Assembly: GCA_900473685.1 (NCBI GenBank)
Contig: UCNE01000006.1
Span: forward strand, 1-64,000
DNA length: 64,000 nt
Origin: Hyphomicrobiales bacterium
GTDB taxonomy: Bacteria > Pseudomonadota > Alphaproteobacteria > Rhizobiales > Rhizobiaceae
Reading direction: 5' to 3'
Program-made: the position numbers and the translations under genes
Notes under the pieces: generated by a model
Told to the model about the DNA's origin: nothing
What the model saw: only the letters and a program-made list of their open reading frames with translations
Database searches by the model: none
Shown here: piece by piece, positions 1-64,000 of the stretch
How positions within the stretch are numbered: the first letter of the stretch is position 1
Layout: every line of letters begins with the position of its first letter

Positions 1-393
1 AAATAGGAAACGACCCGTTTGGGGAGGAAAGGCGCCTAAAGTGCTTTTACGCCATGGCTTACCTTAACCTTGCTGCTCTCTGATTCAGGGAAGAAATCTG
101 CAGTCGTAAAATGCGCCTCTGGCATCCATGTACGTTTCCGCTTCGGGTTCCCAGCCGGCTGCGATCAAGGCGCTCTTTGACGTACCTGCGCAACGTAGGC
201 GCACATCGTGCCGCTCCACGGCTGCGGCAAGTCGAACACTTCCCCGCGCCTGCGTCATGAGGCAACCCAGCCTGCTCGACAATTCCACTCTGCGCGATAC
301 ACTCGCTGCCAATTCCGCGACGATGAAAAGGGCCGCCGGCGTGACGGTGGCCGCCAAGGCGATACTTGATCTGATTTGAAGAGGGACGGCGAC
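1..393. other. Left edge, no convincing gene
   Basis: About 390 bases before the first clear gene. A short plus-strand open frame (128-379) ends in a coding-looking stretch just before the aldehyde dehydrogenase. It has no ribosome binding site and its first half is rich in Arg and Ser, as shadow frames are. The same frame carries stop codons further left, so it is not the intact end of a gene entering from outside the window. A decayed 3' gene end cannot be excluded. Confidence 0.3.
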
Positions 394-1872
394 ATGCAGG
401 ACAGGCTTTATATCGACGGTGCGTGGGTAAGGCCTGAGAAAGGCGGCACGCTGGATGTCATCGATCCCGCCACCGAACAGGTGATCCACAAGGCCCCCTC
501 CGGCACCAGCGGCGACATCGACAAGGCCGTCAAAGCCGCCCGCTACGCCTTCGATTCAGGCCCATGGTCGAAATTCACCGGTACTGAGCGCGCCGTCTAT
601 CTGCGAGCGATCGCGGCCAAGATCACCGAAAAACGTGAATTCCTGGCGAAACTCGAAGTCGCCGACAACGGAAAACCGCTTCCGGAAGCCCTCTGGGACA
701 TCGACGATGCCGCCGGCTGTTTTACCTATTATGCCGGTCTAGCGGAAGAACTCGATCACCATCCGGAAGAAACCATCCCGCTCAGCGAGCCGCGCTTCTC
801 CTCGCGGGTGGTGCGCGAACCGCTCGGCGTCGTCGGCGCCATCACGCCGTGGAATTACCCGTTACTCATGGTCTCCTGGAAAGTTGCGCCAGCCCTTGCC
901 GCCGGTTGCACCATGGTGCTGAAGCCCTCGGAACTCACACCGCTTACCGCGCTTGAACTCGGAGTTATTGCCGAGGAAGTCGATCTCCCAGCCGGCGTGC
1001 TCAACATCGTCACCGGCACGGGACTTCAGGCCGGTGAGCCGCTGACGGAGCATCCGCTGGTCGACAAGCTCGCCTTCACTGGCTCGGTCTCCACTGGCCG
1101 CAAGGTGATGATGGCCGGGGCGCAGGACATCAAGACCGTCAGCCTCGAACTTGGCGGCAAATCCCCCTTCGTCATCTTCGCCGACAGCGATATCGAAAAA
1201 GCCGTCGAATGGATCATGTTCGGCATCTTCTGGAATCAGGGCCAGGTCTGTTCGGCAACCTCCCGCGTGCTGGTCGAAGCCGATATCTACGACGCTGTCG
1301 TGTCGCGCCTGTGCGAAGAAGCAGCCAGGATCAAGATCGGCAACGGCATGGAGGATGGCACGCTGCTCGGGCCGATCGTCTCGAAGGGACAATACGACAA
1401 GATCGTCTCGGCAATAGACCGCGCCCGCATCGATGGCGCCACGGTTGCCTATGGCGGCGCCCGCCCGGCCGGTCTCAACAGCGGTTATTTCCTTGAGCCG
1501 ACGGTGCTGACCGATATGAGCGAAGACAGCTATGTCTGGAAGGAGGAGATTTTCGGCCCCGTCGTCTGCGTCAAGCCGTTCAAGGACGAGGATGATGCCA
1601 TCCGCATGGCCAATGACAGCCGCTTTGGGCTTGCCGCCGCCGTGATGTCAAAGGATGTGATCCGCGCCGAGCGTGTCGCCGAAGCGTTTCGTGCCGGTAT
1701 CGTCTGGGTCAACTGCTCGCAGCCGACGTTCGTCGAAGCCCCTTGGGGCGGCTACAAACAGTCCGGTATCGGCCGCGAACTCGGCCGTTGGGGTCTATCG
1801 AACTATCTTGAAACCAAACAGATCACCCGGTTCAACAGCGACGAACCGTGGGGCTGGTACATCAAGGACTGA
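394..1872 (+). CDS. ALDH10-like aldehyde dehydrogenase (betaine/amino-aldehyde type)
   Basis: NAD(P)-dependent aldehyde dehydrogenase of 492 residues, a normal length for the superfamily. The substrate-site Asn lies in TPWNYP (about residue 150), the general base Glu in LELGGKSP (about 252), and the catalytic Cys in NQGQVCSATSR (286). The CSATSR context, the motif SQPTFVEAPWGGYKQSG and the C-terminal DEPWGWY are typical of the plant ALDH10 betaine/amino-aldehyde dehydrogenases rather than of classical bacterial BetB. Oxidation of betaine aldehyde or an omega-amino aldehyde is therefore the likely role, by family. The ATG at 394 follows GAGGGACGG. An upstream in-frame TTG at 376 has no better site. 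No choline or polyamine genes are adjacent, so the substrate is open. Confidence 0.9.
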   Translation: MQDRLYIDGAWVRPEKGGTLDVIDPATEQVIHKAPSGTSGDIDKAVKAARYAFDSGPWSKFTGTERAVYLRAIAAKITEKREFLAKLEVADNGKPLPEALWDIDDAAGCFTYYAGLAEELDHHPEETIPLSEPRFSSRVVREPLGVVGAITPWNYPLLMVSWKVAPALAAGCTMVLKPSELTPLTALELGVIAEEVDLPAGVLNIVTGTGLQAGEPLTEHPLVDKLAFTGSVSTGRKVMMAGAQDIKTVSLELGGKSPFVIFADSDIEKAVEWIMFGIFWNQGQVCSATSRVLVEADIYDAVVSRLCEEAARIKIGNGMEDGTLLGPIVSKGQYDKIVSAIDRARIDGATVAYGGARPAGLNSGYFLEPTVLTDMSEDSYVWKEEIFGPVVCVKPFKDEDDAIRMANDSRFGLAAAVMSKDVIRAERVAEAFRAGIVWVNCSQPTFVEAPWGGYKQSGIGRELGRWGLSNYLETKQITRFNSDEPWGWYIKD

Positions 1873-1957
1873 GGCACAAACCGGCAAGGACGTTATTTCT
1901 CACCGTGGGCAGGATAATCATCCTGCCCGTTATGAAGCAAACCCAGCCCGGTTCACG

Positions 1958-2449
1958 CTAGTAGGGCGAAATGCACTGACGCCGGCGGCCGTTATACGGC
2001 TGGAACGTGTTGTCATAGGCCCGGTACGAGCGATAGCGCGCATAGCACCAATCGGCATGCGAACCACCGGTGCGATAATAACGGCGGTTATCACCGTAAT
2101 ATCTCGGCTGCGCGAGAAGCCCGCCGATAATCGCCCCGGCAGCAAGACCACCAAACGCTGCGCCGAAGTTGTCATCATAGTCGCGGTAGCGCCGATAATT
2201 GCCGTAGTCACGGTAATAGCGCCGGTTGCCATAGTAGCCACCATTGCGATAGTGGCGCCGGATGTAGGGGCCGCGATTGCCGCCATAGCGGCCGATGCCC
2301 CAGGAGCTGCGGTATGATTCGACCTGTTGAACATCCGAAACCTGAATCTTCGGCCGTTCAACGGATGGAAATGCCTGTGCCGGCACAACGCTTGAAAAGG
2401 CGGTGGCCAGCGACAGACCAATGATTGCGAACATCTTCATTTGAATCAC
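1958..2449 (-). CDS. BA14K family protein, Gly/Tyr/Arg-rich, exported
   Basis: Small exported protein of about 163 residues. An N-terminal signal peptide ends near ALATAFSSVVPAQA. A low-complexity middle rich in Tyr, Arg, Gly and Asn follows, then a short hydrophobic glycine-rich segment (GGLAAGAIIGGLL). The C-terminus, HADWCYARYRSYRAYDNTF followed by a Cys near the end, is the signature of the BA14K family, first described as an immunoreactive Brucella protein and found mainly in Rhizobiales. Role: cell-envelope associated, biochemical function unknown. Two starts are possible: GTG at 2449, with GGAAAGG at good spacing, or ATG at 2440. I give the longer form. Confidence 0.85.
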   Translation of the reverse strand: MIQMKMFAIIGLSLATAFSSVVPAQAFPSVERPKIQVSDVQQVESYRSSWGIGRYGGNRGPYIRRHYRNGGYYGNRRYYRDYGNYRRYRDYDDNFGAAFGGLAAGAIIGGLLAQPRYYGDNRRYYRTGGSHADWCYARYRSYRAYDNTFQPYNGRRRQCISPY

Positions 2450-2569
2450 CGTTTTGCCTTTCCAAAGAGAAACGTTTCAACCTGCGCTTTTGTGCCATGG
2501 CCGGGCCAAAAAAAATAATATCGCAGTAAGCCCGCAGGCGCGATGCGTACTTTCCGTGCGCCGTCACTT

Positions 2570-2788
2570 TCAATCCAGACGCTTGAATGTCCATTTGACG
2601 GTATACTCGCCGCTCCGTTTCATCTTGGTTTTGATACGCACCCGGACCGGACCGCCAAGCGCGAGTTCCGCGTCTTCAAATGCCTGGCGCGCTTCCGCCA
2701 TTGCCTGAAGATAGGCGCTGTTGTCGCGCTTCGGACTATCGGCAATCGCTTTGAGAAGGGCAATCGTATCAAGCTTGTCCTTGGCCAT
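2570..2788 (-). CDS. Conserved small protein of unknown function
   Basis: 72-residue cytoplasmic protein with no signal peptide or membrane segment. The first two thirds look helical (LLKAIADSPKRDNSAYLQAM, then AEARQAFEDAELALGG). The last third is strongly basic and strand-like, ending RSGEYTVKWTFKRLD. I do not recognise a named family. The ATG at 2788 is supported by AGGAGTCGGAAGAG just upstream, so the longer frame reaching 2854 is unlikely. It lies between the BA14K gene and the exporter gene on the same strand but about 120 bases from each, so operon membership is not evident. Confidence 0.7.
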   Translation of the reverse strand: MAKDKLDTIALLKAIADSPKRDNSAYLQAMAEARQAFEDAELALGGPVRVRIKTKMKRSGEYTVKWTFKRLD

Positions 2789-2923
2789 GAACTCTTCCGA
2801 CTCCTTCTGCTCCCGCTGGTGGCTGTGCCGGACGCGCCGGTTCAATACACCCAACAGGCCATCTATCTCAATCCAAACCCGCCGATCAGGGCAGGACAGC
2901 GGATGCCACCCTGCCCCGGCCTA

Positions 2924-4120
2924 TTAAACCGGCGTTTGCTGGCGGCGAAGTCGCGCCAGCGCAGCCAAGACGACTGTAGCCATGAGCGAAGAATAGGCCA
3001 CAAGCGGCCACACCGTATCGCCCCGCAAAGCGATGACGGCCAGCGTTCCGAAAATGCCGGTGATCAGGCTCTGGATGCAGAAATAGAAGGCGACCGCCGA
3101 TCCGGCGATATCGTCAAAGCCTTTCAATGCACCATTGGCGGCCACGGAAACGGCAAGGACGATGCCGATCACCATGATCCACATCGGCAGGATGAACGTC
3201 AGAAACGACGCAGTGCCGAAGATCTGGCCGATACTCAGCAGCGCCGCCCCCAACAACAGCAACATCATTCCTCTGGCGAGACTGCCGGAAATGCCCCACA
3301 TCGCCACGAATTTCCGGGTAAAGCGCGTGGTGACGATCATGACGCCAGCGGCGGTCGCAAAAGCCAGGCTGAAGGTCATCTCCGAAAAGCCCGCTCGATC
3401 GATCAGGACACGCGGCGCCGTGGAGAAGAACACGAAAAACGTGCCCATTGCCGCGCTGAACCCGAGCGTATAGGTCCAGAACGCAAAGCTCCTGAAGATG
3501 GGCAGGATCGATCGGCGCGAGTTTGCCGCAAATACCGGACGTGTTTCGGGCCATCGCAGCAGGGCATTGACGAGTGCCAGAATGGTGACGGCACCGAGAG
3601 CCGCAAAAACTGCCCGCCAGCCCCACACATCGGCGATCAAAGCACCCGCAATCGGGCCAAGAGCCGGCGCGAAAGATAGCATGGCGCTGAAAAGACCATA
3701 AATGACGGTGCTTTCCGGACGATCCGCATAGACATCGCGAACGGTCGCAAACGTCGCCACCAGTGCTGCAGACGCGCCGATGGCCTGAAGAAACCGAAAG
3801 ACGATGAACGGGGCCGCAGTCGAAGACACGGCAAGGCAGAACGAGGTTGCAGCAAACAGCAGCGCACCGCCAATCAGCACCGGCCGCCGGCCGATACGGT
3901 CGGAGACCGGCCCGAAGATGATCTGCCCAAGCCCGAGCATGATCATGTAGAGGCTCAGGCTCAGCTGAATGACCGCCGGGCTGGTGTTGAGGATTCCGGG
4001 CATTGCAGGAACGACCGGCAGATAGATGTCCATCGCCAGCGAGGCGAGAATATCGAAAGGGGCCATCAGCAGCAGTGTTGCTGGCAGGGAATAGGCCCAG
4101 ATACGAGGTATTATAGGCAT
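2924..4120 (-). CDS. MFS drug exporter, CmlA/FloR-like (chloramphenicol efflux)
   Basis: Inner-membrane drug:proton antiporter of 398 residues with twelve predicted membrane segments (DHA12, Bcr/CflA/CmlA branch). The N-terminus (WAYSLPATLLLMAPFDILAS, then MDIYLPVVPAMP) follows the CmlA/FloR pattern residue by residue as I recall it, as do the loop GPVSDRIGRRPVLIGG, the segment VATFATVRDVYA and the GTFFVFFSTAP segment. Expected role: export of chloramphenicol or related phenicols. The start at 4120 is chosen because it gives the same N-terminal length as CmlA and sits 10 bases after GAGCGG. A frame open to 4210 would translate the leader hairpins. The gene follows metH on the same strand, separated by a regulated leader described separately. 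Phenicol specificity is inferred. Confidence 0.85.
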   Translation of the reverse strand: MPIIPRIWAYSLPATLLLMAPFDILASLAMDIYLPVVPAMPGILNTSPAVIQLSLSLYMIMLGLGQIIFGPVSDRIGRRPVLIGGALLFAATSFCLAVSSTAAPFIVFRFLQAIGASAALVATFATVRDVYADRPESTVIYGLFSAMLSFAPALGPIAGALIADVWGWRAVFAALGAVTILALVNALLRWPETRPVFAANSRRSILPIFRSFAFWTYTLGFSAAMGTFFVFFSTAPRVLIDRAGFSEMTFSLAFATAAGVMIVTTRFTRKFVAMWGISGSLARGMMLLLLGAALLSIGQIFGTASFLTFILPMWIMVIGIVLAVSVAANGALKGFDDIAGSAVAFYFCIQSLITGIFGTLAVIALRGDTVWPLVAYSSLMATVVLAALARLRRQQTPV

Positions 4121-4130
4121 GGGAAAACAT

Positions 4131-4226
4131 CCGCTCAAATGGGGTGCATTTGGCGGCGTCTGCCTGTCAGCTTCAGCTGGAATTGGTTCGACAGACCGCC
4201 GCAACAACATGAAAAAGTTGTTGCGG
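4131..4226 (-). promoter_or_regulatory. Translation attenuator upstream of the CmlA-like exporter
   Basis: Reading the minus-strand RNA, four pairing segments follow the leader peptide. Segment 1 CCGCAACAAC (4226-4217) pairs perfectly with segment 2 GTTGTTGCGG (4208-4199). Segment 2 extended, GCGGCGGTCTG (4202-4192), can instead pair with segment 3 CAGACGCCGC (4162-4153), with one bulged G. Segment 3 extended, CCGCCAAATG (4156-4147), pairs with segment 4 CATTTGAGCGG (4141-4131), with one bulged A. That last stem hides GAGCGG, the ribosome binding site of the exporter. Pairings 1:2 plus 3:4 would be OFF. A ribosome stalled on the leader would release 2:3 and expose the site. Confidence 0.75.
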
Positions 4227-4227
4227 C

Positions 4228-4257
4228 TTACTTATCTGCGGATTTTGCGGTCCCCAT
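4228..4257 (-). CDS. Leader peptide MGTAKSADK of the CmlA-like gene
   Basis: Nine-codon frame, ATG to TAA, ending one base before the first attenuator arm. The peptide MGTAKSADK matches, at six of nine positions, the leader MSTSKNADK that I recall for the inducible cmlA of Tn1696. Its Lys-Asn-Ala-Asp part is the segment implicated in drug-dependent ribosome stalling. The position, size and sequence together make chance unlikely. No strong Shine-Dalgarno is visible, only AGAG about nine bases upstream. Confidence 0.75.
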   Translation of the reverse strand: MGTAKSADK

Positions 4258-4292
4258 GCCGATGCTCTAATATCCGGAATTCGATGCACGCC

Positions 4293-4320
4293 CTATATCA
4301 AACCGGGAGCGGGCAAACAA
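4293..4320 (-). promoter_or_regulatory. Candidate promoter for the exporter leader
   Basis: On the minus strand TTGTTT (4320-4315) and ATATAG (4298-4293) are separated by 16 bases. This would place transcription start about 30 bases before the leader ATG. It matches the sigma-70 pattern moderately. No terminator is evident between metH and this point, so read-through from metH is also possible. Confidence 0.35.
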
Positions 4321-4342
4321 TGCTGCCGAAAGGGCGAAAACG

Positions 4343-7300
4343 TTACTCCGCCGCCTCGACCCTCGGGGCCGGGACATAATTCAGGATCGGCCCGAGCCAG
4401 CGCTCGACTTCGTTGACCGGCATATCCTTGCGTTCGGCATAGTCTTCGACCTGGTCGCGCTCGACCTTGGCAACGCCGAAATAATAGGATTCCGGATGGG
4501 CGATGTAGATGCCGGAGACGGAGGAGCCTGGCCACATGGCAAAGCTTTCCGTCAACGTCACACCGATTTCCTCTTCCGCCTTCAGCAGATCGAACAGCGT
4601 TGCCTTTTCCGTGTGATCTGGCTGCGCCGGGTAACCGGGTGCAGGCCGGATACCGGCATAGGGTTCGCCGGCCAGTTCGCTTGGATCGAAGGCCTCATCA
4701 GCCGCATAGCCCCAGAGTTCCTTGCGGACATATTCGTGCATGCGTTCGGCAAAGGCTTCGGCAAACCGGTCAGCGAGCGCTTTCACCATGATCGACGAGT
4801 AATCGTCATTGGCCCGCTCGAAACGTTCGGCAATCGCCACCTCCTCGATACCGGCGGTAACGACGAAGCCGCCGAGATAATCCTGTTTGCCGCTTTCAAC
4901 CGGAGCAACGAAATCCGACAAGGCCACATTCGGGCGGCCGTCGCGCTTGGCCATCTGCTGGCGCAGGGTGTAGAAAGTCGCGCGTTCCTTTGCCCGGCTT
5001 TCGTCGGTGAACAGGCGGATATCGTCGCCCACCACGCCCGCAGGCCAGAAGCCGACAACCGCCTTCGGCGCAAACCATTTTTCCGCAATGACCTTGGCCA
5101 GCATCGCCTGCGCATCGGCAAACAGTGCACGCGCCGCTTCGCCCTGACGTTCGTCGTCGAGGATTTTCGGATAGACGCCCTTCAACTCCCAGGTCTGGAA
5201 GAACGGGGTCCAGTCGATATACTCGGCCAGTTCCGCAAGATCCCAGTTCTGGAAGACCCGCGTACCAAGGAAAGACGGTGTCTTCGGCAGATAGGCATCC
5301 CAGTCGACTTTCTGGGCATTGGCGCGGGCCTTCGCCAGCGGCAGGCGCTGCTTTTCCAGCTCGTTGCGGGCATGCGCGTCCGCCACCTTCTTGTACTCGG
5401 CCTTGACGGTATCGATGTAGCCGCCTTTCATTTCCGGCGACAGCAGGCTGGAGACAACGCCGACGGCGCGGCTGGCGTCCGTGACATAGATCGCCTGGCC
5501 CTGATTGTAGCGCGGATGAATCTTGACTGCAGTGTGGACACGGCTGGTGGTCGCGCCGCCGATCAGCAGCGGAATATCAAAACCCTCGCGTTCCATTTCA
5601 GCCGCCACATGCGCCATTTCATCCAGCGACGGCGTGATCAGGCCGGAAAGGCCGATGATATCGACGTTCTTTTCGCGGGCGATCTCGAGGATTTTTGCGG
5701 CGGGCACCATGACGCCGAGGTCGATGATTTCATAGTCGTTGCAGGCAAGCACGACGCCGACGATATTCTTGCCGATATCGTGCACATCGCCCTTCACCGT
5801 CGCCATCAGCACCTTGCCGGCGCTCTTGCGCTCGCCAAGGCCGCCACCGGCCAGTCGCTCGGCTTCCATGTAGGGCAGCAGAATGGCAACCGCCTGCTTC
5901 ATCACGCGGGCGGATTTCACCACCTGCGGCAGAAACATTTTTCCTGCGCCGAAAAGATCGCCGACGACATTCATGCCGGCCATCAGCGGCCCTTCGATGA
6001 CATGCAACGGCCGCTCGGCATTCTGACGGGCTTCCTCGGTATCGGCCTCGATGAACTCGGTGATGCCGTTGACCAGCGCATGTTCAAGCCGCTTCTCGAC
6101 GGCCCATTCGCGCCATTTCAGGTCCCGTTCCTTCGCTTCCTTGCCGGCAGTTCCCTTGAAGCGTTCGGCGAGTTCCAGCATGCGCTCGGTCGAATCGGCG
6201 CGGCGGTTGAGGACGACATCCTCGCAGGCTTCCTTCAATTCGGGCTCGATCGATTCATAAACCGCCAGCTGACCGGCATTGACGATACCCATGTCCATGC
6301 CTGCCTGAATGGCGTGGTAGAGGAACACGGCGTGCATCGCTTCGCGCACCGGCTCGTTGCCGCGGAAAGAGAAGGACAGGTTGGAGACGCCGCCGGAAAT
6401 ATGCACATGCGGCAGGGTATCGATGATCTCGCGTGTCGCCTCGATGAAGTCGACACCGTAATTGTTGTGCTCCTCGATACCGGTCGCGACAGCAAAGACG
6501 TTCGGATCGAAGACGATATCTTCCGGCGCAAAATTGGCCTGTTCAGTGAGCAGCTTGTAGGCGCGGGTGCAAATCTCGACCTTGCGGGCCTGCGTATCCG
6601 CCTGCCCCTGCTCATCGAAAGCCATGACCACGACGGCGGCGCCATAGGCGCGGCAAAGCCGGGCGTGATGCAGAAAGGCTTCCTCGCCTTCCTTCATCGA
6701 GATCGAGTTGACCAGCGGCTTGCCCTGCACGCATTTCAGGCCCGCCTCGATGATCTCCCATTTTGATGAGTCGATCATCACCGGAACGCGGGCGATATCC
6801 GGCTCGGCGGCGATCAGATTGAGAAACTCGACCATCGCCTGCTTCGAATCGATCAGGCCTTCGTCCATGTTGATGTCGATGATCTGGGCGCCATTGGCCA
6901 CCTGATCGCGGGCAACATCGAGCGCTGCGGCATAGTCACCGGCGGTGATCAGCTTGCGGAACTTGGCCGAGCCGGTGACGTTGGTGCGTTCGCCGACATT
7001 GACGAACGGAATGTCCTTGGTCAGCGTGAACGGCTCGAGGCCGGATAGCTTCATCAGCCGTGGCACGTCGGGGATTTCACGGGGCGCATGTTTTGCGACG
7101 GCCCGTGCGATCGCCCGGATATGCGCGGGCGTCGAGCCGCAGCAGCCGCCGACGATATTGACCAGGCCTTCGCGGGCAAAGCCTTCGATCTGGGCCGCCA
7201 TTTCGTCCGGCGTTTCATCATACTGGCCAAACTCGTTGGGCAGGCCGGCATTCGGATAGGCGCAGACGAATGTATCGGCAACGCTGGAAATCTCGGCCAG

Positions 7301-8116
7301 ATGAGCGCGCATGGCATTAGCCCCGAGCGCGCAGTTGAGGCCAATGGTGAAGGGATCGGCATGGCGCACAGAATGCCAAAACGCGGTCGGCGTCTGGCCC
7401 GACAGTGTACGGCCGGAAAGATCGGTGATCGTGCCGGAAATCATCACCGGCAGACGGATGCCTCTCTCGATGAAGACTTCTTCCGTCGCAAAGATCGCCG
7501 CCTTGGCATTGAGCGTATCAAAAATGGTTTCGATCAGGACGATATCCGTGCCGCCATCGATCAGACCGCGTAGCTGCTCGGCATAGGCGATGCGCAGGTC
7601 ATCGAACGAAACGGCGCGGTAACCCGGATTGTTGACGTCGGGCGAGATCGACGCGGTGCGGTTGGTCGGCCCGAGCGCACCGGCAACAAAACGGCGCTTG
7701 CCGTCAACCTGCTGGGCACGCAAACCGGCGCGCCGGGCAAGGCGGGCGCCATCGCGGTTAAGCTCATAGACCATCGCTTCCATGCCGTAATCGGCCTGGG
7801 CAATCGAGGTGGAAGAGAACGTATTGGTCTCAAGGATATCGGCGCCGGCAATGGCGTAATTATAATGGATTTCCTCAATCGCGCCCGGCTGGGTCAGCGT
7901 CAAAAGGTCGTTATTGCCCTGCAGATGACATTCACAGCTAACAAAGCGGTCGCCGCGAAAATGATCTTCGCCAAGGCCGAGCTGCTGGATTTCCGTACCC
8001 ATTGCGCCATCCATGATCAGGATGCGTTCGCGCGCCGCCGCTTTCAGCGCGGCCATGACCTCGGATCCATCCGGTTGGGGTGAAACGGCGCCGAAAAGGG
8101 CATCGATGGCGGACAT
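4343..8116 (-). CDS. metH: Cobalamin-dependent methionine synthase
   Basis: Transfers a methyl group from 5-methyltetrahydrofolate to homocysteine via methylcobalamin, in the cytoplasm. The 1257 residues are full length for MetH. An N-terminal homocysteine-binding barrel contains [13 protein letters not shown] and the zinc Cys pair in [11 protein letters not shown] (about 330). The pterin-binding domain starts near [17 protein letters not shown]. The B12 domain has the axial-ligand motif DVHDIGKN (His 779) and [13 protein letters not shown]. The C-terminal S-adenosylmethionine-dependent reactivation domain contains [12 protein letters not shown]. The ATG at 8116 follows GGGAGA. The upstream region contains a 20-bp perfect palindrome, a likely operator. 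The CmlA-like exporter lies downstream on the same strand. Confidence 0.98.
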
Positions 8117-8164
8117 GGGAAATCTCCCGTTCTGAAAACGACAATAAATGACAAATCAGAGATC

Positions 8165-8184
8165 ACATAAAGATATCTTTATGT
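8165..8184. promoter_or_regulatory. 20-bp perfect palindrome upstream of metH (SahR-type operator candidate)
   Basis: ACATAAAGATATCTTTATGT is a perfect 20-bp inverted repeat centred on GATATC, 49-68 bases before the metH start and so in promoter territory. In many Proteobacteria metH and S-adenosylhomocysteine recycling genes are controlled by the ArsR-type regulator SahR, which binds AT-rich palindromes. Assignment to SahR is inference from gene identity and site symmetry. The regulator gene is not in the window. Confidence 0.6.
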
Positions 8185-8210
8185 CAATATATGAGTTGGG
8201 AATTTGATCG

Positions 8211-8251
8211 CCGTAAAAACAAAGCGGCCCGCCTCTGCCTGAGACGGGCCG
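8211..8251 (-). terminator. Intrinsic terminator after the AGE-isomerase operon
   Basis: CGGCCCG (8225-8231) and CGGGCCG (8245-8251) form a stem extended internally by CTC/GAG. On the minus strand it is followed by CTTTGTTTTT. It lies just beyond the stop of the AGE-family gene and insulates metH from that operon. Confidence 0.75.
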
Positions 8252-8279
8252 ACTAAAAAAATCGTGCAGATATCTTGGC

Positions 8280-9443
8280 TTAGAGCCGCTTCAGGCAATC
8301 GTCCAATTCATAGATGGCGCACAAAATGTGATAGAAGCTGCTGGCCGGCGCCGGTTCGTCGACAAAGCCGCCGTCGGCCTTTTGCTTGTCGCGCCAAAGC
8401 CCCTCGACCGGCGTATCGAGAAAACTCTGCAACGCTGTCGCGGCGCGAACAGCAGACCGCAGATACCGCTCACGCTCCTCGCCTTGCGTCAGCGCCGCGA
8501 AACGAATGGCGGCCTTCAGCCATTCCGTCTGCGGCCAAAGCCGGGCAATCGGATCGGCGACGGAAAAATCGTCCAGCAGCGTCATGACGGCGACATCGCG
8601 CGGCTGGGCAATGCCATATTGCTCGCCGATTTCAAACAGACGCCGCGCCTTGACCAGCGCATCGGCATTCCCACGCAACTCGGCCCAACGCAGCAAAAGC
8701 CAGGCCCATTCGAACTGATGACCGGGCTCGACAATGCGGCCCTTGTCACCCGGCATTGGCGCCCAGTCCTGATCGAAGAACTCACGCAGCGCGCCGGTTT
8801 CCCGGTCGATGAAATGCTCCATGCAGAGAAAGGCGATCTCATCGGCCAGATTGGTCCAGGCAACCGTATCAAACCCCTCCACCGTCTCGCTGGCAAGGCA
8901 TGCCTCGAACAGGTGCATATGCGGGTTGGAGCAAAGCGGCAAGCGTGATGGATTGTCTTCTTCAAACCCCATCACGGGATGTTTGCAATAGGCTTCCAGC
9001 CTGTCGCGTAGCGCATTGCTGCGGTCGATCATCTCCGCCTTGCGATCAGGAAACACCTGCGCCAGATAGGCAAAGGACAGAAGCGCGAAGGCCTGATTGT
9101 AGAGATCGAAAGAGGCGTCAATCAGAGTGCCGTCGGCATCCGCCAATGCGCCATAAAAACCGCTCGGCTGCAGGTAGACCCGGTCGAAATAGGCAAGCCC
9201 TTCGGTGGCGGGCGTCTGCCAGTCGCCGGGCCAACCACGTCGCCCGGCCTCGGCGAAGCAATAGACCTGACGCGGCTGGACGCGCGAACGCCGATTGGCC
9301 CGCGTCGGCTGGCCTGCCATGTCGATGGTCTCGACAAAGCCGCCGCCTACCCCATCAAAACCCTTGTCCCGCCAGAGCGGCAACGCCTTTTCGGAAAGCC
9401 ATTCGTTCAATTTTTCGGAGAAACCGGCAATATCCATTGTCAT
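8280..9443 (-). CDS. AGE-family sugar epimerase/isomerase (mannose isomerase-like)
   Basis: 387-residue (alpha/alpha)6-barrel enzyme of the N-acylglucosamine 2-epimerase family. Motifs include RVQPRQVYCFAEAGRRGW, the histidine in CSNPHMHLFEA, EPGHQFEWAWLLLRW and the terminal ASSFYHILCAIYEL, where the catalytic histidines normally sit. Bacterial members with these motifs isomerise free aldoses, for example D-mannose to D-fructose, or sugar phosphates. It is the last gene of a three-gene unit (ROK kinase, UPF0303 protein, this gene) with 13-14 base gaps. A fructokinase-like ROK enzyme in the same unit favours a mannose-to-fructose-to-fructose-6-phosphate route. The start ATG ATG-less alternative MDIAGF two codons in (9437) is equally possible. 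Confidence 0.85.
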   Translation of the reverse strand: MTMDIAGFSEKLNEWLSEKALPLWRDKGFDGVGGGFVETIDMAGQPTRANRRSRVQPRQVYCFAEAGRRGWPGDWQTPATEGLAYFDRVYLQPSGFYGALADADGTLIDASFDLYNQAFALLSFAYLAQVFPDRKAEMIDRSNALRDRLEAYCKHPVMGFEEDNPSRLPLCSNPHMHLFEACLASETVEGFDTVAWTNLADEIAFLCMEHFIDRETGALREFFDQDWAPMPGDKGRIVEPGHQFEWAWLLLRWAELRGNADALVKARRLFEIGEQYGIAQPRDVAVMTLLDDFSVADPIARLWPQTEWLKAAIRFAALTQGEERERYLRSAVRAATALQSFLDTPVEGLWRDKQKADGGFVDEPAPASSFYHILCAIYELDDCLKRL

Positions 9444-9457
9444 CTACCCGTTCAGCC

Positions 9458-9952
9458 TCATTCGCTCAGCTGCAGCCGGCCAAGATCCTTGCCGAGAAGT
9501 TTGGCAAGCGCTTCGATGACCATGGTGTGATCGTCGCGCTGCGGCAAGCCCGACACGGTGACGGCACCGATGCAGCCGGTGCCCTTGACGACGATCGGGA
9601 AGCTGCCGCCATGCGGCGCAAATTCCGCATCCGGCAAGCCAAACTTGGTGGTGATATCAGTGCCCTGCTTGGCGAGCGACAAACCCACCGCATAGCTGCT
9701 TTTCAGGAAGCGGAAGACGCAGTTGCGCTTGCGGCGCACCCAGTTCGGATTATCGGGCGTCGAACCTTCCAGCGCCGTATAGAATACCGGCATGGAAAAT
9801 AGGGTCACATCGATGACGACGCCGAGCTTGCGCTCCACTGCCATCTCGCGCAGCAGCGAACCCAGCGCCCAGCCCGTTTCCACGCTGAAACTGTCGAACT
9901 GAAGTTCGCTTTCTTGCAGTGCAATCCGCTCCAGATCCGCTTCGATAATCAT
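9458..9952 (-). CDS. UPF0303 / GlcG-HbpS-like protein
   Basis: 164-residue cytoplasmic protein of the UPF0303 family (YBR137W-like, heme-degrading-domain superfamily). Recognisable parts are WALGSLLREMAVERK, the loop ALEGSTPDNPNWVRRKRN, FAPHGGSFPI and the C-terminal GLPQRDDHTMVIEALA. The biochemical role of the family is not firmly established. HbpS/GlcG relatives bind heme or small ligands. The ATG at 9952 is fixed by GGAGG eight bases upstream. The longer frame to 10042 would overlap the kinase gene. It sits between the ROK kinase and the AGE isomerase, suggesting an accessory role in the same sugar pathway. Confidence 0.85.
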   Translation of the reverse strand: MIIEADLERIALQESELQFDSFSVETGWALGSLLREMAVERKLGVVIDVTLFSMPVFYTALEGSTPDNPNWVRRKRNCVFRFLKSSYAVGLSLAKQGTDITTKFGLPDAEFAPHGGSFPIVVKGTGCIGAVTVSGLPQRDDHTMVIEALAKLLGKDLGRLQLSE

Positions 9953-9965
9953 CGTATTTCCTCCA

Positions 9966-10862
9966 TCAATCCTTCCAGAGCCATGCAGCACCGCGCACGC
10001 CGGAACTGTCGCCATGCACCGCCTTGCGGATCGGCGTTTCAAAGCTGTCGCCGAAGATGTATTTGACGATCAGGTCCGGCAATTCGTCGTAGATCTCATC
10101 GACATTCGACATGCCGCCACCCAGCACGAACACATCCGGATCGACGATATTGGTCAATAGCGCCAGGCTGCGGGCAAGCCGGTCGACAAAGCGCTCGTAA
10201 ACGGCGGTTGCCACCGGTTCGCCCTTGCGCTTGTCGGCAATGATATCGCGGCCGCGCCGATCGGCACCCGTGGTCAAGCGATAGTCCAGCTCTACCCCGG
10301 TGCCGCAAGCGTACATGTCGAGGCAGCCATGCTTGCCGCACCAGCATTTGTGGCCGGGATATTCGTCCCTAGTCATCCAGGGCAGCGGATAATGGCCAAT
10401 TTCAGCGGCAATGCCCTGATAACCGGCATGCACATGCTTGCCGATCGCCAGCCCGCCGCCATGACCGGTCCCGACGATTACGCCGAAAACTGTATGCGCG
10501 TCCCTGCCGGCACCATCGACGGCTTCCGAAATCGCCAGGCAATTGGCATCATTGGCAAGCCGGACCTCACGCCCGAGTGCGGCGCCAAGATCGCGCCCCA
10601 GCGGCTGGCCATTGAGAAGCACTGCGTTGGAATTGCGCACGATACCTGTGCGCGGATTGGGGCTACCGGGAATGCCGATACCGATCGTTCCGGTTTCGCC
10701 GGCGCTCTGCTCAGCCGCAGCGACAAGCTCCTGCACGGCGCGGATACAGGCATCGTAGCCACTGGTCGGCGTGGCGATGCGATGCCTTGCCCGTGTTGCG
10801 CCATCGCGATCGAGCGCGATGACTTCCATTTTCGTACCGCCCCAATCAATTCCGATGAACAT
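9966..10862 (-). CDS. ROK-family sugar kinase (fructokinase/mannokinase-like)
   Basis: 298-residue ATP-dependent hexose kinase of the ROK family. The N-terminal phosphate loop is IDWGGTKMEV. LANDANCLAISEA contains the catalytic Asp (about residue 103). GTGHGGGLAIGKHVHAG follows, then the zinc site in EIGHYPL and GHKCWCGKHGCLDMYACG. The usual Glu after the last zinc Cys (GCLE or GCIE) is Asp here. The motif layout resembles the Mak/fructokinase group more than glucokinases. ROK repressors carry an N-terminal helix-turn-helix, absent here, so this is an enzyme. First gene of a three-gene operon with the UPF0303 protein and the AGE isomerase. Its upstream region (10863-11080) shows no further gene. 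Confidence 0.88.
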   Translation of the reverse strand: MFIGIDWGGTKMEVIALDRDGATRARHRIATPTSGYDACIRAVQELVAAAEQSAGETGTIGIGIPGSPNPRTGIVRNSNAVLLNGQPLGRDLGAALGREVRLANDANCLAISEAVDGAGRDAHTVFGVIVGTGHGGGLAIGKHVHAGYQGIAAEIGHYPLPWMTRDEYPGHKCWCGKHGCLDMYACGTGVELDYRLTTGADRRGRDIIADKRKGEPVATAVYERFVDRLARSLALLTNIVDPDVFVLGGGMSNVDEIYDELPDLIVKYIFGDSFETPIRKAVHGDSSGVRGAAWLWKD

Positions 10863-11080
10863 GCTGGATCAAACTCTATGGATGTCGTTGTCAAAGGCGG
10901 CGCCGTCGCGGCCGGGTCTCCTCCCCGTTTCGCCGCACCCTGCTTATCATCGGAAAACCGTTCCGCGCCAGCCCCGGCCTGCATCACGCACATTAGAAAA
11001 CCCAGTTCGCAGAAAACCATCCAAACCACGCCGGAAACACTTGGCTTCCACGCCCACCTTTTGTAAGGGTTCTTCAGGTC

Positions 11081-11157
11081 GGTCCCATAGCTCAGCAGGA
11101 TAGAGCGCAAGATTCCTAATCTTGAGGCCACTGGTTCGAATCCAGTTGGGATCACCA
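11081..11157 (+). tRNA. tRNA-Arg (anticodon CCT)
   Basis: A complete cloverleaf. The acceptor arm GGTCCCA pairs with TGGGATC, followed by discriminator A and an encoded CCA (11155-11157). The D arm is GCTC/GAGC. The anticodon stem is CAAGA/TCTTG with loop TTCCTAA, giving CCT at 11115-11117. The T arm is ACTGG/CCAGT with TTCGAAT. It reads AGG arginine codons. No integrase or attachment-site repeat is seen beside it. Confidence 0.97.
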
Positions 11158-11373
11158 CCTGTTCTCTCCTGCCTTGAACATCTTCGGGAGAATGCGCAAG
11201 GGGCAGGCATGGTCCCCAATCTCTACCCCACTTTATCGAGCAACTCGTCCGCAGTTTTCAGCTTTCAGTGCGCGCTGCGGGTGTCAATGCGGAGATAACC
11301 TGACTTGATCCGGCGAGCGGCTTCGAGTTGTCGGGCGCTTGGTATGACATTCAATGCAGAATAGCCGACATGT
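11158..11373. other. Spacer between tRNA-Arg and the sulfatase terminator
   Basis: No open frame with a ribosome binding site, no repeat of the tRNA 3' end and no integrase remnant. I see nothing functional besides the hairpin that follows. Confidence 0.5.
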
Positions 11374-11403
11374 ATCGGACGCACGGATAAAGGTGCGTCC
11401 GAT
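11374..11403 (-). terminator. Strong hairpin downstream of the sulfatase gene
   Basis: ATCGGACGCAC (11374-11384) and GTGCGTCCGAT (11393-11403) form a perfect 11-bp stem with an 8-base loop, 24 bases beyond the sulfatase stop. There is no T-run, so it is either a weak or factor-assisted terminator or an mRNA 3'-end stabiliser. Confidence 0.5.
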
Positions 11404-11426
11404 GAATAGCAGAACAGGAGCGTGAC

Positions 11427-13037
11427 TTATTTTTCGATACCGCGATCCTTGAACGACTGATCGATCACCTTGTCTACCTCGGCGCGGATGCCTTCGAGAT
11501 TGAAGCTCGCGCCGCGCTGGCTCGGCGGATATTTGACGAACGTCTCCAACAGACTTGCTGCCTGCATCGTCCCCTTTACCAGAAGATAGTCGTTTCGCAC
11601 CAGGAAGTCGTTATACTGGTCTGAGACGACATCCGCCCGCTCGTAAGGATCCATGCGCAGGTTGAATAGCTTGGGCACCCGCCAGGTGACGAGCGGTGTC
11701 TGCCAGACGGCGAAGCCGCCGGGCGCTGGTTGCTCGTGGAAGACGACCTTCCAGTCATCAAACCGTGTCGCCACGAGACTGCCGTCGTCATCGAAATAGT
11801 AGAAATCTTTACGGGCGCTCTTGTCGGATTTGCCCGTCAAGTAGTCGAGTTGATTATAACCGTCGAGATGGTTTTTGAAGGTTACCGTGCCGCCATCGGG
11901 TTTCCAGCCGTCCAAGAGACGGGTTTTGACGTCGGTGTCGCCCGCCGCTGCCAGAAGGGTCGGGAACCAGTCCAGACCGGACATCATCTGGGTGGAAACC
12001 TCACCGGCCTTGACCTTCCCCGGCCAGCGAACCAGGGCCGGTACGCGGAAGGCACCTTCCCAGTTGGTGTCCTTTTCACTGCGGAATGGGGTCGTTGCCG
12101 CATCAGGCCATGACCATTGGTTCGGGCCGTTGTCGGTCGTGTAGACGACGATGGTGTTGTCGGAGATGCCGAGGTCATCCAGCGTCTTCAGCAGCTTGCC
12201 GACATCGCCGTCATGCTCCAGCATGCCGTCGGCATAGTCGTTGCCAACCATGCCACTCTGGCCGCGCATCGATTCGCGCACATGGGTGAAGGCGTGCATG
12301 CGCGTCGTGTTCATCCAGGTGAAGAACGGCTTCTTCTCCTTCGCCTTCCGTTCGATGAAGTCGATTGCGGCGGCGGTCGTCTCGTCGTCGATCGTTTCCA
12401 TGCGCTTTTTGGTCAGCGCGCCAGTGTCCTCGATCTTGCCGTCGGCAGAGGCCTTGAGGACACCACGGGGATTATAGGCCTTCAGGAAAGCCGGATCGTC
12501 CTTCGGCCAATATGGCGCTTCCGGCTCTTCCTCGGCATTGAGATGGTAGAGGTTTCCGAAGAACTCATCGAATCCGTGGTTGGTCGGCAGAAATTCGTCC
12601 TTGTCACCGAGATGGTTCTTGCCAAACTGGCCCGTCGCATAACCGAGCGGCTTCAACGCCTGGGCGATGGTGATGTCGCCCGCTTGCAGGCCAACTGGCG
12701 CACCAGGTGCACCAACCTTGCACAACCCGGTTCGCAAGCACACCTGCCCCGTGATGAAAGTCGAACGCCCTGCCGTGCAACTGTTCTCGGCATAATAGTC
12801 CGTGAACATCATGCCTTCCTTGGCGATCCGGTCGATGTTCGGTGTCTTGTAGCCGAGCACACCCATCGAGTAGGCCGAAATATTGGTCTGGCCGATGTCG
12901 TCGCCAAAGATCACGAGGATGTTCGGTCTGGTGGCCGCAGCGTCCTGTGCCTGTGCGGTCGCGAAAGGCGCGGCCACCAATGTCATCGCGGCTGCGGCTG
13001 TGGCGCTCAGCAGCCTGCGGGAAAGTTTACTGGTCAT
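11427..13037 (-). CDS. Exported arylsulfatase (sulfatase family)
   Basis: 536-residue sulfatase of the alkaline-phosphatase superfamily. A signal peptide (MTSKLSRRLL, then an Ala-rich core ending near ATAQAQD) indicates export to the periplasm. The metal-binding N-terminus is RPNILVIFGDDIGQTN. The formylglycine motif is NSCTAGRSTFITG (Cys about residue 87), fitting C-x-A-x-R, so the Cys would be converted by a formylglycine-generating enzyme, not encoded nearby. FGKNHLGD, MHAFTHV and YTTDNGPNQWSWPD supply the other active-site residues. Role: release of sulfate from sulfate esters, probably under sulfur limitation. The ATG follows GGGAGACC. It lies about 5 kb from the organosulfur island, which is consistent with, but does not prove, a shared physiological role. 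Confidence 0.92.
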   Translation of the reverse strand: MTSKLSRRLLSATAAAAMTLVAAPFATAQAQDAAATRPNILVIFGDDIGQTNISAYSMGVLGYKTPNIDRIAKEGMMFTDYYAENSCTAGRSTFITGQVCLRTGLCKVGAPGAPVGLQAGDITIAQALKPLGYATGQFGKNHLGDKDEFLPTNHGFDEFFGNLYHLNAEEEPEAPYWPKDDPAFLKAYNPRGVLKASADGKIEDTGALTKKRMETIDDETTAAAIDFIERKAKEKKPFFTWMNTTRMHAFTHVRESMRGQSGMVGNDYADGMLEHDGDVGKLLKTLDDLGISDNTIVVYTTDNGPNQWSWPDAATTPFRSEKDTNWEGAFRVPALVRWPGKVKAGEVSTQMMSGLDWFPTLLAAAGDTDVKTRLLDGWKPDGGTVTFKNHLDGYNQLDYLTGKSDKSARKDFYYFDDDGSLVATRFDDWKVVFHEQPAPGGFAVWQTPLVTWRVPKLFNLRMDPYERADVVSDQYNDFLVRNDYLLVKGTMQAASLLETFVKYPPSQRGASFNLEGIRAEVDKVIDQSFKDRGIEK

Positions 13038-13396
13038 GATGGTCTCCCATCGTGTCGGGTTTGAAAGTTTCCGGACATTACGGATCTCCTCTTTGCGGGA
13101 CAGCCGGGCTGTCCTGGCAGGTCGCTTTTTCGACCCTGCAAATCTGATCGGAAAATCCGCCGGAGGAAGTACGTTACTGTAACAATCGGAACGATCCGAT
13201 GAAAAAAGGCCTCAGCCCTGCTCGCGGCCAATCAATGCCGTGGCCGGTCCTGCTGTGATCGCACGGAAAAACGGGCAGGTTTGGGTCGGCCTGCAGCCCC
13301 GTGGGGTGGCCGCCAACCTTGGATCAACGCGAAATATCTGGGAAGTCAGGACAACCAGCTGGATGCAGCCGTACCGGCATCAGCAAGCAAGTGTGG
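13038..13396. other. Sulfatase upstream region
   Basis: Non-coding stretch of about 360 bases upstream of the sulfatase. It holds an 11-bp palindrome GTTACTGTAAC at 13173-13183, about 140 bases before the start codon, which may be an operator. I could not identify a -35/-10 pair with confidence. The short open frames here have no ribosome binding sites. Confidence 0.4.
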
Positions 13397-13426
13397 TTGC
13401 AGGGGCATGCCAGCATCCCCCTGCAA
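13397..13426 (-). terminator. Hairpin after the small lipoprotein gene
   Basis: TTGCAGGGGCATGC and GCATCCCCCTGCAA form a near-perfect inverted repeat (one mismatch) 20 bases past the lipoprotein stop codon. It lacks a T-run, so its efficiency as a terminator is uncertain. Confidence 0.5.
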
Positions 13427-13445
13427 GGGGTTCGTTCAACGAACG

Positions 13446-13610
13446 TCAGTAGCCGACGCGTACGCCGCCCGCATCCGAAGCGCCGAAGTCCGGTACCGGG
13501 CCGTAGCCCTGGTATTGCGCATAAGTGGTGTTGTTCGCGCCGGTGCTTGCGCATCCCGAAAGCGCCAGAAGCGCCAGCGCTGCAACGGCCATCAGAGATT
13601 TAAGGGGCAT
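13446..13610 (-). CDS. Small lipoprotein
   Basis: 54-residue protein beginning MPLKSLMAVAALALL and followed by the lipobox LSGC, so it should be cleaved and lipidated at Cys 20. The mature part, about 35 residues, is unstructured-looking (STGANNTTYAQYQGYGPVPD), with a Gly-rich C-terminus. The ATG at 13610 is preceded by AGGAG seven bases upstream, so the longer frame to 13655 is not the real start. No family recognised. It is monocistronic, between the sulfatase upstream region and the PLP-enzyme terminator. Confidence 0.75.
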   Translation of the reverse strand: MPLKSLMAVAALALLALSGCASTGANNTTYAQYQGYGPVPDFGASDAGGVRVGY

Positions 13611-13785
13611 GGTTTTCTCCTGTCGAGGGAAGTGGCCGGAAGGCCGGATGGCCATGGCAAATGTTCGTCTAAATCATCTGCAATGACAAGTAGGGCCATC
13701 CCTGCGAAAGGCGAGATAACAAACGACAGCGTAAACGCAATTTGAAGAGAAGGCCGCGTGGCGGAAAAACCGCGGAGATACCGGC

Positions 13786-13812
13786 AAAGAAAAAGGCCGG
13801 GTGAAAACCCGA
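13786..13812 (-). terminator. Intrinsic terminator of the PLP-enzyme gene
   Basis: On the minus strand CGGGT, loop TTTC, ACCCG, extended outward to a 9-bp stem with one wobble pair, is followed by CCTTTTTCTTT. It lies about 140 bases beyond the stop of the cystathionine gamma-synthase-family gene. Confidence 0.75.
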
Positions 13813-13953
13813 CCTCTCCGACCCATCTCGACAACAGTTGCCAGTACATCCGTGGTCAACCGCTGGAAACGAATTCCATGAGCGTAATATGGCAAGCGAA
13901 TGTAACCGTTTCAAGACAAAGCGAAAAATAAGAAAAAATCGTCGCCGGATATG

Positions 13954-15237
13954 TCAGGCGGCGTCCAGCGCCATTGTCAGGTCGGCGATCAGATCATCCG
14001 GATGTTCAATGCCGATCGACAGGCGGATGGTGGATTCAAGCACCCCGATCCGTTGGCGAACCTCCAGTGGCACGCCGGAATGGGTCATGCTTGCCGGATG
14101 GCTGGCCAGCGATTCCGTACCGCCGAGACTGACGGCGAGCTTGAAGATCTGCAGCGCATTGAGAAACTTGAAGGACGCCGGCTGGCCACCCCGGATATCG
14201 AAGGAAAAGGTCGATCCCGCCCCGGTGCATTGTGCCGCGAATGTTTTCCCAAGGGCTGATGCCGGGTCATGATACGGCAGATAGTGGATGCCCGCGACCT
14301 TCGGATGATCCTTCAGAAAATTGGCAATTTCGAGAGCGTTGTTGTTGGCCTTCTCCATGCGGATCGACAGTGTTTCCAGCGACCGCCCCAGCATCCAGCA
14401 GGAATGTGGGTCAAGCTGCGTACCAATGGCACCGCGCAGCGCCTTAACCTGTTTCATCACCGCTTTTGCGCCGAGAGCCGCCCCGGCAATCAGGTCTGAA
14501 TGGCCCCCGACATACTTGGTCAGCGAATAGAGCGAGATATCGGCGCCATGCTCGATCGGCCGCTGGAAAACCGGGCCAAGCAGGGTATTGTCGCAGGCAA
14601 TGATCGGCGTGTGCCCCTGTTTCCTGCCGATCGCATCGGCGATCCTGCGGATCATCGCGACATCGACGAGACTGTTGGTAGGGTTTGCCGGCGTTTCGAT
14701 CAGGATCACCGAGACCCGGCCTTTCGCCATCGCCTCTTCAGCAGCCGATTGCACGGACGCCTCGTTGACGCCGTCGGCAAAGCCGACAGCAGCGACACCC
14801 ATATTGAGAAAGGTCTTTGCCAACAGCGTTTCGGTACCGCCATAGAGCGGCTGCGAATGAAGGATGGCATCGCCCGGCCGCACGAACGCCAGGAGCGTCG
14901 TTGCGATCGCCGACATGCCGGAAGAAAACAGCGCACAGCTTTCCGTGCGCTCGTAGACAGCGAGGCGATCCTCGACGATTTCACTGTTGGGGTGATTGAA
15001 GCGGGAATAGACCAGCCCTGCTCCGGTCCCTGCAGGCGGCTCGCGGCGGCCGGAAACGAAATCGAAGAAATCGCGTCCTTCCTCGGCCGACTTGAACACG
15101 AACGTCGACGTCAGAAACACCGGCGGCTTGACCGCCCCTTCGGAGAGTTCCGGATCGTAGCCGTAGTTCAGCATCAGCGTTTCAGGATGCAGTTTGTGAT
15201 TGCCGATATGAGTCTTGGAGGGGTGTGGAGCGGTCAT
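13954..15237 (-). CDS. Cystathionine gamma-synthase / methionine gamma-lyase family PLP enzyme
   Basis: 427-residue cytoplasmic PLP-dependent enzyme of the Cys/Met metabolism family. The cofactor Lys lies in [11 protein letters not shown]. The phosphate-binding part is [12 protein letters not shown] and the substrate loop is [19 protein letters not shown] and [19 protein letters not shown] are also typical. The position corresponding to the active-site Cys of true methionine gamma-lyases (LYGC) is Gly here. A synthase or another lyase activity (sulfhydrylase, cystathionine synthesis) is therefore as likely as methionine degradation. The ATG at 15237 is preceded by GGAG at 8 bases. An upstream in-frame start at 15267 is less likely. 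A good terminator follows, so it is probably monocistronic. Confidence 0.88.
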
Positions 15238-15404
15238 GGCAGTCTCCGGGATGGGTGTGACTGCCACAGTCTACATCAATTTTCGCCACCGCTTCTTGCC
15301 AATCTTCCGGCTTTTTCATCCGAAAATTGCGCGGCTGCGAGAGATAAAACCGGAAAGCGGAACATGGTGAACTGAAGCTCATCCCGCGCTCATGCCCGCA
15401 ACGG

Positions 15405-17135
15405 TCAATCCGCCGCGCCGCTCTTGAGACTGCCAGGCACATTCATCTTCTTGCGCTCCCGGGCCATGTCGCTGACGGCGGCACGCAGGCGTGGGTGCCG
15501 CGCCATGAAGATGTTGAAATCGCGCCGGTCGAGCTTCAGGAACTGGCAGAAATCCACTGCGATCACATCGGCGGTGCGCAGCCCGCCGCTGAGCAGCGCC
15601 ATCTCGCCAAAAAATGCGCCCGCCTCCAGCATGATCGCGTTGCCGGGCAGGCGAACTTCGGCGGCACCAGACGAGATGAAATACATAGCATCGCCACGTT
15701 CCCCAACCCGGATCACCTTGTCTCCCGGCGAAGCGGAGGCCGGACGGAACAGGAGGAGAAGCTCCTCGAGCGCATGCTCGTTGACTTCGGAAAACAGCGG
15801 AAAGGTATGAACCAGCTGCTGTTTCTTCAGTTGCTGCTGGCTTTCCTTTTCATCAACCCGCGCCTTGATGACGTCGAGCTCACGGCTCAACACCGCAAGT
15901 TTTCGCGCACCATAGTTTGGCGCGGTGCTACTGAGCGCTGTGTTCAGCTTTGCCGCAGCCCAAAAAATCAGCGGATTGAGGGTAATCGACAGGATGGCGC
16001 CTGCCAGGACGAGGTCGTATCCCTCCTGTGACATCAGGCCCAGGGAAACGCCGAGACCGGCGACGATGAAGGAAAACTCGCCGATCTGCGCAAGGCTTGC
16101 CGCCACGGTCAGCGCCATCGACAGGGGATAGCGCAGCAACAGCACGAATCCCGCAGCAATCAGCGATTTTCCAAGCGTGATAATCGCCAGGATGGCGAGG
16201 ACCGCAAGCGGCTGATTGATCAGGATCATCGGGCTGAACAGCATACCGACGGACACGAAGAACAGCACCGAAAAGGCATTCTGCAACGGCAGCGAATCGG
16301 CCGCTGCCCGATGACTGAGATGTGATTCGCTCATGACTACGCCGGCGAAGAATGCGCCGAGTGCAAACGAAACACCAAAAAGCGTGGCCGAACCGAAGGC
16401 GATGCCAAGCGCAATGGCAAGAACCGTCAGCGTGAACAGCTCGCGCGATCCGGTGCGGGCAACCAGCGTCAGAAGCCAGGGAACGATTCGTGGCCCAAGA
16501 ACAATGGCAAGAACGGCGAATGCACCGAGCTTGACCAGGGTCAGCACGATCGTCAGCGCAACCGGCGTTGAACTGACCTCTGCTCCGTGCGCCGCGGCAC
16601 CTTGCGCACCCAGAACCTCGGCGACGATCGGCAGCAGAACGAGTGCCAGCACCATCGCCAGGTCCTCGACGATCAGCCATCCGATGGCCACCCGGCCATT
16701 CGGCGAGTTGACCAGATTTCGCTCCTCCAGCGCCTTGAGCAGAACGACAGTACTGGCAACCGAGATGCTCAGGCCGAAGACCAGTCCGGCGCCGAGGTTC
16801 CAGCCCCACAATGTACTGAGGCCGATCCCCAGAAGCGTTGCCAGGATGATCTGGCCGATGGCGCCCGGGATGGCCACGCCACGAACGGCGATAAGATCCG
16901 CGGCGGAGAAATGCAGGCCGACGCCGAACATCAGCAGAATGACACCGATCTCGGCGAGCTGGCTGGCCAACGCCGTATCTGCTGTAAACCCGGGCGTAAA
17001 AGGTCCCATCAGAATACCGGCAACCAGATATCCAACCAGTGGCGGCAGCCGAAGCCGGTCCGCGAAATAACCACAGCCGGCTGCCAGCACGAAGCTGATC
17101 GCGACCGTCGCTACCAATGCCATATCCTGATGCAC
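15405..17135 (-). CDS. CPA2 cation:proton antiporter with C-terminal cyclic-nucleotide-binding domain
   Basis: 576-residue inner-membrane antiporter of the KefB/YbaL group. About twelve membrane helices occupy residues 1-395, with the family signatures LPPLVGYLVAGILMGP and GVSFALGAFFAGVVMSE. A coiled linker (about 405-435, Lys/Gln/Glu rich) leads to a cNMP-binding fold (about 445-560) with PGDKVIRVGERGDAMYFISS and GAFFGEMALLSGGLRTADV. This domain replaces the TrkA-N nucleotide domain of classical KefB/KefC. Likely exchanges K+ or Na+ for H+ under control of a small ligand. The start is GTG at 17135 with a G-rich site upstream. The in-frame ATG at 17123 has SD-like AGGA too close. Confidence 0.9.
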   Translation of the reverse strand: MHQDMALVATVAISFVLAAGCGYFADRLRLPPLVGYLVAGILMGPFTPGFTADTALASQLAEIGVILLMFGVGLHFSAADLIAVRGVAIPGAIGQIILATLLGIGLSTLWGWNLGAGLVFGLSISVASTVVLLKALEERNLVNSPNGRVAIGWLIVEDLAMVLALVLLPIVAEVLGAQGAAAHGAEVSSTPVALTIVLTLVKLGAFAVLAIVLGPRIVPWLLTLVARTGSRELFTLTVLAIALGIAFGSATLFGVSFALGAFFAGVVMSESHLSHRAAADSLPLQNAFSVLFFVSVGMLFSPMILINQPLAVLAILAIITLGKSLIAAGFVLLLRYPLSMALTVAASLAQIGEFSFIVAGLGVSLGLMSQEGYDLVLAGAILSITLNPLIFWAAAKLNTALSSTAPNYGARKLAVLSRELDVIKARVDEKESQQQLKKQQLVHTFPLFSEVNEHALEELLLLFRPASASPGDKVIRVGERGDAMYFISSGAAEVRLPGNAIMLEAGAFFGEMALLSGGLRTADVIAVDFCQFLKLDRRDFNIFMARHPRLRAAVSDMARERKKMNVPGSLKSGAAD

Positions 17136-17335
17136 GCACTACCCCCGGCTACTCTTCATCCCGCCAATAAGATGTATTTGCATAATAAGCCGCCAGCAAG
17201 CACCCAACCAATACCATATAGAGGTAAGGCGCCTTGCCGCTCCTGGTGGTTCCTGCAGCAGGTCTCCAGCGCCTGTCTTCGGAACAAGCCCTTGCTCCAG
17301 ACGTTTGCAGACATGCTTAAACAGGAAAAGAAACA

Positions 17336-17473
17336 ATGCAAATGACCATGCGCGCCGTTGTCTTCGTCATCGTCGGGTCGATTTTGAGCATTCTTGCGAT
17401 CAAATATGCCGACAACGATCTGAACGCAGCAGTTCCGATGATGGATCCGGCCGCCGACGCCGCACCGGTCTGA
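17336..17473 (+). CDS. Small single-pass membrane protein
   Basis: 45-residue frame not obvious to size-limited gene finders. It starts at ATG with AGGAAAAG about five bases upstream. The N-terminus MQMTMR leads into one strongly hydrophobic helix (AVVFVIVGSILSILAI), then a short acidic tail (KYADNDLNAAVPMM, ending DAAPV). The predicted topology is one membrane segment with an acidic 22-residue C-terminal tail. No family recognised. It stands alone between the antiporter (divergent) and a 70-residue conserved protein. Confidence 0.6.
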   Translation: MQMTMRAVVFVIVGSILSILAIKYADNDLNAAVPMMDPAADAAPV

Positions 17474-17518
17474 TCCTGCGATAAAAAACCGCCACAATCC
17501 ATCGTCACTCGTATCGAT

Positions 17519-17555
17519 CAAGGAATGCCCGCATCTCTGAACGGTGCATTCCTTG
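17519..17555. repeat. 10-bp inverted repeat after the small membrane protein gene
   Basis: CAAGGAATGC (17519-17528) and GCATTCCTTG (17546-17555) are perfect inverted repeats with a 17-base loop. There is no T-run. It may act as a weak terminator for the small gene or as part of the leader of the next gene. Confidence 0.4.
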
Positions 17556-17600
17556 TTGGAATCCAGCCCCGGCATGCCCGCCGGCAACAGGAGACGAAAC

Positions 17601-17813
17601 ATGACGAAATGGCGCAACGAGCCGATGCTCCCCAACCATGTGGAGCTTTGCCAGCGTGTCTTCGACAGAGCGAAGACCGCCCGCAACATCGCTCCCGATA
17701 GCGATGCCAACGACCCGGTGGCGGCCCTGGTGCTGACGTTGTATCGCCACGGCGTTCGCGATGAGGAAGAACTGTTGACGCGCGTCCTTCTGGCCCTGGA
17801 CGAGACATCCTGA
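17601..17813 (+). CDS. Conserved small protein of unknown function
   Basis: 70-residue soluble protein, largely helical (HVELCQRVFDRAKTARNIA, then DPVAALVLTLYRHGVRDEEE), with no signal or metal motif. AGGAGACG six bases before the ATG at 17601 fixes the start. The longer frame from 17544 would run through the inverted repeat. Of the type often found as a single-copy hypothetical in Rhizobiaceae. I cannot assign a function. It lies 107 bases upstream of the FAD/NAD(P)-binding oxidoreductase, with a probable promoter element between them, so the two are likely separate units. Confidence 0.7.
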   Translation: MTKWRNEPMLPNHVELCQRVFDRAKTARNIAPDSDANDPVAALVLTLYRHGVRDEEELLTRVLLALDETS

Positions 17814-17886
17814 AGCCGGCCTCCAGCCTCTGGCGTGGTCCGTCAACACGCTAAAGACTTGACCGCCGGGCAATATTGATAAAAAC

Positions 17887-17896
17887 TATAGACTAT
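17887..17896 (+). promoter_or_regulatory. Shared AT-rich element, copy A
   Basis: TATAGACTAT, 25 bases before the FAD/NAD(P)-binding oxidoreductase start. The identical 10-mer occurs upstream of the first ABC ATPase (23583) and variants precede other genes of the organosulfur island. It could be an activator site or an extended -10 region. Confidence 0.5.
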
Positions 17897-17920
17897 CAAA
17901 CGGCCCGGCGGTGAGGTGTC

Positions 17921-19405
17921 ATGAACCAGTTGATCGTCAACCCGATGACCTTGTCCGGTGCCGCCTCAAGCGGAGCGCCGAAGGACCCGCAACGGCCGGT
18001 GGTTGCCATTATCGGCGGCGGTGTCTCGGGCGCAGCGACGGCGTTTCATCTTGCACTGGCGAACCAGATCCCGGCACCGGAAATCATCGTCTTCGAGCCG
18101 CGCGAGTGCCTTGGCAAAGGCCTCGCCTACGACACGGCCGAACCCGCCCACCGCATCAACGTGCCGGCCGCGCGCATGAGCCTACTGACCGACGAACCGG
18201 ATCATTTCCTGCATTGGATCGCTGCACATTCGGCCACGGCCGGCGATAACGATGCCCTGCGGCCAGACGGCGCTCTGTTTCCGCGCCGCAGCGTCTTCGG
18301 CGATTATGTCAATGCCATGCTGCAACCCCTCATTGCCAGCGGCGCCGTCCAGCATCGGCGCAGTACCGTCGCCCATGTCCTGCGCGATGGCGCACACTGG
18401 TTGATTATCAGCGACGACGGCGGGCAGACCAGGGCTGACATCGTCGTCATTGCCACCAGCCATCCGCCGCCGGTTGCTCCGGGCCAGCTTCAAGCCGTAC
18501 TGAAAGACCATCCCCGGTTCGTGCCCGACCCAACCAAAGCCGCTGCGCTTGCAGCCATCCGCCCCTCGGACCGGGTGCTTGTCGTCGGCAACGGCCTCAC
18601 CTCCGCCGATGTGATTGCTGCCCTCGCCCTCAGGGGTCACACTGGCCCGATCACCGCAGTTTCACGGCGTGGACTGCGCTCGCGCGGCCATGCGCCGGTG
18701 GCGCAGGACCCCGCCGGAGACTTCCTGACGGAACCGGCCTTCACGGCACGGACGTTGCTCAGAAACATCCGGTACACTATCCGCCAAGCCGCTCTGGATG
18801 GCCGGACCTGGCACGGCGTCATCGATCAGGTCCGGGCGCAGGGACAGGCGCTGTGGCAAGTACTGCCGCTGAAGGAACGGCAGCGTATCGTCCGGCATCT
18901 GCGTCCGTTCTGGGATGTGCACCGTTTCCGCGTTGCGCCACAGGTGGAAGCAGCACTTGATACGGCGATCGCCGAGGGACGCCTTGAAATCCTCGCGGGG
19001 TCGATTGCCGCAAGCCGTGCCGAAGCGGATGTGATCCACTGCACGCTACGCCTGCGGCGGTGTCCCGGCACCGTCGAGAAAAGCTATGACGCCGTCGTCG
19101 TCACCACCGGTCCCGGCCATGGTGACATCCTCGCCAGCCAGCCTTTTCTCGCCGAACTCTCGCACAACGGTTATCTGGAACTCGATCCGACCGGCCTTGG
19201 GCTGTCCTGCACCCGAAACTCGGAAGCCATCGGGCCGGTGGCGGGCGTGACACCATCCCTGCTGATCGCCGGACCGCTGGCACGCGGCACGTTCGGCGAG
19301 TTGATGGGCCTGCCACAAGTGACCGACCATGCCGTGTTCGTTGCAGCCCGGATCGCCGAATGCTTGCGGCCACAAATGCTAAAGGCGGCGCAAAACCCGC
19401 TTTAA
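17921..19405 (+). CDS. FAD/NAD(P)-binding oxidoreductase
   Basis: 494-residue flavoprotein. An N-terminal Rossmann motif VAIIGGGVSGAATAFHLA (about residues 29-46) binds FAD. A conserved segment follows, KGLAYDTAEPAHRINVPA, typical of the NAD_binding_9 group. A second dinucleotide fold is VLVVGNGLTSADVIAAL (about 210), with VVIATSHPPP before it. Other members of this group are found beside monooxygenases and amino-acid hydroxylases, but their substrates are mostly unknown. The gene carries the same upstream element as the ABC and SfnB-like genes, and I place it in the same regulon on that basis. It could supply reduced flavin or oxidise an organosulfur intermediate. Neither is shown. Confidence 0.8.
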   Translation: MNQLIVNPMTLSGAASSGAPKDPQRPVVAIIGGGVSGAATAFHLALANQIPAPEIIVFEPRECLGKGLAYDTAEPAHRINVPAARMSLLTDEPDHFLHWIAAHSATAGDNDALRPDGALFPRRSVFGDYVNAMLQPLIASGAVQHRRSTVAHVLRDGAHWLIISDDGGQTRADIVVIATSHPPPVAPGQLQAVLKDHPRFVPDPTKAAALAAIRPSDRVLVVGNGLTSADVIAALALRGHTGPITAVSRRGLRSRGHAPVAQDPAGDFLTEPAFTARTLLRNIRYTIRQAALDGRTWHGVIDQVRAQGQALWQVLPLKERQRIVRHLRPFWDVHRFRVAPQVEAALDTAIAEGRLEILAGSIAASRAEADVIHCTLRLRRCPGTVEKSYDAVVVTTGPGHGDILASQPFLAELSHNGYLELDPTGLGLSCTRNSEAIGPVAGVTPSLLIAGPLARGTFGELMGLPQVTDHAVFVAARIAECLRPQMLKAAQNPL

Positions 19406-19433
19406 GGAAAGACTTTTCTTAGTCCACTCGATC

Positions 19434-19445
19434 TATAGAAATTAT
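19434..19445 (+). promoter_or_regulatory. Shared AT-rich element, copy B
   Basis: TATAGAAATTAT, about 60 bases before the SfnB-like start, embedded in an AT-rich stretch (ATCTATAGAAATTATAATC). It shares TATAGA plus a following TAT with copies A, D and E. Confidence 0.45.
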
Positions 19446-19505
19446 AATCTTATCTTTCCGCCCGACTTCTTCCACCCATGGACCGTGCAAAAAACGGAGC
19501 GTGCG

Positions 19506-20723
19506 ATGGAAACCATCTTGCAGTATCAGCCAGTCGTCAAACAAACGGCCGATCGCCTCCGCAGCGATTTCGAGGCCATCGAAACCGCCCGGGTACTGGC
19601 CGCCGATTTCGCCACCCGAGCCGCCGATCGCGATGCCAACCGCACCCTGCCCTATGACGAACTCGAGGCGATCGCCGAGTCCGGGCTTTTGGCAATTACC
19701 GTTCCCGCCGAATATGGCGGGCTCGACGTCTCCAATGCGGTGCTTGCGGAAGTGACCGCGATCCTGTCGGAGGCGGATGCGTCGATCGGCCAGATTCCAC
19801 AAAACCATTTCTACATTCTGGAAGCCTTGCGGGTAGACGGTAGCGAGGAACAGAAGCGCTATTTCTTCGGCCGCGCACTGGCGGGCGACCGTTTCGGCAA
19901 CGCGCTTTCCGAACGCGGCACCAAGACGGTGGCCGATTACAACACCCGCATCACGCCGGAAGGACCGGGCTACCGGGTCAACGGCCGGAAATTCTATTCG
20001 ACCGGTGTCCTCTTCGCCGACTGGATCACCGTGTTCGCGCTCGATCCCGAGGATCGGCTGACCATGTCCTTCGTCGCCAAGGGCACCGAGGGTATCGAGA
20101 TCATCGATGACTGGGATGGCTTTGGCCAACGCACCACCGGCAGCGGCACCACCGTCTTCAACAATGTCTATGTCAATGCCGATGCCATTGTCTTCCATCA
20201 CAAAGGCTTTGAGCGGCCGACCACCATCGGTTCGGTCGGCCAGATCATCCATGCCGGCGTCGATCTCGGTATCGCGCGTGCCGCCTTTGCCGAGACGCTG
20301 GATTTCGTCCGCACCCAGAGCCGTCCGTGGAAGGATTCAGGCGTCGACCGCGCCGCAGACGATCCGCTGACCATCGCCAGGATCGGCGAGATCGCCATCA
20401 AGATAGAGGCGGCTGCGGCCCTGGTCGAACGGGCCGGCCGCAAGGTCGATGTCGCCCAGATGGACGCGACCGAAGCCAATGTCATCGACGCTACGCTTTC
20501 GGTCGCCGCTGCAAAAGTTCTGACCACCGAAGTCGCGCTCACAGCGTCCACGACGTTGTTCGAACTCGCAGGCACCTCGGCCACCCGCATCGGCCTCAAT
20601 CTCGACCGCCACTGGCGCAATGCCCGCACGCACACCCTGCACGACCCGGTGCGCTGGAAGGCCCATGTCGTCGGCAATTATCATTTGAACGGCGTCGTAC
20701 CACCAAAGAATGGGGCGTTGTGA
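19506..20723 (+). CDS. SfnB-like sulfur-acquisition flavoprotein (acyl-CoA dehydrogenase fold)
   Basis: 405-residue flavin-dependent enzyme of the acyl-CoA dehydrogenase superfamily, in the DszC/SfnB branch that acts as reduced-flavin monooxygenases or in sulfur scavenging rather than beta-oxidation. Diagnostic parts are ITVPAEYGGLDVSNAVLAE, VNGRKFYSTGVLFADW, RPWKDSGVDRAADDPLTIAR and the C-terminal DRHWRNARTHTLHDPVRWK. These last two are shared with SfnB and DszC and differ from real acyl-CoA dehydrogenases. The expected role is monooxygenation of an organosulfur compound such as a sulfone, by family. The ATG at 19506 follows GGAGCG. A strong terminator follows, so the gene is monocistronic or the last gene after 17921. 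Confidence 0.88.
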   Translation: METILQYQPVVKQTADRLRSDFEAIETARVLAADFATRAADRDANRTLPYDELEAIAESGLLAITVPAEYGGLDVSNAVLAEVTAILSEADASIGQIPQNHFYILEALRVDGSEEQKRYFFGRALAGDRFGNALSERGTKTVADYNTRITPEGPGYRVNGRKFYSTGVLFADWITVFALDPEDRLTMSFVAKGTEGIEIIDDWDGFGQRTTGSGTTVFNNVYVNADAIVFHHKGFERPTTIGSVGQIIHAGVDLGIARAAFAETLDFVRTQSRPWKDSGVDRAADDPLTIARIGEIAIKIEAAAALVERAGRKVDVAQMDATEANVIDATLSVAAAKVLTTEVALTASTTLFELAGTSATRIGLNLDRHWRNARTHTLHDPVRWKAHVVGNYHLNGVVPPKNGAL

Positions 20724-20780
20724 GGCTGAGGCTCTTCACATCCGGACAAACCCAAGCGAAGCTGGCTCCAAACCACCACA

Positions 20781-20813
20781 AAAAGCCCTCCTGGCCGAAC
20801 CAGGAGGGCTTTT
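20781..20813. terminator. Strong bidirectional intrinsic terminator
   Basis: AAAAGCCCTCCTGG and CCAGGAGGGCTTTT form a perfect 14-bp stem with loop CCGAA. T-runs in either direction let it stop both the SfnB-like transcript and the converging monooxygenase transcript. Confidence 0.92.
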
Positions 20814-20922
20814 GCATGAATATTACCATGCTCAAACGATGCCGCATGCACGTAACACCGCGTGGGCCTGCAATGAAACGGATGACGGCCCGAAAGGCCA
20901 AATCCACCGCACAGGGGCGTGC

Positions 20923-22134
20923 TCAGCTATACAAACTCACCACCGGGATTTTATCGTTCAGCACGAACTCGCCAACTTCTTTCGCCTTGTAGAACACCGG
21001 ATCGTGCAGCGTGTGTGTGCGGACATTACGCCAGAAGCGGTCGAACCGGTATTTTTCGGCAGTTGACCGGGCGCCGGTCACCTCAAAAACGCGCGCGGTG
21101 ATGTCGAGGGCGACATGGGTGGCGTGAACCTTGGCAGCATAGGCCTCGGCCGCCGCCTCGCCGCGTTCGCGCGCGGTCACATCCCGTCCCTTCGAAAGGG
21201 CCGTTTGCACCGCCAGCGCTGCACTGTCCGCAAGAGCCGCAGACGCCTTCAGCGCAGCCGTGAATTCGCCGACACGTTCGAGAATATACGGATCGTCCGC
21301 CGCGCGCTCGACACCCGACGTCACCCATGGGCGGGTCGTGGTGCGGACATAGTCGATGGCGGCCGCCAGCGCGCCTTCAGCGGCGCCCAGATAAAAATTG
21401 ACGAAGACCAGCTGGATCAGCGGCGTGTTGAAGGTCGCCAGAACCGGTGGCGGCACGTTTTCATCGGCGGGTGGCGCGACGAAATCCTCGTCGTAGACCG
21501 GAAAGTCATGGAACTCGACGCTGCCCGAATCCGACAGCCGCTGGCCGATATTGTCCCAGTCGTCGTTGGCGACATAACCTGGACGATCGGTCGGCACGGC
21601 GAAATTGGCAATCTTGCCCTCCAGCGTCGCGCTGGCGTTGATATAGTCGGAAACCCGGGCGGCGGTGGAGAAGGATTTACGGCCGTTCAGCACGTAACCG
21701 GTGCCACGGCGCGTCAATGTCAGGCCGGTGTCGCGCGGGTTGACCGCCGCACCCCAGTAAAGGTTCTGCGCCACGGTCTCAGCGCCCAGCACCTGCGCCC
21801 GCGCCTGATCCGCAAACGACCAGTAGATCGACTGGCTGTTGACATAGTGGTAGCCGAGCAATTGTCCGATGGAGCTTTCGCCGCGTGCCAGGATGCGAAC
21901 GAGTTTCAGCCCATCGACCCAATTCAGCCCGCCGCCGCCAATCTCACGCGCATGCAGGGCGTTGAGCAGGCCGGTCTTCTTCAGTTTGACGATCTCGCCG
22001 ATCGGCGGGCGCCCTTCCCTGTCAAGGTCCGCTGCGTGCAGCGACAGATCGTGGGAGATTTCGGTGGCGCTGGCAAACAGGCTGTCGCGGGTGACGCCGA
22101 GGCCGGTTGCATAGACGACGTTGGATTGGCTCAT
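20923..22134 (-). CDS. DszC/SfnB-like flavin-dependent monooxygenase
   Basis: 403-residue paralogue of the neighbouring SfnB-like enzyme, again with the acyl-CoA dehydrogenase fold. It has IVKLKKTGLLNALHAREIGGG, the segment GESSIGQLLGYHYVNSQ, VLNGRKSFSTAARVSDY, RPWVTSGVERAADDPYILE and the C-terminal DRFWRNVRTHTLHDPVFYKA. These match the DszC group, which oxidises sulfides to sulfones with FMNH2 from a separate reductase. The ATG at 22134 follows GGAG by eight bases. It is the second gene after the periplasmic binding protein (72-base gap with a small hairpin), so substrate capture and oxidation are probably co-expressed. No flavin reductase gene is in the window. Confidence 0.87.
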   Translation of the reverse strand: MSQSNVVYATGLGVTRDSLFASATEISHDLSLHAADLDREGRPPIGEIVKLKKTGLLNALHAREIGGGGLNWVDGLKLVRILARGESSIGQLLGYHYVNSQSIYWSFADQARAQVLGAETVAQNLYWGAAVNPRDTGLTLTRRGTGYVLNGRKSFSTAARVSDYINASATLEGKIANFAVPTDRPGYVANDDWDNIGQRLSDSGSVEFHDFPVYDEDFVAPPADENVPPPVLATFNTPLIQLVFVNFYLGAAEGALAAAIDYVRTTTRPWVTSGVERAADDPYILERVGEFTAALKASAALADSAALAVQTALSKGRDVTARERGEAAAEAYAAKVHATHVALDITARVFEVTGARSTAEKYRFDRFWRNVRTHTLHDPVFYKAKEVGEFVLNDKIPVVSLYS

Positions 22135-22206
22135 GAGAGATGCTCCAGTTTTCAAGGAGGGAGAACGGCGGAACCATCGGCGGCTCCGCCATCACGATGC
22201 AAAAGC

Positions 22207-23253
22207 TCAGAACAGCTTAGCCGGGATCCAGTTTGCCGTGACCGCATCGCTGGCGCTGAAAGCCGGGATCTTGGCGGCGAGCTCCTCGATGGTTTTGACG
22301 TCGGCGTCTCTCAGGCTTTTCTGGGTCAGCAGCGTCGGTTCAACGGTGATCTGGCGGGGAACGTCCTGTCCGGCAATTTCAAGCGCGGCGGCGCGGATCG
22401 AGACCGCGCCAACCACGGCTGGATTGGTCGCGACCGTAGCGACCCAGGGGCTGCCCTCCTCGACGATCTCCTGAATATCGGCGGTGGAAACATCGGCCGA
22501 GTAAATCTTCAGCTTATCGGCGATACCGAGATCGGCCGCCGCCAGCTTCACGCCGCGGGCAAATTCGTCATACGGGGCAAAAACCACGGTAATATCCGGA
22601 TTGGCCCGTAGCGCCGCTTTTGCCTGGTCGGCCGTGGTGGTCGCTGTCGTATCGCTGACATTGCCGAAGCGCGCCTTTTCGACGACGCCCTTGTTCTCCG
22701 CCTTGAACGTGTCCCAGACCTCGTTGCGGCGATCGAGCGGCGCAAAGCCGGCGACATAGACGTAACCGGCGGTGAAGCTGGTGCCATTGTCCTTGACCGC
22801 CTGCTCGAGAGCCTGTTTTGCCAGCGCGTGATCGCTCTGCTCGACCTGCGGTACCTTGGGATTGTTGAGATTGACGTCGAAGGCGACCACCTTGATGCCC
22901 TTGTCCAGCGCCTGCTGCACGACATCAGCAAGTGATTCAGGAACACCGTGGTCGATGACGATGCCTTCGACGCCGAGGTTGATCGCCTGCAGGATCTGCT
23001 CTCGCTGTTCCGCTGCATTCTGGCGGCCGGGGAAGACCCGCAGATCGATGCCGAGCGCCTTTGCCTGCGCCTCGGCGCCAGCCTGATAGGCCTGGAAGAA
23101 ATCACCGGTGGAAATGTAGCTGATCAATGCCAGCTTGACGCCGCCCTTGTCGAACGGCGCCGGTGCGCCGGCAACACCATCGGCCTTGGCAGCCGAGACG
23201 AACAGGAAGGGAATGAAGGCGACGGTTGCCGCCAGACGGAGAATGGTTTTCAT
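22207..23253 (-). CDS. Periplasmic binding protein of a ribose-type (CUT2) ABC importer
   Basis: 348-residue exported solute-binding protein of the Peripla_BP_4/RbsB class. A Sec signal (MKTILRLAATVAFIPFLF, cleavage near AAKA) is followed by a type I binding fold: KLALISYISTGDFFQAYQAG, INLGVEGIVIDHG and DKGIKVVAFDVNL. The ligand is normally a sugar or small polar molecule. It is divergent from an ABC ATPase-permease pair with which it makes a full importer, and it is followed by a DszC-like monooxygenase on its own strand. I infer a sulfur-containing ligand from that context. The start at 23253 follows AGAAGGAACG. The frame extends nine codons further but without a ribosome site. Confidence 0.9.
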   Translation of the reverse strand: MKTILRLAATVAFIPFLFVSAAKADGVAGAPAPFDKGGVKLALISYISTGDFFQAYQAGAEAQAKALGIDLRVFPGRQNAAEQREQILQAINLGVEGIVIDHGVPESLADVVQQALDKGIKVVAFDVNLNNPKVPQVEQSDHALAKQALEQAVKDNGTSFTAGYVYVAGFAPLDRRNEVWDTFKAENKGVVEKARFGNVSDTTATTTADQAKAALRANPDITVVFAPYDEFARGVKLAAADLGIADKLKIYSADVSTADIQEIVEEGSPWVATVATNPAVVGAVSIRAAALEIAGQDVPRQITVEPTLLTQKSLRDADVKTIEELAAKIPAFSASDAVTANWIPAKLF

Positions 23254-23324
23254 AAAAAGCGTTCCTTCTGAAGACAATCGGACACGTCACCGGCAAGCAG
23301 CCAGCCTTCCTCGGGACGCAACAC

Positions 23325-23366
23325 CTATTAGATATTCAATCCATAAATTTAATAGACTAATTAGTG
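23325..23366 (-). promoter_or_regulatory. Shared AT-rich element, copy C (two half matches)
   Basis: An AT-rich stretch 72-113 bases upstream of the binding-protein start contains CTATTAGATATT (23325) and AATAGACTAA (23351), both partial matches to TATAGACTAT. It lies between two divergent transcription units of the island. The match is weaker than for the other copies. Confidence 0.35.
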
Positions 23367-23582
23367 CCATTTTTCCGGATTGGAGAGAAACCTGTTTCAC
23401 GGGAACTGGCCTCCACGGCAAAGTCCTACCGAAGCACAAGCGCGTTGGGGACAGTTAGCCCACCTGGCGCGAACGTTCTGCCGGAGCCCATCCTGCCGCA
23501 AAGAAATTACCGGCTCCGCCGGTACTTCGCAAAGCTGTTCCGCCAGCCTGGCTGTCATCAGCGGAAAATATATGACAAATTA

Positions 23583-23592
23583 TATAGACTAT
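23583..23592 (+). promoter_or_regulatory. Shared AT-rich element, copy D
   Basis: TATAGACTAT, identical to copy A and part of the near-palindrome TATAG-A-CTATA, 23 bases before the ATPase start. It is flanked by AT-rich sequence (AAATATATGACAAATTA). Confidence 0.5.
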
Positions 23593-23614
23593 AAGGACAT
23601 CAGGGTTCCCATTC

Positions 23615-25096
23615 ATGCCGTTGCTTCACGTCGATGCGCTCAGCCGCAGCTTTCAGTCCACGCGCGCCCTCGTAAACGCGACGCTGACGATCGATGCTGG
23701 AGAGATCGTGGCGCTGATGGGGGCAAACGGCGCCGGAAAGTCGACACTGGTGAAGATCCTCTCCGGCGTCCTGCCCGCCGATAGCGGCGTAATCACGTTG
23801 AACGGCCGGACCTATGCCCCGCGCTCGCCCGCCCAGGCCGCCGCTGCAGGCGTCGTTACCGTCCATCAATCGACCGGTCTGGTCGGTGCTGCCGGTCTCA
23901 CCGTTGCAGATACGTTGTTGCTGACGCGCTTCAGCCAGCGCGGCCAGCCCTTCTTCGTCTCCCGCGCCAGCATCAACCGGCAAGCCCAGGCGATCCTCGA
24001 CATCGCCGGGTTCGATCTGCCGCTGGACCGGGACTTCGCCGACTTGACCGCAGCAGACCGGCAACTGGTGGCCATAGCCCGCGCGCTTGCCAACCGGGCA
24101 GACCTCCTGATTCTCGACGAACCGACGGCTAGCCTGTCGATTGCCGAAAGCCAGCGCCTGTTTGCCATTCTCAAGCGTCTGCGCGATGGCGGCCTTGCCA
24201 TTCTCTACATTTCGCACCGGACCGCCGATCTGCAGGCAATTGCCGACAGGGTGCTCGTCATGCGCGGCGGTACGGTCGCCGGTGCCTTTGAACGTCCGAT
24301 CGATTTTGCCGCAACGATCGAGACGATGATCGGCCGCAAGCTGCAGTCGGCGCGGCCCGGCATTCGCGCGCCTGAAGGGCCGCCGGTCTTCGAGATGCGC
24401 GACGCGCGGCTGCGGCCCGGCTCCCTTCCTTTCGATCTCACCGTCCACACCGGCGAGGTGGTGGCGATCACCGGTGTGCTGGGGGCCGGCAAGAGCCGCC
24501 TGCTCTCCGCGATCTTCGGCAACGGGCGCCTTGCCGCTGGAGAGATGTATCTGGACGGCCGCCGGCACCGGCCGGAATCACCGGCAGAGGCGATTGCCGC
24601 CGGTGTCGCCATGGCCGCAGAAGACCGGCATCGCTCTTCGCTGATGCCGGCCGATTGGCCGGGAAGTTCACTGGCAGCCACCATCAGCCTGCCGCATCTT
24701 TCCAAATGGTATCCCCACGGCCTGCTGTTTGGCGGCCGTGAACGGCGCGAGGCGGAACAGGCAATCGACCGCCTGCGCATCAAGGCATCCGGACCACTGG
24801 CCCCGATAACCTCGCTTTCCGGCGGCAACCAGCAAAAGGTGGTTCTGGCCCGCTGGGAAGCCGAACCGAGCCGGCTTCTGCTACTCGACGAACCCTTTCA
24901 AGGCGTCGATGTCGGCGCCCGCCACGATATCATCCAGGCCATCCGCAGCCGCAGCAACCGTGCCACCCTGATCGCCACCTCCGATCCGGAGGAAGCCTAC
25001 GAGGTTGCCGACCGCATTCTGATCATCGATCACCACAGCCTTGCCGCAGCGCCCGGCGGCGCGACGTCCCGCCTCCCCCAGGAGATACACGCATGA
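23615..25096 (+). CDS. ABC ATPase, two-domain ribose type (importer 1)
   Basis: 493-residue cytoplasmic ATPase with two nucleotide-binding domains in tandem, as in RbsA. The first has Walker A MGANGAGKSTLVK (about residue 36), a divergent signature (LTAADRQLVAIARAL) normal for this class, and Walker B LLILDEPTASL. The second has VLGAGKSRLL, signature LSGGNQQKVVLARW and Walker B LLLLDEPFQGVD. It powers uptake of the ligand captured by the binding protein encoded divergently at 22207-23253. The next gene, the permease, overlaps its stop by four bases (ATGA), so the pair is translationally coupled. The start at 23615 sits 23 bases after the shared element. Confidence 0.9.
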   Translation: MPLLHVDALSRSFQSTRALVNATLTIDAGEIVALMGANGAGKSTLVKILSGVLPADSGVITLNGRTYAPRSPAQAAAAGVVTVHQSTGLVGAAGLTVADTLLLTRFSQRGQPFFVSRASINRQAQAILDIAGFDLPLDRDFADLTAADRQLVAIARALANRADLLILDEPTASLSIAESQRLFAILKRLRDGGLAILYISHRTADLQAIADRVLVMRGGTVAGAFERPIDFAATIETMIGRKLQSARPGIRAPEGPPVFEMRDARLRPGSLPFDLTVHTGEVVAITGVLGAGKSRLLSAIFGNGRLAAGEMYLDGRRHRPESPAEAIAAGVAMAAEDRHRSSLMPADWPGSSLAATISLPHLSKWYPHGLLFGGRERREAEQAIDRLRIKASGPLAPITSLSGGNQQKVVLARWEAEPSRLLLLDEPFQGVDVGARHDIIQAIRSRSNRATLIATSDPEEAYEVADRILIIDHHSLAAAPGGATSRLPQEIHA

Positions 25097-26142
25097 CCTC
25101 GATCATCGACGAAGCCACTCCGCCGGTACGGCGCAACGCAAACCGGGGTGGCTGGCTTGCGGACCTCGGCACGGCCTTGCGATCGGGCGCCGTGTTCATT
25201 CTCCTTGCCGCGCTGCTTTTCGGCTTCTCTGCCGTCGAGCCCGCCTTTGCCAATCTCGGCAACCTGATGAGCATCCTGCAGGCCGTGGCCGTCGTCGCCA
25301 TTCTCGGCGCGGGCGTCACGGTGACGCTCGCCGTCGGCGGCTTCGATCTGTCGATCGGCGCGATAGCCGCCTCCAGCGTCATGGCCGCCAGCTATGCGAT
25401 GATCGTCTGGGGGCTCGGTGCCATCGCCACCGTCCCGCTGGTGCTTGCCTTCGGAGCGCTGATCGGCCTCGTCAACGCCTTCCTCATCGTCCGGCTGAAG
25501 GTTCCCGATCTGCTGGCCACGCTGTCGATGATGTTCCTGCTGTCCGGCCTGCAGCTGATCCCGACTGCCGGGCGCTCGATCTCAGCCGGGCTGATCCTGC
25601 CGGACGGCACAACCACCACCGGCGCCTACGATCCCGCCTTTCTCCTGATCGGCCGCGCCAGCCTGGCAGGCATCGTCCCGGTTTCCGTCGTGCTGATGGC
25701 CCTCGTCGCCATCGCCCTGTTCGTGCTGACGGAGCGGACCCGCATCGGCCGCTTGCTGTTTGCCACCGGCGGCAACGAGGTAGCGACGCGGCTGGCGGGT
25801 GCATCGACGGCGCGGCTGAAGACGCTTGCCTATGTGATCTCCGGCACGCTTGCCTCGCTCGGCGGTATCGTCATTGCCGCTCGTGTCGGACGCGGCGACG
25901 TCTCCTCCGGCGGCTCGCTGCTGATGGATGCAGTGGCGGCGGCCCTGATCGGCTTTGCAGTCCTTGGAAAGCGGCGGCCCAATGTTCTCGGCACCATCGT
26001 CGGTGCCGTCTTCGTCGGCGTTCTGCTCAACGGCCTGACCATGCTCAACGCGCCCTATTACACGCAGGATTTCGTCAAGGGCGCTGTCCTCGTCGGTGCC
26101 TTGGCGCTGACCTACGGAACCGTTCGCAGTCCCTCCCCCTGA
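25093..26142 (+). CDS. ABC permease, ribose type (importer 1)
   Basis: 349-residue inner-membrane permease of the BPD_transp_2 (RbsC) family with eight to ten hydrophobic helices. The conserved loop VTLAVGGFDLSIGAIAASS is near residue 75, and GLVNAFLIVRLKVPDLLATL and ASLGGIVIAARVGRGD are also present. Only one permease is encoded in this unit, so it should form a homodimer, unlike importer 2. Starts within the stop codon of the ATPase. The region after it (26143-26287) contains short GC-rich stem-loops (ATCCCG/CGGGAT and CTGGG/CCCAG), then the promoter element of the next unit. Confidence 0.9.
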   Translation: MTSIIDEATPPVRRNANRGGWLADLGTALRSGAVFILLAALLFGFSAVEPAFANLGNLMSILQAVAVVAILGAGVTVTLAVGGFDLSIGAIAASSVMAASYAMIVWGLGAIATVPLVLAFGALIGLVNAFLIVRLKVPDLLATLSMMFLLSGLQLIPTAGRSISAGLILPDGTTTTGAYDPAFLLIGRASLAGIVPVSVVLMALVAIALFVLTERTRIGRLLFATGGNEVATRLAGASTARLKTLAYVISGTLASLGGIVIAARVGRGDVSSGGSLLMDAVAAALIGFAVLGKRRPNVLGTIVGAVFVGVLLNGLTMLNAPYYTQDFVKGAVLVGALALTYGTVRSPSP

Positions 26143-26259
26143 TATGATCCCGCCGGCCGGGATTTCGCCCAGCTGGGTAACTTCCCAGCCCAAGTTTTCC
26201 GGCCGCTGTTCCATCTTTGGAAATTTCTTCCTCGGCAATCCATTTAATACACTTATTCT

Positions 26260-26271
26260 ATAGATATTATT
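26260..26271 (+). promoter_or_regulatory. Shared AT-rich element, copy E
   Basis: TATAGATATTAT, 17 bases before the start of the second binding protein. Same TATAGA plus TAT arrangement as copies A, B and D. It heads the five-gene operon that ends with the DmoA-like monooxygenase. Confidence 0.5.
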
Positions 26272-26287
26272 TAATCGAGGATTGGAC

Positions 26288-27298
26288 ATGACACAGGATA
26301 AATCGGCACAGGGCGTTGGCCGCCGTGACCTTTTGAAACTCTCGGCAGTCGCTGGTGCGGCAATTGCCGGAGCCAGCCTCATCGGCAGCCGGACAGCGGC
26401 GGCGGAAGGTGAACTCTCGCTGAAGGGCAAGCGCATCGCCATCAGCGCCACCGGCACCGATCACTTCTTCGACCTTCAGGCCTACAATGCCCAGATCGAG
26501 GAAGTGAAGCGCCTCGGCGGTGAACCGATCGCTGTGGATGCAGGGCGCAACGACGGCAAGCTGGTATCGCAGTTGCAAACGCTGATTGCCCAGAAACCGG
26601 ATGCCATCGTCCAGATCCTTGGAACGCTCAGCGTCATCGATCCCTGGCTGAAAAAGGCGCGCGACGCGGGAATTCCGGTCCTGACCGTCGATGTCGGTTC
26701 GACCAATTCGATCAACAACACCACCTCCGACAATTGGGGTATCGGCAAGGACCTAGCGCTGCAGCTGGTTTCCGATATCGGCGGCGAAGGCAATATCGTC
26801 GTCTTCAACGGTTTTTACGGCGTCACGCCCTGCGCCATCCGCTACGACCAGCTGGTCAATGTCGTCAAATATTTCCCCAAGGTCAAAATCCTTGAGCCGG
26901 AATTGCGCGACGTCATCCCGAACACGGTTCAGGACGCGTTCACGCAGATCACGGCACTGCTCAACAAATACCCGGAGAAGGGCTCGATCAAGGCGATCTG
27001 GTCGGCCTGGGATATCCCGCAGCTCGGCGCCACCCAGGCGGTGGCCGCCGCCGGCCGTACCGAAATTCTGACCTACGGTGTGGATGGCAGCCCGGAAGTG
27101 CTGCAGCTTGTCGCCGATCCGAACTCACCAGCCGGTGCCGATGTCGCGCAGCAGCCGGCCGAAATCGGCCGCACGGCAATCCAGAATGTCGCCAGGCTGC
27201 TCGCCGGCCAGACACTGCCGCGCGAAACGTATGTCCCGGCGCTGATCGCCAACAAGGCAAACGTCAACGAAGTCAGCAAAAAGCTCGGTATCGGCTGA
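26288..27298 (+). CDS. Tat-exported periplasmic binding protein (importer 2)
   Basis: 336-residue solute-binding protein of the ribose-type class. The N-terminus has a twin-arginine signal, GRRDLLKLSAVAG, so it should cross the membrane folded by the Tat system, unlike the Sec-type partner of importer 1. The mature fold begins KGKRIAISATGTDHFFDLQ, with IAQKPDAIVQILG and AGIPVLTVDVGS. The start is ATG 26288, with GAGG about 12 bases upstream. It heads a tightly packed operon (ATPase, two permeases, DmoA-like monooxygenase). The ligand is unknown. The operon partner suggests an organosulfur compound. Confidence 0.9.
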   Translation: MTQDKSAQGVGRRDLLKLSAVAGAAIAGASLIGSRTAAAEGELSLKGKRIAISATGTDHFFDLQAYNAQIEEVKRLGGEPIAVDAGRNDGKLVSQLQTLIAQKPDAIVQILGTLSVIDPWLKKARDAGIPVLTVDVGSTNSINNTTSDNWGIGKDLALQLVSDIGGEGNIVVFNGFYGVTPCAIRYDQLVNVVKYFPKVKILEPELRDVIPNTVQDAFTQITALLNKYPEKGSIKAIWSAWDIPQLGATQAVAAAGRTEILTYGVDGSPEVLQLVADPNSPAGADVAQQPAEIGRTAIQNVARLLAGQTLPRETYVPALIANKANVNEVSKKLGIG

Positions 27299-27378
27299 CA
27301 TCAGCATGTCTTCAGGGCGATCCGGACCGACACCGAATCGCCCATTCCATAAGGGTCGATCAGCAGGACGGTCACGCC

Positions 27379-28917
27379 ATGAGCGCAACTTCACCAGACG
27401 AAACCGGCGATGCCATTCACCTCGACGGGATCGTCAAGCGCTTTGATGGCGCATTGGCGCTGAACCGCGCCTCGTTGCGCGTCCGGCGCGGTACCGTTCA
27501 CGGCCTCGTCGGCCAAAATGGCGCCGGCAAATCGACGCTGATCAAGCTGCTCGCCGGCCTGCATCAGCCGGACGAAGGCCGTATCGAGATCGATGGCCAG
27601 GCTTACGACAAACTGACACCGCACCGGGTCGAGGAACTCGGTATCCATTTCATCCATCAGGACCGCCTGCTCGTTCCGACCTTCACGGTCGGTGAAGCCC
27701 TGTTTCTCGGGCGCGAACCACGCATCGCCGGCACGCCCTTTCTCGACCGGCGGCTGATGCAGCGCCGTGCCAGCGAAATCCTCGACGATTATTTCGGCGT
27801 CAAGCTACCCAGCAGCGCCCTGATCAGCGAACTCTCCACTGCCGAAAAGCAGATCGTCCAGATCACCCGCGCGTTGCTCGACCAGCCGAAAGTCCTCGTT
27901 TTCGACGAGCCGACGGCGGCCCTTGTGCGCCGCGAGGCGGATATTCTCTTCCGCCTGATCCGCCGCCTGCGCGACGAGGGCGTGACGGTCATCTACATCT
28001 CGCATTATCTCAACGAGATCGAAGAACTCTGCGACACCGTCACGGTGCTGCGCAATGGCGAAGACGTCGCCACCTTGCCGTTTGGTGAAACGTCTGCTGC
28101 GGCCATCGCCCGGCTGATGGTGGCGCGCGACATCGCCGACCTCTACCCGAAACGTAGTGTCACACCCGGCAAGGACATCCTGACGCTCGACAGGTTATCG
28201 GCACACGGAAAATATCAGGATATCTCCCTGACACTGCGGCGCGGCGAAGTGCTCGGCCTGACCGGGCTTCTGGGTTCCGGTGCAAAAGAGCTGATCCGCA
28301 CACTGTTCGGCCTGGAAAGTGCCACATCCGGGCAGATCACTATCGACGGCAAACCGGCGCGCTCAGTCAATCCCGCCCAAGCCGTCGACCGGCACCTTGC
28401 GCTTGTCCCCGAAGACAGGCGCGGTAACGGCGTGGCGCTTGATCTCAGCGTCACGGAAAACATCACTCTCTCCTCGTTGAAGCGCTTCACCCGCCTCGGC
28501 TTCCTCGATTTCACCAGCGAACGGCGCGAAGCGGATGATCTCATCCGACGCCTTGAAATCAAGACATCGGGACGCAATGCCCTTGTGCGTACACTATCGG
28601 GCGGCAATCAGCAGAAGGTGGCGATCGCCAAATGGCTAAGCCGTCACTCCGAAATCTACCTGCTGGATGAACCGACTGTTGGCGTCGATATCGGCTCCAA
28701 GGTGGAGATTTACAACCTAATCGGCGACCTCGCCGCCCGCGGGGCCGGCATCATCGTGCTGTCATCGGATCTGCAGGAACTGATCGGCATCACCGATCGC
28801 ATCCTCGTGCTTTTTCGCGGCAGTATCATCAGGGAATTCGCCTCTTCGCAAACATCACTGGACGACGTGCTTGCTGCTTCCACCGGTTCCATAGAGGTTC
28901 TCCGCCATGTCGGTTGA
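27379..28917 (+). CDS. ABC ATPase, two-domain ribose type (importer 2)
   Basis: 512-residue duplicated ATPase. The first half has Walker A GQNGAGKSTLIKLLAGL (about residue 46), signature region LSTAEKQIVQITRALL and Walker B VLVFDEPTAALV. The second half has GLLGSGAKELIRTLFG, a degenerate Walker A lacking GKS, as is common in the C-terminal domain of RbsA-like proteins, then LSGGNQQKVAIAKWLS and YLLDEPTVGVD. The ATPase of importer 2, working with the Tat-exported binding protein and two permeases. The following permease gene starts 11 bases inside its 3' end, indicating translational coupling. Confidence 0.9.
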   Translation: MSATSPDETGDAIHLDGIVKRFDGALALNRASLRVRRGTVHGLVGQNGAGKSTLIKLLAGLHQPDEGRIEIDGQAYDKLTPHRVEELGIHFIHQDRLLVPTFTVGEALFLGREPRIAGTPFLDRRLMQRRASEILDDYFGVKLPSSALISELSTAEKQIVQITRALLDQPKVLVFDEPTAALVRREADILFRLIRRLRDEGVTVIYISHYLNEIEELCDTVTVLRNGEDVATLPFGETSAAAIARLMVARDIADLYPKRSVTPGKDILTLDRLSAHGKYQDISLTLRRGEVLGLTGLLGSGAKELIRTLFGLESATSGQITIDGKPARSVNPAQAVDRHLALVPEDRRGNGVALDLSVTENITLSSLKRFTRLGFLDFTSERREADDLIRRLEIKTSGRNALVRTLSGGNQQKVAIAKWLSRHSEIYLLDEPTVGVDIGSKVEIYNLIGDLAARGAGIIVLSSDLQELIGITDRILVLFRGSIIREFASSQTSLDDVLAASTGSIEVLRHVG

Positions 28918-29935
28918 TATCCAGCTTGCCCCCGTCATCCATTTTGAACCGGGCGTATCGACGCCCAAGCCGAGCCGGAGTGGAAATCTCGCCGCCGGCG
29001 CACTCCGTGCCGGATCGCTGGTAGCTTTCGTTGCCATCCTGCTCGTCTTTTCACTGACGGCACCTTACTTTCTCAGCGTCGGCAATATCGGCAACGTGCT
29101 TGGCCAGTCGGCGATATCAGGCGTTCTGGCCATCGGCCTCACCATCGTGCTGATCGCCGGCGGTTCCAACGTCGTCACCGGCGGCATCGACCTGTCGCTC
29201 GCCGCCAATATGGGCCTGAGCGCTGCCGTCTATGCGACAGCTGCCCAACTCGGCTATGGCGATGCAACGGCAGTCGCAGCCGCCCTCCTCACTGGACTCC
29301 TGATCGGTGCGGTCAATGCCATCGCCGTGGTCGGTGCAGGCATCGTGCCGCTGCTTGCAACGCTTGCCGTGATGAATATCGTCGCCGGCCTCGAACTGGT
29401 ATTGACGCAAAACACCGTCATTCCTGCCTCGACGCCGCTGCTGACGGCTCTGTCCTCATCCGGGCCTCTGAGCATTCCGGCGCTCGCCTATGTGCTGCTG
29501 GTCTTCACGCTGATTGCTGCAGCCATCGTGCAATACACCCCGGCCGGGTTGCGGCTCTACGCCGTCGGCGAGTTTCCCGATGCGGCCCGCGCCGCCGGCC
29601 TGCCGGTTCGCCGGCTGGTGGCCGGCGCCTTCATCGCCAGCGGCCTTTGCGGCGGGTTCGCCGGCATCCTGTCGGTCTCCAATCTCAGCGGCAGCACCAC
29701 CGGCTCCGGCGAAATGCTGCTGCCGGTGGTGGTCACCGCCCTGCTCGGCTCCGTCTTCTCGCGGCGGCTGGTGCCCACGGTCATCGGCACGCTCCTGTCC
29801 ACCTTGTTCGTCGGTTTCCTCGTCAACGGTTTCCAGCTTCTCAACATTTCAAGCGTGCTGGTGAGCGGCGTCCAGGGTTTGCTGATCCTGCTCGTCGTCT
29901 CCGCTACGACATTGCTGCGCAGGCAGGAGGCCTGA
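28907..29935 (+). CDS. ABC permease 1 of importer 2
   Basis: 342-residue RbsC-type inner-membrane permease. It has about ten hydrophobic helices, with VTGGIDLSLAANMGLSAAV as the conserved cytoplasmic-loop region and GLRLYAVGEFPDAARAAGLP as the coupling segment. The N-terminus (about 25 residues) is polar and cytoplasmic. It overlaps the ATPase gene by 11 bases and is followed two bases later by a second, different permease, so the channel is probably a heterodimer. Confidence 0.9.
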   Translation: MSVDIQLAPVIHFEPGVSTPKPSRSGNLAAGALRAGSLVAFVAILLVFSLTAPYFLSVGNIGNVLGQSAISGVLAIGLTIVLIAGGSNVVTGGIDLSLAANMGLSAAVYATAAQLGYGDATAVAAALLTGLLIGAVNAIAVVGAGIVPLLATLAVMNIVAGLELVLTQNTVIPASTPLLTALSSSGPLSIPALAYVLLVFTLIAAAIVQYTPAGLRLYAVGEFPDAARAAGLPVRRLVAGAFIASGLCGGFAGILSVSNLSGSTTGSGEMLLPVVVTALLGSVFSRRLVPTVIGTLLSTLFVGFLVNGFQLLNISSVLVSGVQGLLILLVVSATTLLRRQEA

Positions 29936-29937
29936 TC

Positions 29938-30927
29938 ATGACCCTGCAGACCTCCGCAATCGAACCGTCCGTCCCCCGCGCCATCATCGGCGTGGTCGTC
30001 GACAACGCCCTCGTGCTGGCGCTCGTCACGGTGTTTGCGATCTTCTCCTTCGCGACCCCGACGTTTCTCACCATCGCCAACCTGCAGAGCATTCTCGTCA
30101 ACAATTTTACGCTGCTCGCCATCGCCGCCATTGCCATGACCTTTGCCGTCTCGGTTGGCGGTATCGACCTGTCGGTTGGCACGGCCATCGATTTCGCCAG
30201 CTTCGCCTTTGTTTCCCTGGTCCTCGCAGGCCAGCCCGTCGTGGTCGCAGCCTTGGCAGGTCTTGGCGCTGGCGCAGCGGTCGGCGCCTTCAATGCGGTG
30301 CTGATTTCAGGCATCGGTATTTCGCCGTTTCTCGCCACGCTCGGCACGCTGTTCATCGGCCGCAGCATCCAGCAGCTTCTGACCAATGGCGGAAACCCGG
30401 TCTATCTGCCACCATCGGGCGTTCCCGAAGCTTTTCGCTTTCTCGGACGCGGCGCGATCGGCGGCATTCCGGTTCCGCTCATCATCGCCGCCATCATCAT
30501 CGTTGCCGCCACTGTCATCCTCACCCGCGCCCGCTTCGGCCGCGTCGCTCTCGCCATCGGTATCCAGCCAAGCGTCGTACGCTATTCCGGCATTGCGGCC
30601 CGAGCCCATGTGGCCGTGGCCTTCATTCTCGCCGGTCTGATCGCCGCGGTCGCCGGGCTGATCCTCTCGGCGACGGTCACCGTCTATATCCCCTCCTCCG
30701 GCAGCGCCTTCCTGCTCAATGCCATAGGCGCCACCTTCATCGGCACGACGCTCTCGAGGCTTGGACGCCCCAATATCCCCGGCACGGTACTCGGTGTGCT
30801 TTTGCTCGGCATCGTCGCCAACGGCCTGCTGCTCACCGGGCTGAATTTCTATTGGCAACAGGTCGGAACCGGCCTGCTGATCTTCGCCGTGCTGGCCCTG
30901 AGCTTCATCACCCGGCGCAAGGCCTGA
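29938..30927 (+). CDS. ABC permease 2 of importer 2
   Basis: 329-residue RbsC-type permease, a paralogue of the preceding gene. Conserved parts are AVSVGGIDLSVGTAIDFAS, GAFNAVLISGIGISPFLATLG and RFGRVALAIGIQPSVVRYSG. The start at 29938 is fixed by AGGAGG, which overlaps the end of permease 1. The frame stays open upstream to 29647, but that part is a shadow of permease 1. The DmoA-like monooxygenase follows 21 bases later on the same message. Confidence 0.9.
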   Translation: MTLQTSAIEPSVPRAIIGVVVDNALVLALVTVFAIFSFATPTFLTIANLQSILVNNFTLLAIAAIAMTFAVSVGGIDLSVGTAIDFASFAFVSLVLAGQPVVVAALAGLGAGAAVGAFNAVLISGIGISPFLATLGTLFIGRSIQQLLTNGGNPVYLPPSGVPEAFRFLGRGAIGGIPVPLIIAAIIIVAATVILTRARFGRVALAIGIQPSVVRYSGIAARAHVAVAFILAGLIAAVAGLILSATVTVYIPSSGSAFLLNAIGATFIGTTLSRLGRPNIPGTVLGVLLLGIVANGLLLTGLNFYWQQVGTGLLIFAVLALSFITRRKA

Positions 30928-30948
30928 CATCTACACAAGGAAACGAAC

Positions 30949-32346
30949 ATGAGCCGCGAAATCAGGCTGAACGCCTTCGACATGAACTGCGTCGGACACC
31001 AGTCGCCGGGCCTCTGGCGGCATCCGCGCGACCAGTCATGGAAATACAAGGACCTCGACTACTGGGTGCATCTGGCAAAGACGCTTGAGCGCGGCAAGTT
31101 CGATGGCCTGTTCCTCGCCGATGTTCTCGGCGTCTATGACGTGCTGAACGGCAATGTCGATGCGGCTTTGCGCCACTCGGCCCAGGTGCCGGTCAACGAC
31201 CCGCTGCAGCTTGTGCCGACGATGGCCTATGCCACCGAGCATCTTGGATTCGGCCTGACGGCATCCCTTTCCTTCGAACATCCCTACACGTTCGCCCGCC
31301 GCATCTCGACGCTCGATCACCTGACCAAGGGGCGCGTCGGCTGGAACATCGTCACGTCCTATCTGAACAGCGGCGCCCAGAACATCGGCCAGGCAAACCA
31401 GACCAACCATGACGACCGCTATGATCTGGCCGAAGAATATCTCGAGGTTTGCTACAAGCTCTGGGAAGGCAGCTGGGAGGAGGGCGCGGTGGTGCGCGAC
31501 CGCGACAGCGGCATCTTCACCCATCCGGAAAAGGTCCATCCGATCCATCATGCGGGCAAACATTTCACCGTGCCCGGGATTCACCTGAGCGAGCCATCGC
31601 CACAGCGAACGCCGGTGCTCTATCAGGCCGGCGCATCAAGCCGCGGCAAGGATTTCGCCGGCGCCCATGCAGAGTGCATTTTCGTCGCCGCGCCCTCCAA
31701 GCCGGTTTTGAAACGCTACGTCGCCAATGTCCGAGAGGCCGCCGAAAAAGCCGGCCGCGATCCCAGAAAGATCCTTGCCTTCAACCTGCAGACCGTCATC
31801 CTCGGCGAAACCGATGCCGAGGCGAAGAAGAAGTTCGACGATTACCGGAAATATGTCTCCTACGAGGGTGCACAGGCCCTGATCTCCGGCTGGACCGGCA
31901 TCGATTTCGGCCAATTCGCACCCGACGAACCACTGCGCCATCGCTACACCAATGCGGTTCAATCGGCTGTCGAGACATTCACCACGATCGACCCCGACAA
32001 GGTCTGGACCGTGCGGGAAATGGCCGATTGGGTCGGCATCGGCGGTTTCGGCCCGGTCTTTGTCGGCTCGCCCTCGACAGTTGCCGACCTGCTCCAGGAA
32101 TGGGTCGAGGACACCGATGTCGATGGCTTCAACCTCGCCTATGCGGTAACGCCGGAAAGCTTCGAGGACGCGGTCGACCTGCTGGTGCCGGAATTGCAGA
32201 AGCGCGGCGTCTACAAGAAGGATTATGCGACGGGCACCCTGCGGGAAAAGTTGTTCGGCCAAGGCCCACGCCTTGCCGCGCCGCATCCGGGCGCAGCCTA
32301 TCGCCACCAGGCGCAGGAATTGGCAAGGTTGGCAGCGCGCGGCTAA
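30949..32346 (+). CDS. FMN-dependent monooxygenase, DmoA/NtaA/SnaA family
   Basis: 465-residue flavin-dependent (luciferase-fold) monooxygenase of the NtaA/SnaA/DszA/DmoA family. The N-terminus IRLNAFDMNCVGHQSPGLW, then DHLTKGRVGWNIVTSYLNS, YLEVCYKLWEGSWE, SPQRTPVLYQAGASSRGKDF and DVDGFNLAYAVTP, closely follow the dimethylsulfide monooxygenase (DmoA) and DszA patterns as I recall them. Such enzymes use FMNH2 from a separate reductase to cleave C-S or C-N bonds. Last gene of the importer-2 operon, 21 bases after permease 2, so import and cleavage appear to be one function. The exact substrate cannot be read from the sequence. No FMN reductase is encoded nearby. Confidence 0.9.
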   Translation: MSREIRLNAFDMNCVGHQSPGLWRHPRDQSWKYKDLDYWVHLAKTLERGKFDGLFLADVLGVYDVLNGNVDAALRHSAQVPVNDPLQLVPTMAYATEHLGFGLTASLSFEHPYTFARRISTLDHLTKGRVGWNIVTSYLNSGAQNIGQANQTNHDDRYDLAEEYLEVCYKLWEGSWEEGAVVRDRDSGIFTHPEKVHPIHHAGKHFTVPGIHLSEPSPQRTPVLYQAGASSRGKDFAGAHAECIFVAAPSKPVLKRYVANVREAAEKAGRDPRKILAFNLQTVILGETDAEAKKKFDDYRKYVSYEGAQALISGWTGIDFGQFAPDEPLRHRYTNAVQSAVETFTTIDPDKVWTVREMADWVGIGGFGPVFVGSPSTVADLLQEWVEDTDVDGFNLAYAVTPESFEDAVDLLVPELQKRGVYKKDYATGTLREKLFGQGPRLAAPHPGAAYRHQAQELARLAARG

Positions 32347-32398
32347 AAGATCAAAACCACAAAGGAGAAACCACCGGCGTTCCTGCCGGTGGACAGGC

Positions 32399-33112
32399 CT
32401 ATTCCACTTTCGAGCAGGCGATACCGGGGGCGTCCTCGCCCTTCATCGTATCGATCAAGGTCGCCTCATCGCCCTTCGTCCACCAGACATACTGTCCGCC
32501 CGCATATTTAGCGCCCGATCCCGAGAGAACGTTGGAGGCAATCACGAACTCGCCGCCGATCGTCAATGTCACCAGCGAGACCGGACCGGCATTGATATAT
32601 TCGGCGGCGATCGGCTGGCCGGCACAGTCGTAACGTATCGACTGCCGGTCAACCGTCCGGGCGCCTGGAATATTGATCAGGACATCCGACGACACCGTAT
32701 GTGGTGCAAGCCGCAGGGCGGTTTTCGAATCGGCTTTTGCCAGCACCAGCTTGGTTTGCTCGATTTTCCAAGACAGGCCGGTTTTCAGGGCGGCGAAGAA
32801 TTTCGTCTCCTGATCCATCACCGCCGGCACGCACATCTTGCGCGTCGAGCCCGCGGGGCCGAACAGGATCTCGCCATTCTTCAGGTCGAAGGTACCGGTA
32901 TAGTTGTTGCAGCCCGCAAAGCCGGAATAGGTGCCGTCATCATTGATTTCCAGCGTGGTCTGCAGATAGTCGATGACGCCGCCACCGCCGATATCTTCCG
33001 CCAGCCATGTCCCCACCAGCTCGTTCGGCACCGATTCGGCAGCGATGGTCGAGACCGACGTGGCATCGATCAACACGCAGGAACAGGAAAGAAACAGCGC
33101 AAGTTTCAACAT
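32399..33112 (-). CDS. META domain - MliC (lysozyme inhibitor-like) fusion protein, exported
   Basis: 237-residue exported protein. A signal peptide (MLKLALFLSCSCVLID) is followed by a META/HslJ-type domain (about residues 28-125), seen in GTWLAEDIGGGGVIDY, GTYSGFAGCNNYTG and KMCVPAVMDQETKFFAAL. The C-terminal domain (about 150-225) resembles MliC/PliC, the lysozyme inhibitors: IRYDCAGQPIAAEY, then VLSGSGAKYAGGQYVWWTKG. By family it could protect the wall from host or competitor lysozyme, or act in envelope stress. The start at 33112 has GGAAAGG at correct spacing. The ATG at 33121 directly abuts it. The gene is followed by no visible terminator before the converging monooxygenase gene. Confidence 0.8.
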   Translation of the reverse strand: MLKLALFLSCSCVLIDATSVSTIAAESVPNELVGTWLAEDIGGGGVIDYLQTTLEINDDGTYSGFAGCNNYTGTFDLKNGEILFGPAGSTRKMCVPAVMDQETKFFAALKTGLSWKIEQTKLVLAKADSKTALRLAPHTVSSDVLINIPGARTVDRQSIRYDCAGQPIAAEYINAGPVSLVTLTIGGEFVIASNVLSGSGAKYAGGQYVWWTKGDEATLIDTMKGEDAPGIACSKVE

Positions 33113-33278
33113 TGGGAACATCCTTTCCGGCAAAAAGCCGACCCTGCTCAGGAGCAGCGGCCAGTGATTCGCAGCACCTGCGACCCTATCGCCCCCACCC
33201 GGAGCGAAGCTACCCTTGTTGGCGTCCACTTTCACCTGTAGAGCCTAACATGAAAAACAAAAACAACGGGACTTGGCC

Positions 33279-34472
33279 ATGACCTCCGGCGCGCAAGGCA
33301 AACGCCGCTTGACCATTCTGGGCTCGACGGGCTCGATCGGCACCAGCACACTCGACGTCATCCGCCAGCTCGGCGGACGTGATGCCTTCGACATCGCCGC
33401 GTTGACCGGCAACGGCAATGTCGCGCTGCTTGCCGAACAGGCAAAGGCGACCGGCGCCGAACTCGCCGTTACGGCCGATGAAGGCCAATACGAAAATCTC
33501 AAGGCGGCCCTTGTCGGCACCGGCATTGAAGCCGCCGCCGGACGTAGCGGACTGATCGAAGCGGCGCAGCGTGATGCGGGCTGGGTGATGGCCGCCATTG
33601 TCGGCACGGCAGGTCTTGCCCCGACGTTGGCTGCGGCACGGCGCGGCGCCGATATCGCGCTTGCCAACAAGGAGTGCCTGGTTTCGGCCGGGGATCTTTT
33701 CGTGCGCGCCGTTCATGCCGGTGGCGGCAAGCTGCTGCCCGTAGATAGCGAACACAACGCCATTTATCAGGTGCTCGAAGAGCATCAGCGCCATGCCGTC
33801 GAGCGCATCATCCTCACCGCCTCCGGCGGCCCTTTCCGTCGCTCGACACTTGCCGAGATGCGCGATGTGACCGCCGCCACGGCCCGCGCCCACCCCAACT
33901 GGTCGATGGGCCTGAAGATCTCGATCGACAGCGCCTCGATGTTCAACAAGGCGCTAGAGATGATCGAGGCCAAGCATCTATTCGGCATGCGGCCGGACCA
34001 GATCGAAGTCATCGTCCATCCACAATCGGTGATCCATTCGATGGTTGGCTATAGCGACGGCTCGGTGCTGGCGCAGCTTGGCTGCCCGGACATGCGCACC
34101 GCCATCGGTTACGCGCTATCGCATCCGGCGCGGCCGGCGCTCGACGTCGAGCGGCTGGATTTCGCAAAATTGTCGCGGCTGGATTTCGAAGCTCCGGATG
34201 AAGAGCGCTTCCCGGCGCTGCGCCTCGCCCGGCTGGCGATGGAGCGCGGCGGCATGCAGAGCGCAATCCTGAATGCCGCCAAGGAAGTGGCACTGGAGGC
34301 CTTCATCGGCGGACATATCGGTTTCCTGCAGATGGCAGAGATCACCGAGACCGTGATGGAGGCGATGACTGCCGCGCCGGCCGCGTCCAGCATGGACGAT
34401 GTCTTCGCCGTTGATGGCGAAGCACGGCGGCGTGCAAAGACGATCGTCGAGCGCGAAGCTGCTGCAGCCTGA
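33279..34472 (+). CDS. dxr: 1-deoxy-D-xylulose 5-phosphate reductoisomerase
   Basis: 397-residue NADPH-dependent enzyme making 2-C-methylerythritol 4-phosphate, the second step of the non-mevalonate isoprenoid pathway. NADPH site ILGSTGSIGTSTLDVI, metal and substrate residues in VDSEHNAIYQ, LTASGGPFR and NWSMGLKISIDSASMFNKA, and the C-terminal helical domain are intact, and length is standard. The start is ATG 33279 with GGGAC upstream. The in-frame TTG two codons earlier is less likely. Here dxr stands alone, outside the frr-uppS-cdsA-dxr-rseP arrangement of many bacteria, and converges with a hydrolase gene. Confidence 0.97.
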   Translation: MTSGAQGKRRLTILGSTGSIGTSTLDVIRQLGGRDAFDIAALTGNGNVALLAEQAKATGAELAVTADEGQYENLKAALVGTGIEAAAGRSGLIEAAQRDAGWVMAAIVGTAGLAPTLAAARRGADIALANKECLVSAGDLFVRAVHAGGGKLLPVDSEHNAIYQVLEEHQRHAVERIILTASGGPFRRSTLAEMRDVTAATARAHPNWSMGLKISIDSASMFNKALEMIEAKHLFGMRPDQIEVIVHPQSVIHSMVGYSDGSVLAQLGCPDMRTAIGYALSHPARPALDVERLDFAKLSRLDFEAPDEERFPALRLARLAMERGGMQSAILNAAKEVALEAFIGGHIGFLQMAEITETVMEAMTAAPAASSMDDVFAVDGEARRRAKTIVEREAAAA

Positions 34473-34479
34473 AAACAGG

Positions 34480-35598
34480 CTATTGCGCGTAGACTGCCTC
34501 GACGATCTTGCCGGGGAACTCCCCCATGCAGCCTTCCAGCGCATTGTTGCTCATGTTGAACACCGTCAGCCCATTGGTCTGATCGATGAACCAGCTGTGG
34601 CCATAGACACCACCCCAGCGGACGGTTCCGGACGGCTGCGGCGTCAACGCCTCTGCCGGATTATTGACCACTGCACCAAAGTACCCGAAACCGCAGCCCG
34701 GATCCGAGGCCAGAGAGCCGATCCGGTTGGACAGGCCAAGCTGCACCGTTTCCGGCTTCAGGACAGTGCCGCCGCCCGTGCGCAACGTCTCGAGGAAAAC
34801 AAGAAAATCATCAGCCGTTCCCACCATGCCTGCACCGCCGGATTGGAAGGCCTTGGGATTGAAAATCCGCGACGGTGAAAACCCGAGCGTCCAGCCTGCG
34901 TCTCCCGGCGCGAAATACGGGTCGGTCATCCTGACGGCGGTGGGTTGCGAATCGGCGTAGGGCGCGGCGAGCCGGGCAATATCCGTGACATGGAAACCGC
35001 TGTCGGCCATCCCGAGGGGACCGGCAATGTATGTGGCCACAGCGTCTTCCAGCGACCGGCCGTGAACCTTGGCAATCACGGCGCCCAGGATGTCGGTTGC
35101 GAACGAATAGGCCCACTGGGTTCCCGGCTTGAAAGCCAGCGGCACCGCGTTGTGCCGGCCGAAATTGGCCTCATAATCGAGATCAGTGTTGAGCAGTCCG
35201 CAAGTGATCGCTTGGCCTTCAGGCAAATGTTCAAGCGCCACATCGTAGACCAGACCGGACGTATGCGTCAGCAGATGATGGATCGACATCTCCGCCGCCT
35301 TGCCGTCCGGTGCCTTCGGCTGGAACCAGGGCAAGTAATCGGCGGTCCGGTCGGAGAGGGATAACAGCTCCCGGTCTGCCATCGCCAGCGCCGTAGCCGC
35401 AACGATCGGTTTGGTCAAAGAGGCCATGCGAAAAATCGTATCGAACTCGACCGGCTTGCCCGCCTCCCGGTCGGCATACCCGGCCGCGCGACGGAACAGC
35501 GGTTTGCCGTGCTGATAGGCAAGCACCACGGTTCCGGTGATCTTACCGGATTCGAGAAACCGGTCGATCACCTGATTGAGCCTGCGCTCGATGCCCAT
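34480..35598 (-). CDS. Serine beta-lactamase-like hydrolase (class C / EstB type)
   Basis: 372-residue serine hydrolase of the beta-lactamase/penicillin-binding-protein transpeptidase-like family. The nucleophile motif S-x-x-K is in FRMASLTKPIVAA (about residue 59). The second motif, usually Y-x-N, reads YSF in TQWAYSFATDILG. The third region is WGGVYGHSWFID. No signal peptide is visible, so it is probably cytoplasmic and more likely an esterase or peptidase than a drug-resistance beta-lactamase. It ends eight bases from the converging dxr stop and has its own start at 35598, with a weak AGGAG-like site. Confidence 0.85.
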   Translation of the reverse strand: MGIERRLNQVIDRFLESGKITGTVVLAYQHGKPLFRRAAGYADREAGKPVEFDTIFRMASLTKPIVAATALAMADRELLSLSDRTADYLPWFQPKAPDGKAAEMSIHHLLTHTSGLVYDVALEHLPEGQAITCGLLNTDLDYEANFGRHNAVPLAFKPGTQWAYSFATDILGAVIAKVHGRSLEDAVATYIAGPLGMADSGFHVTDIARLAAPYADSQPTAVRMTDPYFAPGDAGWTLGFSPSRIFNPKAFQSGGAGMVGTADDFLVFLETLRTGGGTVLKPETVQLGLSNRIGSLASDPGCGFGYFGAVVNNPAEALTPQPSGTVRWGGVYGHSWFIDQTNGLTVFNMSNNALEGCMGEFPGKIVEAVYAQ

Positions 35599-35684
35599 GC
35601 AAAACTCCTGAAAGACTGCCTAGAATCAAAAATGCGGACCATCTTTCGATGATCCGCATTGTAACTTCAAGTCTTTGGCAACTC

Positions 35685-36902
35685 TTATGCGACGGCCCTT
35701 GCCAGTGCACACCGCGACCAGAGCTGGTGCAGCGCACCGACCAGGTGATCAAGATCGGCATCCGAATGCAGCGGCGTCGGCGTGATGCGCAGACGCTCGG
35801 TCTTCTTCGGCACTGTCGGATAGTTGATTGGCTGAACGTAGACGCCGCAATTGTCGAGCAGCAGATCGGAGATCCACTTGCACTTCGACGCGTCACCAAC
35901 AATCACCGGCACGATATGGCTCGGATTGTTGAGGTGCGGAATGCCATTCTTGTCGAGCAGATTGCGCAGACGGCGGACACGTTCCTGATGAGCGAAGCGT
36001 TCGACCTGGCTTTCCTTCAGGTGCCGGATCGAGGCAACCGCACCGGCAGCCAGCGCTGGCGGGAGTGCCGTCGTGAAGATGAAGCCGGATGCGAAGGAGC
36101 GGATGAAATCGCACAGCGCCGTCGATGCAGCGATGTAACCACCCATCACGCCGAACGCCTTGCCGAGCGTGCCTTCGATCACCGTCAGGCGGTGCATCAG
36201 GCCTTCGCGCTCAGCGATACCGCCGCCACGCGCGCCGTACATACCGACAGCGTGCACTTCATCGAGATAGGTCATCGCGCCATACTTGTCGGCGAGATCG
36301 CAGATTTCCTTGATCGGGGCGATATCGCCATCCATCGAATAGACCGATTCGAACGCGATGATTTTTGGCGCACGCGGATCGGCGGCCTGCAGCTTGGCTT
36401 CAAGGTCGGTCAGCGAGTTATGCTTGAAGATCATCCGCTCACACTTGGAGTAGCGGATGCCTTCGATCATCGATGCGTGATTCCCGGCGTCCGAAAAGAC
36501 GATCACACCGGGAATCTTCGAACAGAGCGTTCCGAGTGCGGCCCAGTTGGACACGTAGCCGGAGGTAAACAACAGCGCCGATTCCTTGCCGTGCAGATCG
36601 GCAAGTTCGCGCTCGAGAAGAACGTGATAGTGGTTGGTGCCCGAAATATTCCGGGTGCCCCCAGCACCCGCGCCACACTGGTCGATGGCGAGTTTCATCG
36701 CCTCGGTGACCTTGGGATGCTGGCCCATGCCGAGATAGTCGTTGGAACACCAGACGGTGACGTCCTGCTTCTCGCCGGCCGAATTGTAACGGGTCGCCTT
36801 GGGAAATTGCCCGCTCTGGCGCTCCAGATCGGCAAAAACGCGATAGCGGCCTTCCTGATGCAGGCCGTCCAACTCACCCTTAAAGAAACTCTCGAAATCC
36901 AT
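35685..36902 (-). CDS. hemA: 5-aminolevulinate synthase
   Basis: 405-residue PLP enzyme condensing glycine and succinyl-CoA into 5-aminolevulinate, the first step of heme and corrinoid synthesis by the C4 route typical of alphaproteobacteria. Motifs: [57 protein letters not shown] and the PLP lysine in [16 protein letters not shown]. The start at 36902 gives the conserved N-terminus [27 protein letters not shown] lies upstream. Two regulatory boxes sit 98-160 bases upstream, an Irr-like and a FixK/FnrN-like site. MetH in the same window uses the corrinoid product of this pathway. Confidence 0.97.
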
Positions 36903-36999
36903 CATTGTCTCCAGAACCTTGCCGTCTTTTTGATCCAAAGCGTGGCGGCGTCAACCTTTGCGAGGGTTATCGCGGCCAAGTGCGGCAAAAGGCCCCTAA

Positions 37000-37016
37000 T
37001 TTTGAACAGTTCCAAA
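37000..37016 (-). promoter_or_regulatory. Irr-type iron control element candidate upstream of hemA
   Basis: TTTTGAACAGTTCCAAA is an imperfect 7-3-7 palindrome that departs at two positions from the rhizobial iron control element pattern TTTAGAA-N3-TTCTAAA as I recall it. It lies 98-114 bases upstream of the hemA start. Irr controls heme synthesis in several Rhizobiales, so the placement is sensible. Confidence 0.4.
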
Positions 37017-37047
37017 CTATCCGTCGTGGATTTCATTCCACTTAACC

Positions 37048-37061
37048 TTGATCTGAGTCAA
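37048..37061 (-). promoter_or_regulatory. FixK/FnrN (anaerobox) candidate upstream of hemA
   Basis: TTGATCTGAGTCAA fits TTGAT-N4-ATCAA with one mismatch. It lies about 146 bases before hemA, in the only intergenic space between coxM and hemA. Oxygen-responsive control of hemA by FixK/FnrN-type regulators is documented in several alphaproteobacteria. Confidence 0.5.
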
Positions 37062-37127
37062 GACCATGTAAAAAGGACGGGGGATCCCGTCCTTATATTC
37101 TGTTTCAAGGAAACCAGCGGTAATCCC

Positions 37128-37925
37128 TTACGAGGCCGCAACGGCGCGTTTGGCCATGACCTTCACCAGATTGGCGCGGTATTCCGAACTGGCATGGATA
37201 TCCGCCATAAGGTCCGACGGATTAACCGCGATACCGGCAAGCGCATCCGGCGACCAGTTGGCGGCAAGGGCGGCCTCCATGCCGGAATGCCGAAAGACCC
37301 CATCCGCACCGGCGCCGGTCACCGCCACCCGCACATCGCCATTGTCCCGGCGGGCAACGAACACGCCGGTCATGGCATAACGCGACGCCGGATTCCGGAA
37401 CTTGGCATAGGCGGCTCTTTGCGGCGCATCGAACGTGATGGCGACGATCATCTCGCCCTCTTCCAGCGCCGTTTCGAACAGGCCGGTGAAGAACTCCGCT
37501 GCCTTGATCCCGCGGGCGTTGGTGACGACGATAGCATCGAGCGCCAAAAGGGCTGCCGGATAATCCGCCGCCGGGTCGTTGTTGGCCACCGACCCGCCGA
37601 TCGTCCCCATATGGCGCACATGCGGATCGCCGATATGATGGGCGAGATCGCAGATTGCCGGACAGACAGCCTTCAGCTCTGCGGACGACGCGACATCGAA
37701 ATGCGTCACCGCAGCGCCGATCCGCACGGATTTCCCGTTGACGGAAATGCCCTTGAGGTCGGGGATATGCCGGAGATCGACGAGATCGCTCGGCGATGCC
37801 AGCCGCTGCTTCATCGTCGCGATCAGCGTCATGCCGCCGGACAGATACTTGCCCTCGTCGGCACCCGCTTGCAGCTTCACCGCATCCTGAACCGAGGATG
37901 CGCGATGGTAATTGGTCGCATACAT
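37128..37925 (-). CDS. coxM: CO dehydrogenase/xanthine dehydrogenase family FAD subunit
   Basis: 265-residue FAD-binding medium subunit of a molybdenum hydroxylase. FAD contacts are in GKYLSGGMTLIATMKQR (about 27-43) and HMGTIGGSVANNDPAADYP (about 105-124). The C-terminal CO_deh_flav_C part follows. It transfers electrons from the [2Fe-2S] clusters to the acceptor. It starts 12 bases after coxL with AGGAGG, so it is the last gene of the S-L-M operon. The substrate is unknown (see coxL). Confidence 0.92.
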   Translation of the reverse strand: MYATNYHRASSVQDAVKLQAGADEGKYLSGGMTLIATMKQRLASPSDLVDLRHIPDLKGISVNGKSVRIGAAVTHFDVASSAELKAVCPAICDLAHHIGDPHVRHMGTIGGSVANNDPAADYPAALLALDAIVVTNARGIKAAEFFTGLFETALEEGEMIVAITFDAPQRAAYAKFRNPASRYAMTGVFVARRDNGDVRVAVTGAGADGVFRHSGMEAALAANWSPDALAGIAVNPSDLMADIHASSEYRANLVKVMAKRAVAAS

Positions 37926-37937
37926 ATCGTTTCCTCC

Positions 37938-40286
37938 TCAGTTGGCGGCGTTGAGCGCGGCCCAGACCTTTTGCGGGGTTGCGGGCATCGTCAGACTGTT
38001 ATTGCCGATCGCATCGGTAATGGCGTTCATCAGCGCCGGTGGCGAACCGATGGCACCCGCCTCGCCACAGCCCTTGATCCCCAACGGATTGGACGGACAC
38101 GGCGTGTTCTGGTGCGACAGCTTGAACGACGGCAGGTCGTCGGCGCGCGGCATGGCGTAATCCATGTAGCTCGCCGTGATCAGCTGACCGTTCTGTGGAT
38201 CGTAATGGACGTTTTCGAGCAGTGCCTGGCCGATCCCTTGCGCGATCCCGCCATGCACCTGGCCCTCGACGATCATCGGGTTGATGATATTGCCGAAATC
38301 GTCGGCCGCCACGAACTGGATGATATCGGTGACGCCCGTTTCCGGATCGACTTCGACCTCGCAGATGTAGCACCCGGCCGGGAAGGTGAAATTGGACGGG
38401 TCGTAGAACGCGCCCTCCTTCAATCCCGGCTCCATGCCGGCCGGCAGGTTGTGGGCGGTGTAGGCGGCGAGCGCCACCTGGAACCAGGGCAGCGTCTTGT
38501 CGGTACCCGCCACCTTCAGCTCGCCATTCTCGATGACGATATCGCTTTCGTCCGCCTCCATCAGGTGGGCGGCGATCTTCTTGGCCTTGGCCTCCACCTT
38601 GTCGAGCGCCTTGACCACCGCAGACATGCCGACGGCACCGGAGCGCGAGCCATAGGTTCCCATGCCCATCTGTACCTTGTCGGTATCGCCATGGACAATG
38701 TTGACACTATCGATCGGAACGCCGAGACGGTCGGCGACCAGCTGGGCAAAGGTGGTCTCGTGCCCCTGGCCATGACTGTGCGACCCGGTCATCACCTCGA
38801 TCGTCCCGACGGCATTGACCCGGACCTCGGCCGATTCCCACAGGCCGACGCCGGCCCCGAGCGAGCCGACCGCCGCCGACGGCGCAATACCACAGGCTTC
38901 GATATAACAGCTCATGCCGATACCGCGCTTTTTGCCGCGCCGGGCCGCCTCGGCCTTGCGGGCGGCAAACCCGTTCCAGTCGGCGGATGCCATCGCCGCT
39001 TCGAGCGATGCCTCGTAGTCGCCGGCGTCATAGTTCATGATCACCGGCGTCTGGTAGGGGAAAGTCCGCACGAAGTTCTGGCGGCGAAGCTCCGCCGGCG
39101 AGACGCCGAGTTCCCGCGCCGCGGTCTCCATTGTCCGCTCCAGCAGATAGGTCGCCTCCGGCCGCCCGGCGCCGCGATAGGCATCGACCGGCACGGTGTT
39201 GGTATAGACTGTGCGGACATTGGCATGGATGGCCGGAATGGCATATTGGCCGGACAAGAGGGTGGCATAGAGATAGGTCGGCACGGCGGATGAAAACAGC
39301 GACATGTAGGCGCCGAGATTGGCGATCGTATCGACCTTCAGGCCGATGATCCGGTTGTCCTTGTCGAACGCCATTTTCACCGTCGAAACATGGTCGCGGC
39401 CATGCGCGTCGGTGAGGAACGCTTCCGTGCGGTCGCATGTCCATTTGACCGGCACGCCGGTCTTCTTCGACGCCCAGAGACAGACGATCTCTTCAGGATA
39501 GATATAGATTTTCGAACCGAAGCCGCCGCCGACATCCGGCGCGATCACCCGCAGCTTGTTTTCCGGCGCCACATTGTAAAAAGCGCTCATCACCAGCCGG
39601 GCGACATGCGGATTCTGGCTTGTCGTGTAACAGGTATAGTGATCCTCGGCGCTGTCGTAGATGCCAAGCGTTGCGCGCGGCTCCATCGGGTTCGGGGCCA
39701 GACGGTTGTTGCGAAGGGTGATTTCGGTCACATGCGCGGCTTCCGCGATCGCCTTGTCCGTTGCGGCACCGTCGCCGATCTGCCAGTCGAAGATCAGATT
39801 GTTTGGCGCTTCCGGATGCAATTGCGGCTGGCCCGCCTCCAAAGCCTTGACGGCTTCGGTGACCGCCGGAAGAACGTCGTAGTCAACCACCACCGCCTCG
39901 GCCGCATCGCGGGCCTCGCCCAGACTGTCGGCAACGACGATGGCAACCGCATCGCCGACATAGCGCACGGTTTCGTGCGCCAGGGGCCGCCACACACCCA
40001 TGTTCATCGGCGAACCATCCTTGGAATGGATCATCCAGCCGCAAATGATGTTGCCAATCGCATCGGCCTGCAATTGCTTGCCCTCCAGGATGCCGATGAC
40101 GCCCGGCATGTCCTTGGCCGCCGACATGTCAATGCTCTTGATCTTGGCATGGGCGTAAGGACTGCGTACGAAAAACGCATATTTCATGCCCGGGACGCTC
40201 ATGTCGTCCGTATACCGGCCCTTGCCGGTCAAAAACCGCTTGTCTTCCTTTCGCGCAACGCTTGCGCCAATGCCTTCAACACCCAT
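37938..40286 (-). CDS. coxL: Molybdopterin-binding large subunit, form II CoxL-like
   Basis: 782-residue catalytic subunit of the xanthine dehydrogenase/CO dehydrogenase family. N-terminal aldehyde-oxidase a/b-hammerhead (GIGASVARKEDKRFLTGKGR) and two molybdopterin-binding domains (APDVGGGFGSKIY; GSHSHGQGHETTFAQLVADR) are present. The active-site loop reads VDAYRGAGRPEATYLLE, the form II signature AYRGAGR. True aerobic CO dehydrogenases (form I) have AYxCSFR. The physiological substrate is therefore probably an aldehyde or N-heterocycle rather than CO. The ATG at 40286 follows GGGAGGAGATG. Middle gene of coxS-coxL-coxM, with 131 bases to coxS. No maturation genes (coxDEF) are nearby. Confidence 0.93.
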   Translation of the reverse strand: MGVEGIGASVARKEDKRFLTGKGRYTDDMSVPGMKYAFFVRSPYAHAKIKSIDMSAAKDMPGVIGILEGKQLQADAIGNIICGWMIHSKDGSPMNMGVWRPLAHETVRYVGDAVAIVVADSLGEARDAAEAVVVDYDVLPAVTEAVKALEAGQPQLHPEAPNNLIFDWQIGDGAATDKAIAEAAHVTEITLRNNRLAPNPMEPRATLGIYDSAEDHYTCYTTSQNPHVARLVMSAFYNVAPENKLRVIAPDVGGGFGSKIYIYPEEIVCLWASKKTGVPVKWTCDRTEAFLTDAHGRDHVSTVKMAFDKDNRIIGLKVDTIANLGAYMSLFSSAVPTYLYATLLSGQYAIPAIHANVRTVYTNTVPVDAYRGAGRPEATYLLERTMETAARELGVSPAELRRQNFVRTFPYQTPVIMNYDAGDYEASLEAAMASADWNGFAARKAEAARRGKKRGIGMSCYIEACGIAPSAAVGSLGAGVGLWESAEVRVNAVGTIEVMTGSHSHGQGHETTFAQLVADRLGVPIDSVNIVHGDTDKVQMGMGTYGSRSGAVGMSAVVKALDKVEAKAKKIAAHLMEADESDIVIENGELKVAGTDKTLPWFQVALAAYTAHNLPAGMEPGLKEGAFYDPSNFTFPAGCYICEVEVDPETGVTDIIQFVAADDFGNIINPMIVEGQVHGGIAQGIGQALLENVHYDPQNGQLITASYMDYAMPRADDLPSFKLSHQNTPCPSNPLGIKGCGEAGAIGSPPALMNAITDAIGNNSLTMPATPQKVWAALNAAN

Positions 40287-40417
40287 GCTTCATCTCCTCC
40301 CGAGATATTTCTGCGTGGTCAGGTCGTGGCAGACGTTGGAAGCAATCGCGAAATGACGGCACTACGGGAAGCGCGTTCATTCCATATCCACCGGCTACCT
40401 TAGTCTGCGACCGCTGC

Positions 40418-40906
40418 TTATTCGGCTGCCTGCTGCGCGCCGGCCATTTCGGCGGCGGCGGCGAGGATCGACTTGACGATATTATGGTAGCCGGTGCATC
40501 GACAGATATTGCCGTCGAGTTCCGCGCGCACCGTCGCCTCATCCAGATTGGCACCATGCCTGCGGATCATGTCGACGGCGGTCATCACCATGCCGGGCGT
40601 ACAGAAGCCGCATTGCAGACCATGATTGGCCTTGAAGGCTGCCTGCACGGGGTGCAGTTCGCCGTTTGCGGCCAGTCCCTCGATCGTCGTGATTGTCGAA
40701 CCCGCCGCCTGCGCGGCCAGGATGGTACAGCTCTTCACCGAGCGGCCGTCCATATGAACGACACAAGCGCCGCATTGCGTGGTGTCGCAACCAACATGCG
40801 TTCCGGTTAGAGCCAGATTGTCTCGTAGAAAATGCACCAGAAGGGTGCGGTCTTCGCAGTCACTGCCGACCTGCCGGCCGTTGACCGTCATTTTCACTTT
40901 TGCCAT
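40418..40906 (-). CDS. coxS: [2Fe-2S] iron-sulfur subunit of the Mo-hydroxylase
   Basis: 162-residue electron-transfer subunit with two [2Fe-2S] clusters. The plant-ferredoxin-type N-terminal cluster is in [19 protein letters not shown] with a further Cys in KSCTIL. The C-terminal helical cluster is in [10 protein letters not shown] and CRCTGYHNI. First gene of the S-L-M operon. The ATG at 40906 follows GGAGGAGCG. The frame open to 40993 lacks a site. Confidence 0.95.
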
Positions 40907-41348
40907 CTCGCTCCTCCGAGGTTGGTCTTGCCAACACGAGCGGCTGTCGGGCAGATAAACTCGTTCCCGCGACAGAACCGCGTCAACTCTCATGCCTGGA
41001 CCGCAGGCTTTCTCCTCAAAGCGTTACGGCATTTGTATCATTTGTTTTTTTTCGATCGGCCGCAACCGCTACTTTCAATCCTGCCGAAAATTCTGCCGGA
41101 CAGAAAATACCCAAGCCTCTCACGCCCAAACCTGTCACGCAGGGAACAGCCTTCAGCTTCCGTTCAGGTTGAATAGCATTACTTGTGCCAAGGGGATTTT
41201 GCAGGATATCTGTAGACTTTCACAGGCAGGCATTTATCTTTTAAAGGTGCAAGTTCGACCGGAGGGGGACCTTACGTCCATCTTCCATCCCTGGGGAGAA
41301 ACGGACGGCCGGGAACTTGGGTCTCGCGTCCAGATTTTGGAGAAGAAA
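40907..41348. other. Divergent upstream region of coxS and the glycine-zipper lipoprotein
   Basis: 442 bases without a supported gene, between the divergently transcribed coxS and the glycine-zipper lipoprotein. It contains an eight-base T-run (41045-41052) without an associated hairpin and AT-rich stretches at 41160-41240 that may carry the lipoprotein promoter. No repeat or RNA motif recognised. Confidence 0.5.
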
Positions 41349-41606
41349 ATGAAGAAGGCCATCGTGCTTGTCCTGCTCGCGCTATCCGTTGCGAGCTGCA
41401 CGCAGACTGAAAAGGGTGCCGGTATCGGGGCGGTTTCCGGCGCAATCATCGGCGGAGCAATCACCGGCGACGTTCGCGGCGCTGCCGTTGGCGCGGCAAT
41501 CGGTGGCGTTTCGGGCGCTGTTATCGGCCACGTGACTGAGCAGCCCGGCCAGTGCTACTACCGCGACCGCTACGGCCGCCGCTACATCGACAGCTGCCCG
41601 CGTTGA
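41349..41606 (+). CDS. Glycine-zipper lipoprotein (SmpA/17-kDa antigen-like)
   Basis: 85-residue lipoprotein. The signal MKKAIVLVLLALSVASC ends in the lipobox ASC (Cys 17). The body is a glycine zipper: KGAGIGAVSGAIIGGAITGD and GAAVGAAIGGVSGAVIGHV. It then ends CYYRDRYGRRYIDSCPR, a Tyr/Arg tail with two Cys. Such proteins insert in or associate with the outer membrane. The exact function is unknown. The ATG at 41349 is preceded by GGAGAAGAAA. A textbook terminator follows 50 bases after the stop, so it is a single-gene unit. Confidence 0.85.
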   Translation: MKKAIVLVLLALSVASCTQTEKGAGIGAVSGAIIGGAITGDVRGAAVGAAIGGVSGAVIGHVTEQPGQCYYRDRYGRRYIDSCPR

Positions 41607-41656
41607 TTGCACGCCACACCGCGAAAAGTGGCGTCTTACACTGCTTTTCCACGCGC

Positions 41657-41686
41657 AACCCCGGAGAAATCCGGGGTTTTTTGTTT
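41657..41686 (+). terminator. Intrinsic terminator of the glycine-zipper lipoprotein
   Basis: AACCCCGGA, loop GAAA, TCCGGGGTT, followed by TTTTTTGTTT. Confidence 0.93.
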
Positions 41687-41863
41687 CCCACATGCCACAC
41701 CAGCCGGAGTTTCGGACAAGAAAAACACCCCAAAGCCTTCATACCGTGATCAATGCTGTGTAGGGTCATCATTAACAAACGGCAAACCTTGTCATGCGAT
41801 TGTACCCCTGCCGTGATGGCAGGCAGGTGTTTGAAGTGGCCTGAACAGCGGAATGCGGAAATT

Positions 41864-43774
41864 ATGCGTTTGCCGACTATGAGTGTTGCGTATCGGAAGA
41901 TTGGTGCTGCTTTTGCAGTCGCGGTTCTGGCTGCCTGCGGCCCGCTGTCGGTTAGTGACGCCTATGCCTTCAAGATCTTTGGCATGCGGTTTTTCGAAAA
42001 GGAAGAAGAGCCCAACGACATCGTCGATCCCGTCAATTTCAGCCTGACGCTGAATGAATCCTCCGGCGACGAGGATCTGAAGTCTGCGCTGGAAAACAGC
42101 TCGCGTCTGTTTCAGGACAAGGACAAGCCGGTTTCGGGCGATCTTGGCCTTGCCATCAAGGCTCGCGACGACCGCGACCGTCTTCTGGCAGCCCTGTACG
42201 AACAGGCCCGCTACGGCGGCACCGTCGCCGTCAAGGTCAACGGTCAGGACATCGATACGCTGCCGCCCGATCCCGTCTTTCCGGACGGCGCGCCGGTACC
42301 CGTTGAAATTACCGTTACCCCCGGCCCCGTTTTTACCCTGGGCGACGTTGTGCTCAAGGGTGACGCCATTGGGCGCCGGCCGGACGAATATCTGAAACCC
42401 GGCGCACGTGCGGATTCGACCCTGATCATCAAGGCGGGTGAAAAGGTGGTCGAAGATCTCAAGCAGGAAGGCCGGCCCCTCGCCAAATTGATCGAACGCA
42501 GCGTGGTTGCCGATCATGCGACGAATACCGTCGATGTGACGATCGCGGCCGAAGGCGGCCCCGTCGCACCGGTGGGCACGGTCACCGTCAGCGGCACCAA
42601 GACCGTCGATCCGGGTTTCGTTGCCGATTACTCCCGCCTGAACGGCGGCAAACCCTATTCACCCGAAGCGCTGCGCAAGGCATCCGACCGGCTGCGGCAA
42701 CTGGGCGTGTTTTCCAGCATCACCATCAAACAAGCCAATGAACTGGCGCCCGACGGCACCATCCCGATGACTATCGAAGTTTCGGAAGGCAAGCAGCGCT
42801 ATTTCGGTGCCGGTGCGCAATACTCCACCACCGATGGCTTCGGCATCCAGGGCTACTGGGGCCATCGCAATCTGTTCGGCCGGGCCGAATCTCTGCGGCT
42901 CGAAGGCTCGGTCAGCCGCATCGGCGAGACCACCGATATCGGCGATCTTGATTATTCGGCCGGTCTGCTGTTTGCCAAGCCGGGCGCATTTGGGCCAACC
43001 TCCACCTTCAACGCCAGCCTGAAGGCGCAGCTGCTGGATCCAGATGCCTACAAGGCAACGATCTTTACGGCGGCTGCAGGCGCCGCGTTCGAACTGTCCG
43101 ACACCGACACCGTGTCTGCCGGCGGCGAGCTGGCCTGGGCCGATGTCGACGATGCGTTCGGCAAGAACGAATATCTGACGGCCGCAATCCCGATCGAATA
43201 TGTCCGCGACACGCGCGACAACAAGCTCAACCCCGTCTCGGGATATCGCGCTTCGATCAATGCCAAGCCGAGCTACGAGATCAACGGTCAGAGCTTCTTC
43301 AGCTCGTTCGAGGGATCGGCCGCCGCCTATGTCGGCTTCGGCGAGGAAAACCGTTTCGTTCTGGCCGGAAGGCTTGGCGCCGGTGTGATCGCCGGCGGCG
43401 ATGGACTGGCCTCGATACCCGCAAACCGGCGTTTCTACCTGGGCGGTGGCGGCACCGTGCGCGGCTATTCCTATCAGGAGATCAGCCCGCGCAACGGCGA
43501 CAACGAAATCCTCGGCGGCCGCTCCTATGTCAACGCCACGGTGGAAGCACGCATCGGCATTACCGACACGATCGGCATCGTTCCCTTCATCGATGCGGGA
43601 ACCGTTTCGGCAAAAACCGCACCGGATTTTTCCGATATCCGCGCCGGCGCTGGTATCGGTCTGCGCTACAACACACCGTTCGGGCCGATCCGGCTCGACG
43701 TCGCCGTGCCGCTGAATGCCTATCCGGGCGGCACCAAATACGGAATTTACGCCGGGATCGGCCAATCCTTCTGA
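41864..43774 (+). CDS. tamA: TamA, outer-membrane translocation/assembly protein (Omp85 family)
   Basis: 636-residue Omp85-family protein. The signal peptide (GAAFAVAVLAACGPLSVSDAYA) is followed by three POTRA-like domains (about residues 60-310). VEITVTPGPVFTLGDVVLKG and GTVTVSGTKTVDPGFVADYS mark the second and third. The C-terminal 16-strand beta-barrel (about 320-636) contains the L6 loop motif GGGGTVRGYSYQEISPRNG and ends in Phe. With TamB it inserts autotransporters and other beta-barrel proteins in the outer membrane. The start at 41864 follows GCGGAAATT. A second ATG at 41879 has no site. tamB follows 99 bases downstream, the usual tamAB order. Confidence 0.93.
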   Translation: MRLPTMSVAYRKIGAAFAVAVLAACGPLSVSDAYAFKIFGMRFFEKEEEPNDIVDPVNFSLTLNESSGDEDLKSALENSSRLFQDKDKPVSGDLGLAIKARDDRDRLLAALYEQARYGGTVAVKVNGQDIDTLPPDPVFPDGAPVPVEITVTPGPVFTLGDVVLKGDAIGRRPDEYLKPGARADSTLIIKAGEKVVEDLKQEGRPLAKLIERSVVADHATNTVDVTIAAEGGPVAPVGTVTVSGTKTVDPGFVADYSRLNGGKPYSPEALRKASDRLRQLGVFSSITIKQANELAPDGTIPMTIEVSEGKQRYFGAGAQYSTTDGFGIQGYWGHRNLFGRAESLRLEGSVSRIGETTDIGDLDYSAGLLFAKPGAFGPTSTFNASLKAQLLDPDAYKATIFTAAAGAAFELSDTDTVSAGGELAWADVDDAFGKNEYLTAAIPIEYVRDTRDNKLNPVSGYRASINAKPSYEINGQSFFSSFEGSAAAYVGFGEENRFVLAGRLGAGVIAGGDGLASIPANRRFYLGGGGTVRGYSYQEISPRNGDNEILGGRSYVNATVEARIGITDTIGIVPFIDAGTVSAKTAPDFSDIRAGAGIGLRYNTPFGPIRLDVAVPLNAYPGGTKYGIYAGIGQSF

Positions 43775-43873
43775 TTGCGTGAGGGCAGTCACCACGGCCT
43801 GAACCCGGTTTGAAAGATTGGGTTTCAGGGAGAAGCAATTTCACCGCAACGCGACTTGCGCTATGGATGAACC

Positions 43874-46800
43874 ATGAATCGTTTGCCCCGTTTTCTAAAG
43901 ATCGCGCTGCGTTGGCTGGCTTATGGCACAGGCTTTGCCTTGGTCGCCCTCGTGCTCCTGGTGCTTTTCGCAGGCTTTACCGCGCCCGGTGCGCGCTTTG
44001 TCGCCGCGATGATCGAGAAATATGCCTCGACGCCAGACCAGATCGTTCGCATCAACGACCCGAGTGCACTGCTCACCGGTGATTTCAAGGCTTCGAGTGT
44101 AACGCTGTTCGACAGCAAGGGCGTCTATGCGGAAATCCGCGAAGTCGCCATCGACTGGTCCCCCACCGCCCTTTTCTCGAAACGCTTCGATGCCGCAAAA
44201 CTGTCGGCCGGATCCGTGCGCCTCGAACGGCTGCCTATCCCTTCGCAGGAAACCAAGGAAGTCCGCAAGACCTTTGCCCTGCCGCTTGAAGTCAAGATCG
44301 ACGCTTTCGATTTTGAGGAAATCATCATCGGCAAGGAGATTGCCGGCGCCGATCAGTTCCTCAATGCGCAGGGTAAGCTGAACGCGACCAATGCCAGCAT
44401 TGCCGCTGCCCTTTCGGTGGCACAGCGCGACCGGCCGGACGCCAAGGCCATCGCCGATATCATCTTCAATCCGGCAAACGACGAACTGAAGCTGGAAACC
44501 ACCATCGAGGAACCGAAGGGCGGGCTGCTTGCCAAGGCCATGCGTCTGCCTGGCGAACCGGCAGTCCGCATTGCCGTGACGGGTGACGGTCCGCTGACAA
44601 GATGGACGGGCAAGGCAACCGCGGCCCTGGACGGCCGCGAGGTTCTGAAGGTGGACGGCGAACATACGCTTGCTCCGGATGGCTTTCGCACCATGGCGCT
44701 CAAGGGTGGCGGCACGTTCCGCGATCTCCTGCCTGCTGCTTTCCGGCCGCTGTTCGAAGGCACCACCGATATCGACCTGTCTGCGGCGCTCGACGGCACG
44801 ACCATGCGTATCCAGCGCGGCAAATTCACGACCGCGGCTTTCGCGTTTTCCGCCTCTGGGACCTACAGCACTCTGGGACAAAACGACCTGCAGGCAAGTC
44901 TGACCGGCACGAATGGTCCGATCGACTTCCGGCTGCCGCTGGCAAAGGGCGAAGCGCAACTGTCAATCAACAATGCCAGCATCTCGCTGATAGGCGAGGC
45001 TCAGACGGCAGTGCTGGATATCGGCGCCGACATCGGCAAGGCAACCTTGCCGCAGGGCGAAATCGACGCGATCAAGCTGCATGCCTTCAGCGATGGCTTC
45101 AATCTTTCCACCAAGACCGGCCCCCTAAAGACCACCGTCGAAACCGGCGCGACCCGTTTTGTCAGCGCCGATATCGACCGGCTCGTCCATGGACCGGTGA
45201 AAATCGACGGCACATTGTCCGTCACCCCTGAAACGGTCTCCTTCGATCCGCTGACGCTGGAAAGCGCCAGTATCGGCGGAACGCTGACCGGCTCCTACAC
45301 CATTGCCGAAAACACGCTCGCCACCGGCATCAAGCTCTTTGCCTTGCCTGCCGTGCTGCCCCCGGCGCTGGCGGAAAAATTCGACACGACCATCGCTATG
45401 ACAGGCAATCTTGGCACCGGCGCAAACGGCAGCGTGACCGTCAGCGATCTCGCCCTCAAGTCCGGAACGATCGAGGCGGCCGGATCGGCGGCACTCGAAA
45501 CCGGAAACCTGACGGCAGCGGTCAGCGGCACCGTTCCCGAACTCGGCAAGTTTCTTGCCGACGCCAAGGGTGCCGCCAATTTCAAGGCGGATGTCAGCGG
45601 CCCGCTCGATGCTTTGGCCATCAAGGCCGAGGTAACGGCAAACGGTGCAACACTTGCCGGACGCGCGCTCAACAGTCTCGCCGTCAATGCCGATGCCACC
45701 GTCGGCCAGAATGGCCCGAACGCAACCGTGACCGCAACGGGTACGCTGGATGGACAGGCGATCAATGCCAAGGCCGAGATCGCCTCTGCCAAGGGTGCCA
45801 CCAGCCTTCCTTCGATCGAGGCAACGATCGGCCAGAACACGCTAACCGGTGCGCTCGACCTGACGGAAGACTTCCAGCCGAATGGTTCTCTTGCCTTCAA
45901 CCTTCCCGATCTCGGGCTGCTCGCCGCCATGGCTGGGCAGAACGCGTCCGGTGATCTCGCCGGAACAGCCAGCATCAAGTCCGAAAATGGGGTGACGTCG
46001 GTTGCAGTCAAGGCCAATGGCTCGGGCATCACCCGCGGCGACCTGGTGATCAGCAGGCCCGCCGCCGACATCACCATTGCCGATCTGAAGGCTTTGGCGA
46101 TCAAGGGTGCAGTAACGGTGGAAGAGGTCAAACAGGGTGATACCCGTCTGGCCAGCCTCAAGCTCGGCTTCGAACAGCAGGGACCGAAAACGAACTTCAC
46201 GCTCGATGGCGCCTATGACGCCGCCCCCTTGACGGCGCGCGGCGATCTGCAGAGTGCTAGCGGCAAGACGACGATCAATCTCCAGTCGTTTGCGGCCGCA
46301 CCGAAGAAAATCCCGTTGCAACTCGCGGCCCCGACGACGATTACGATCGAAAACGGCGCCGTCAATCTGCAACAGTTGGCAATCGCCGCATCCGGCGGCA
46401 CGGTGACGCTGAATGGCAGTGCCGGTGAAAAGCTCGATGTGACCGCGACGCTGGCGGGCATCGACGCGCGTCTGCCGCTCGAGAATGGCGAGGCGCATGT
46501 CGTGCTCGATACGGGCACCGCCTCCATCACCGGCAGCATGCAGGCGGCCGTGCTGGACGTCCGGGCCGATGTCGGTCAACTGGCCCTGCCGCAGGGCCGG
46601 CTTGAGGCGATCAGGCTGACGGCCCAGAGTGATGCGTTCAACCTGTCGACCCAGACAGGCCTGATCAAAACCCGTATCGAGACCGGCAACATGCAGTTGA
46701 CGAGCGCCGATCTCGACAGGCTGGTTAAGGGGCCGCTCAAGATCGAAACGGTTCTGGATGTGTCGCCGGAACGGATCGGCTTCGATCCCGTCACCATCGA

Positions 46801-49597
46801 CAGCAGCAATCTCGGCGGCACCGTGAATGGCTCATTCGAGATTCCGGCAAAATCTCTGAATGCCGGGTTCAATCTGTCCCTCCTTCCGGCTGGTCTGCCA
46901 ACGTCCCTCTCCGCCAAGTTCGACACACCGGTCACGTTATCAGGCATGGTGACCACCGGCGCGGATGGTGCGGTTGATATCAGCAGGCTGGCCGTTGGTT
47001 CCGGTACGATCCAGGCCGCAGGCTCGCTCGGTCTCAAGGATGGAGCACTGACGGCCGCCCTCACCGGCACGCTGCCCGATCTCGGCAAGGTCTTGGCGGA
47101 TGCCAGTGGTATCGCCGACTTCAAGGTCGATGCCATCGGCCCGCTCGACAATCTCGGCATCAAGGCGGAAGTCACCTCAAGCGGCGCAACGCTGGCCGGA
47201 CGGACGCTGAGCGATCTTCAATTGACTGCCGATGCGACCGCGAATCCGAAAAACCCGCAGGCAAAGATCAAGGCCACCGGCGCCCTCGGCGGCCAGGCGA
47301 TCAACGTCAATGCCGATCTGGTATCCGAGGAGGGGCGCACCAGCCTTCCGGTTCTTCAGGTGCAGGTCGGCGACAACAAGCTGAACGGCAAGATCCAGTT
47401 CACCACCGATTTCCTGCCGCAGGGTAATATCGACTTCACCTTCCCCGATGTCGGCCTGCTGGCTGCCATAGCAGGCGAGAAAGCCTCCGGCGACATGGCC
47501 GGATCGGCCTCGATCAACAGCGACGGCGGCAAGACCTCGATTGCGTTGAAGGCCAGCGGCTCGGGCATCAAGCGCGGCGATCTTATCATCACCAAGCCGG
47601 TCGCTGATATCACCATCGCCGACCTCAAGGCCTTGGCGATCAAGGGCAATCTCTCCGTCGAGGCCTTCGCGCAAGGTCAAAACCGCGTCAATGGCCTGAA
47701 GCTCGACTTCACCCAGCAGGCCGGAAAGACCGATGTGACGCTGGATGGCCAGTACGACGGAGCGCCGCTCAACCTGCGCGCCGCTATCGAGACAGCAAAC
47801 GGCAAGACCACCGTCAACCTGGTATCGTTCTCGGCAACCCCGCGAAAAATCCCGGTGACGCTGTCCGCACCAACGACCATCACTATCGAAAACAGCACGG
47901 TCCGACTTCAGAAACTGGCGATTGGCGCCTCTGGCGGCACGATCGCGGTGACCGGCTCGGCAGGAGACAAGCTGGATCTCGATGTCAATCTCAATGCCTT
48001 GCCCGCAAGCCTCGCCAACACATTCGTGCCGTCGCTCGGGGCAGACGGCGCCATCAGCGGCAAGGTTGATGTCACCGGAACTGCGGTAGCGCCCGCTGTC
48101 GCCTACGATCTGCGCTGGGCGAACGCCGCAGTCGCGCAGGCGAAATCCGCCGGCGTCGGCGCCCTCGATATCGCGGCGAAAGGTCAGTTTGCCAACAACA
48201 TCGTGACACTCGACACCACCATCAACGGCGCAGGCGGCCTTGGCTTCAAGGGCAATGGCAAAGTCGGCATCACCGGCAACAAGCCGATCGACATGAAGGT
48301 TTCGGGCAATCTGCCCTTCGGCCTCGCCGCCAATCTTCTGGCCGAGCAGGGCTTCACCCTGACCGGCGCCGCCAATGTCGATCTCTCCATCACTGGTGCC
48401 GCAACGGCGCCGCAGGTGACCGGAACGATCTCCACGTCGGGCGCGCGCCTCGTCGATGTCCGCCGCAATCTCGCGATCACCGATCTCACTGCCAACGTTG
48501 CGCTCGATGGCAAGCAGGCAAACATCCAGAAGCTTTCCGGCAAACTCGCCAGCGGCGGCACGCTTGATGTCACCGGCACGGTTGGTATTGCCCCCGGCTC
48601 CGGCTCCGGCTCCGGCTTCCCGGCGGACCTTGCCATCCGCCTTGCCAATGCGACCTATGTCGATGGCAGCCTGTTCACAGCCAGCATCGATGGCGCGATG
48701 ACCCTCAAGGGCTCGCTAACCGCAACGCCGGTGCTGGGCGGAAAGGTCACCATCCACAAGGCCTCGATCACCATTCCGGAAAAGCTGCCGGCGTCGCTGT
48801 CCGAGATCAACATCAAGCACAAGAATGCCCCGGCCAAGGTCAGGCAGATGCAGGCGGATGTCAGCAAGGACACGGCCAGCGGCGGTAGCACCAAGAGCGG
48901 TGGCATTGCCTTTGACCTGGCGGTCAGCGCTCCCAGCAAGCTGTTTGTGCGTGGCCGCGGCATCGATGCCGAGCTTGGCGGTGACCTGACCATCCGCGGA
49001 ACGGCTGCCGAACCGGCGGTATCGGGTGGTTTCGAAATGCGGCGCGGCCGGCTGGAAATTCTCGGCAAGCGCCTCAATTTCGCCGATGGCACGATCAGCT
49101 TCGGCGGCAATCTTGTGCCCACCCTCGATCTCGACGCAACCTCCACCGCCGGATCAACGACGGTTACCGTCAATGTTGCCGGTCCGGCCAACAATCCGGC
49201 CATCACCTTCTCCTCGTCGCCGGCTCTGCCGCAGGACGAAATCCTGGCGCAGCTGATCTTCAACCGGTCGCTGTCCAATCTTTCCGCCTTGCAGATCGCC
49301 CAGCTGGCGGCCGCCGTCAGCGAACTGGCCGGCGGCGGATCCAACTCGCTGTTGAGCGGCCTGCGCAACAAACTCGGTGTCGACGATCTCGACGTTTCGA
49401 CGGATGCGACCGGCGGCGCCACGGTGACGGCCGGAAAGTACCTCAACGACCGGACCTATCTCGAACTGCAATCGGGCTCGGAGGCCGGCGGCGGCAAGGC
49501 AATCATCAATCTCGATGTCGGCCGCGGCGTCAAACTGCGCGGCGAGGCCGGCGCCAGTGGCGCCGGCGGCGGAATTTTCTATGAGAAGGAATATTGA
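43874..49597 (+). CDS. tamB: TamB, inner-membrane anchored translocation/assembly protein
   Basis: 1907-residue AsmA-like bridge protein. A single N-terminal membrane anchor (WLAYGTGFALVALVLLVLF, about residues 15-40) is followed by long repetitive beta-rich sequence spanning the periplasm, then the conserved C-terminal TamB domain (about 1560-1907), with GRLEILGKRLNFADGTISFG, LPQDEILAQLIFNRSLSNLS and the end GGGIFYEKEY. It partners TamA. The protein is much longer than the E. coli one (about 1260 residues), largely because residues of about 353-865 and 866-1378 are a tandem duplication. The same frame is open throughout, so the duplication is intact. Confidence 0.95.
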   Translation: MNRLPRFLKIALRWLAYGTGFALVALVLLVLFAGFTAPGARFVAAMIEKYASTPDQIVRINDPSALLTGDFKASSVTLFDSKGVYAEIREVAIDWSPTALFSKRFDAAKLSAGSVRLERLPIPSQETKEVRKTFALPLEVKIDAFDFEEIIIGKEIAGADQFLNAQGKLNATNASIAAALSVAQRDRPDAKAIADIIFNPANDELKLETTIEEPKGGLLAKAMRLPGEPAVRIAVTGDGPLTRWTGKATAALDGREVLKVDGEHTLAPDGFRTMALKGGGTFRDLLPAAFRPLFEGTTDIDLSAALDGTTMRIQRGKFTTAAFAFSASGTYSTLGQNDLQASLTGTNGPIDFRLPLAKGEAQLSINNASISLIGEAQTAVLDIGADIGKATLPQGEIDAIKLHAFSDGFNLSTKTGPLKTTVETGATRFVSADIDRLVHGPVKIDGTLSVTPETVSFDPLTLESASIGGTLTGSYTIAENTLATGIKLFALPAVLPPALAEKFDTTIAMTGNLGTGANGSVTVSDLALKSGTIEAAGSAALETGNLTAAVSGTVPELGKFLADAKGAANFKADVSGPLDALAIKAEVTANGATLAGRALNSLAVNADATVGQNGPNATVTATGTLDGQAINAKAEIASAKGATSLPSIEATIGQNTLTGALDLTEDFQPNGSLAFNLPDLGLLAAMAGQNASGDLAGTASIKSENGVTSVAVKANGSGITRGDLVISRPAADITIADLKALAIKGAVTVEEVKQGDTRLASLKLGFEQQGPKTNFTLDGAYDAAPLTARGDLQSASGKTTINLQSFAAAPKKIPLQLAAPTTITIENGAVNLQQLAIAASGGTVTLNGSAGEKLDVTATLAGIDARLPLENGEAHVVLDTGTASITGSMQAAVLDVRADVGQLALPQGRLEAIRLTAQSDAFNLSTQTGLIKTRIETGNMQLTSADLDRLVKGPLKIETVLDVSPERIGFDPVTIDSSNLGGTVNGSFEIPAKSLNAGFNLSLLPAGLPTSLSAKFDTPVTLSGMVTTGADGAVDISRLAVGSGTIQAAGSLGLKDGALTAALTGTLPDLGKVLADASGIADFKVDAIGPLDNLGIKAEVTSSGATLAGRTLSDLQLTADATANPKNPQAKIKATGALGGQAINVNADLVSEEGRTSLPVLQVQVGDNKLNGKIQFTTDFLPQGNIDFTFPDVGLLAAIAGEKASGDMAGSASINSDGGKTSIALKASGSGIKRGDLIITKPVADITIADLKALAIKGNLSVEAFAQGQNRVNGLKLDFTQQAGKTDVTLDGQYDGAPLNLRAAIETANGKTTVNLVSFSATPRKIPVTLSAPTTITIENSTVRLQKLAIGASGGTIAVTGSAGDKLDLDVNLNALPASLANTFVPSLGADGAISGKVDVTGTAVAPAVAYDLRWANAAVAQAKSAGVGALDIAAKGQFANNIVTLDTTINGAGGLGFKGNGKVGITGNKPIDMKVSGNLPFGLAANLLAEQGFTLTGAANVDLSITGAATAPQVTGTISTSGARLVDVRRNLAITDLTANVALDGKQANIQKLSGKLASGGTLDVTGTVGIAPGSGSGSGFPADLAIRLANATYVDGSLFTASIDGAMTLKGSLTATPVLGGKVTIHKASITIPEKLPASLSEINIKHKNAPAKVRQMQADVSKDTASGGSTKSGGIAFDLAVSAPSKLFVRGRGIDAELGGDLTIRGTAAEPAVSGGFEMRRGRLEILGKRLNFADGTISFGGNLVPTLDLDATSTAGSTTVTVNVAGPANNPAITFSSSPALPQDEILAQLIFNRSLSNLSALQIAQLAAAVSELAGGGSNSLLSGLRNKLGVDDLDVSTDATGGATVTAGKYLNDRTYLELQSGSEAGGGKAIINLDVGRGVKLRGEAGASGAGGGIFYEKEY
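44930..48008 (+). repeat. Two tandem copies of a 1.54-kb coding repeat inside tamB
   Basis: Copy 1 spans about 44930-46468 and copy 2 about 46469-48008. Matching blocks occur in the same order: LPQGEIDAIKL / LPQGRLEAIRL; FNLSTKTGPLKT / FNLSTQTGLIKT; SADIDRLVHGPVKI / SADLDRLVKGPLKI; VTANGATLAGRAL / VTSSGATLAGRTL; ADITIADLKALAIKG in both; APTTITIEN in both. Offset about 1,536-1,539 bases. The protein similarity is high but diverged, so it is an old duplication. Confidence 0.88.
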
Positions 49598-49630
49598 GCA
49601 GCGCCTGAAGGCGCGCTCAAATCGCCAAGC

Positions 49631-50074
49631 TTAGGCGGCAGCAGAAATCTTGCTGGTCTTCAAGAGAATGTTCGTCTCCGTCAGGTTGATCCCGTCGATC
49701 AGCCGGATGAGCCGCAGCGTTTCGTCGAAGGTGCCGAGATCCTTGTCTTCAAGTTCAGCAATAAAATCCCAGCGGCCATTGGTCGAATGCAGCGCCCGTA
49801 CCTGCGGCATACCGCGCAGCTGTGTAGCGACGCGATCGGCCATCTTTCCGTGAATTTCGATCATGACGATGGCACGCACGCCGCTGCCGGAAAGCTCCGC
49901 TCCCGTGCGGATGGTGAATGCGGCGATCGTGCCGGATGCCACCAGCCGGTCGATGCGGGCCGCTACCGTCGCGCGCGACGCGCCTGTGGTGGCGGCAAGG
50001 GCTGAGACGGGTGTGCGGGCATTGTGGCGCAGCGCGCTGATCAGGGAATGGTCGAGACCATCGAGACTTATCAT
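49631..50074 (-). CDS. Lrp/AsnC family regulator (probable arginine-catabolism regulator)
   Basis: 147-residue DNA-binding regulator of the Lrp/AsnC family. The N-terminal helix-turn-helix is LISALRHNARTPVSALAA then ASRATVAARIDRLVASGTI (about residues 8-50). The C-terminal RAM ligand-binding domain covers about 65-140, with GIN in RLIDGINLTETNILL. It is divergent from rocF, and the shared 138-base intergenic region carries a two-copy direct repeat suited to Lrp-type binding. I infer that it activates or represses arginase in response to arginine or ornithine. The start at 50074 has CGGA at good spacing. An in-frame GTG at 50089 has none. Confidence 0.88.
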   Translation of the reverse strand: MISLDGLDHSLISALRHNARTPVSALAATTGASRATVAARIDRLVASGTIAAFTIRTGAELSGSGVRAIVMIEIHGKMADRVATQLRGMPQVRALHSTNGRWDFIAELEDKDLGTFDETLRLIRLIDGINLTETNILLKTSKISAAA

Positions 50075-50112
50075 TTTGTCTATCCGCACTTCTCATAGTG
50101 TCAATTATTGCA

Positions 50113-50143
50113 ATCTATTTGCCAGTTTTCCATCTATTTGCCA
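50113..50143. promoter_or_regulatory. Direct-repeat operator candidate between the Lrp gene and rocF
   Basis: ATCTATTTGCCA occurs exactly twice, at 50113-50124 and 50132-50143, 19 bases start to start (close to two DNA turns). The pair sits between the divergent regulator and rocF. Two sites on one DNA face fit binding by an Lrp dimer of dimers. Confidence 0.55.
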
Positions 50144-50212
50144 ACGAACAAACCCGTATAATCCGCGCACAAACCGGGCAAACCGGCATCACGCGAACTT
50201 GCGGGGAAGACC

Positions 50213-51148
50213 ATGGCAGAATCCAACAAGAACATCGTACTCATCGGCGCACCGCTCGAAGAAGGCTCCGGCCGGCGTGGTGCTGCAATGGGTCCCGCAG
50301 CCCTGCGCATTGCAGGTCTCGACACCATTCTGGCTGGCCTCGGCCACAGTGTCACCGACGACGGCGACCTGAAGCCTTTGCCCGCACGCGACCTTCCCAA
50401 TCATCCGAAGGCCAACAATCTGCAGATCGTCGCCGCGATCACCCGCGCACTCGACGAATCGGTGCATCAGGCTGCCCGCTCCGGCAAGTTCCCGGTCATC
50501 CTCGGTGGCGATCACGCCCTGTCGATGGGCTCGGTCTCCGGCATGGCGCGCTATGCCGCCGAACAGAACCGCCCGCTCTTCGTGCTCTGGCTCGATGCCC
50601 ATGCCGATTTCAATTCGCCGGCAACCTCCCCTTCAGGCAATATGCACGGCATGCCGGTGGCTTTCTTCTGCGGCCAGGCCGAGTTCGCACCGATCCTCGA
50701 CAAGGACCGTCCGATGGTCGATCCGAAGAACGTCTTCCAGGTCGGTATCCGCTCAGTCGATGACCGCGAGCGTGAGGAAATCGCCGAACATGGCGTCAAT
50801 GTCTATGACATGCGCGCCATCGATGAGACCGGCATGGCCCATATCATGCACGAGATCATCGCCAAGATTAAAGCCGCCAACGGCCTGTTGCATGTCAGCC
50901 TCGACGTCGATTTCCTCGACCCGGAACTGGCGCCTGGCGTCGGGACCACGGTTCCCGGTGGCGCGACATTCCGCGAAGCGCATCTGATCATGGAAATGCT
51001 CTGCGACAGCGGCCTCGTCTCATCGCTCGATCTGGTCGAACTGAACCCATTCCTTGACGACCGCGGCAAGAGCGCCCGCATTCTCGTCGAGCTGACCGCA
51101 AGCCTGTTTGGCCGCCGCATTCTCGACCGGCCGACCCGCAGCGCCTGA
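50213..51148 (+). CDS. rocF: Arginase
   Basis: 311-residue Mn-dependent enzyme cleaving L-arginine to ornithine and urea. All metal-binding motifs are present: [23 protein letters not shown] and [20 protein letters not shown], with [17 protein letters not shown] at the C-terminus. Normal length. The start at 50213 is preceded by GGGGAAG. rocD follows 28 bases later, so the two form an operon that converts arginine to glutamate semialdehyde. Divergent from a likely Lrp-type regulator. Confidence 0.97.
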
Positions 51149-51176
51149 GCCAATAACAAAAGCCACTGGAGGACCC

Positions 51177-52382
51177 ATGAACACGACAAACGCACTGATC
51201 GAAACCGAATACCGGCTGGGCGCACATAACTACAAGCCGATCGACGTCGTCTTGTCGCGCGGTGAAGGCGTCTATGTCTGGGACCTCGACGGCAATCGCT
51301 ACCTCGATTGCCTGTCGGCCTATTCCGCTGTCAACCAGGGCCATTGCCACCCCAAAATCCTGGCGGCGATGATGGAGCAGGCGCAAAAGCTGACACTGAC
51401 CTCGCGCGCCTTCCGCAACGACCAGCTGGCGCATTTCTACGAGGAACTTGCAGCGCTGACCGGCAGCCACAAGATCCTGCCGATGAACTCCGGCGCCGAA
51501 GCCGTCGAGACCGCCGTCAAGGCGGTGCGCAAATGGGGCTACGAGGTCAAAGGCGTCGCGGAAAACAAGGCGGAGATCATCGTCTGCTCCAACAACTTCC
51601 ACGGCCGCACCATGGGTATTGTCGGTTTCTCGACAGACCCGGATGCCCGCTCCGGCTTCGGTCCGTTCGCACCGGGCTTCAAGACTGTTCCGTTTGGCGA
51701 TATCGAAGCGTTTCGCGCCGCGATCAACGAGAACACCGTCGCCTTCCTGATCGAACCGATCCAGGGCGAAGCGGGCGTGATGATCCCGCCGCAGGGCTAT
51801 TTCCCGGAAGTTCGCGCGCTCTGCTCCAAGCATGGCATCACGCTGATCCTCGATGAAATCCAGACCGGCCTCGGCCGCACCGGCAAGCTGCTCGCCGAAG
51901 AGCATGAAGGCATAGAAGCCGACGTGACGCTGATCGGCAAGGCACTGTCCGGCGGCTTTTATCCCGTCTCGGCCGTTCTTTCGAATTCCGAGGTGCTCGG
52001 CGTCCTGCAGCCCGGCCAGCATGGCTCGACCTTCGGCGGCAACCCGCTGGCTTGCGCCATTGCCCGCGCTTCGCTGAAGGTCCTGACGGAAGAAGACATG
52101 ATCGGCAACTCGGCCCGCATGGGCGAGCGTTTCCAGGCCGGCCTCAAGGACATCCGCTCCAACATCATCAAGGACGTTCGCGGCCGTGGGCTGATGCTGG
52201 CCGTCGAACTGGTTCCCGAAGCCGGCGGCGCCCGCAAATATTGCGAAGCGCTGAAGGAGCGCGGCATCCTGGCAAAGGACACCCATGGTGACACGATCCG
52301 CATCGCGCCGCCACTGGTCATCACGGCTGATCAGGTGGATTGGGCGGTCGAGCAATTCGCCGGCGTTTTGACGGCGCAGTAA
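51177..52382 (+). CDS. rocD: Ornithine aminotransferase
   Basis: 401-residue PLP-dependent class III aminotransferase that converts ornithine plus 2-oxoglutarate to glutamate 5-semialdehyde and glutamate. It has [67 protein letters not shown], the PLP lysine in [17 protein letters not shown] and [15 protein letters not shown]. The ATG at 51177 is preceded by GGAGGACC. The longer frame to 51108 overlaps rocF. With rocF it forms the arginase route for arginine nitrogen. The product is further oxidised to glutamate or proline by enzymes outside this window. Confidence 0.97.
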
Positions 52383-52432
52383 CCGGCAAGCCGGGGTTTC
52401 TGCAGCCCCAGAATGTACCTATAATACGAACC

Positions 52433-52457
52433 AATACCCGGCGTTGCGCCGGGTATT
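52433..52457 (+). terminator. Terminator of the rocF-rocD operon
   Basis: AATACCCGGCG and CGCCGGGTATT, an 11-bp perfect stem with a 3-base loop, about 50 bases after the rocD stop. The T-run after it is weak (GTCATTTGTC). Confidence 0.7.
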
Positions 52458-52730
52458 GTCATTTGTCATATTTATTCCGGAACACGTTCGAAAACCGGCA
52501 AATCTTAAATATCTATTGAAGTTTTAACCCCTAGATATTGCCATCGCGACCGGTCTGAACCGGAGCATGACGCTTTCGCGCAACGCCGGTTACCCGGCAT
52601 GACCTGACGGCACCGGCGCAAGCGACGGTATCGTTCGCTAACTGCCCGTATTCCCATTCAGTAAACCGCCCCTATTGCGCGGCGCGTAGCCGCGCGCGTT
52701 GCAAAACCGTGCGCACAAGGACCGATAGCC
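52458..52730. other. Upstream region of the chemoreceptor gene
   Basis: 273 bases without a gene. An AT-rich part (52500-52545) is followed by a GC-rich part with a stem-loop GCGCGGC / GCCGCGC near 52677-52698, just before the chemoreceptor start. No promoter motif could be assigned with confidence. Confidence 0.4.
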
Positions 52731-54521
52731 ATGAGCAGTTTCCCATCACCGTTCGGCAGCGACGCCAAGGCAATCCTGGCGGCGATGCAGCGATCACAAG
52801 CGATCATCGAATTTGACCTGCAGGGAAAGATCCTGACGGCCAACGAAAATTTCTGCAAAACACTGGGGTATGACCTTAAGGACATCGTCGGTCAGCACCA
52901 CCGCATGTTTGTCGATCCGGCCGACGCGGCAAGCACGGACTATCGTGACTTCTGGGCACAGCTTGCCCGTGGCGAATTCGATCGCCGCCAGTACAAGCGG
53001 ATCGGAAAGGGTGGCAGGGAAATCTGGATCGAAGCATCCTACAATCCGGTTTTTCGCGGCTCCAAACCCTATAAAGTCGTGAAGTTTGCCACCGACATCA
53101 CAGCTGCCAAACTGAAGAGCGCCGAAGACGCCGGCAAGATCGATGCGATCTCGCGCGCCCAGGCCGTCATCGAGTTCACCCCGAACGGCGACGTCCTGAC
53201 GGCGAACGGGAATTTTCTCTCGACGCTCGGTTATCAACTGTCCGACATACAGGGCAAGCATCACAGCCTGTTCTGCGAGCAGGCCTATAGCCGCAGCGAC
53301 GAATACAGGAATTTCTGGAACAAGCTGCGCAATGGCCAGTTCATCGCCGATGAATTCAAGCGGATCGGCAATGGCGGCAGGGAGGTCTGGATCCAGGCCA
53401 GCTACAATCCGGTTTTCGATTTGAACGGGTCCGTGATGAAGGTGGTAAAATTCGCCACCGATATTACCGGCCGCGTCAACAACAGCCAGGAACTGGCGGC
53501 AGCGATGCGGGAACTGGCCGAGGGCAATCTCGATCAGCACCTGGACAGACCATTCATCCCGGCACTGGAAACGCTCCGCCTCAGCTTCAACGATTCCATC
53601 GACAAGTTGAAAGAGACGATGCGCGCCGTCGGCGCCAATGCGCAGGCAATCGCAGCCGGCTCAGGCGAAATCAGCAGCGCTGCTCAGGATCTTTCGAAGC
53701 GCACCGAGCAACAGGCCGCATCAGTTGAAGAGACTGCGGCAGCGCTGGAGCAGATCACCACGACCGTGGCCGACAGCAGTCGCCGCGCCGAAGAGGCAGG
53801 CACGTTGGTCGCCCAGACCAAGCTCGGCGCCGAACGTTCCAGCGAGGTGGTGAAAAACGCCGTCAAGGCGATGGGCGAGATCGAGAACTCGTCGCGCGAG
53901 ATTTCCAGCATTATCGGGGTGATTGACCAGATCGCCTTCCAGACTAACCTGCTTGCGCTCAATGCAGGTGTCGAGGCGGCGAGGGCGGGCGATGCCGGCA
54001 AGGGGTTTGCCGTGGTGGCGCAGGAAGTGCGCGAACTCGCCCAGCGCTCGGCAACTGCCGCCAAGGAAATCAAAAGCCTGATCACAACGTCAAGCGATCA
54101 GGTCAATAACGGCGTCTCTCTCGTCGGCCAGGCAGGTAACGCCTTGGAGCAAATCCTGACCCAGGTGGATCAGATCAACACCAATGTGACCGCTATTGTA
54201 GAAGGTGCAAAAGAACAGGCGACAGGTTTGAAAGAAATTAACCAGGCTGTGAATACAATGGACCAAGGTACACAGCAGAATGCAGCAATGGTTGAGCAAT
54301 CCACGGCTGCCAGCCACGCCTTGGCAAAGCAAGCGGACGGTCTTTTCAGTCTTCTCAGCCAGTTCAAGGTCGGCGAGGCATCGCAGGGTCGCTTGGCGGC
54401 AGCGCGGCAGGACGCAAAACCGGTCGCTTCCCCGGCCAGAACCATGGTCAGCCGGGTAGCGAAGGCATTTAGTTCAAACGTGGCAGTTGCCGCCAATCGG
54501 GATAGCTGGGAAGAATTTTGA
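52731..54521 (+). CDS. Soluble methyl-accepting chemotaxis protein with two PAS domains
   Basis: 596-residue cytoplasmic chemoreceptor. Two similar PAS domains (about residues 15-125 and 137-247) each contain the same blocks: IIEFDLQGKILTANENF / VIEFTPNGDVLTANGNF and WIEASYNPVF / WIQASYNPVF. A short linker leads to a long coiled-coil signalling domain with the hairpin tip DQIAFQTNLLALNAGVEAARAG. No transmembrane segment or signal is present. The C-terminus ends SWEEF, a CheR/CheB-docking pentapeptide of the x-W-x-x-F type. The PAS domains may bind heme or flavin, so it probably senses oxygen or redox state. cheW starts in the stop codon (TGATG). Confidence 0.92.
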   Translation: MSSFPSPFGSDAKAILAAMQRSQAIIEFDLQGKILTANENFCKTLGYDLKDIVGQHHRMFVDPADAASTDYRDFWAQLARGEFDRRQYKRIGKGGREIWIEASYNPVFRGSKPYKVVKFATDITAAKLKSAEDAGKIDAISRAQAVIEFTPNGDVLTANGNFLSTLGYQLSDIQGKHHSLFCEQAYSRSDEYRNFWNKLRNGQFIADEFKRIGNGGREVWIQASYNPVFDLNGSVMKVVKFATDITGRVNNSQELAAAMRELAEGNLDQHLDRPFIPALETLRLSFNDSIDKLKETMRAVGANAQAIAAGSGEISSAAQDLSKRTEQQAASVEETAAALEQITTTVADSSRRAEEAGTLVAQTKLGAERSSEVVKNAVKAMGEIENSSREISSIIGVIDQIAFQTNLLALNAGVEAARAGDAGKGFAVVAQEVRELAQRSATAAKEIKSLITTSSDQVNNGVSLVGQAGNALEQILTQVDQINTNVTAIVEGAKEQATGLKEINQAVNTMDQGTQQNAAMVEQSTAASHALAKQADGLFSLLSQFKVGEASQGRLAAARQDAKPVASPARTMVSRVAKAFSSNVAVAANRDSWEEF

Positions 54522-55000
54522 TGAACAACACGATCTCTACAGGTACCTTCGGTCACGAAACGCTCGAGATCATCGCCTTCCGTCTTCACGATCAGGAGTT
54601 CTGCGTGAAGACCACGACGATCCGCGAAATCCGCGGCTGGGCACCGTCCACCCCAATCCCACACTCGCCTGCCGATGTTCTCGGCGTGATGAACCTGCGC
54701 GGCACCGTCATCCCGATCATCGACCTCGCCCACAAGCTCGGCATGAAGAGCACGGTTGCCAACGAGCGCAGCGCCATTGTGGTTGCCGAAGTGCACAACA
54801 TGGTCATCGGCCTCGTTGTCGACCGCGTCTCCGACATCCTCACCGTTCGCGGCGACCAGGTTCAGCCGGTCCCGGAAATCACCACATCCTTCGACAAGAG
54901 CTATGCGGAAGGCATCATCGCCAACGAGACCGGCATGATCTGCTTTCTCAATCTTGCCCGCATGTTCAAGGAACGCGAGATGGAAGACGTCGCAGCCTGA
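54521..55000 (+). CDS. cheW: CheW chemotaxis coupling protein
   Basis: 159-residue coupling protein linking chemoreceptors to the CheA kinase. The typical two-barrel fold is visible in LEIIAFRLHDQEFCVKTTTIREIRG (about 14-38), VMNLRGTVIPIIDLA and VIGLVVDRVSDIL. The start codon overlaps the stop of the PAS chemoreceptor (TGATG at 54519), so the two are translationally coupled and probably work as a pair. The in-frame TTG at 54518 is inside the receptor gene. Confidence 0.95.
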   Translation: MNNTISTGTFGHETLEIIAFRLHDQEFCVKTTTIREIRGWAPSTPIPHSPADVLGVMNLRGTVIPIIDLAHKLGMKSTVANERSAIVVAEVHNMVIGLVVDRVSDILTVRGDQVQPVPEITTSFDKSYAEGIIANETGMICFLNLARMFKEREMEDVAA

Positions 55001-55024
55001 TTTCTGCCGCTTCGCTTCGCCATC

Positions 55025-55050
55025 AAAGAGCGGCTCCGGCCGCTCTTTTT
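55025..55050 (+). terminator. Intrinsic terminator after cheW
   Basis: AAAGAGCGGC, loop TCCG, GCCGCTCTTT followed by TT, 25 bases after the cheW stop. Confidence 0.92.
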
Positions 55051-55058
55051 GCGTTTAA

Positions 55059-55565
<507 letters not shown>

Positions 55566-55626
55566 AGGCCGAAGGACACGGGACTGCCCGCCTGGGCGAT
55601 CCCGTGGTCCCAGATAGGAGCGCCGG

Positions 55627-57006
55627 CTAAGGCTTGGCGACAGCCGCCAGCCTGCGATCAAACCCATCCAGAATGCGCTTGACCAGCGCCGGATAATCCT
55701 CGTCGAAATGATGGCCGCCATCAATGGCAATGACTTCGACGCCCGTATCTTTCAGTGTCGGGCAGACATCGTCGTCCTCGTCGGTCCCATAGATGCATTG
55801 CACGAGAGCCGGTTTCATCTTGGTGATATCATCGGCCGGATCACCGTTGCCGTCAGCCGCAGCCGCCCCCAGCCAGCCGAGCACCGAAATCTTGTAATCC
55901 ACCTGATGCGACACAGCGAGCAGCGACACCTGCGCCACCCGGTCCCGGTCCGCTTGTGGCAGCAGATTGTAGGTGCGCGGCACGATATCGGCACCGAACG
56001 AATAACCGATCAGCAGCACATGCTTGACGTTCCAGCGTTTGCCATAGAATGCGATGATGCGATGCAGGTCATCGGCGGTTTCCTGCGGCTGGCGTTCCGA
56101 CCAGAAGTACCGCAGCGAATCGATCCCGACCACCGGCATGCCCTGCTGCTGGAGAACGTCACCAACTTCCTTGTCGATATCGCGCCAGCCGCCATCGCCG
56201 GAATAGACGATCGCCATCGTATCGCGCGTCGGCTTGGCCTCGAGCACCGTCAAGGGCAGGCCGAGTGGATTATCTTCACCTGCCGACGCGGAGACCAGTG
56301 CGGAGAGCGTATCGGAAAATGCCGTCCACATATCGTCATCGGTTTCGGTCACTTCGATATCACTGTGTTTGGCAACCAGGGTATCGACATGGGCGCGGCC
56401 ATCTGCCGGCGCGTCCTTTGTAAACAACACAGTAACCGGATCAGGCAGCGGCCCGTCGGTCAGGCCGTAGACCATCCTGTCACCGACCTTTTTCTTGTCG
56501 GCTGGCGTGCAGAGCTGCTTGCTCAGCGCGATGCCGGCCTCGGGGTCGATGGCCAGTGTCTGCCCGATTGTCGCCGCCGGGGTCTGCGCTGCAATGGCCA
56601 GAGCCAGCGCGCCACCTGCCCCGGCACCGGCAACGATCGGCAGCCGGTAATCATTGTTCTTCGCCGCCCGCTGGACCTGCTGGCTCAGCGCCTCGATGTC
56701 GGACACCATGTAGATGCAGTCGCCATCGTCCTTCGCCAGCGACGCCAGATAAGTCGGGAGGTCGATGCCGATCACCAGGGCTCCGCCGTCGGTCAGGCTT
56801 TTGGCCAGCGTATCTTCCTTGTCAGACCATCCGGCCTTGTCGGAAATCAGCACGACGGCGGCGGCAACGTCGCCGGTGGGCATCAGGATATGGGGCGACG
56901 GGATCATGCCGGTATCGAACGCCGCCGGGTCCTCCGATCGCGCCGGGGATGCCGCAAGGAAAAGGCTGGCTGCAAAGGCGGCCTGACAGAATGTCTTCAA
57001 GATCAT
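55627..57006 (-). CDS. acvB: AcvB/VirJ-type lysyl-phosphatidylglycerol hydrolase
   Basis: 459-residue exported alpha/beta hydrolase. The signal peptide (MILKTFCQAAFAASLFLAAS, cleavage near SPARS) places it in the periplasm. Two hydrolase-like domains: the first (about 30-245) lacks a clear nucleophile (IVAGAGAGGAL), and the second (about 250-450) has MAIVYSGDGGWRDIDKEVG and the nucleophile elbow LIGYSFGADIVP, with a late GGHHFDEDY. AcvB of Agrobacterium is needed for virulence and was shown to hydrolyse lysyl-phosphatidylglycerol. R. tropici AtvA is the homologue. The start overlaps the lpiA stop by four bases (ATGA), so the two genes form the conserved lpiA-acvB operon. Confidence 0.92.
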   Translation of the reverse strand: MILKTFCQAAFAASLFLAASPARSEDPAAFDTGMIPSPHILMPTGDVAAAVVLISDKAGWSDKEDTLAKSLTDGGALVIGIDLPTYLASLAKDDGDCIYMVSDIEALSQQVQRAAKNNDYRLPIVAGAGAGGALALAIAAQTPAATIGQTLAIDPEAGIALSKQLCTPADKKKVGDRMVYGLTDGPLPDPVTVLFTKDAPADGRAHVDTLVAKHSDIEVTETDDDMWTAFSDTLSALVSASAGEDNPLGLPLTVLEAKPTRDTMAIVYSGDGGWRDIDKEVGDVLQQQGMPVVGIDSLRYFWSERQPQETADDLHRIIAFYGKRWNVKHVLLIGYSFGADIVPRTYNLLPQADRDRVAQVSLLAVSHQVDYKISVLGWLGAAAADGNGDPADDITKMKPALVQCIYGTDEDDDVCPTLKDTGVEVIAIDGGHHFDEDYPALVKRILDGFDRRLAAVAKP

Positions 57007-59603
57007 TTCTTCACAATTCCCTTCATACCGCCGCCAATCAGGAATGTTGCATCCATCAGGGCCAGGACAGGATTGATACCACCACCCGCCGCCATGTAGC
57101 GAGGCTGCCAGTGCGGATGGAATTTCGACTTGAAGGCCTTCAGGCCCTTGAAGTTATAGAAGCGTTCGCCGTGTTCGAAAACCGTGCGGCCAACCTTGTC
57201 CCACACCGGCGAGGAACGGCGGCCGGAAAGACCGGCCAGAGGCGCCATGCCGAGATTGAACCGCTTGAAACCCTTGTCGCGCAGATATTCCATCAGCGAG
57301 ACAAACAGAAAATCCATCGAGCCTTTCGGCGCATCCGGCAGGAAGCGCATGAGATCGATGGTCCCTTCTTCGCGCACATCCGTCACCAGGATATTGGCGA
57401 AGGCAACGATTTGTCCGTTCAACCGCAAAACCCCAACCGGTTGGGCGGTAATATAATCCGGATTGAATGCCCCCAGCGAAAAGCCCTTTTCCTTGGCGCG
57501 ATGATGGGCAAGCCAGGCATCGGAAACGGCCACGAGATCGCCCATGATCGCCGGAACATCCTCGGGCTCGATAACGGCAAACTCAAGTCCATCGCGTTGC
57601 GCGCGGCTAACCGTCTGGCGAAGCGTGGCCCACTTGCCGCCTTTGAGCTCGAAGGTGGTGAGGTCGGCCGTGGCCAGTTCGCCAAGACGGAACGCCCGCA
57701 GGCCCGCATCCGCATAGTAAGAAAGCCCTGCCGGTGAGACCTGATAGAAAACCGGGCGGCAGCCGCAGGAACGGGCCTCCTCGATGAACCGCCAGATCAG
57801 GTCTGGCCACGCATCACGTGGGCCGACAGGATCGAACAACGCAATCCAGGACCGCGCCTGGCGGCCATACATGATGAATGCGCGGCCATCGGTTGAAAAC
57901 ATCAGGCTCTTGTCGCCCATCCGCACAAGATTGGCGTCCGACATATCCTGCGCGTTGGCGATGGCTATCGCCTTGTCGATGTCTTCGCTGGAAGACGCTT
58001 CTCTTGCGCCTTTGGCGGGCCGCAACAGGCTCCAGAGTGCCGCAGCCCCGGAGAAAATCGTCAAGCCGAGCACGGCGCGCAGGCCGCGCGGCGCCTCCTC
58101 CGACAGCTCGAACTGCCACCAGAGCGTATTGCTGTATTCGACGTCGCGGTAAACGAACAGCAAGACGATGACGGCGAAAGCACATAGCGCCAGCATCGCC
58201 GTCAGCCATGGCAGCGTCAGCCGCTCATTCGACAGGTTTGCCGGCCGGTTGAAAAGCCGGTGTGTGGCAAGCAGGCTGACAATGAAGAAGGCCAGAAGGC
58301 TCGCCTCGATCAGCGCAACCGCCTTGAGGAGAGAAAACAACAGCGCGATGACGGCAACGATCAGCGCCGCCCACCAGGCACTGTCCAGCCGCCGTGCCAG
58401 GCCGCGTGCGACAATGACGAGAACCAGGCCGAGCAGGCTTGCCAGGAAATGCGTGCCTTCGATGATCGGTAGCGGCACATAATCAGAGAGGAAAGCCAGA
58501 TTGTCATCCGGCGTCGGAGTGACGCTCGAAAACACCAGCATGGCAGCCAGAATAAGCGCCAGCGTTGCCAAGAGAAGCGGCGTTAGCCGGCCCGCGACGC
58601 GGCGCAGGCTGGAACCGACCGGCTTGCGGTAGAGGCTACGCAGTTCGGCACCGATGACGAAGATGACGGCCAGAAGCAGCGGCAGGACATGGTAGATCAG
58701 GCGGTAGAGGACCAGCGCACCCAGCACCGTATCGACATCCACAGCCTGACCGAGCGCTGCGACGATCACCGTTTCAAAAACGCCGAGACCGGCCGGCACA
58801 TGGCTGAGAACGCCGAGCCCGACGGCCACCGCATAAATGGCAAGAAACGCCGGCCAGCCGATGACGCCATCAGGCAGCAGCACGTAAAGCACGGAGGCCG
58901 AGGCGGCGAGGTCGAGAACGGTGACAAGGAACTGCCGCGACGCCGTGCGTGAATCGGGAATGCGCAGAGAAAAGCGCCCGAGCTGCAAGGCCCGGCCATT
59001 GCGCCCAGCCACCATCAAAGCCAGCAGAACAGTCAGGATCACCACCGCAATGGTGCGCAGCGCCGGTGAACTCATTCCCACCAGTGGTGCCACTTCCGGG
59101 GCGATCATCAACAGGCTGAGAGCCGCAACGCTCGCAAGCCCAAGCCCGAAAGCAAGCGTAACGAAGGCGATGACGGCGCCAATTTCTTCCGGCTTCAGGC
59201 CGAGGCGGGAATAGGCGCGATAGCGGATGGCGCCGCCGCTCAAGGGACCGAACCCTGCCGTATTGCCGACCGCATAGGCAGCCGATGCCGTCAACGCCAC
59301 GTCGGCATAGGGCAGACGGCGCTTGAGATAGATCAACGCCCCGACATCGTAGAAGGTCAGGGCAAAGAAGCTTAAGCACGTAAAACCGATGGCAAGGGCG
59401 ATGGACGTATTGCTGGTGTTGGCCAGCGCCGCCATCACGTCTTCGTAGCGAACTTCACTGGTCAAATGGAAGATCGCATAGCCTGCAAGGGCAAGGATGA
59501 GGATTGTGGCGATCGCGGTCAGCAGCCGGCCCTGAAGCCACACTCGCTGAACCAGGACCTGAGCACCATCGGGCTCATCGTTTCTATCGGCTGGATTGGA
59601 CAT
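57003..59603 (-). CDS. lpiA: Lysyl-phosphatidylglycerol synthetase/flippase (LpiA/MprF)
   Basis: 866-residue inner-membrane protein of the MprF family. The N-terminal half has 12-14 hydrophobic helices (flippase domain) with GFGPLSGGAIRYRAYSRLG and SHVPAGLGVFETVIVAALG. The C-terminal part (about 540-866) is the aminoacyl-transferase domain: MYGRQARSWIALFDPVGPR, WRFIEEARSCGCRPVFYQV and MDFLFVSLMEYLRDKGFKR, then NFKGLKAFKSKFHPHWQPRYM. It adds Lys from tRNA to phosphatidylglycerol and exposes the lipid, giving resistance to cationic peptides. In R. tropici lpiA is acid-induced. The divergent intergenic region to the ion channel (59604-59828) is AT-rich and should hold its promoter. Confidence 0.95.
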   Translation of the reverse strand: MSNPADRNDEPDGAQVLVQRVWLQGRLLTAIATILILALAGYAIFHLTSEVRYEDVMAALANTSNTSIALAIGFTCLSFFALTFYDVGALIYLKRRLPYADVALTASAAYAVGNTAGFGPLSGGAIRYRAYSRLGLKPEEIGAVIAFVTLAFGLGLASVAALSLLMIAPEVAPLVGMSSPALRTIAVVILTVLLALMVAGRNGRALQLGRFSLRIPDSRTASRQFLVTVLDLAASASVLYVLLPDGVIGWPAFLAIYAVAVGLGVLSHVPAGLGVFETVIVAALGQAVDVDTVLGALVLYRLIYHVLPLLLAVIFVIGAELRSLYRKPVGSSLRRVAGRLTPLLLATLALILAAMLVFSSVTPTPDDNLAFLSDYVPLPIIEGTHFLASLLGLVLVIVARGLARRLDSAWWAALIVAVIALLFSLLKAVALIEASLLAFFIVSLLATHRLFNRPANLSNERLTLPWLTAMLALCAFAVIVLLFVYRDVEYSNTLWWQFELSEEAPRGLRAVLGLTIFSGAAALWSLLRPAKGAREASSSEDIDKAIAIANAQDMSDANLVRMGDKSLMFSTDGRAFIMYGRQARSWIALFDPVGPRDAWPDLIWRFIEEARSCGCRPVFYQVSPAGLSYYADAGLRAFRLGELATADLTTFELKGGKWATLRQTVSRAQRDGLEFAVIEPEDVPAIMGDLVAVSDAWLAHHRAKEKGFSLGAFNPDYITAQPVGVLRLNGQIVAFANILVTDVREEGTIDLMRFLPDAPKGSMDFLFVSLMEYLRDKGFKRFNLGMAPLAGLSGRRSSPVWDKVGRTVFEHGERFYNFKGLKAFKSKFHPHWQPRYMAAGGGINPVLALMDATFLIGGGMKGIVKK

Positions 59604-59828
59604 GGAGCACCTGGAGGGGCAGTTCAGACAGAAGGTTCATCTGACGATATACATCCTGCGACAGCTAAATAAAGTGAACTTAATGTAATCTTCAAACACC
59701 CGATTCCAGCCTTTTTTGTGCTCGCGCTGTGGACACGGTGAAATTGCAATACAACCACGGCGGGGCAATCACGCATCATCCGATCCGTCAGCATTGACCG
59801 CCTTGCCGCACCAGCCTATTTCAACGTC

Positions 59829-60629
59829 ATGACAGAGCAGACTGAAAAACCGGAAGAACCTCCATTCCATGCCCTGCGCTGCAAGTTGCGCGCGCTTTAT
59901 CTGGGCACCAGCGCCAGGGCGATCCGGTTCCAGATCACCATGGCGATCATCGATCTTGCCATCATCATCTTCTTCCTCGTCGGCCCTTATTTCGCTGCTG
60001 GCGACACCTACCTCATCATCGACTATGCGATCGCTGCGCTGATCGCTTTCGAGCTCGGCGCGCGAGCGCTGATCGCCTCAAGCTTCCGGCGCTGGCTGAC
60101 GCGGCCGATGACCTGGGTCGACATCGCCATCCTGGCGACGCTGCTGTTTCCGGCGCAATTCTCCAACTTCGCGTTCCTGCGTGCCCTTCGCATCTGGTCG
60201 CTTGGCCAGAGCAAGGTGTTCACGCTGCTGATCAAGCGGGCTGGCTATGCCGAATGGGAAGAGGTCATCCGCGCCTGCATCAATTTCGTGACCTTCCTGT
60301 TCCTCGTCACCGGCTTCGTCTACACCGCGTTCTTCTATCATCAGGCGGCCGGCGTCGAAGGGTTTGTCGATGCCCTCTATTTCACCGTCGCCACCATCAC
60401 GACGACGGGCTTTGGTGACATCACCCTGCCCGGCACGCTGGGCAAGCTGACCTCGATCGTGACGATGATCTTCGGCATCTCGCTGTTCGTGCGGCTGGCG
60501 CAGGCGATCGTGCGCCCGCTCAAGGTCGTCTTCCCCTGTCCGCAATGCGGCTTGCAACGCCATGACGCCAATGCCGTCCACTGCAAGGCCTGCGGTCACG
60601 TCCTCAACATTCCCGACGAGGGAAACTGA
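59829..60629 (+). CDS. Voltage-gated-like potassium channel with C-terminal zinc ribbon
   Basis: 266-residue six-helix ion channel. S1-S4-like helices occupy about residues 35-145, with an Arg-containing S4 (FLRALRIWSLGQSK). The pore loop carries the K+ filter TITTTGFGDITLPGTL (about 190-205) and S6 follows. The C-terminal 35 residues form a zinc ribbon, CPQCGLQRHDANAVHCKACGHVL, with four Cys, an unusual appendage for this channel type. A K+ channel of the inner membrane, divergent from lpiA. No Shine-Dalgarno is visible before the ATG at 59829, so initiation may be leaderless or weak. Confidence 0.88.
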   Translation: MTEQTEKPEEPPFHALRCKLRALYLGTSARAIRFQITMAIIDLAIIIFFLVGPYFAAGDTYLIIDYAIAALIAFELGARALIASSFRRWLTRPMTWVDIAILATLLFPAQFSNFAFLRALRIWSLGQSKVFTLLIKRAGYAEWEEVIRACINFVTFLFLVTGFVYTAFFYHQAAGVEGFVDALYFTVATITTTGFGDITLPGTLGKLTSIVTMIFGISLFVRLAQAIVRPLKVVFPCPQCGLQRHDANAVHCKACGHVLNIPDEGN

Positions 60630-60735
60630 GCTTTCCCTTTGGCTCGACCGGTCCGGAAGCGACCAAATTTGGCCTTCGCACCAAACCACACCGAGTGCTA
60701 ATATTCCCGCGGGGCAACACCTTGGGGGAAGAGAC

Positions 60736-61134
60736 ATGCCACGCATCGCAAAGCTCTATTTTCGCACCGCCATCATTTTCCTGATCATCGGCATTGCCAT
60801 GGGCCTGACCATGGCCATCTCGCAGGATCACAGCGCCATCGGCGCACATGCCCATGCCAACCTGCTCGGTTGGGTGACAATGGCTATCTTTGGCGGATAT
60901 CACGCGCTGAACCCTGCCAAGGCGGAACGGCGGATCGCCATGATCCAGTACATGGTCTACACGACCGGCGTCGCCCTGATGGTTCCGGCACTCTACCTCA
61001 TGCTCACCGGAAACCCGGCGATGGAGCCGGTTGTGGCGATTGCTTCACTGATCACCTTCGCGGGCGTCCTGCTGTTTGCAGTGATCATCTTCAGCGGCGA
61101 AACGGCACCTCGTCCGGCGACTGCCGCACAGTAA
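60736..61134 (+). CDS. Small four-helix membrane protein with conserved histidines
   Basis: 132-residue membrane protein with four hydrophobic helices. The start at 60736 follows GGGGGAAGAG. Helix 2 and its flanks contain SAIGAHAHANLLGWVTMAIFGGY, then HALNP, four His in a pattern resembling a heme- or copper-binding region of heme-copper oxidase subunit I, although the protein is far too short to be one. No family name can be given with confidence. It lies 106 bases after the K+ channel, on the same strand. Confidence 0.72.
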   Translation: MPRIAKLYFRTAIIFLIIGIAMGLTMAISQDHSAIGAHAHANLLGWVTMAIFGGYHALNPAKAERRIAMIQYMVYTTGVALMVPALYLMLTGNPAMEPVVAIASLITFAGVLLFAVIIFSGETAPRPATAAQ

Positions 61135-61592
61135 ACTGTTCCGGTTTCAAACGCGTCCTGCGCCACCTATACTCGCGGCGGCTGGCGCAGCCGCGTCAAA
61201 ACTTGCCGCCAGGCTGGACGCCGGGATCAAAACACCGCGATGACGTCACCAATCCTGGGCTGGCGTCTGACCAGGCCGTTGAAAAGACACTTGGCAGTGC
61301 GGCGGTATTGCCAGATGCACAAGCGCGAACCCATCGTCTTTTCTTGCAGCGAACTCCCGGCCGCCGCGGGATCGTATGGCTTCTTTCATTTTATACCTTG
61401 ATATGTCTGTTTTTTATCGACAAATACCTATCGCTTGGATGAGGCGATCGGCTGAGGAACAAAACGTCTCCGCGATCCTGCCAGGAACCTATGCCAGGAT
61501 GGGCTTGGCACAGATGAGAAACGCCGGATGGGCAAGGCATATGGGCTGCTGATGTCTCAGGCCGGTGAAAACTGCGGAGTTCAGGTTTCGGC
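61135..61592. other. Intergenic, no supported gene
   Basis: 458 bases between the histidine membrane protein and the membrane-anchored protein. Short open frames on both strands lack ribosome sites. A hairpin ATCCTG...CAGGAT lies near 61477-61502, and AT-rich DNA around 61385-61430 could be promoter DNA. Nothing else seen. Confidence 0.45.
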
Positions 61593-62465
61593 ATGAATGT
61601 GCAGCGGAAGAGCCGATCCGGAAAGATATTCTTCCTCATCGCAGTCGGGCTGGTCTTTGCCGGCATCCTGGCGACGGTCCTGCTTGCCAACAGCCACCGC
61701 AATCTCGATCTGCTGCTGACCTATCTTGGATATCCCAATCTCATTCCGCAGACAGAACCCGCACAACAGCAGATAAAGATAACCCAAAGCAGGAGCATAC
61801 GGATGCCGCCGGCACGCATGGTCCTGCCCATCTATGCCTTTAACGACCTCAGAAGCCCCGAACAGCACTTCATCCGCCTGATCCAGAGCGCCCCGCTGAC
61901 CCTATGCGAGCAACTGCGGGACGGTGGTTTCGGTGAATTGGCCTGGACCATCAGCCGCGCCAACAAGGACAATTGGGAATGTTCTTCCTCGGTCGAGCTT
62001 CCGGCCTCCAGTGCTCCTGAACAATCCTCACTCTTCATCGTCATTAAGGGCGACGGCGAAAACCGCGTCACCTCCTTCCGCATCAAGCTGAATATCGAGA
62101 ACGCGGCCGATACGGCCAAGGTCTCCGAACTCGCCGGGGAGGCCGCAAATATCTTCCTGCGTCAGGTTCGCTGGGGCAACCCGGACGAGATAATCGGCAA
62201 GATCCATGCACTCGAGCCGTTCGACCTCCGCAATTTCGGCAGCCGCATCCAGTTCAAGAAAGAATTCGGCGAAACCCCACGCTACAATTTCCTCGCCAAT
62301 CAGATCAGCGCGCCGGGCAAGAAGATGCCGGGAGATCTGTTTTTCGACCGGAGCAAGTGGTTTCCGCTGACCGGAAGCGACGGCCTGCCGATGGTGGATG
62401 GCATGATGGCCGGCGAAAGTGCTGGCGGACTCCCCCTCACGGATCCCGGCGATCCGGCACCGTAA
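61593..62465 (+). CDS. Membrane-anchored protein of unknown function
   Basis: 290-residue protein with one N-terminal membrane segment (IFFLIAVGLVFAGILATVLL, about residues 12-31) and a large periplasmic part. A conserved-looking Cys pair lies in LTLCEQLRD and DNWECSSSVELPAS. SLFIVIKGDGENRVTSFRIK and ANIFLRQVRWGNPDEI suggest a compact alpha/beta domain, followed by a proline/glycine-rich tail. It resembles an uncharacterised rhizobial family (DUF6030-like), but I am not certain. It lies 349 bases upstream of a sugar-phosphate transferase on the same strand, so a surface-polysaccharide role is possible. Confidence 0.7.
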   Translation: MNVQRKSRSGKIFFLIAVGLVFAGILATVLLANSHRNLDLLLTYLGYPNLIPQTEPAQQQIKITQSRSIRMPPARMVLPIYAFNDLRSPEQHFIRLIQSAPLTLCEQLRDGGFGELAWTISRANKDNWECSSSVELPASSAPEQSSLFIVIKGDGENRVTSFRIKLNIENAADTAKVSELAGEAANIFLRQVRWGNPDEIIGKIHALEPFDLRNFGSRIQFKKEFGETPRYNFLANQISAPGKKMPGDLFFDRSKWFPLTGSDGLPMVDGMMAGESAGGLPLTDPGDPAP

Positions 62466-62814
62466 GCCAATTCCATCCCATAGAGCATGCGATTGCCGTG
62501 TCCGTTGACCAGTGATCTCTATATCCGCCTCAAGCAAAGCCGGATCGTTCCGGACCCCGCACATTAACCACAGCAACGGTTTGCATTGGCACGGCAGCGT
62601 CAAAGCGCGTATTGTTTAATCATTCGTTAAGGCGATAATTTTACCTGCCAAGTTAAATATAACAGAGAACAATCACGAAATACATCGACGATAGAAGAGG
62701 TATTATTGCCGAATAATCTGATTTTCCGTGACTGAATACTGAAATAATTCTGTAGCATCGAAGGATATAATTCTTGGCGACGATCAACTCAAAAGCCGAA
62801 GGGGATCTAAAGCC
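62466..62814. other. AT-rich upstream region of the sugar transferase
   Basis: 349 bases, markedly AT-rich from 62610 to 62790, in an otherwise GC-rich window. This fits regulated promoter DNA for the sugar-phosphate transferase, as is common before exopolysaccharide genes. A possible late promoter region is near 62690-62780. No RNA gene recognised. Confidence 0.4.
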
Positions 62815-63561
62815 ATGACAGAAAAAACACTGCTGCAGGCAACAGCCCCTATCCGCGCAACGAAGGGCGATACCGTCAAAACAGGTATCGCGACGCCCCC
62901 AATCCAACGCTCCACGGCAGACGATGGCAGGTTTTATCTTCATCCAGCCCACGTACCGGACTTGCCCGTTCAGCATGCGATCAAACGCGCCATTGATGCC
63001 GCCAGTGCACTTTTCGGACTTGTCATTCTCAGCCCAGCTCTGTTTATCATTGCCGTCCTGATCAAGCTGGATAGCAGGGGGCCGGTTTTCGTCCGGCAAC
63101 TGCACATAGGCCTCAACGGAGCACCCTTCGAGCTGTTGACGTTCCGCTGCAGGCCGACCTGTTTCCGCAGTATCCGGCAGCCAGATATCAATGATCCGCC
63201 CTTCACTTCGCTCGGGCGCTTCCTCAGGAGAACCAATCTCGACACATTGCCGCGATTGTGGAATGTGCTGCTTGGCGACATGTCGCTGGTCGGCCCTCGC
63301 CCACACGTTCCCGACATGCTGGCAGCAGGGCGCTCCTACTCCGATCTGGTGCAGGGTTACGAGCACCGGAATCTGATGCGGCCGGGCCTGACAGGACTCG
63401 CCCAGACCCGCAGTCTCCATGACCCGGCTGGGCATCGCTGGATGGCGGTCCGCCAGATCGTTGCCGATGTCGATTACATCAGCCAGTTTTCACTGTTGCT
63501 GGACATGAAAATCATGATGCACGCCGCAAGCAATATGATGAAGCGTAAAACGCGCCTTTAG
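62815..63561 (+). CDS. Divergent ExoY/PssA-type sugar-phosphate transferase
   Basis: 248-residue monotopic phosphoglycosyl transferase-like protein. A membrane-inserting helix (ALFGLVILSPALFIIAVLIKL, about 62-83) is followed by GPVFVRQLHIGLNG, GRFLRRTNLDTLPRLWNVLL and GDMSLVGPRPHVPDM, then MRPGLTGLAQTRS. Family members attach the first sugar phosphate to undecaprenyl phosphate in exopolysaccharide synthesis. Two normally conserved features differ. The motif LDELPQ is LDTLPR, so the Glu of the catalytic Asp-Glu dyad is replaced by Thr. The usual KFRSM is TFRCR. It may be inactive or use an altered mechanism. The ATG at 62815 follows GGGGAT. A strong terminator follows. Confidence 0.85.
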   Translation: MTEKTLLQATAPIRATKGDTVKTGIATPPIQRSTADDGRFYLHPAHVPDLPVQHAIKRAIDAASALFGLVILSPALFIIAVLIKLDSRGPVFVRQLHIGLNGAPFELLTFRCRPTCFRSIRQPDINDPPFTSLGRFLRRTNLDTLPRLWNVLLGDMSLVGPRPHVPDMLAAGRSYSDLVQGYEHRNLMRPGLTGLAQTRSLHDPAGHRWMAVRQIVADVDYISQFSLLLDMKIMMHAASNMMKRKTRL

Positions 63562-63597
63562 GCGGGTAACGGCCGCAACGCCCCAGCAACGAAAACG

Positions 63598-63632
63598 AAA
63601 ACCGCCCGAAGATCGGCTCTTCGGGCGGTTTT
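63598..63632. terminator. Strong bidirectional intrinsic terminator
   Basis: AAAACCGCCCGAAGA and TCTTCGGGCGGTTTT form a 15-bp perfect stem with loop TCGGC, 36 bases after the sugar transferase stop. T-runs exist on both sides. Confidence 0.93.
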
Positions 63633-63650
63633 CATTTCAACGGAGGCTGA

Positions 63651-63683
63651 AGACTGGCGCCGGGTTGGACCCGGCGCCAGTCT
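63651..63683 (-). repeat. Stem-loop after the ABC binding-protein gene
   Basis: AGACTGGCGCCGGG and CCCGGCGCCAGTCT form a 14-bp perfect stem with loop TTGGA, 8 bases beyond the stop of the right-edge gene. There is no adjacent T-run, so it may protect the mRNA 3' end rather than terminate. The real terminator is probably the next hairpin. Confidence 0.75.
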
Positions 63684-63690
63684 GTTGTCT

Positions 63691-64000
63691 TTACTGCCAG
63701 CTCTTGACCAGTTCGTCGTAGTTGATGGTCTGCGGCTTTTCTTTTTCGTTCTCGATCTTCAGCTGCGGAGCAAGATTGCCCTTCGATACGGCATCCTTGT
63801 TCCAGAAGTCGAGATCATGCTCCTCGGCGAGCTTCGGGCCGATATCACCCTGGACTCCGGAACGCTCCAGGCGCTGCAGAACCTTTTCCTGCTCAGCGCA
63901 CAGCGAATCCATGGCTTCCTGGGCGGTCTTGGCGCCGGAGGAAGCATCACCGATTGCCTGCCACCACAGCTGGGCCAGCTTCGGATAGTCCGGGATGTTC
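63691..64000 (-). CDS. Sugar/polyol ABC substrate-binding protein, C-terminal part (runs off the window)
   Basis: The last 102 residues of a periplasmic solute-binding protein. The reading frame enters from beyond the right edge (NIPDYPKLAQLWWQAIGDAS, then GAKTAQEAMDSLCAEQEKVL), with the terminal part ending KPQTINYDELVKSWQ. The length and helical pattern fit the ABC type 1 sugar-binding class. The terminal residues resemble those I recall for rhizobial glycerol/polyol-binding proteins of the GlpV type, but the ligand cannot be stated. A stem-loop follows. The rest of the transporter should lie to the right. Confidence 0.8.
   Translation of the reverse strand, partial: NIPDYPKLAQLWWQAIGDASSGAKTAQEAMDSLCAEQEKVLQRLERSGVQGDIGPKLAEEHDLDFWNKDAVSKGNLAPQLKIENEKEKPQTINYDELVKSWQ

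Follow-up and report, generated by a model that had tools for sequence, protein, structure and literature searches.

Chloramphenicol resistance genes carried on plasmids can be preceded by leader regions that regulate their translation, and the question raised here is whether a rhizobial exporter gene has such a regulator of its own. The DNA sampled (the window) comprises 64,000 nucleotides of contig UCNE01000006.1 from assembly GCA_900473685.1, and both the exporter gene and its leader region lie on the minus strand. The relevant parts, namely a leader open reading frame (ORF), four RNA segments, and the exporter start at 4120, span 4268-4118 (Table 1). This element is very probably a cmlA-type translational attenuator acting on the exporter, in which a ribosome stall, a switch in pairing, and induction are predicted from its component parts and from the way these are conserved and co-vary.

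Table 1. Positions in the window of the exporter gene, its upstream neighbor, and the parts of the leader region
Feature	Position	Strand	Remarks
CmlA/FloR-family chloramphenicol exporter	2924..4120	-	398 aa, ATG at 4120; NF033134 match, start conserved
Segment 4, CATTTG-A-GCGG	4131..4141	-	Overlaps exporter Shine-Dalgarno GAGCGGA (4136-4130)
Segment 3	4147..4164	-	4164-4153 pairs with segment 2; 4156-4147 pairs with segment 4
Segment 2	4190..4208	-	4208-4198 pairs with segment 1; 4202-4190 pairs with segment 3
Segment 1, GCCGCAACAAC	4217..4227	-	Begins at the base right after the leader stop
Leader ORF MGTAKSADK, stop TAA	4228..4257	-	Read in sequence; present at 140 of 142 related loci
Asp8 codon GAT, predicted to occupy the P site when the ribosome stalls	4234..4236	-	Predicted from residue counts and published chloramphenicol and ErmBL rules
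Leader Shine-Dalgarno-like AGAG	4265..4268	-	Read in sequence; GGAG in L043, L046, and L050
Promoter-like pair TTGTTT (4320-4315) and GATATA (4299-4294)	4294..4320	-	Read in sequence; 15-base spacer
Upstream gene, 1,257 aa	4343..8116	-	

The exporter passed the NCBIfam CmlA/FloR equivalog model NF033134 with 629 bits (cutoff, 450). Its scores lay under the cutoffs of the FloR model NF000219 (588.7 bits; cutoff, 700) and the CmlA model NF000509 (387.7 bits; cutoff, 875). The protein is 67 to 68% identical to FloR and FloR2 and 50% identical to CmlA1. The original prediction called the gene CmlA-like; with FloR (67%) nearer than CmlA1, "CmlA/FloR family" is the better term. The genome contains a single close copy of the exporter; the next five matches were 28 to 29% identical.

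The upstream gene, which we take to be metH, ends about 90 to 105 bases before the leader at the window's locus (L001) and in L043, L046, and L050. In L044 and L045, its end lies ~1.46 kb before the leader, with another open frame (about 1395-2860) between them. Thus, the nearest relatives share this location, although it is not entirely constant. The gene was not found in the other loci scanned, within flanks of 1.5 to 3 kb or less. Judging from the neighbor gene, we infer that the locus is chromosomal. Downstream of the exporter, at 1958-2449 on the minus strand, is a 163-amino-acid ORF with an N-terminal hydrophobic stretch resembling a signal peptide and a middle rich in Tyr, Arg, and Gly.

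The short leader ORF preceding the exporter has its own ribosome binding site, which in the window is weak. Its codons (4257-4228, minus strand) read ATG GGG ACC GCA AAA TCC GCA GAT AAG TAA. Comparison with the cmlA1 leader MSTSKNADK of plasmid locus L009 bore out the claimed identity of six residues out of nine. The promoter-like pair that had also been proposed is present and resembles those of the five relatives compared (the L050 version is TTGTCT), but a sigma-70 scan, which asks for a spacer of 16 to 18 bases, did not report the TTGTTT/GATATA pair.

The leader peptide, the four segments, and stems 1:2, 2:3, and 3:4 were read directly in the sequence and agree with the original prediction, as do the position of segment 1 (the stop ends at 4228 and the segment starts at 4227) and the pairing of the exporter ribosome binding site. 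Stem 1:2 consists of 11 perfect pairs, and stem 3:4 (4156-4147 with 4141-4131) covers the GCGG of GAGCGGA before ATG 4120. Folding of 4260-4115, proposed earlier as a check, gave -63.9 kcal/mol with a z score of -5.87, and none of 200 shuffles was as stable. In the free fold, stems 1:2 and 3:4 are already accompanied by the TCTGTC:GGCAGA half of 2:3. Thus, only the GCGGCG:CGCCGC half would have to switch. On the plus strand, a T-rich stretch comes after hairpin 1:2 (4198-4227), which there has a terminator-like score.

These parts suggest the following mechanism. In the absence of drug, the ribosome would complete the leader, stem 1:2 would form, and segment 3 would pair with segment 4, hiding the exporter Shine-Dalgarno sequence (SD). 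When chloramphenicol or another drug with a similar context preference is present, the ribosome would stall on the leader, its P site occupied by Asp8 and its A site by Lys9, with Ala7 penultimate, and would cover the first part of segment 1. Zipping of segment 2 onto segment 3 could then extend the half-stem already formed. Stem 3:4 would be lost, and the exporter would be translated.

We then asked how widely the leader and hairpin occur. Among 115 exporter-family loci (the seven distant paralogues L002-L008 were left out), a leader directly precedes the hairpin in 113. A script found 108 of these and, as it demanded a stop directly before the hairpin, their adjacency holds by construction; the other five were found by reading. 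In the floR copies L107 (Flavobacterium) and L122 (Chryseobacterium), the attenuator is missing and the sequence upstream of 3001 is different. With 27 loci added, the leader and hairpin were present in 140 of 142 related loci.

Genome samples gave a similar association. In a sample from the bacterial family of the window, the gene (E ≤ 1e-80) was found in 47 of 297 genomes, and all 47 have the leader and hairpin. A covariance model built from 54 elements, the window's own among them, matched the window with an E value of 1.2e-40 and detected the element in 43 of the 47; the four others (G284, G096, G170, and G230) are diverged and were found by reading. Forty-two of 44 strong matches to the RNA model lay within 25 bases of the gene match. 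In G270, the element is 521 bases from the match and the gene is broken. In G108, a second attenuator (L155:2267-2438, G108:C9) precedes an exporter-gene remnant, and the same genome also holds a copy with the element. The phylum sample contained the gene (E up to 1e-70) in 13 of 398 genomes, all 13 with leader and hairpin, and the order sample yielded 2 of 41. In the class sample, only the window's own genome was found (1 of 385), both by protein profile and by the RNA model with seven candidates scored per genome. Within that genome, the only other match to the model up to an E value of 1 was the same hairpin on the opposite strand. Rfam 15 gave no match to window positions 3900-4500 at the same limit.

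On plasmids, 2,984 of 72,556 records matched the attenuator region at an E value up to 1, and 2,407 of these were from Escherichia, Klebsiella, or Salmonella; individual inspection covered the matches listed. Several elements were unusual. In L034 and L115, segments 2 and 3 are separated by about 60 additional bases, with the pairing logic kept. The leaders of L156-L159 (G284, G096, G170, and G230) are diverged, contain SATR, and lack a stop ahead of the hairpin. The arms of this hairpin differ greatly in sequence in L156, L158, and L159 (GCCGTAAATTT...), where a local hairpin may enclose the SD. Weak RNA-model matches occurred in the gene-less genomes G026, G117, G180, and G276, with best E values of 6.7e-4 to 0.008.

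The leader peptides were compared by counting positions back from the codon before the stop. Since the locus counts include near-identical mobile floR copies and some genomes fetched twice, the 64 distinct leader peptides, 6 to 11 residues long, are the better unit. Position -3 is Ala in 40, Ser in 20, and Thr in 4 of them, accounting for all 64. Position -2 is Asp in 50, Thr in 11, Val in 2, and Arg in 1, and position -1 is Lys or Arg in 59, whereas 12 different residues occur at position -6. The residues at -4, -3, and -1 are each encoded by more than one codon. Ser, Thr, and Ala are also frequent at other leader positions (52 of 64 at -4), so the telling point is that position -3 shows no exception through eight changes on the protein tree, all of them within Ala, Ser, and Thr (outgroup rows L004 and L005 of this earlier tree are one protein entered twice). 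The distance from the motif to segment 1 is one codon, even where that codon is not a stop (L044, L062, and L157-L159), and two bases in L156. The leaders of L044 and L062 have TAC and TAT in place of the stop and read into segment 1, with the stall motif and spacing retained.

These residues match published rules for drug-dependent stalling. According to the available text of the sources, chloramphenicol and linezolid stall ribosomes best with a penultimate Ala and less with Ser or Thr (PMC8987054), and the sequence KNAD in the CmlA leader causes arrest that depends on chloramphenicol (PMC10192921). The ribosome stalled on ErmBL is described as having Asp10 in its P site and Lys11 in its A site, where a basic residue is needed and Arg works three times better (PMC4935803). 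The window leader ends in Ala-Asp-Lys-stop, which is the chloramphenicol stall context.

Conservation of the pairing was examined in 113 elements, reduced to a set of 56 with differences of over 6%. Of these, 54 make up alignment A2, from which L034 and L115 were left out for their long inserts. The exchange, equilibrium, domain, and spacing tests used 51 of the 56; in L040, L041, L055, L064, and L101, no start was found by pattern. In the 54 nonredundant elements, the cells were paired in 99.7% of cases for 1:2 (594 cells), 92.2% for 2:3, and 89.8% for 3:4. Both sides changed at 6 of the 10 pairs of 3:4. For 2:3, 174 of 500 column shuffles reached the native count of pairs changed on both sides, and 3 of 500 reached the covariation score.

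Because a column count misses register shifts, arms were exchanged in silico between elements. In the 51 elements, native 3:4 averaged -10.71 as opposed to -9.64 (standard deviation, 0.19) for exchanged arms (0 of 2,000 exchanges). Stem 2:3 had no clear native advantage in these closer elements (212 of 2,000), since its arms are highly conserved. Against shuffled partners, 2:3 beat 95% in 50 of the 51 elements and 3:4 in only 28. Both stems stood out in 27 divergent elements, which were picked by hand before energies were computed: the native and exchanged values were -19.74 and -17.22 for 2:3 and -11.29 and -9.57 for 3:4 (0 of 5,000 for each). In the G1057 group, the outer half of 2:3 is written in other letters and is still paired. 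Five of the 27 were no better than exchanges for 2:3, namely L010 (mobile floR), L089, L156, L157, and L161. The alignment of leader and arms across homologues, which had also been suggested as a check, revealed conservation with compensatory change, so the outcome named beforehand as refuting the prediction, a lack of such conservation, did not occur.

Folding simulations addressed the predicted switch. In the domain test with 1:2 formed, the SD core paired with segment 3 (over 0.5) in 49 of the 51 elements. With 1:2 open, 2:3 gained at least three pairs in 48, and pairing between the SD and segment 3 fell by >0.3 in 37 and rose by >0.3 in none. In the window, the unpaired fraction of the SD went from 0.20 to 0.85. 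For SD pairing, cmlA1 did not follow the general pattern (0.11 to 0.19). Equilibrium folding of a longer leader weakly supports the modeled switch. The mean unpaired value of the SD went from 0.25 to 0.29 in the 51 elements and from 0.25 to 0.24 in the shuffled control, a shift exceeding that of the control (Wilcoxon P, 0.006), with increases of >0.15 in 7 elements and decreases of >0.05 in 6. Masking by a ribosome raised the value by >0.2 in 12 of 51 at best and changed nothing in cmlA1 or in the mobile floR forms L010 and L011. Given how little the SD moves in equilibrium folds of the longer leader, the switch may be kinetic and cotranscriptional.

The small effect of the mask in most elements would also be expected if stalling raised mRNA stability without freeing the ribosome binding site, so that only hairpin 1:2 mattered. 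RNAalifold, which predicts only 1:2, agrees with such a scheme, although we attribute this outcome to the register of 3:4, which shifts by one base between subgroups of the alignment. The available text of both floR papers (PMC5890775 and PMC8256890) likewise reports a stem that does not overlap the ribosome binding site and a rise of floR mRNA with phenicols. However, such a rise would also be expected if translation protects the message, and neither the co-variation of 3:4, and of 2:3 in the divergent set, nor the pairing of the SD core with segment 3 in 49 of 51 elements fits an effect of 1:2 alone. We consider the stability explanation improbable.

Transcriptional attenuation, with one of the stems acting as a terminator, is less probable still. 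No terminator-like site was found on the minus strand of 4100-4420, at least five T's follow 1:2 in only 1 of 51 elements, and 3:4 overlaps the SD; a sense-strand terminator was therefore rejected, even though the stems are GC rich and at least five T's occur in the eight bases after segment 4 in 16 of 51 elements. There is a slightly slimmer chance again that the element is an inherited relic and the gene constitutive in its own strain, given that the window retains every part intact and that divergent relatives have preserved the pairing. An exporter start at ATG 4210, with the arms as coding sequence, can be rejected almost outright: the frame is open from 4210, but the start corresponding to 4120 is conserved and the stop-to-start distance ignores frame (98, 99, 100, 101 ... 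118, 166, 169 in the 51 elements).

With translational attenuation thus preferred, we turned to its origin. In a careful tree of 65 proteins, for which no root was inferred, mobile floR and floR2 fall in a 24-row clade (support, 100/98) together with element-bearing copies from Rhizobium, Mesorhizobium, Ochrobactrum, and other mostly alphaproteobacterial sources, some of which may themselves be mobile. cmlA1 sits on a long end branch (2.63) and has no firm place. The kinship with mobile genes that had been proposed for this locus therefore stands for floR, but cmlA1 could not be placed. A natural recombinant in Comamonas testosteroni NFYY023 (L071:2845-2892) joins the cmlA1 upstream region and MSTSKNADK to the floR2 arms and gene. 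The same recombinant was seen at L167:1366-1413, likely in the same genome, and in four plasmid records, three from Pseudomonas and one from Brevundimonas, that are 100% identical over the full 186-base query. This recombinant suggests that leaders are interchangeable between members of the family.

On balance, we favor the view that a dedicated phenicol sensor, built on a fixed stall code, originated on chromosomal exporters as an ancestral trait of the family, that mobile floR was lifted together with its sensor from an alphaproteobacterial chromosome, and that the leaders are interchangeable. The code would consist of Ala, Ser, or Thr, then mostly Asp or Thr, then Lys or Arg, followed after about one codon by the RNA arm, and this short signature is offered for recognizing phenicol-sensing leaders. 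The data suggest that floR came with inducible control from environmental bacteria and did not gain it on plasmids. The same predicted switch travels with the plasmid-borne resistance genes floR and cmlA. An inherited attenuator on a rhizobial exporter is a regulator of a familiar type in a less usual location. The open PMC literature, outside which most subscription papers lie, yielded neither an attenuator on chromosomal rhizobial exporters nor a four-segment model for floR.

At the stall, the leaders of ErmBL and cat-86 place Asp in the P site and have a basic A-site residue, as predicted for the present leader. The cat-86 leader is MVKTDK. Their genes and RNA arms are unrelated to those described here, and ErmBL responds to macrolides. 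The cmlA attenuator is the classic case (Stokes and Hall 1991, as described in the available text of PMC8876359). cmlA1 shares with the window a nine-codon leader ending in ADK, a hairpin right after the stop, a stem covering the ribosome binding site, and an exporter of the CmlA/FloR family. In contrast to the window gene, cmlA1 is an integron cassette; the exporters are 50% identical, and the SD-covering stem of cmlA1 has other letters and departs from the domain-test pattern.

The floR attenuator shares the 1:2 hairpin, an exporter 67 to 68% identical, and a leader, MGNSKSADK in L010 and L011, of the same type. It has already been published as putative, and the available text of the two reports describes a single inverted repeat that stops short of the ribosome binding site (PMC5890775 and PMC8256890), leaving open how the leader acts without a hairpin that reaches this site. 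The present analysis describes segments 3 and 4 and tests their co-variation across the family, and both can be aligned in floR too. Thus, the relatives supply the missing stems, and the four-segment model provides the link in a form that is directly testable.
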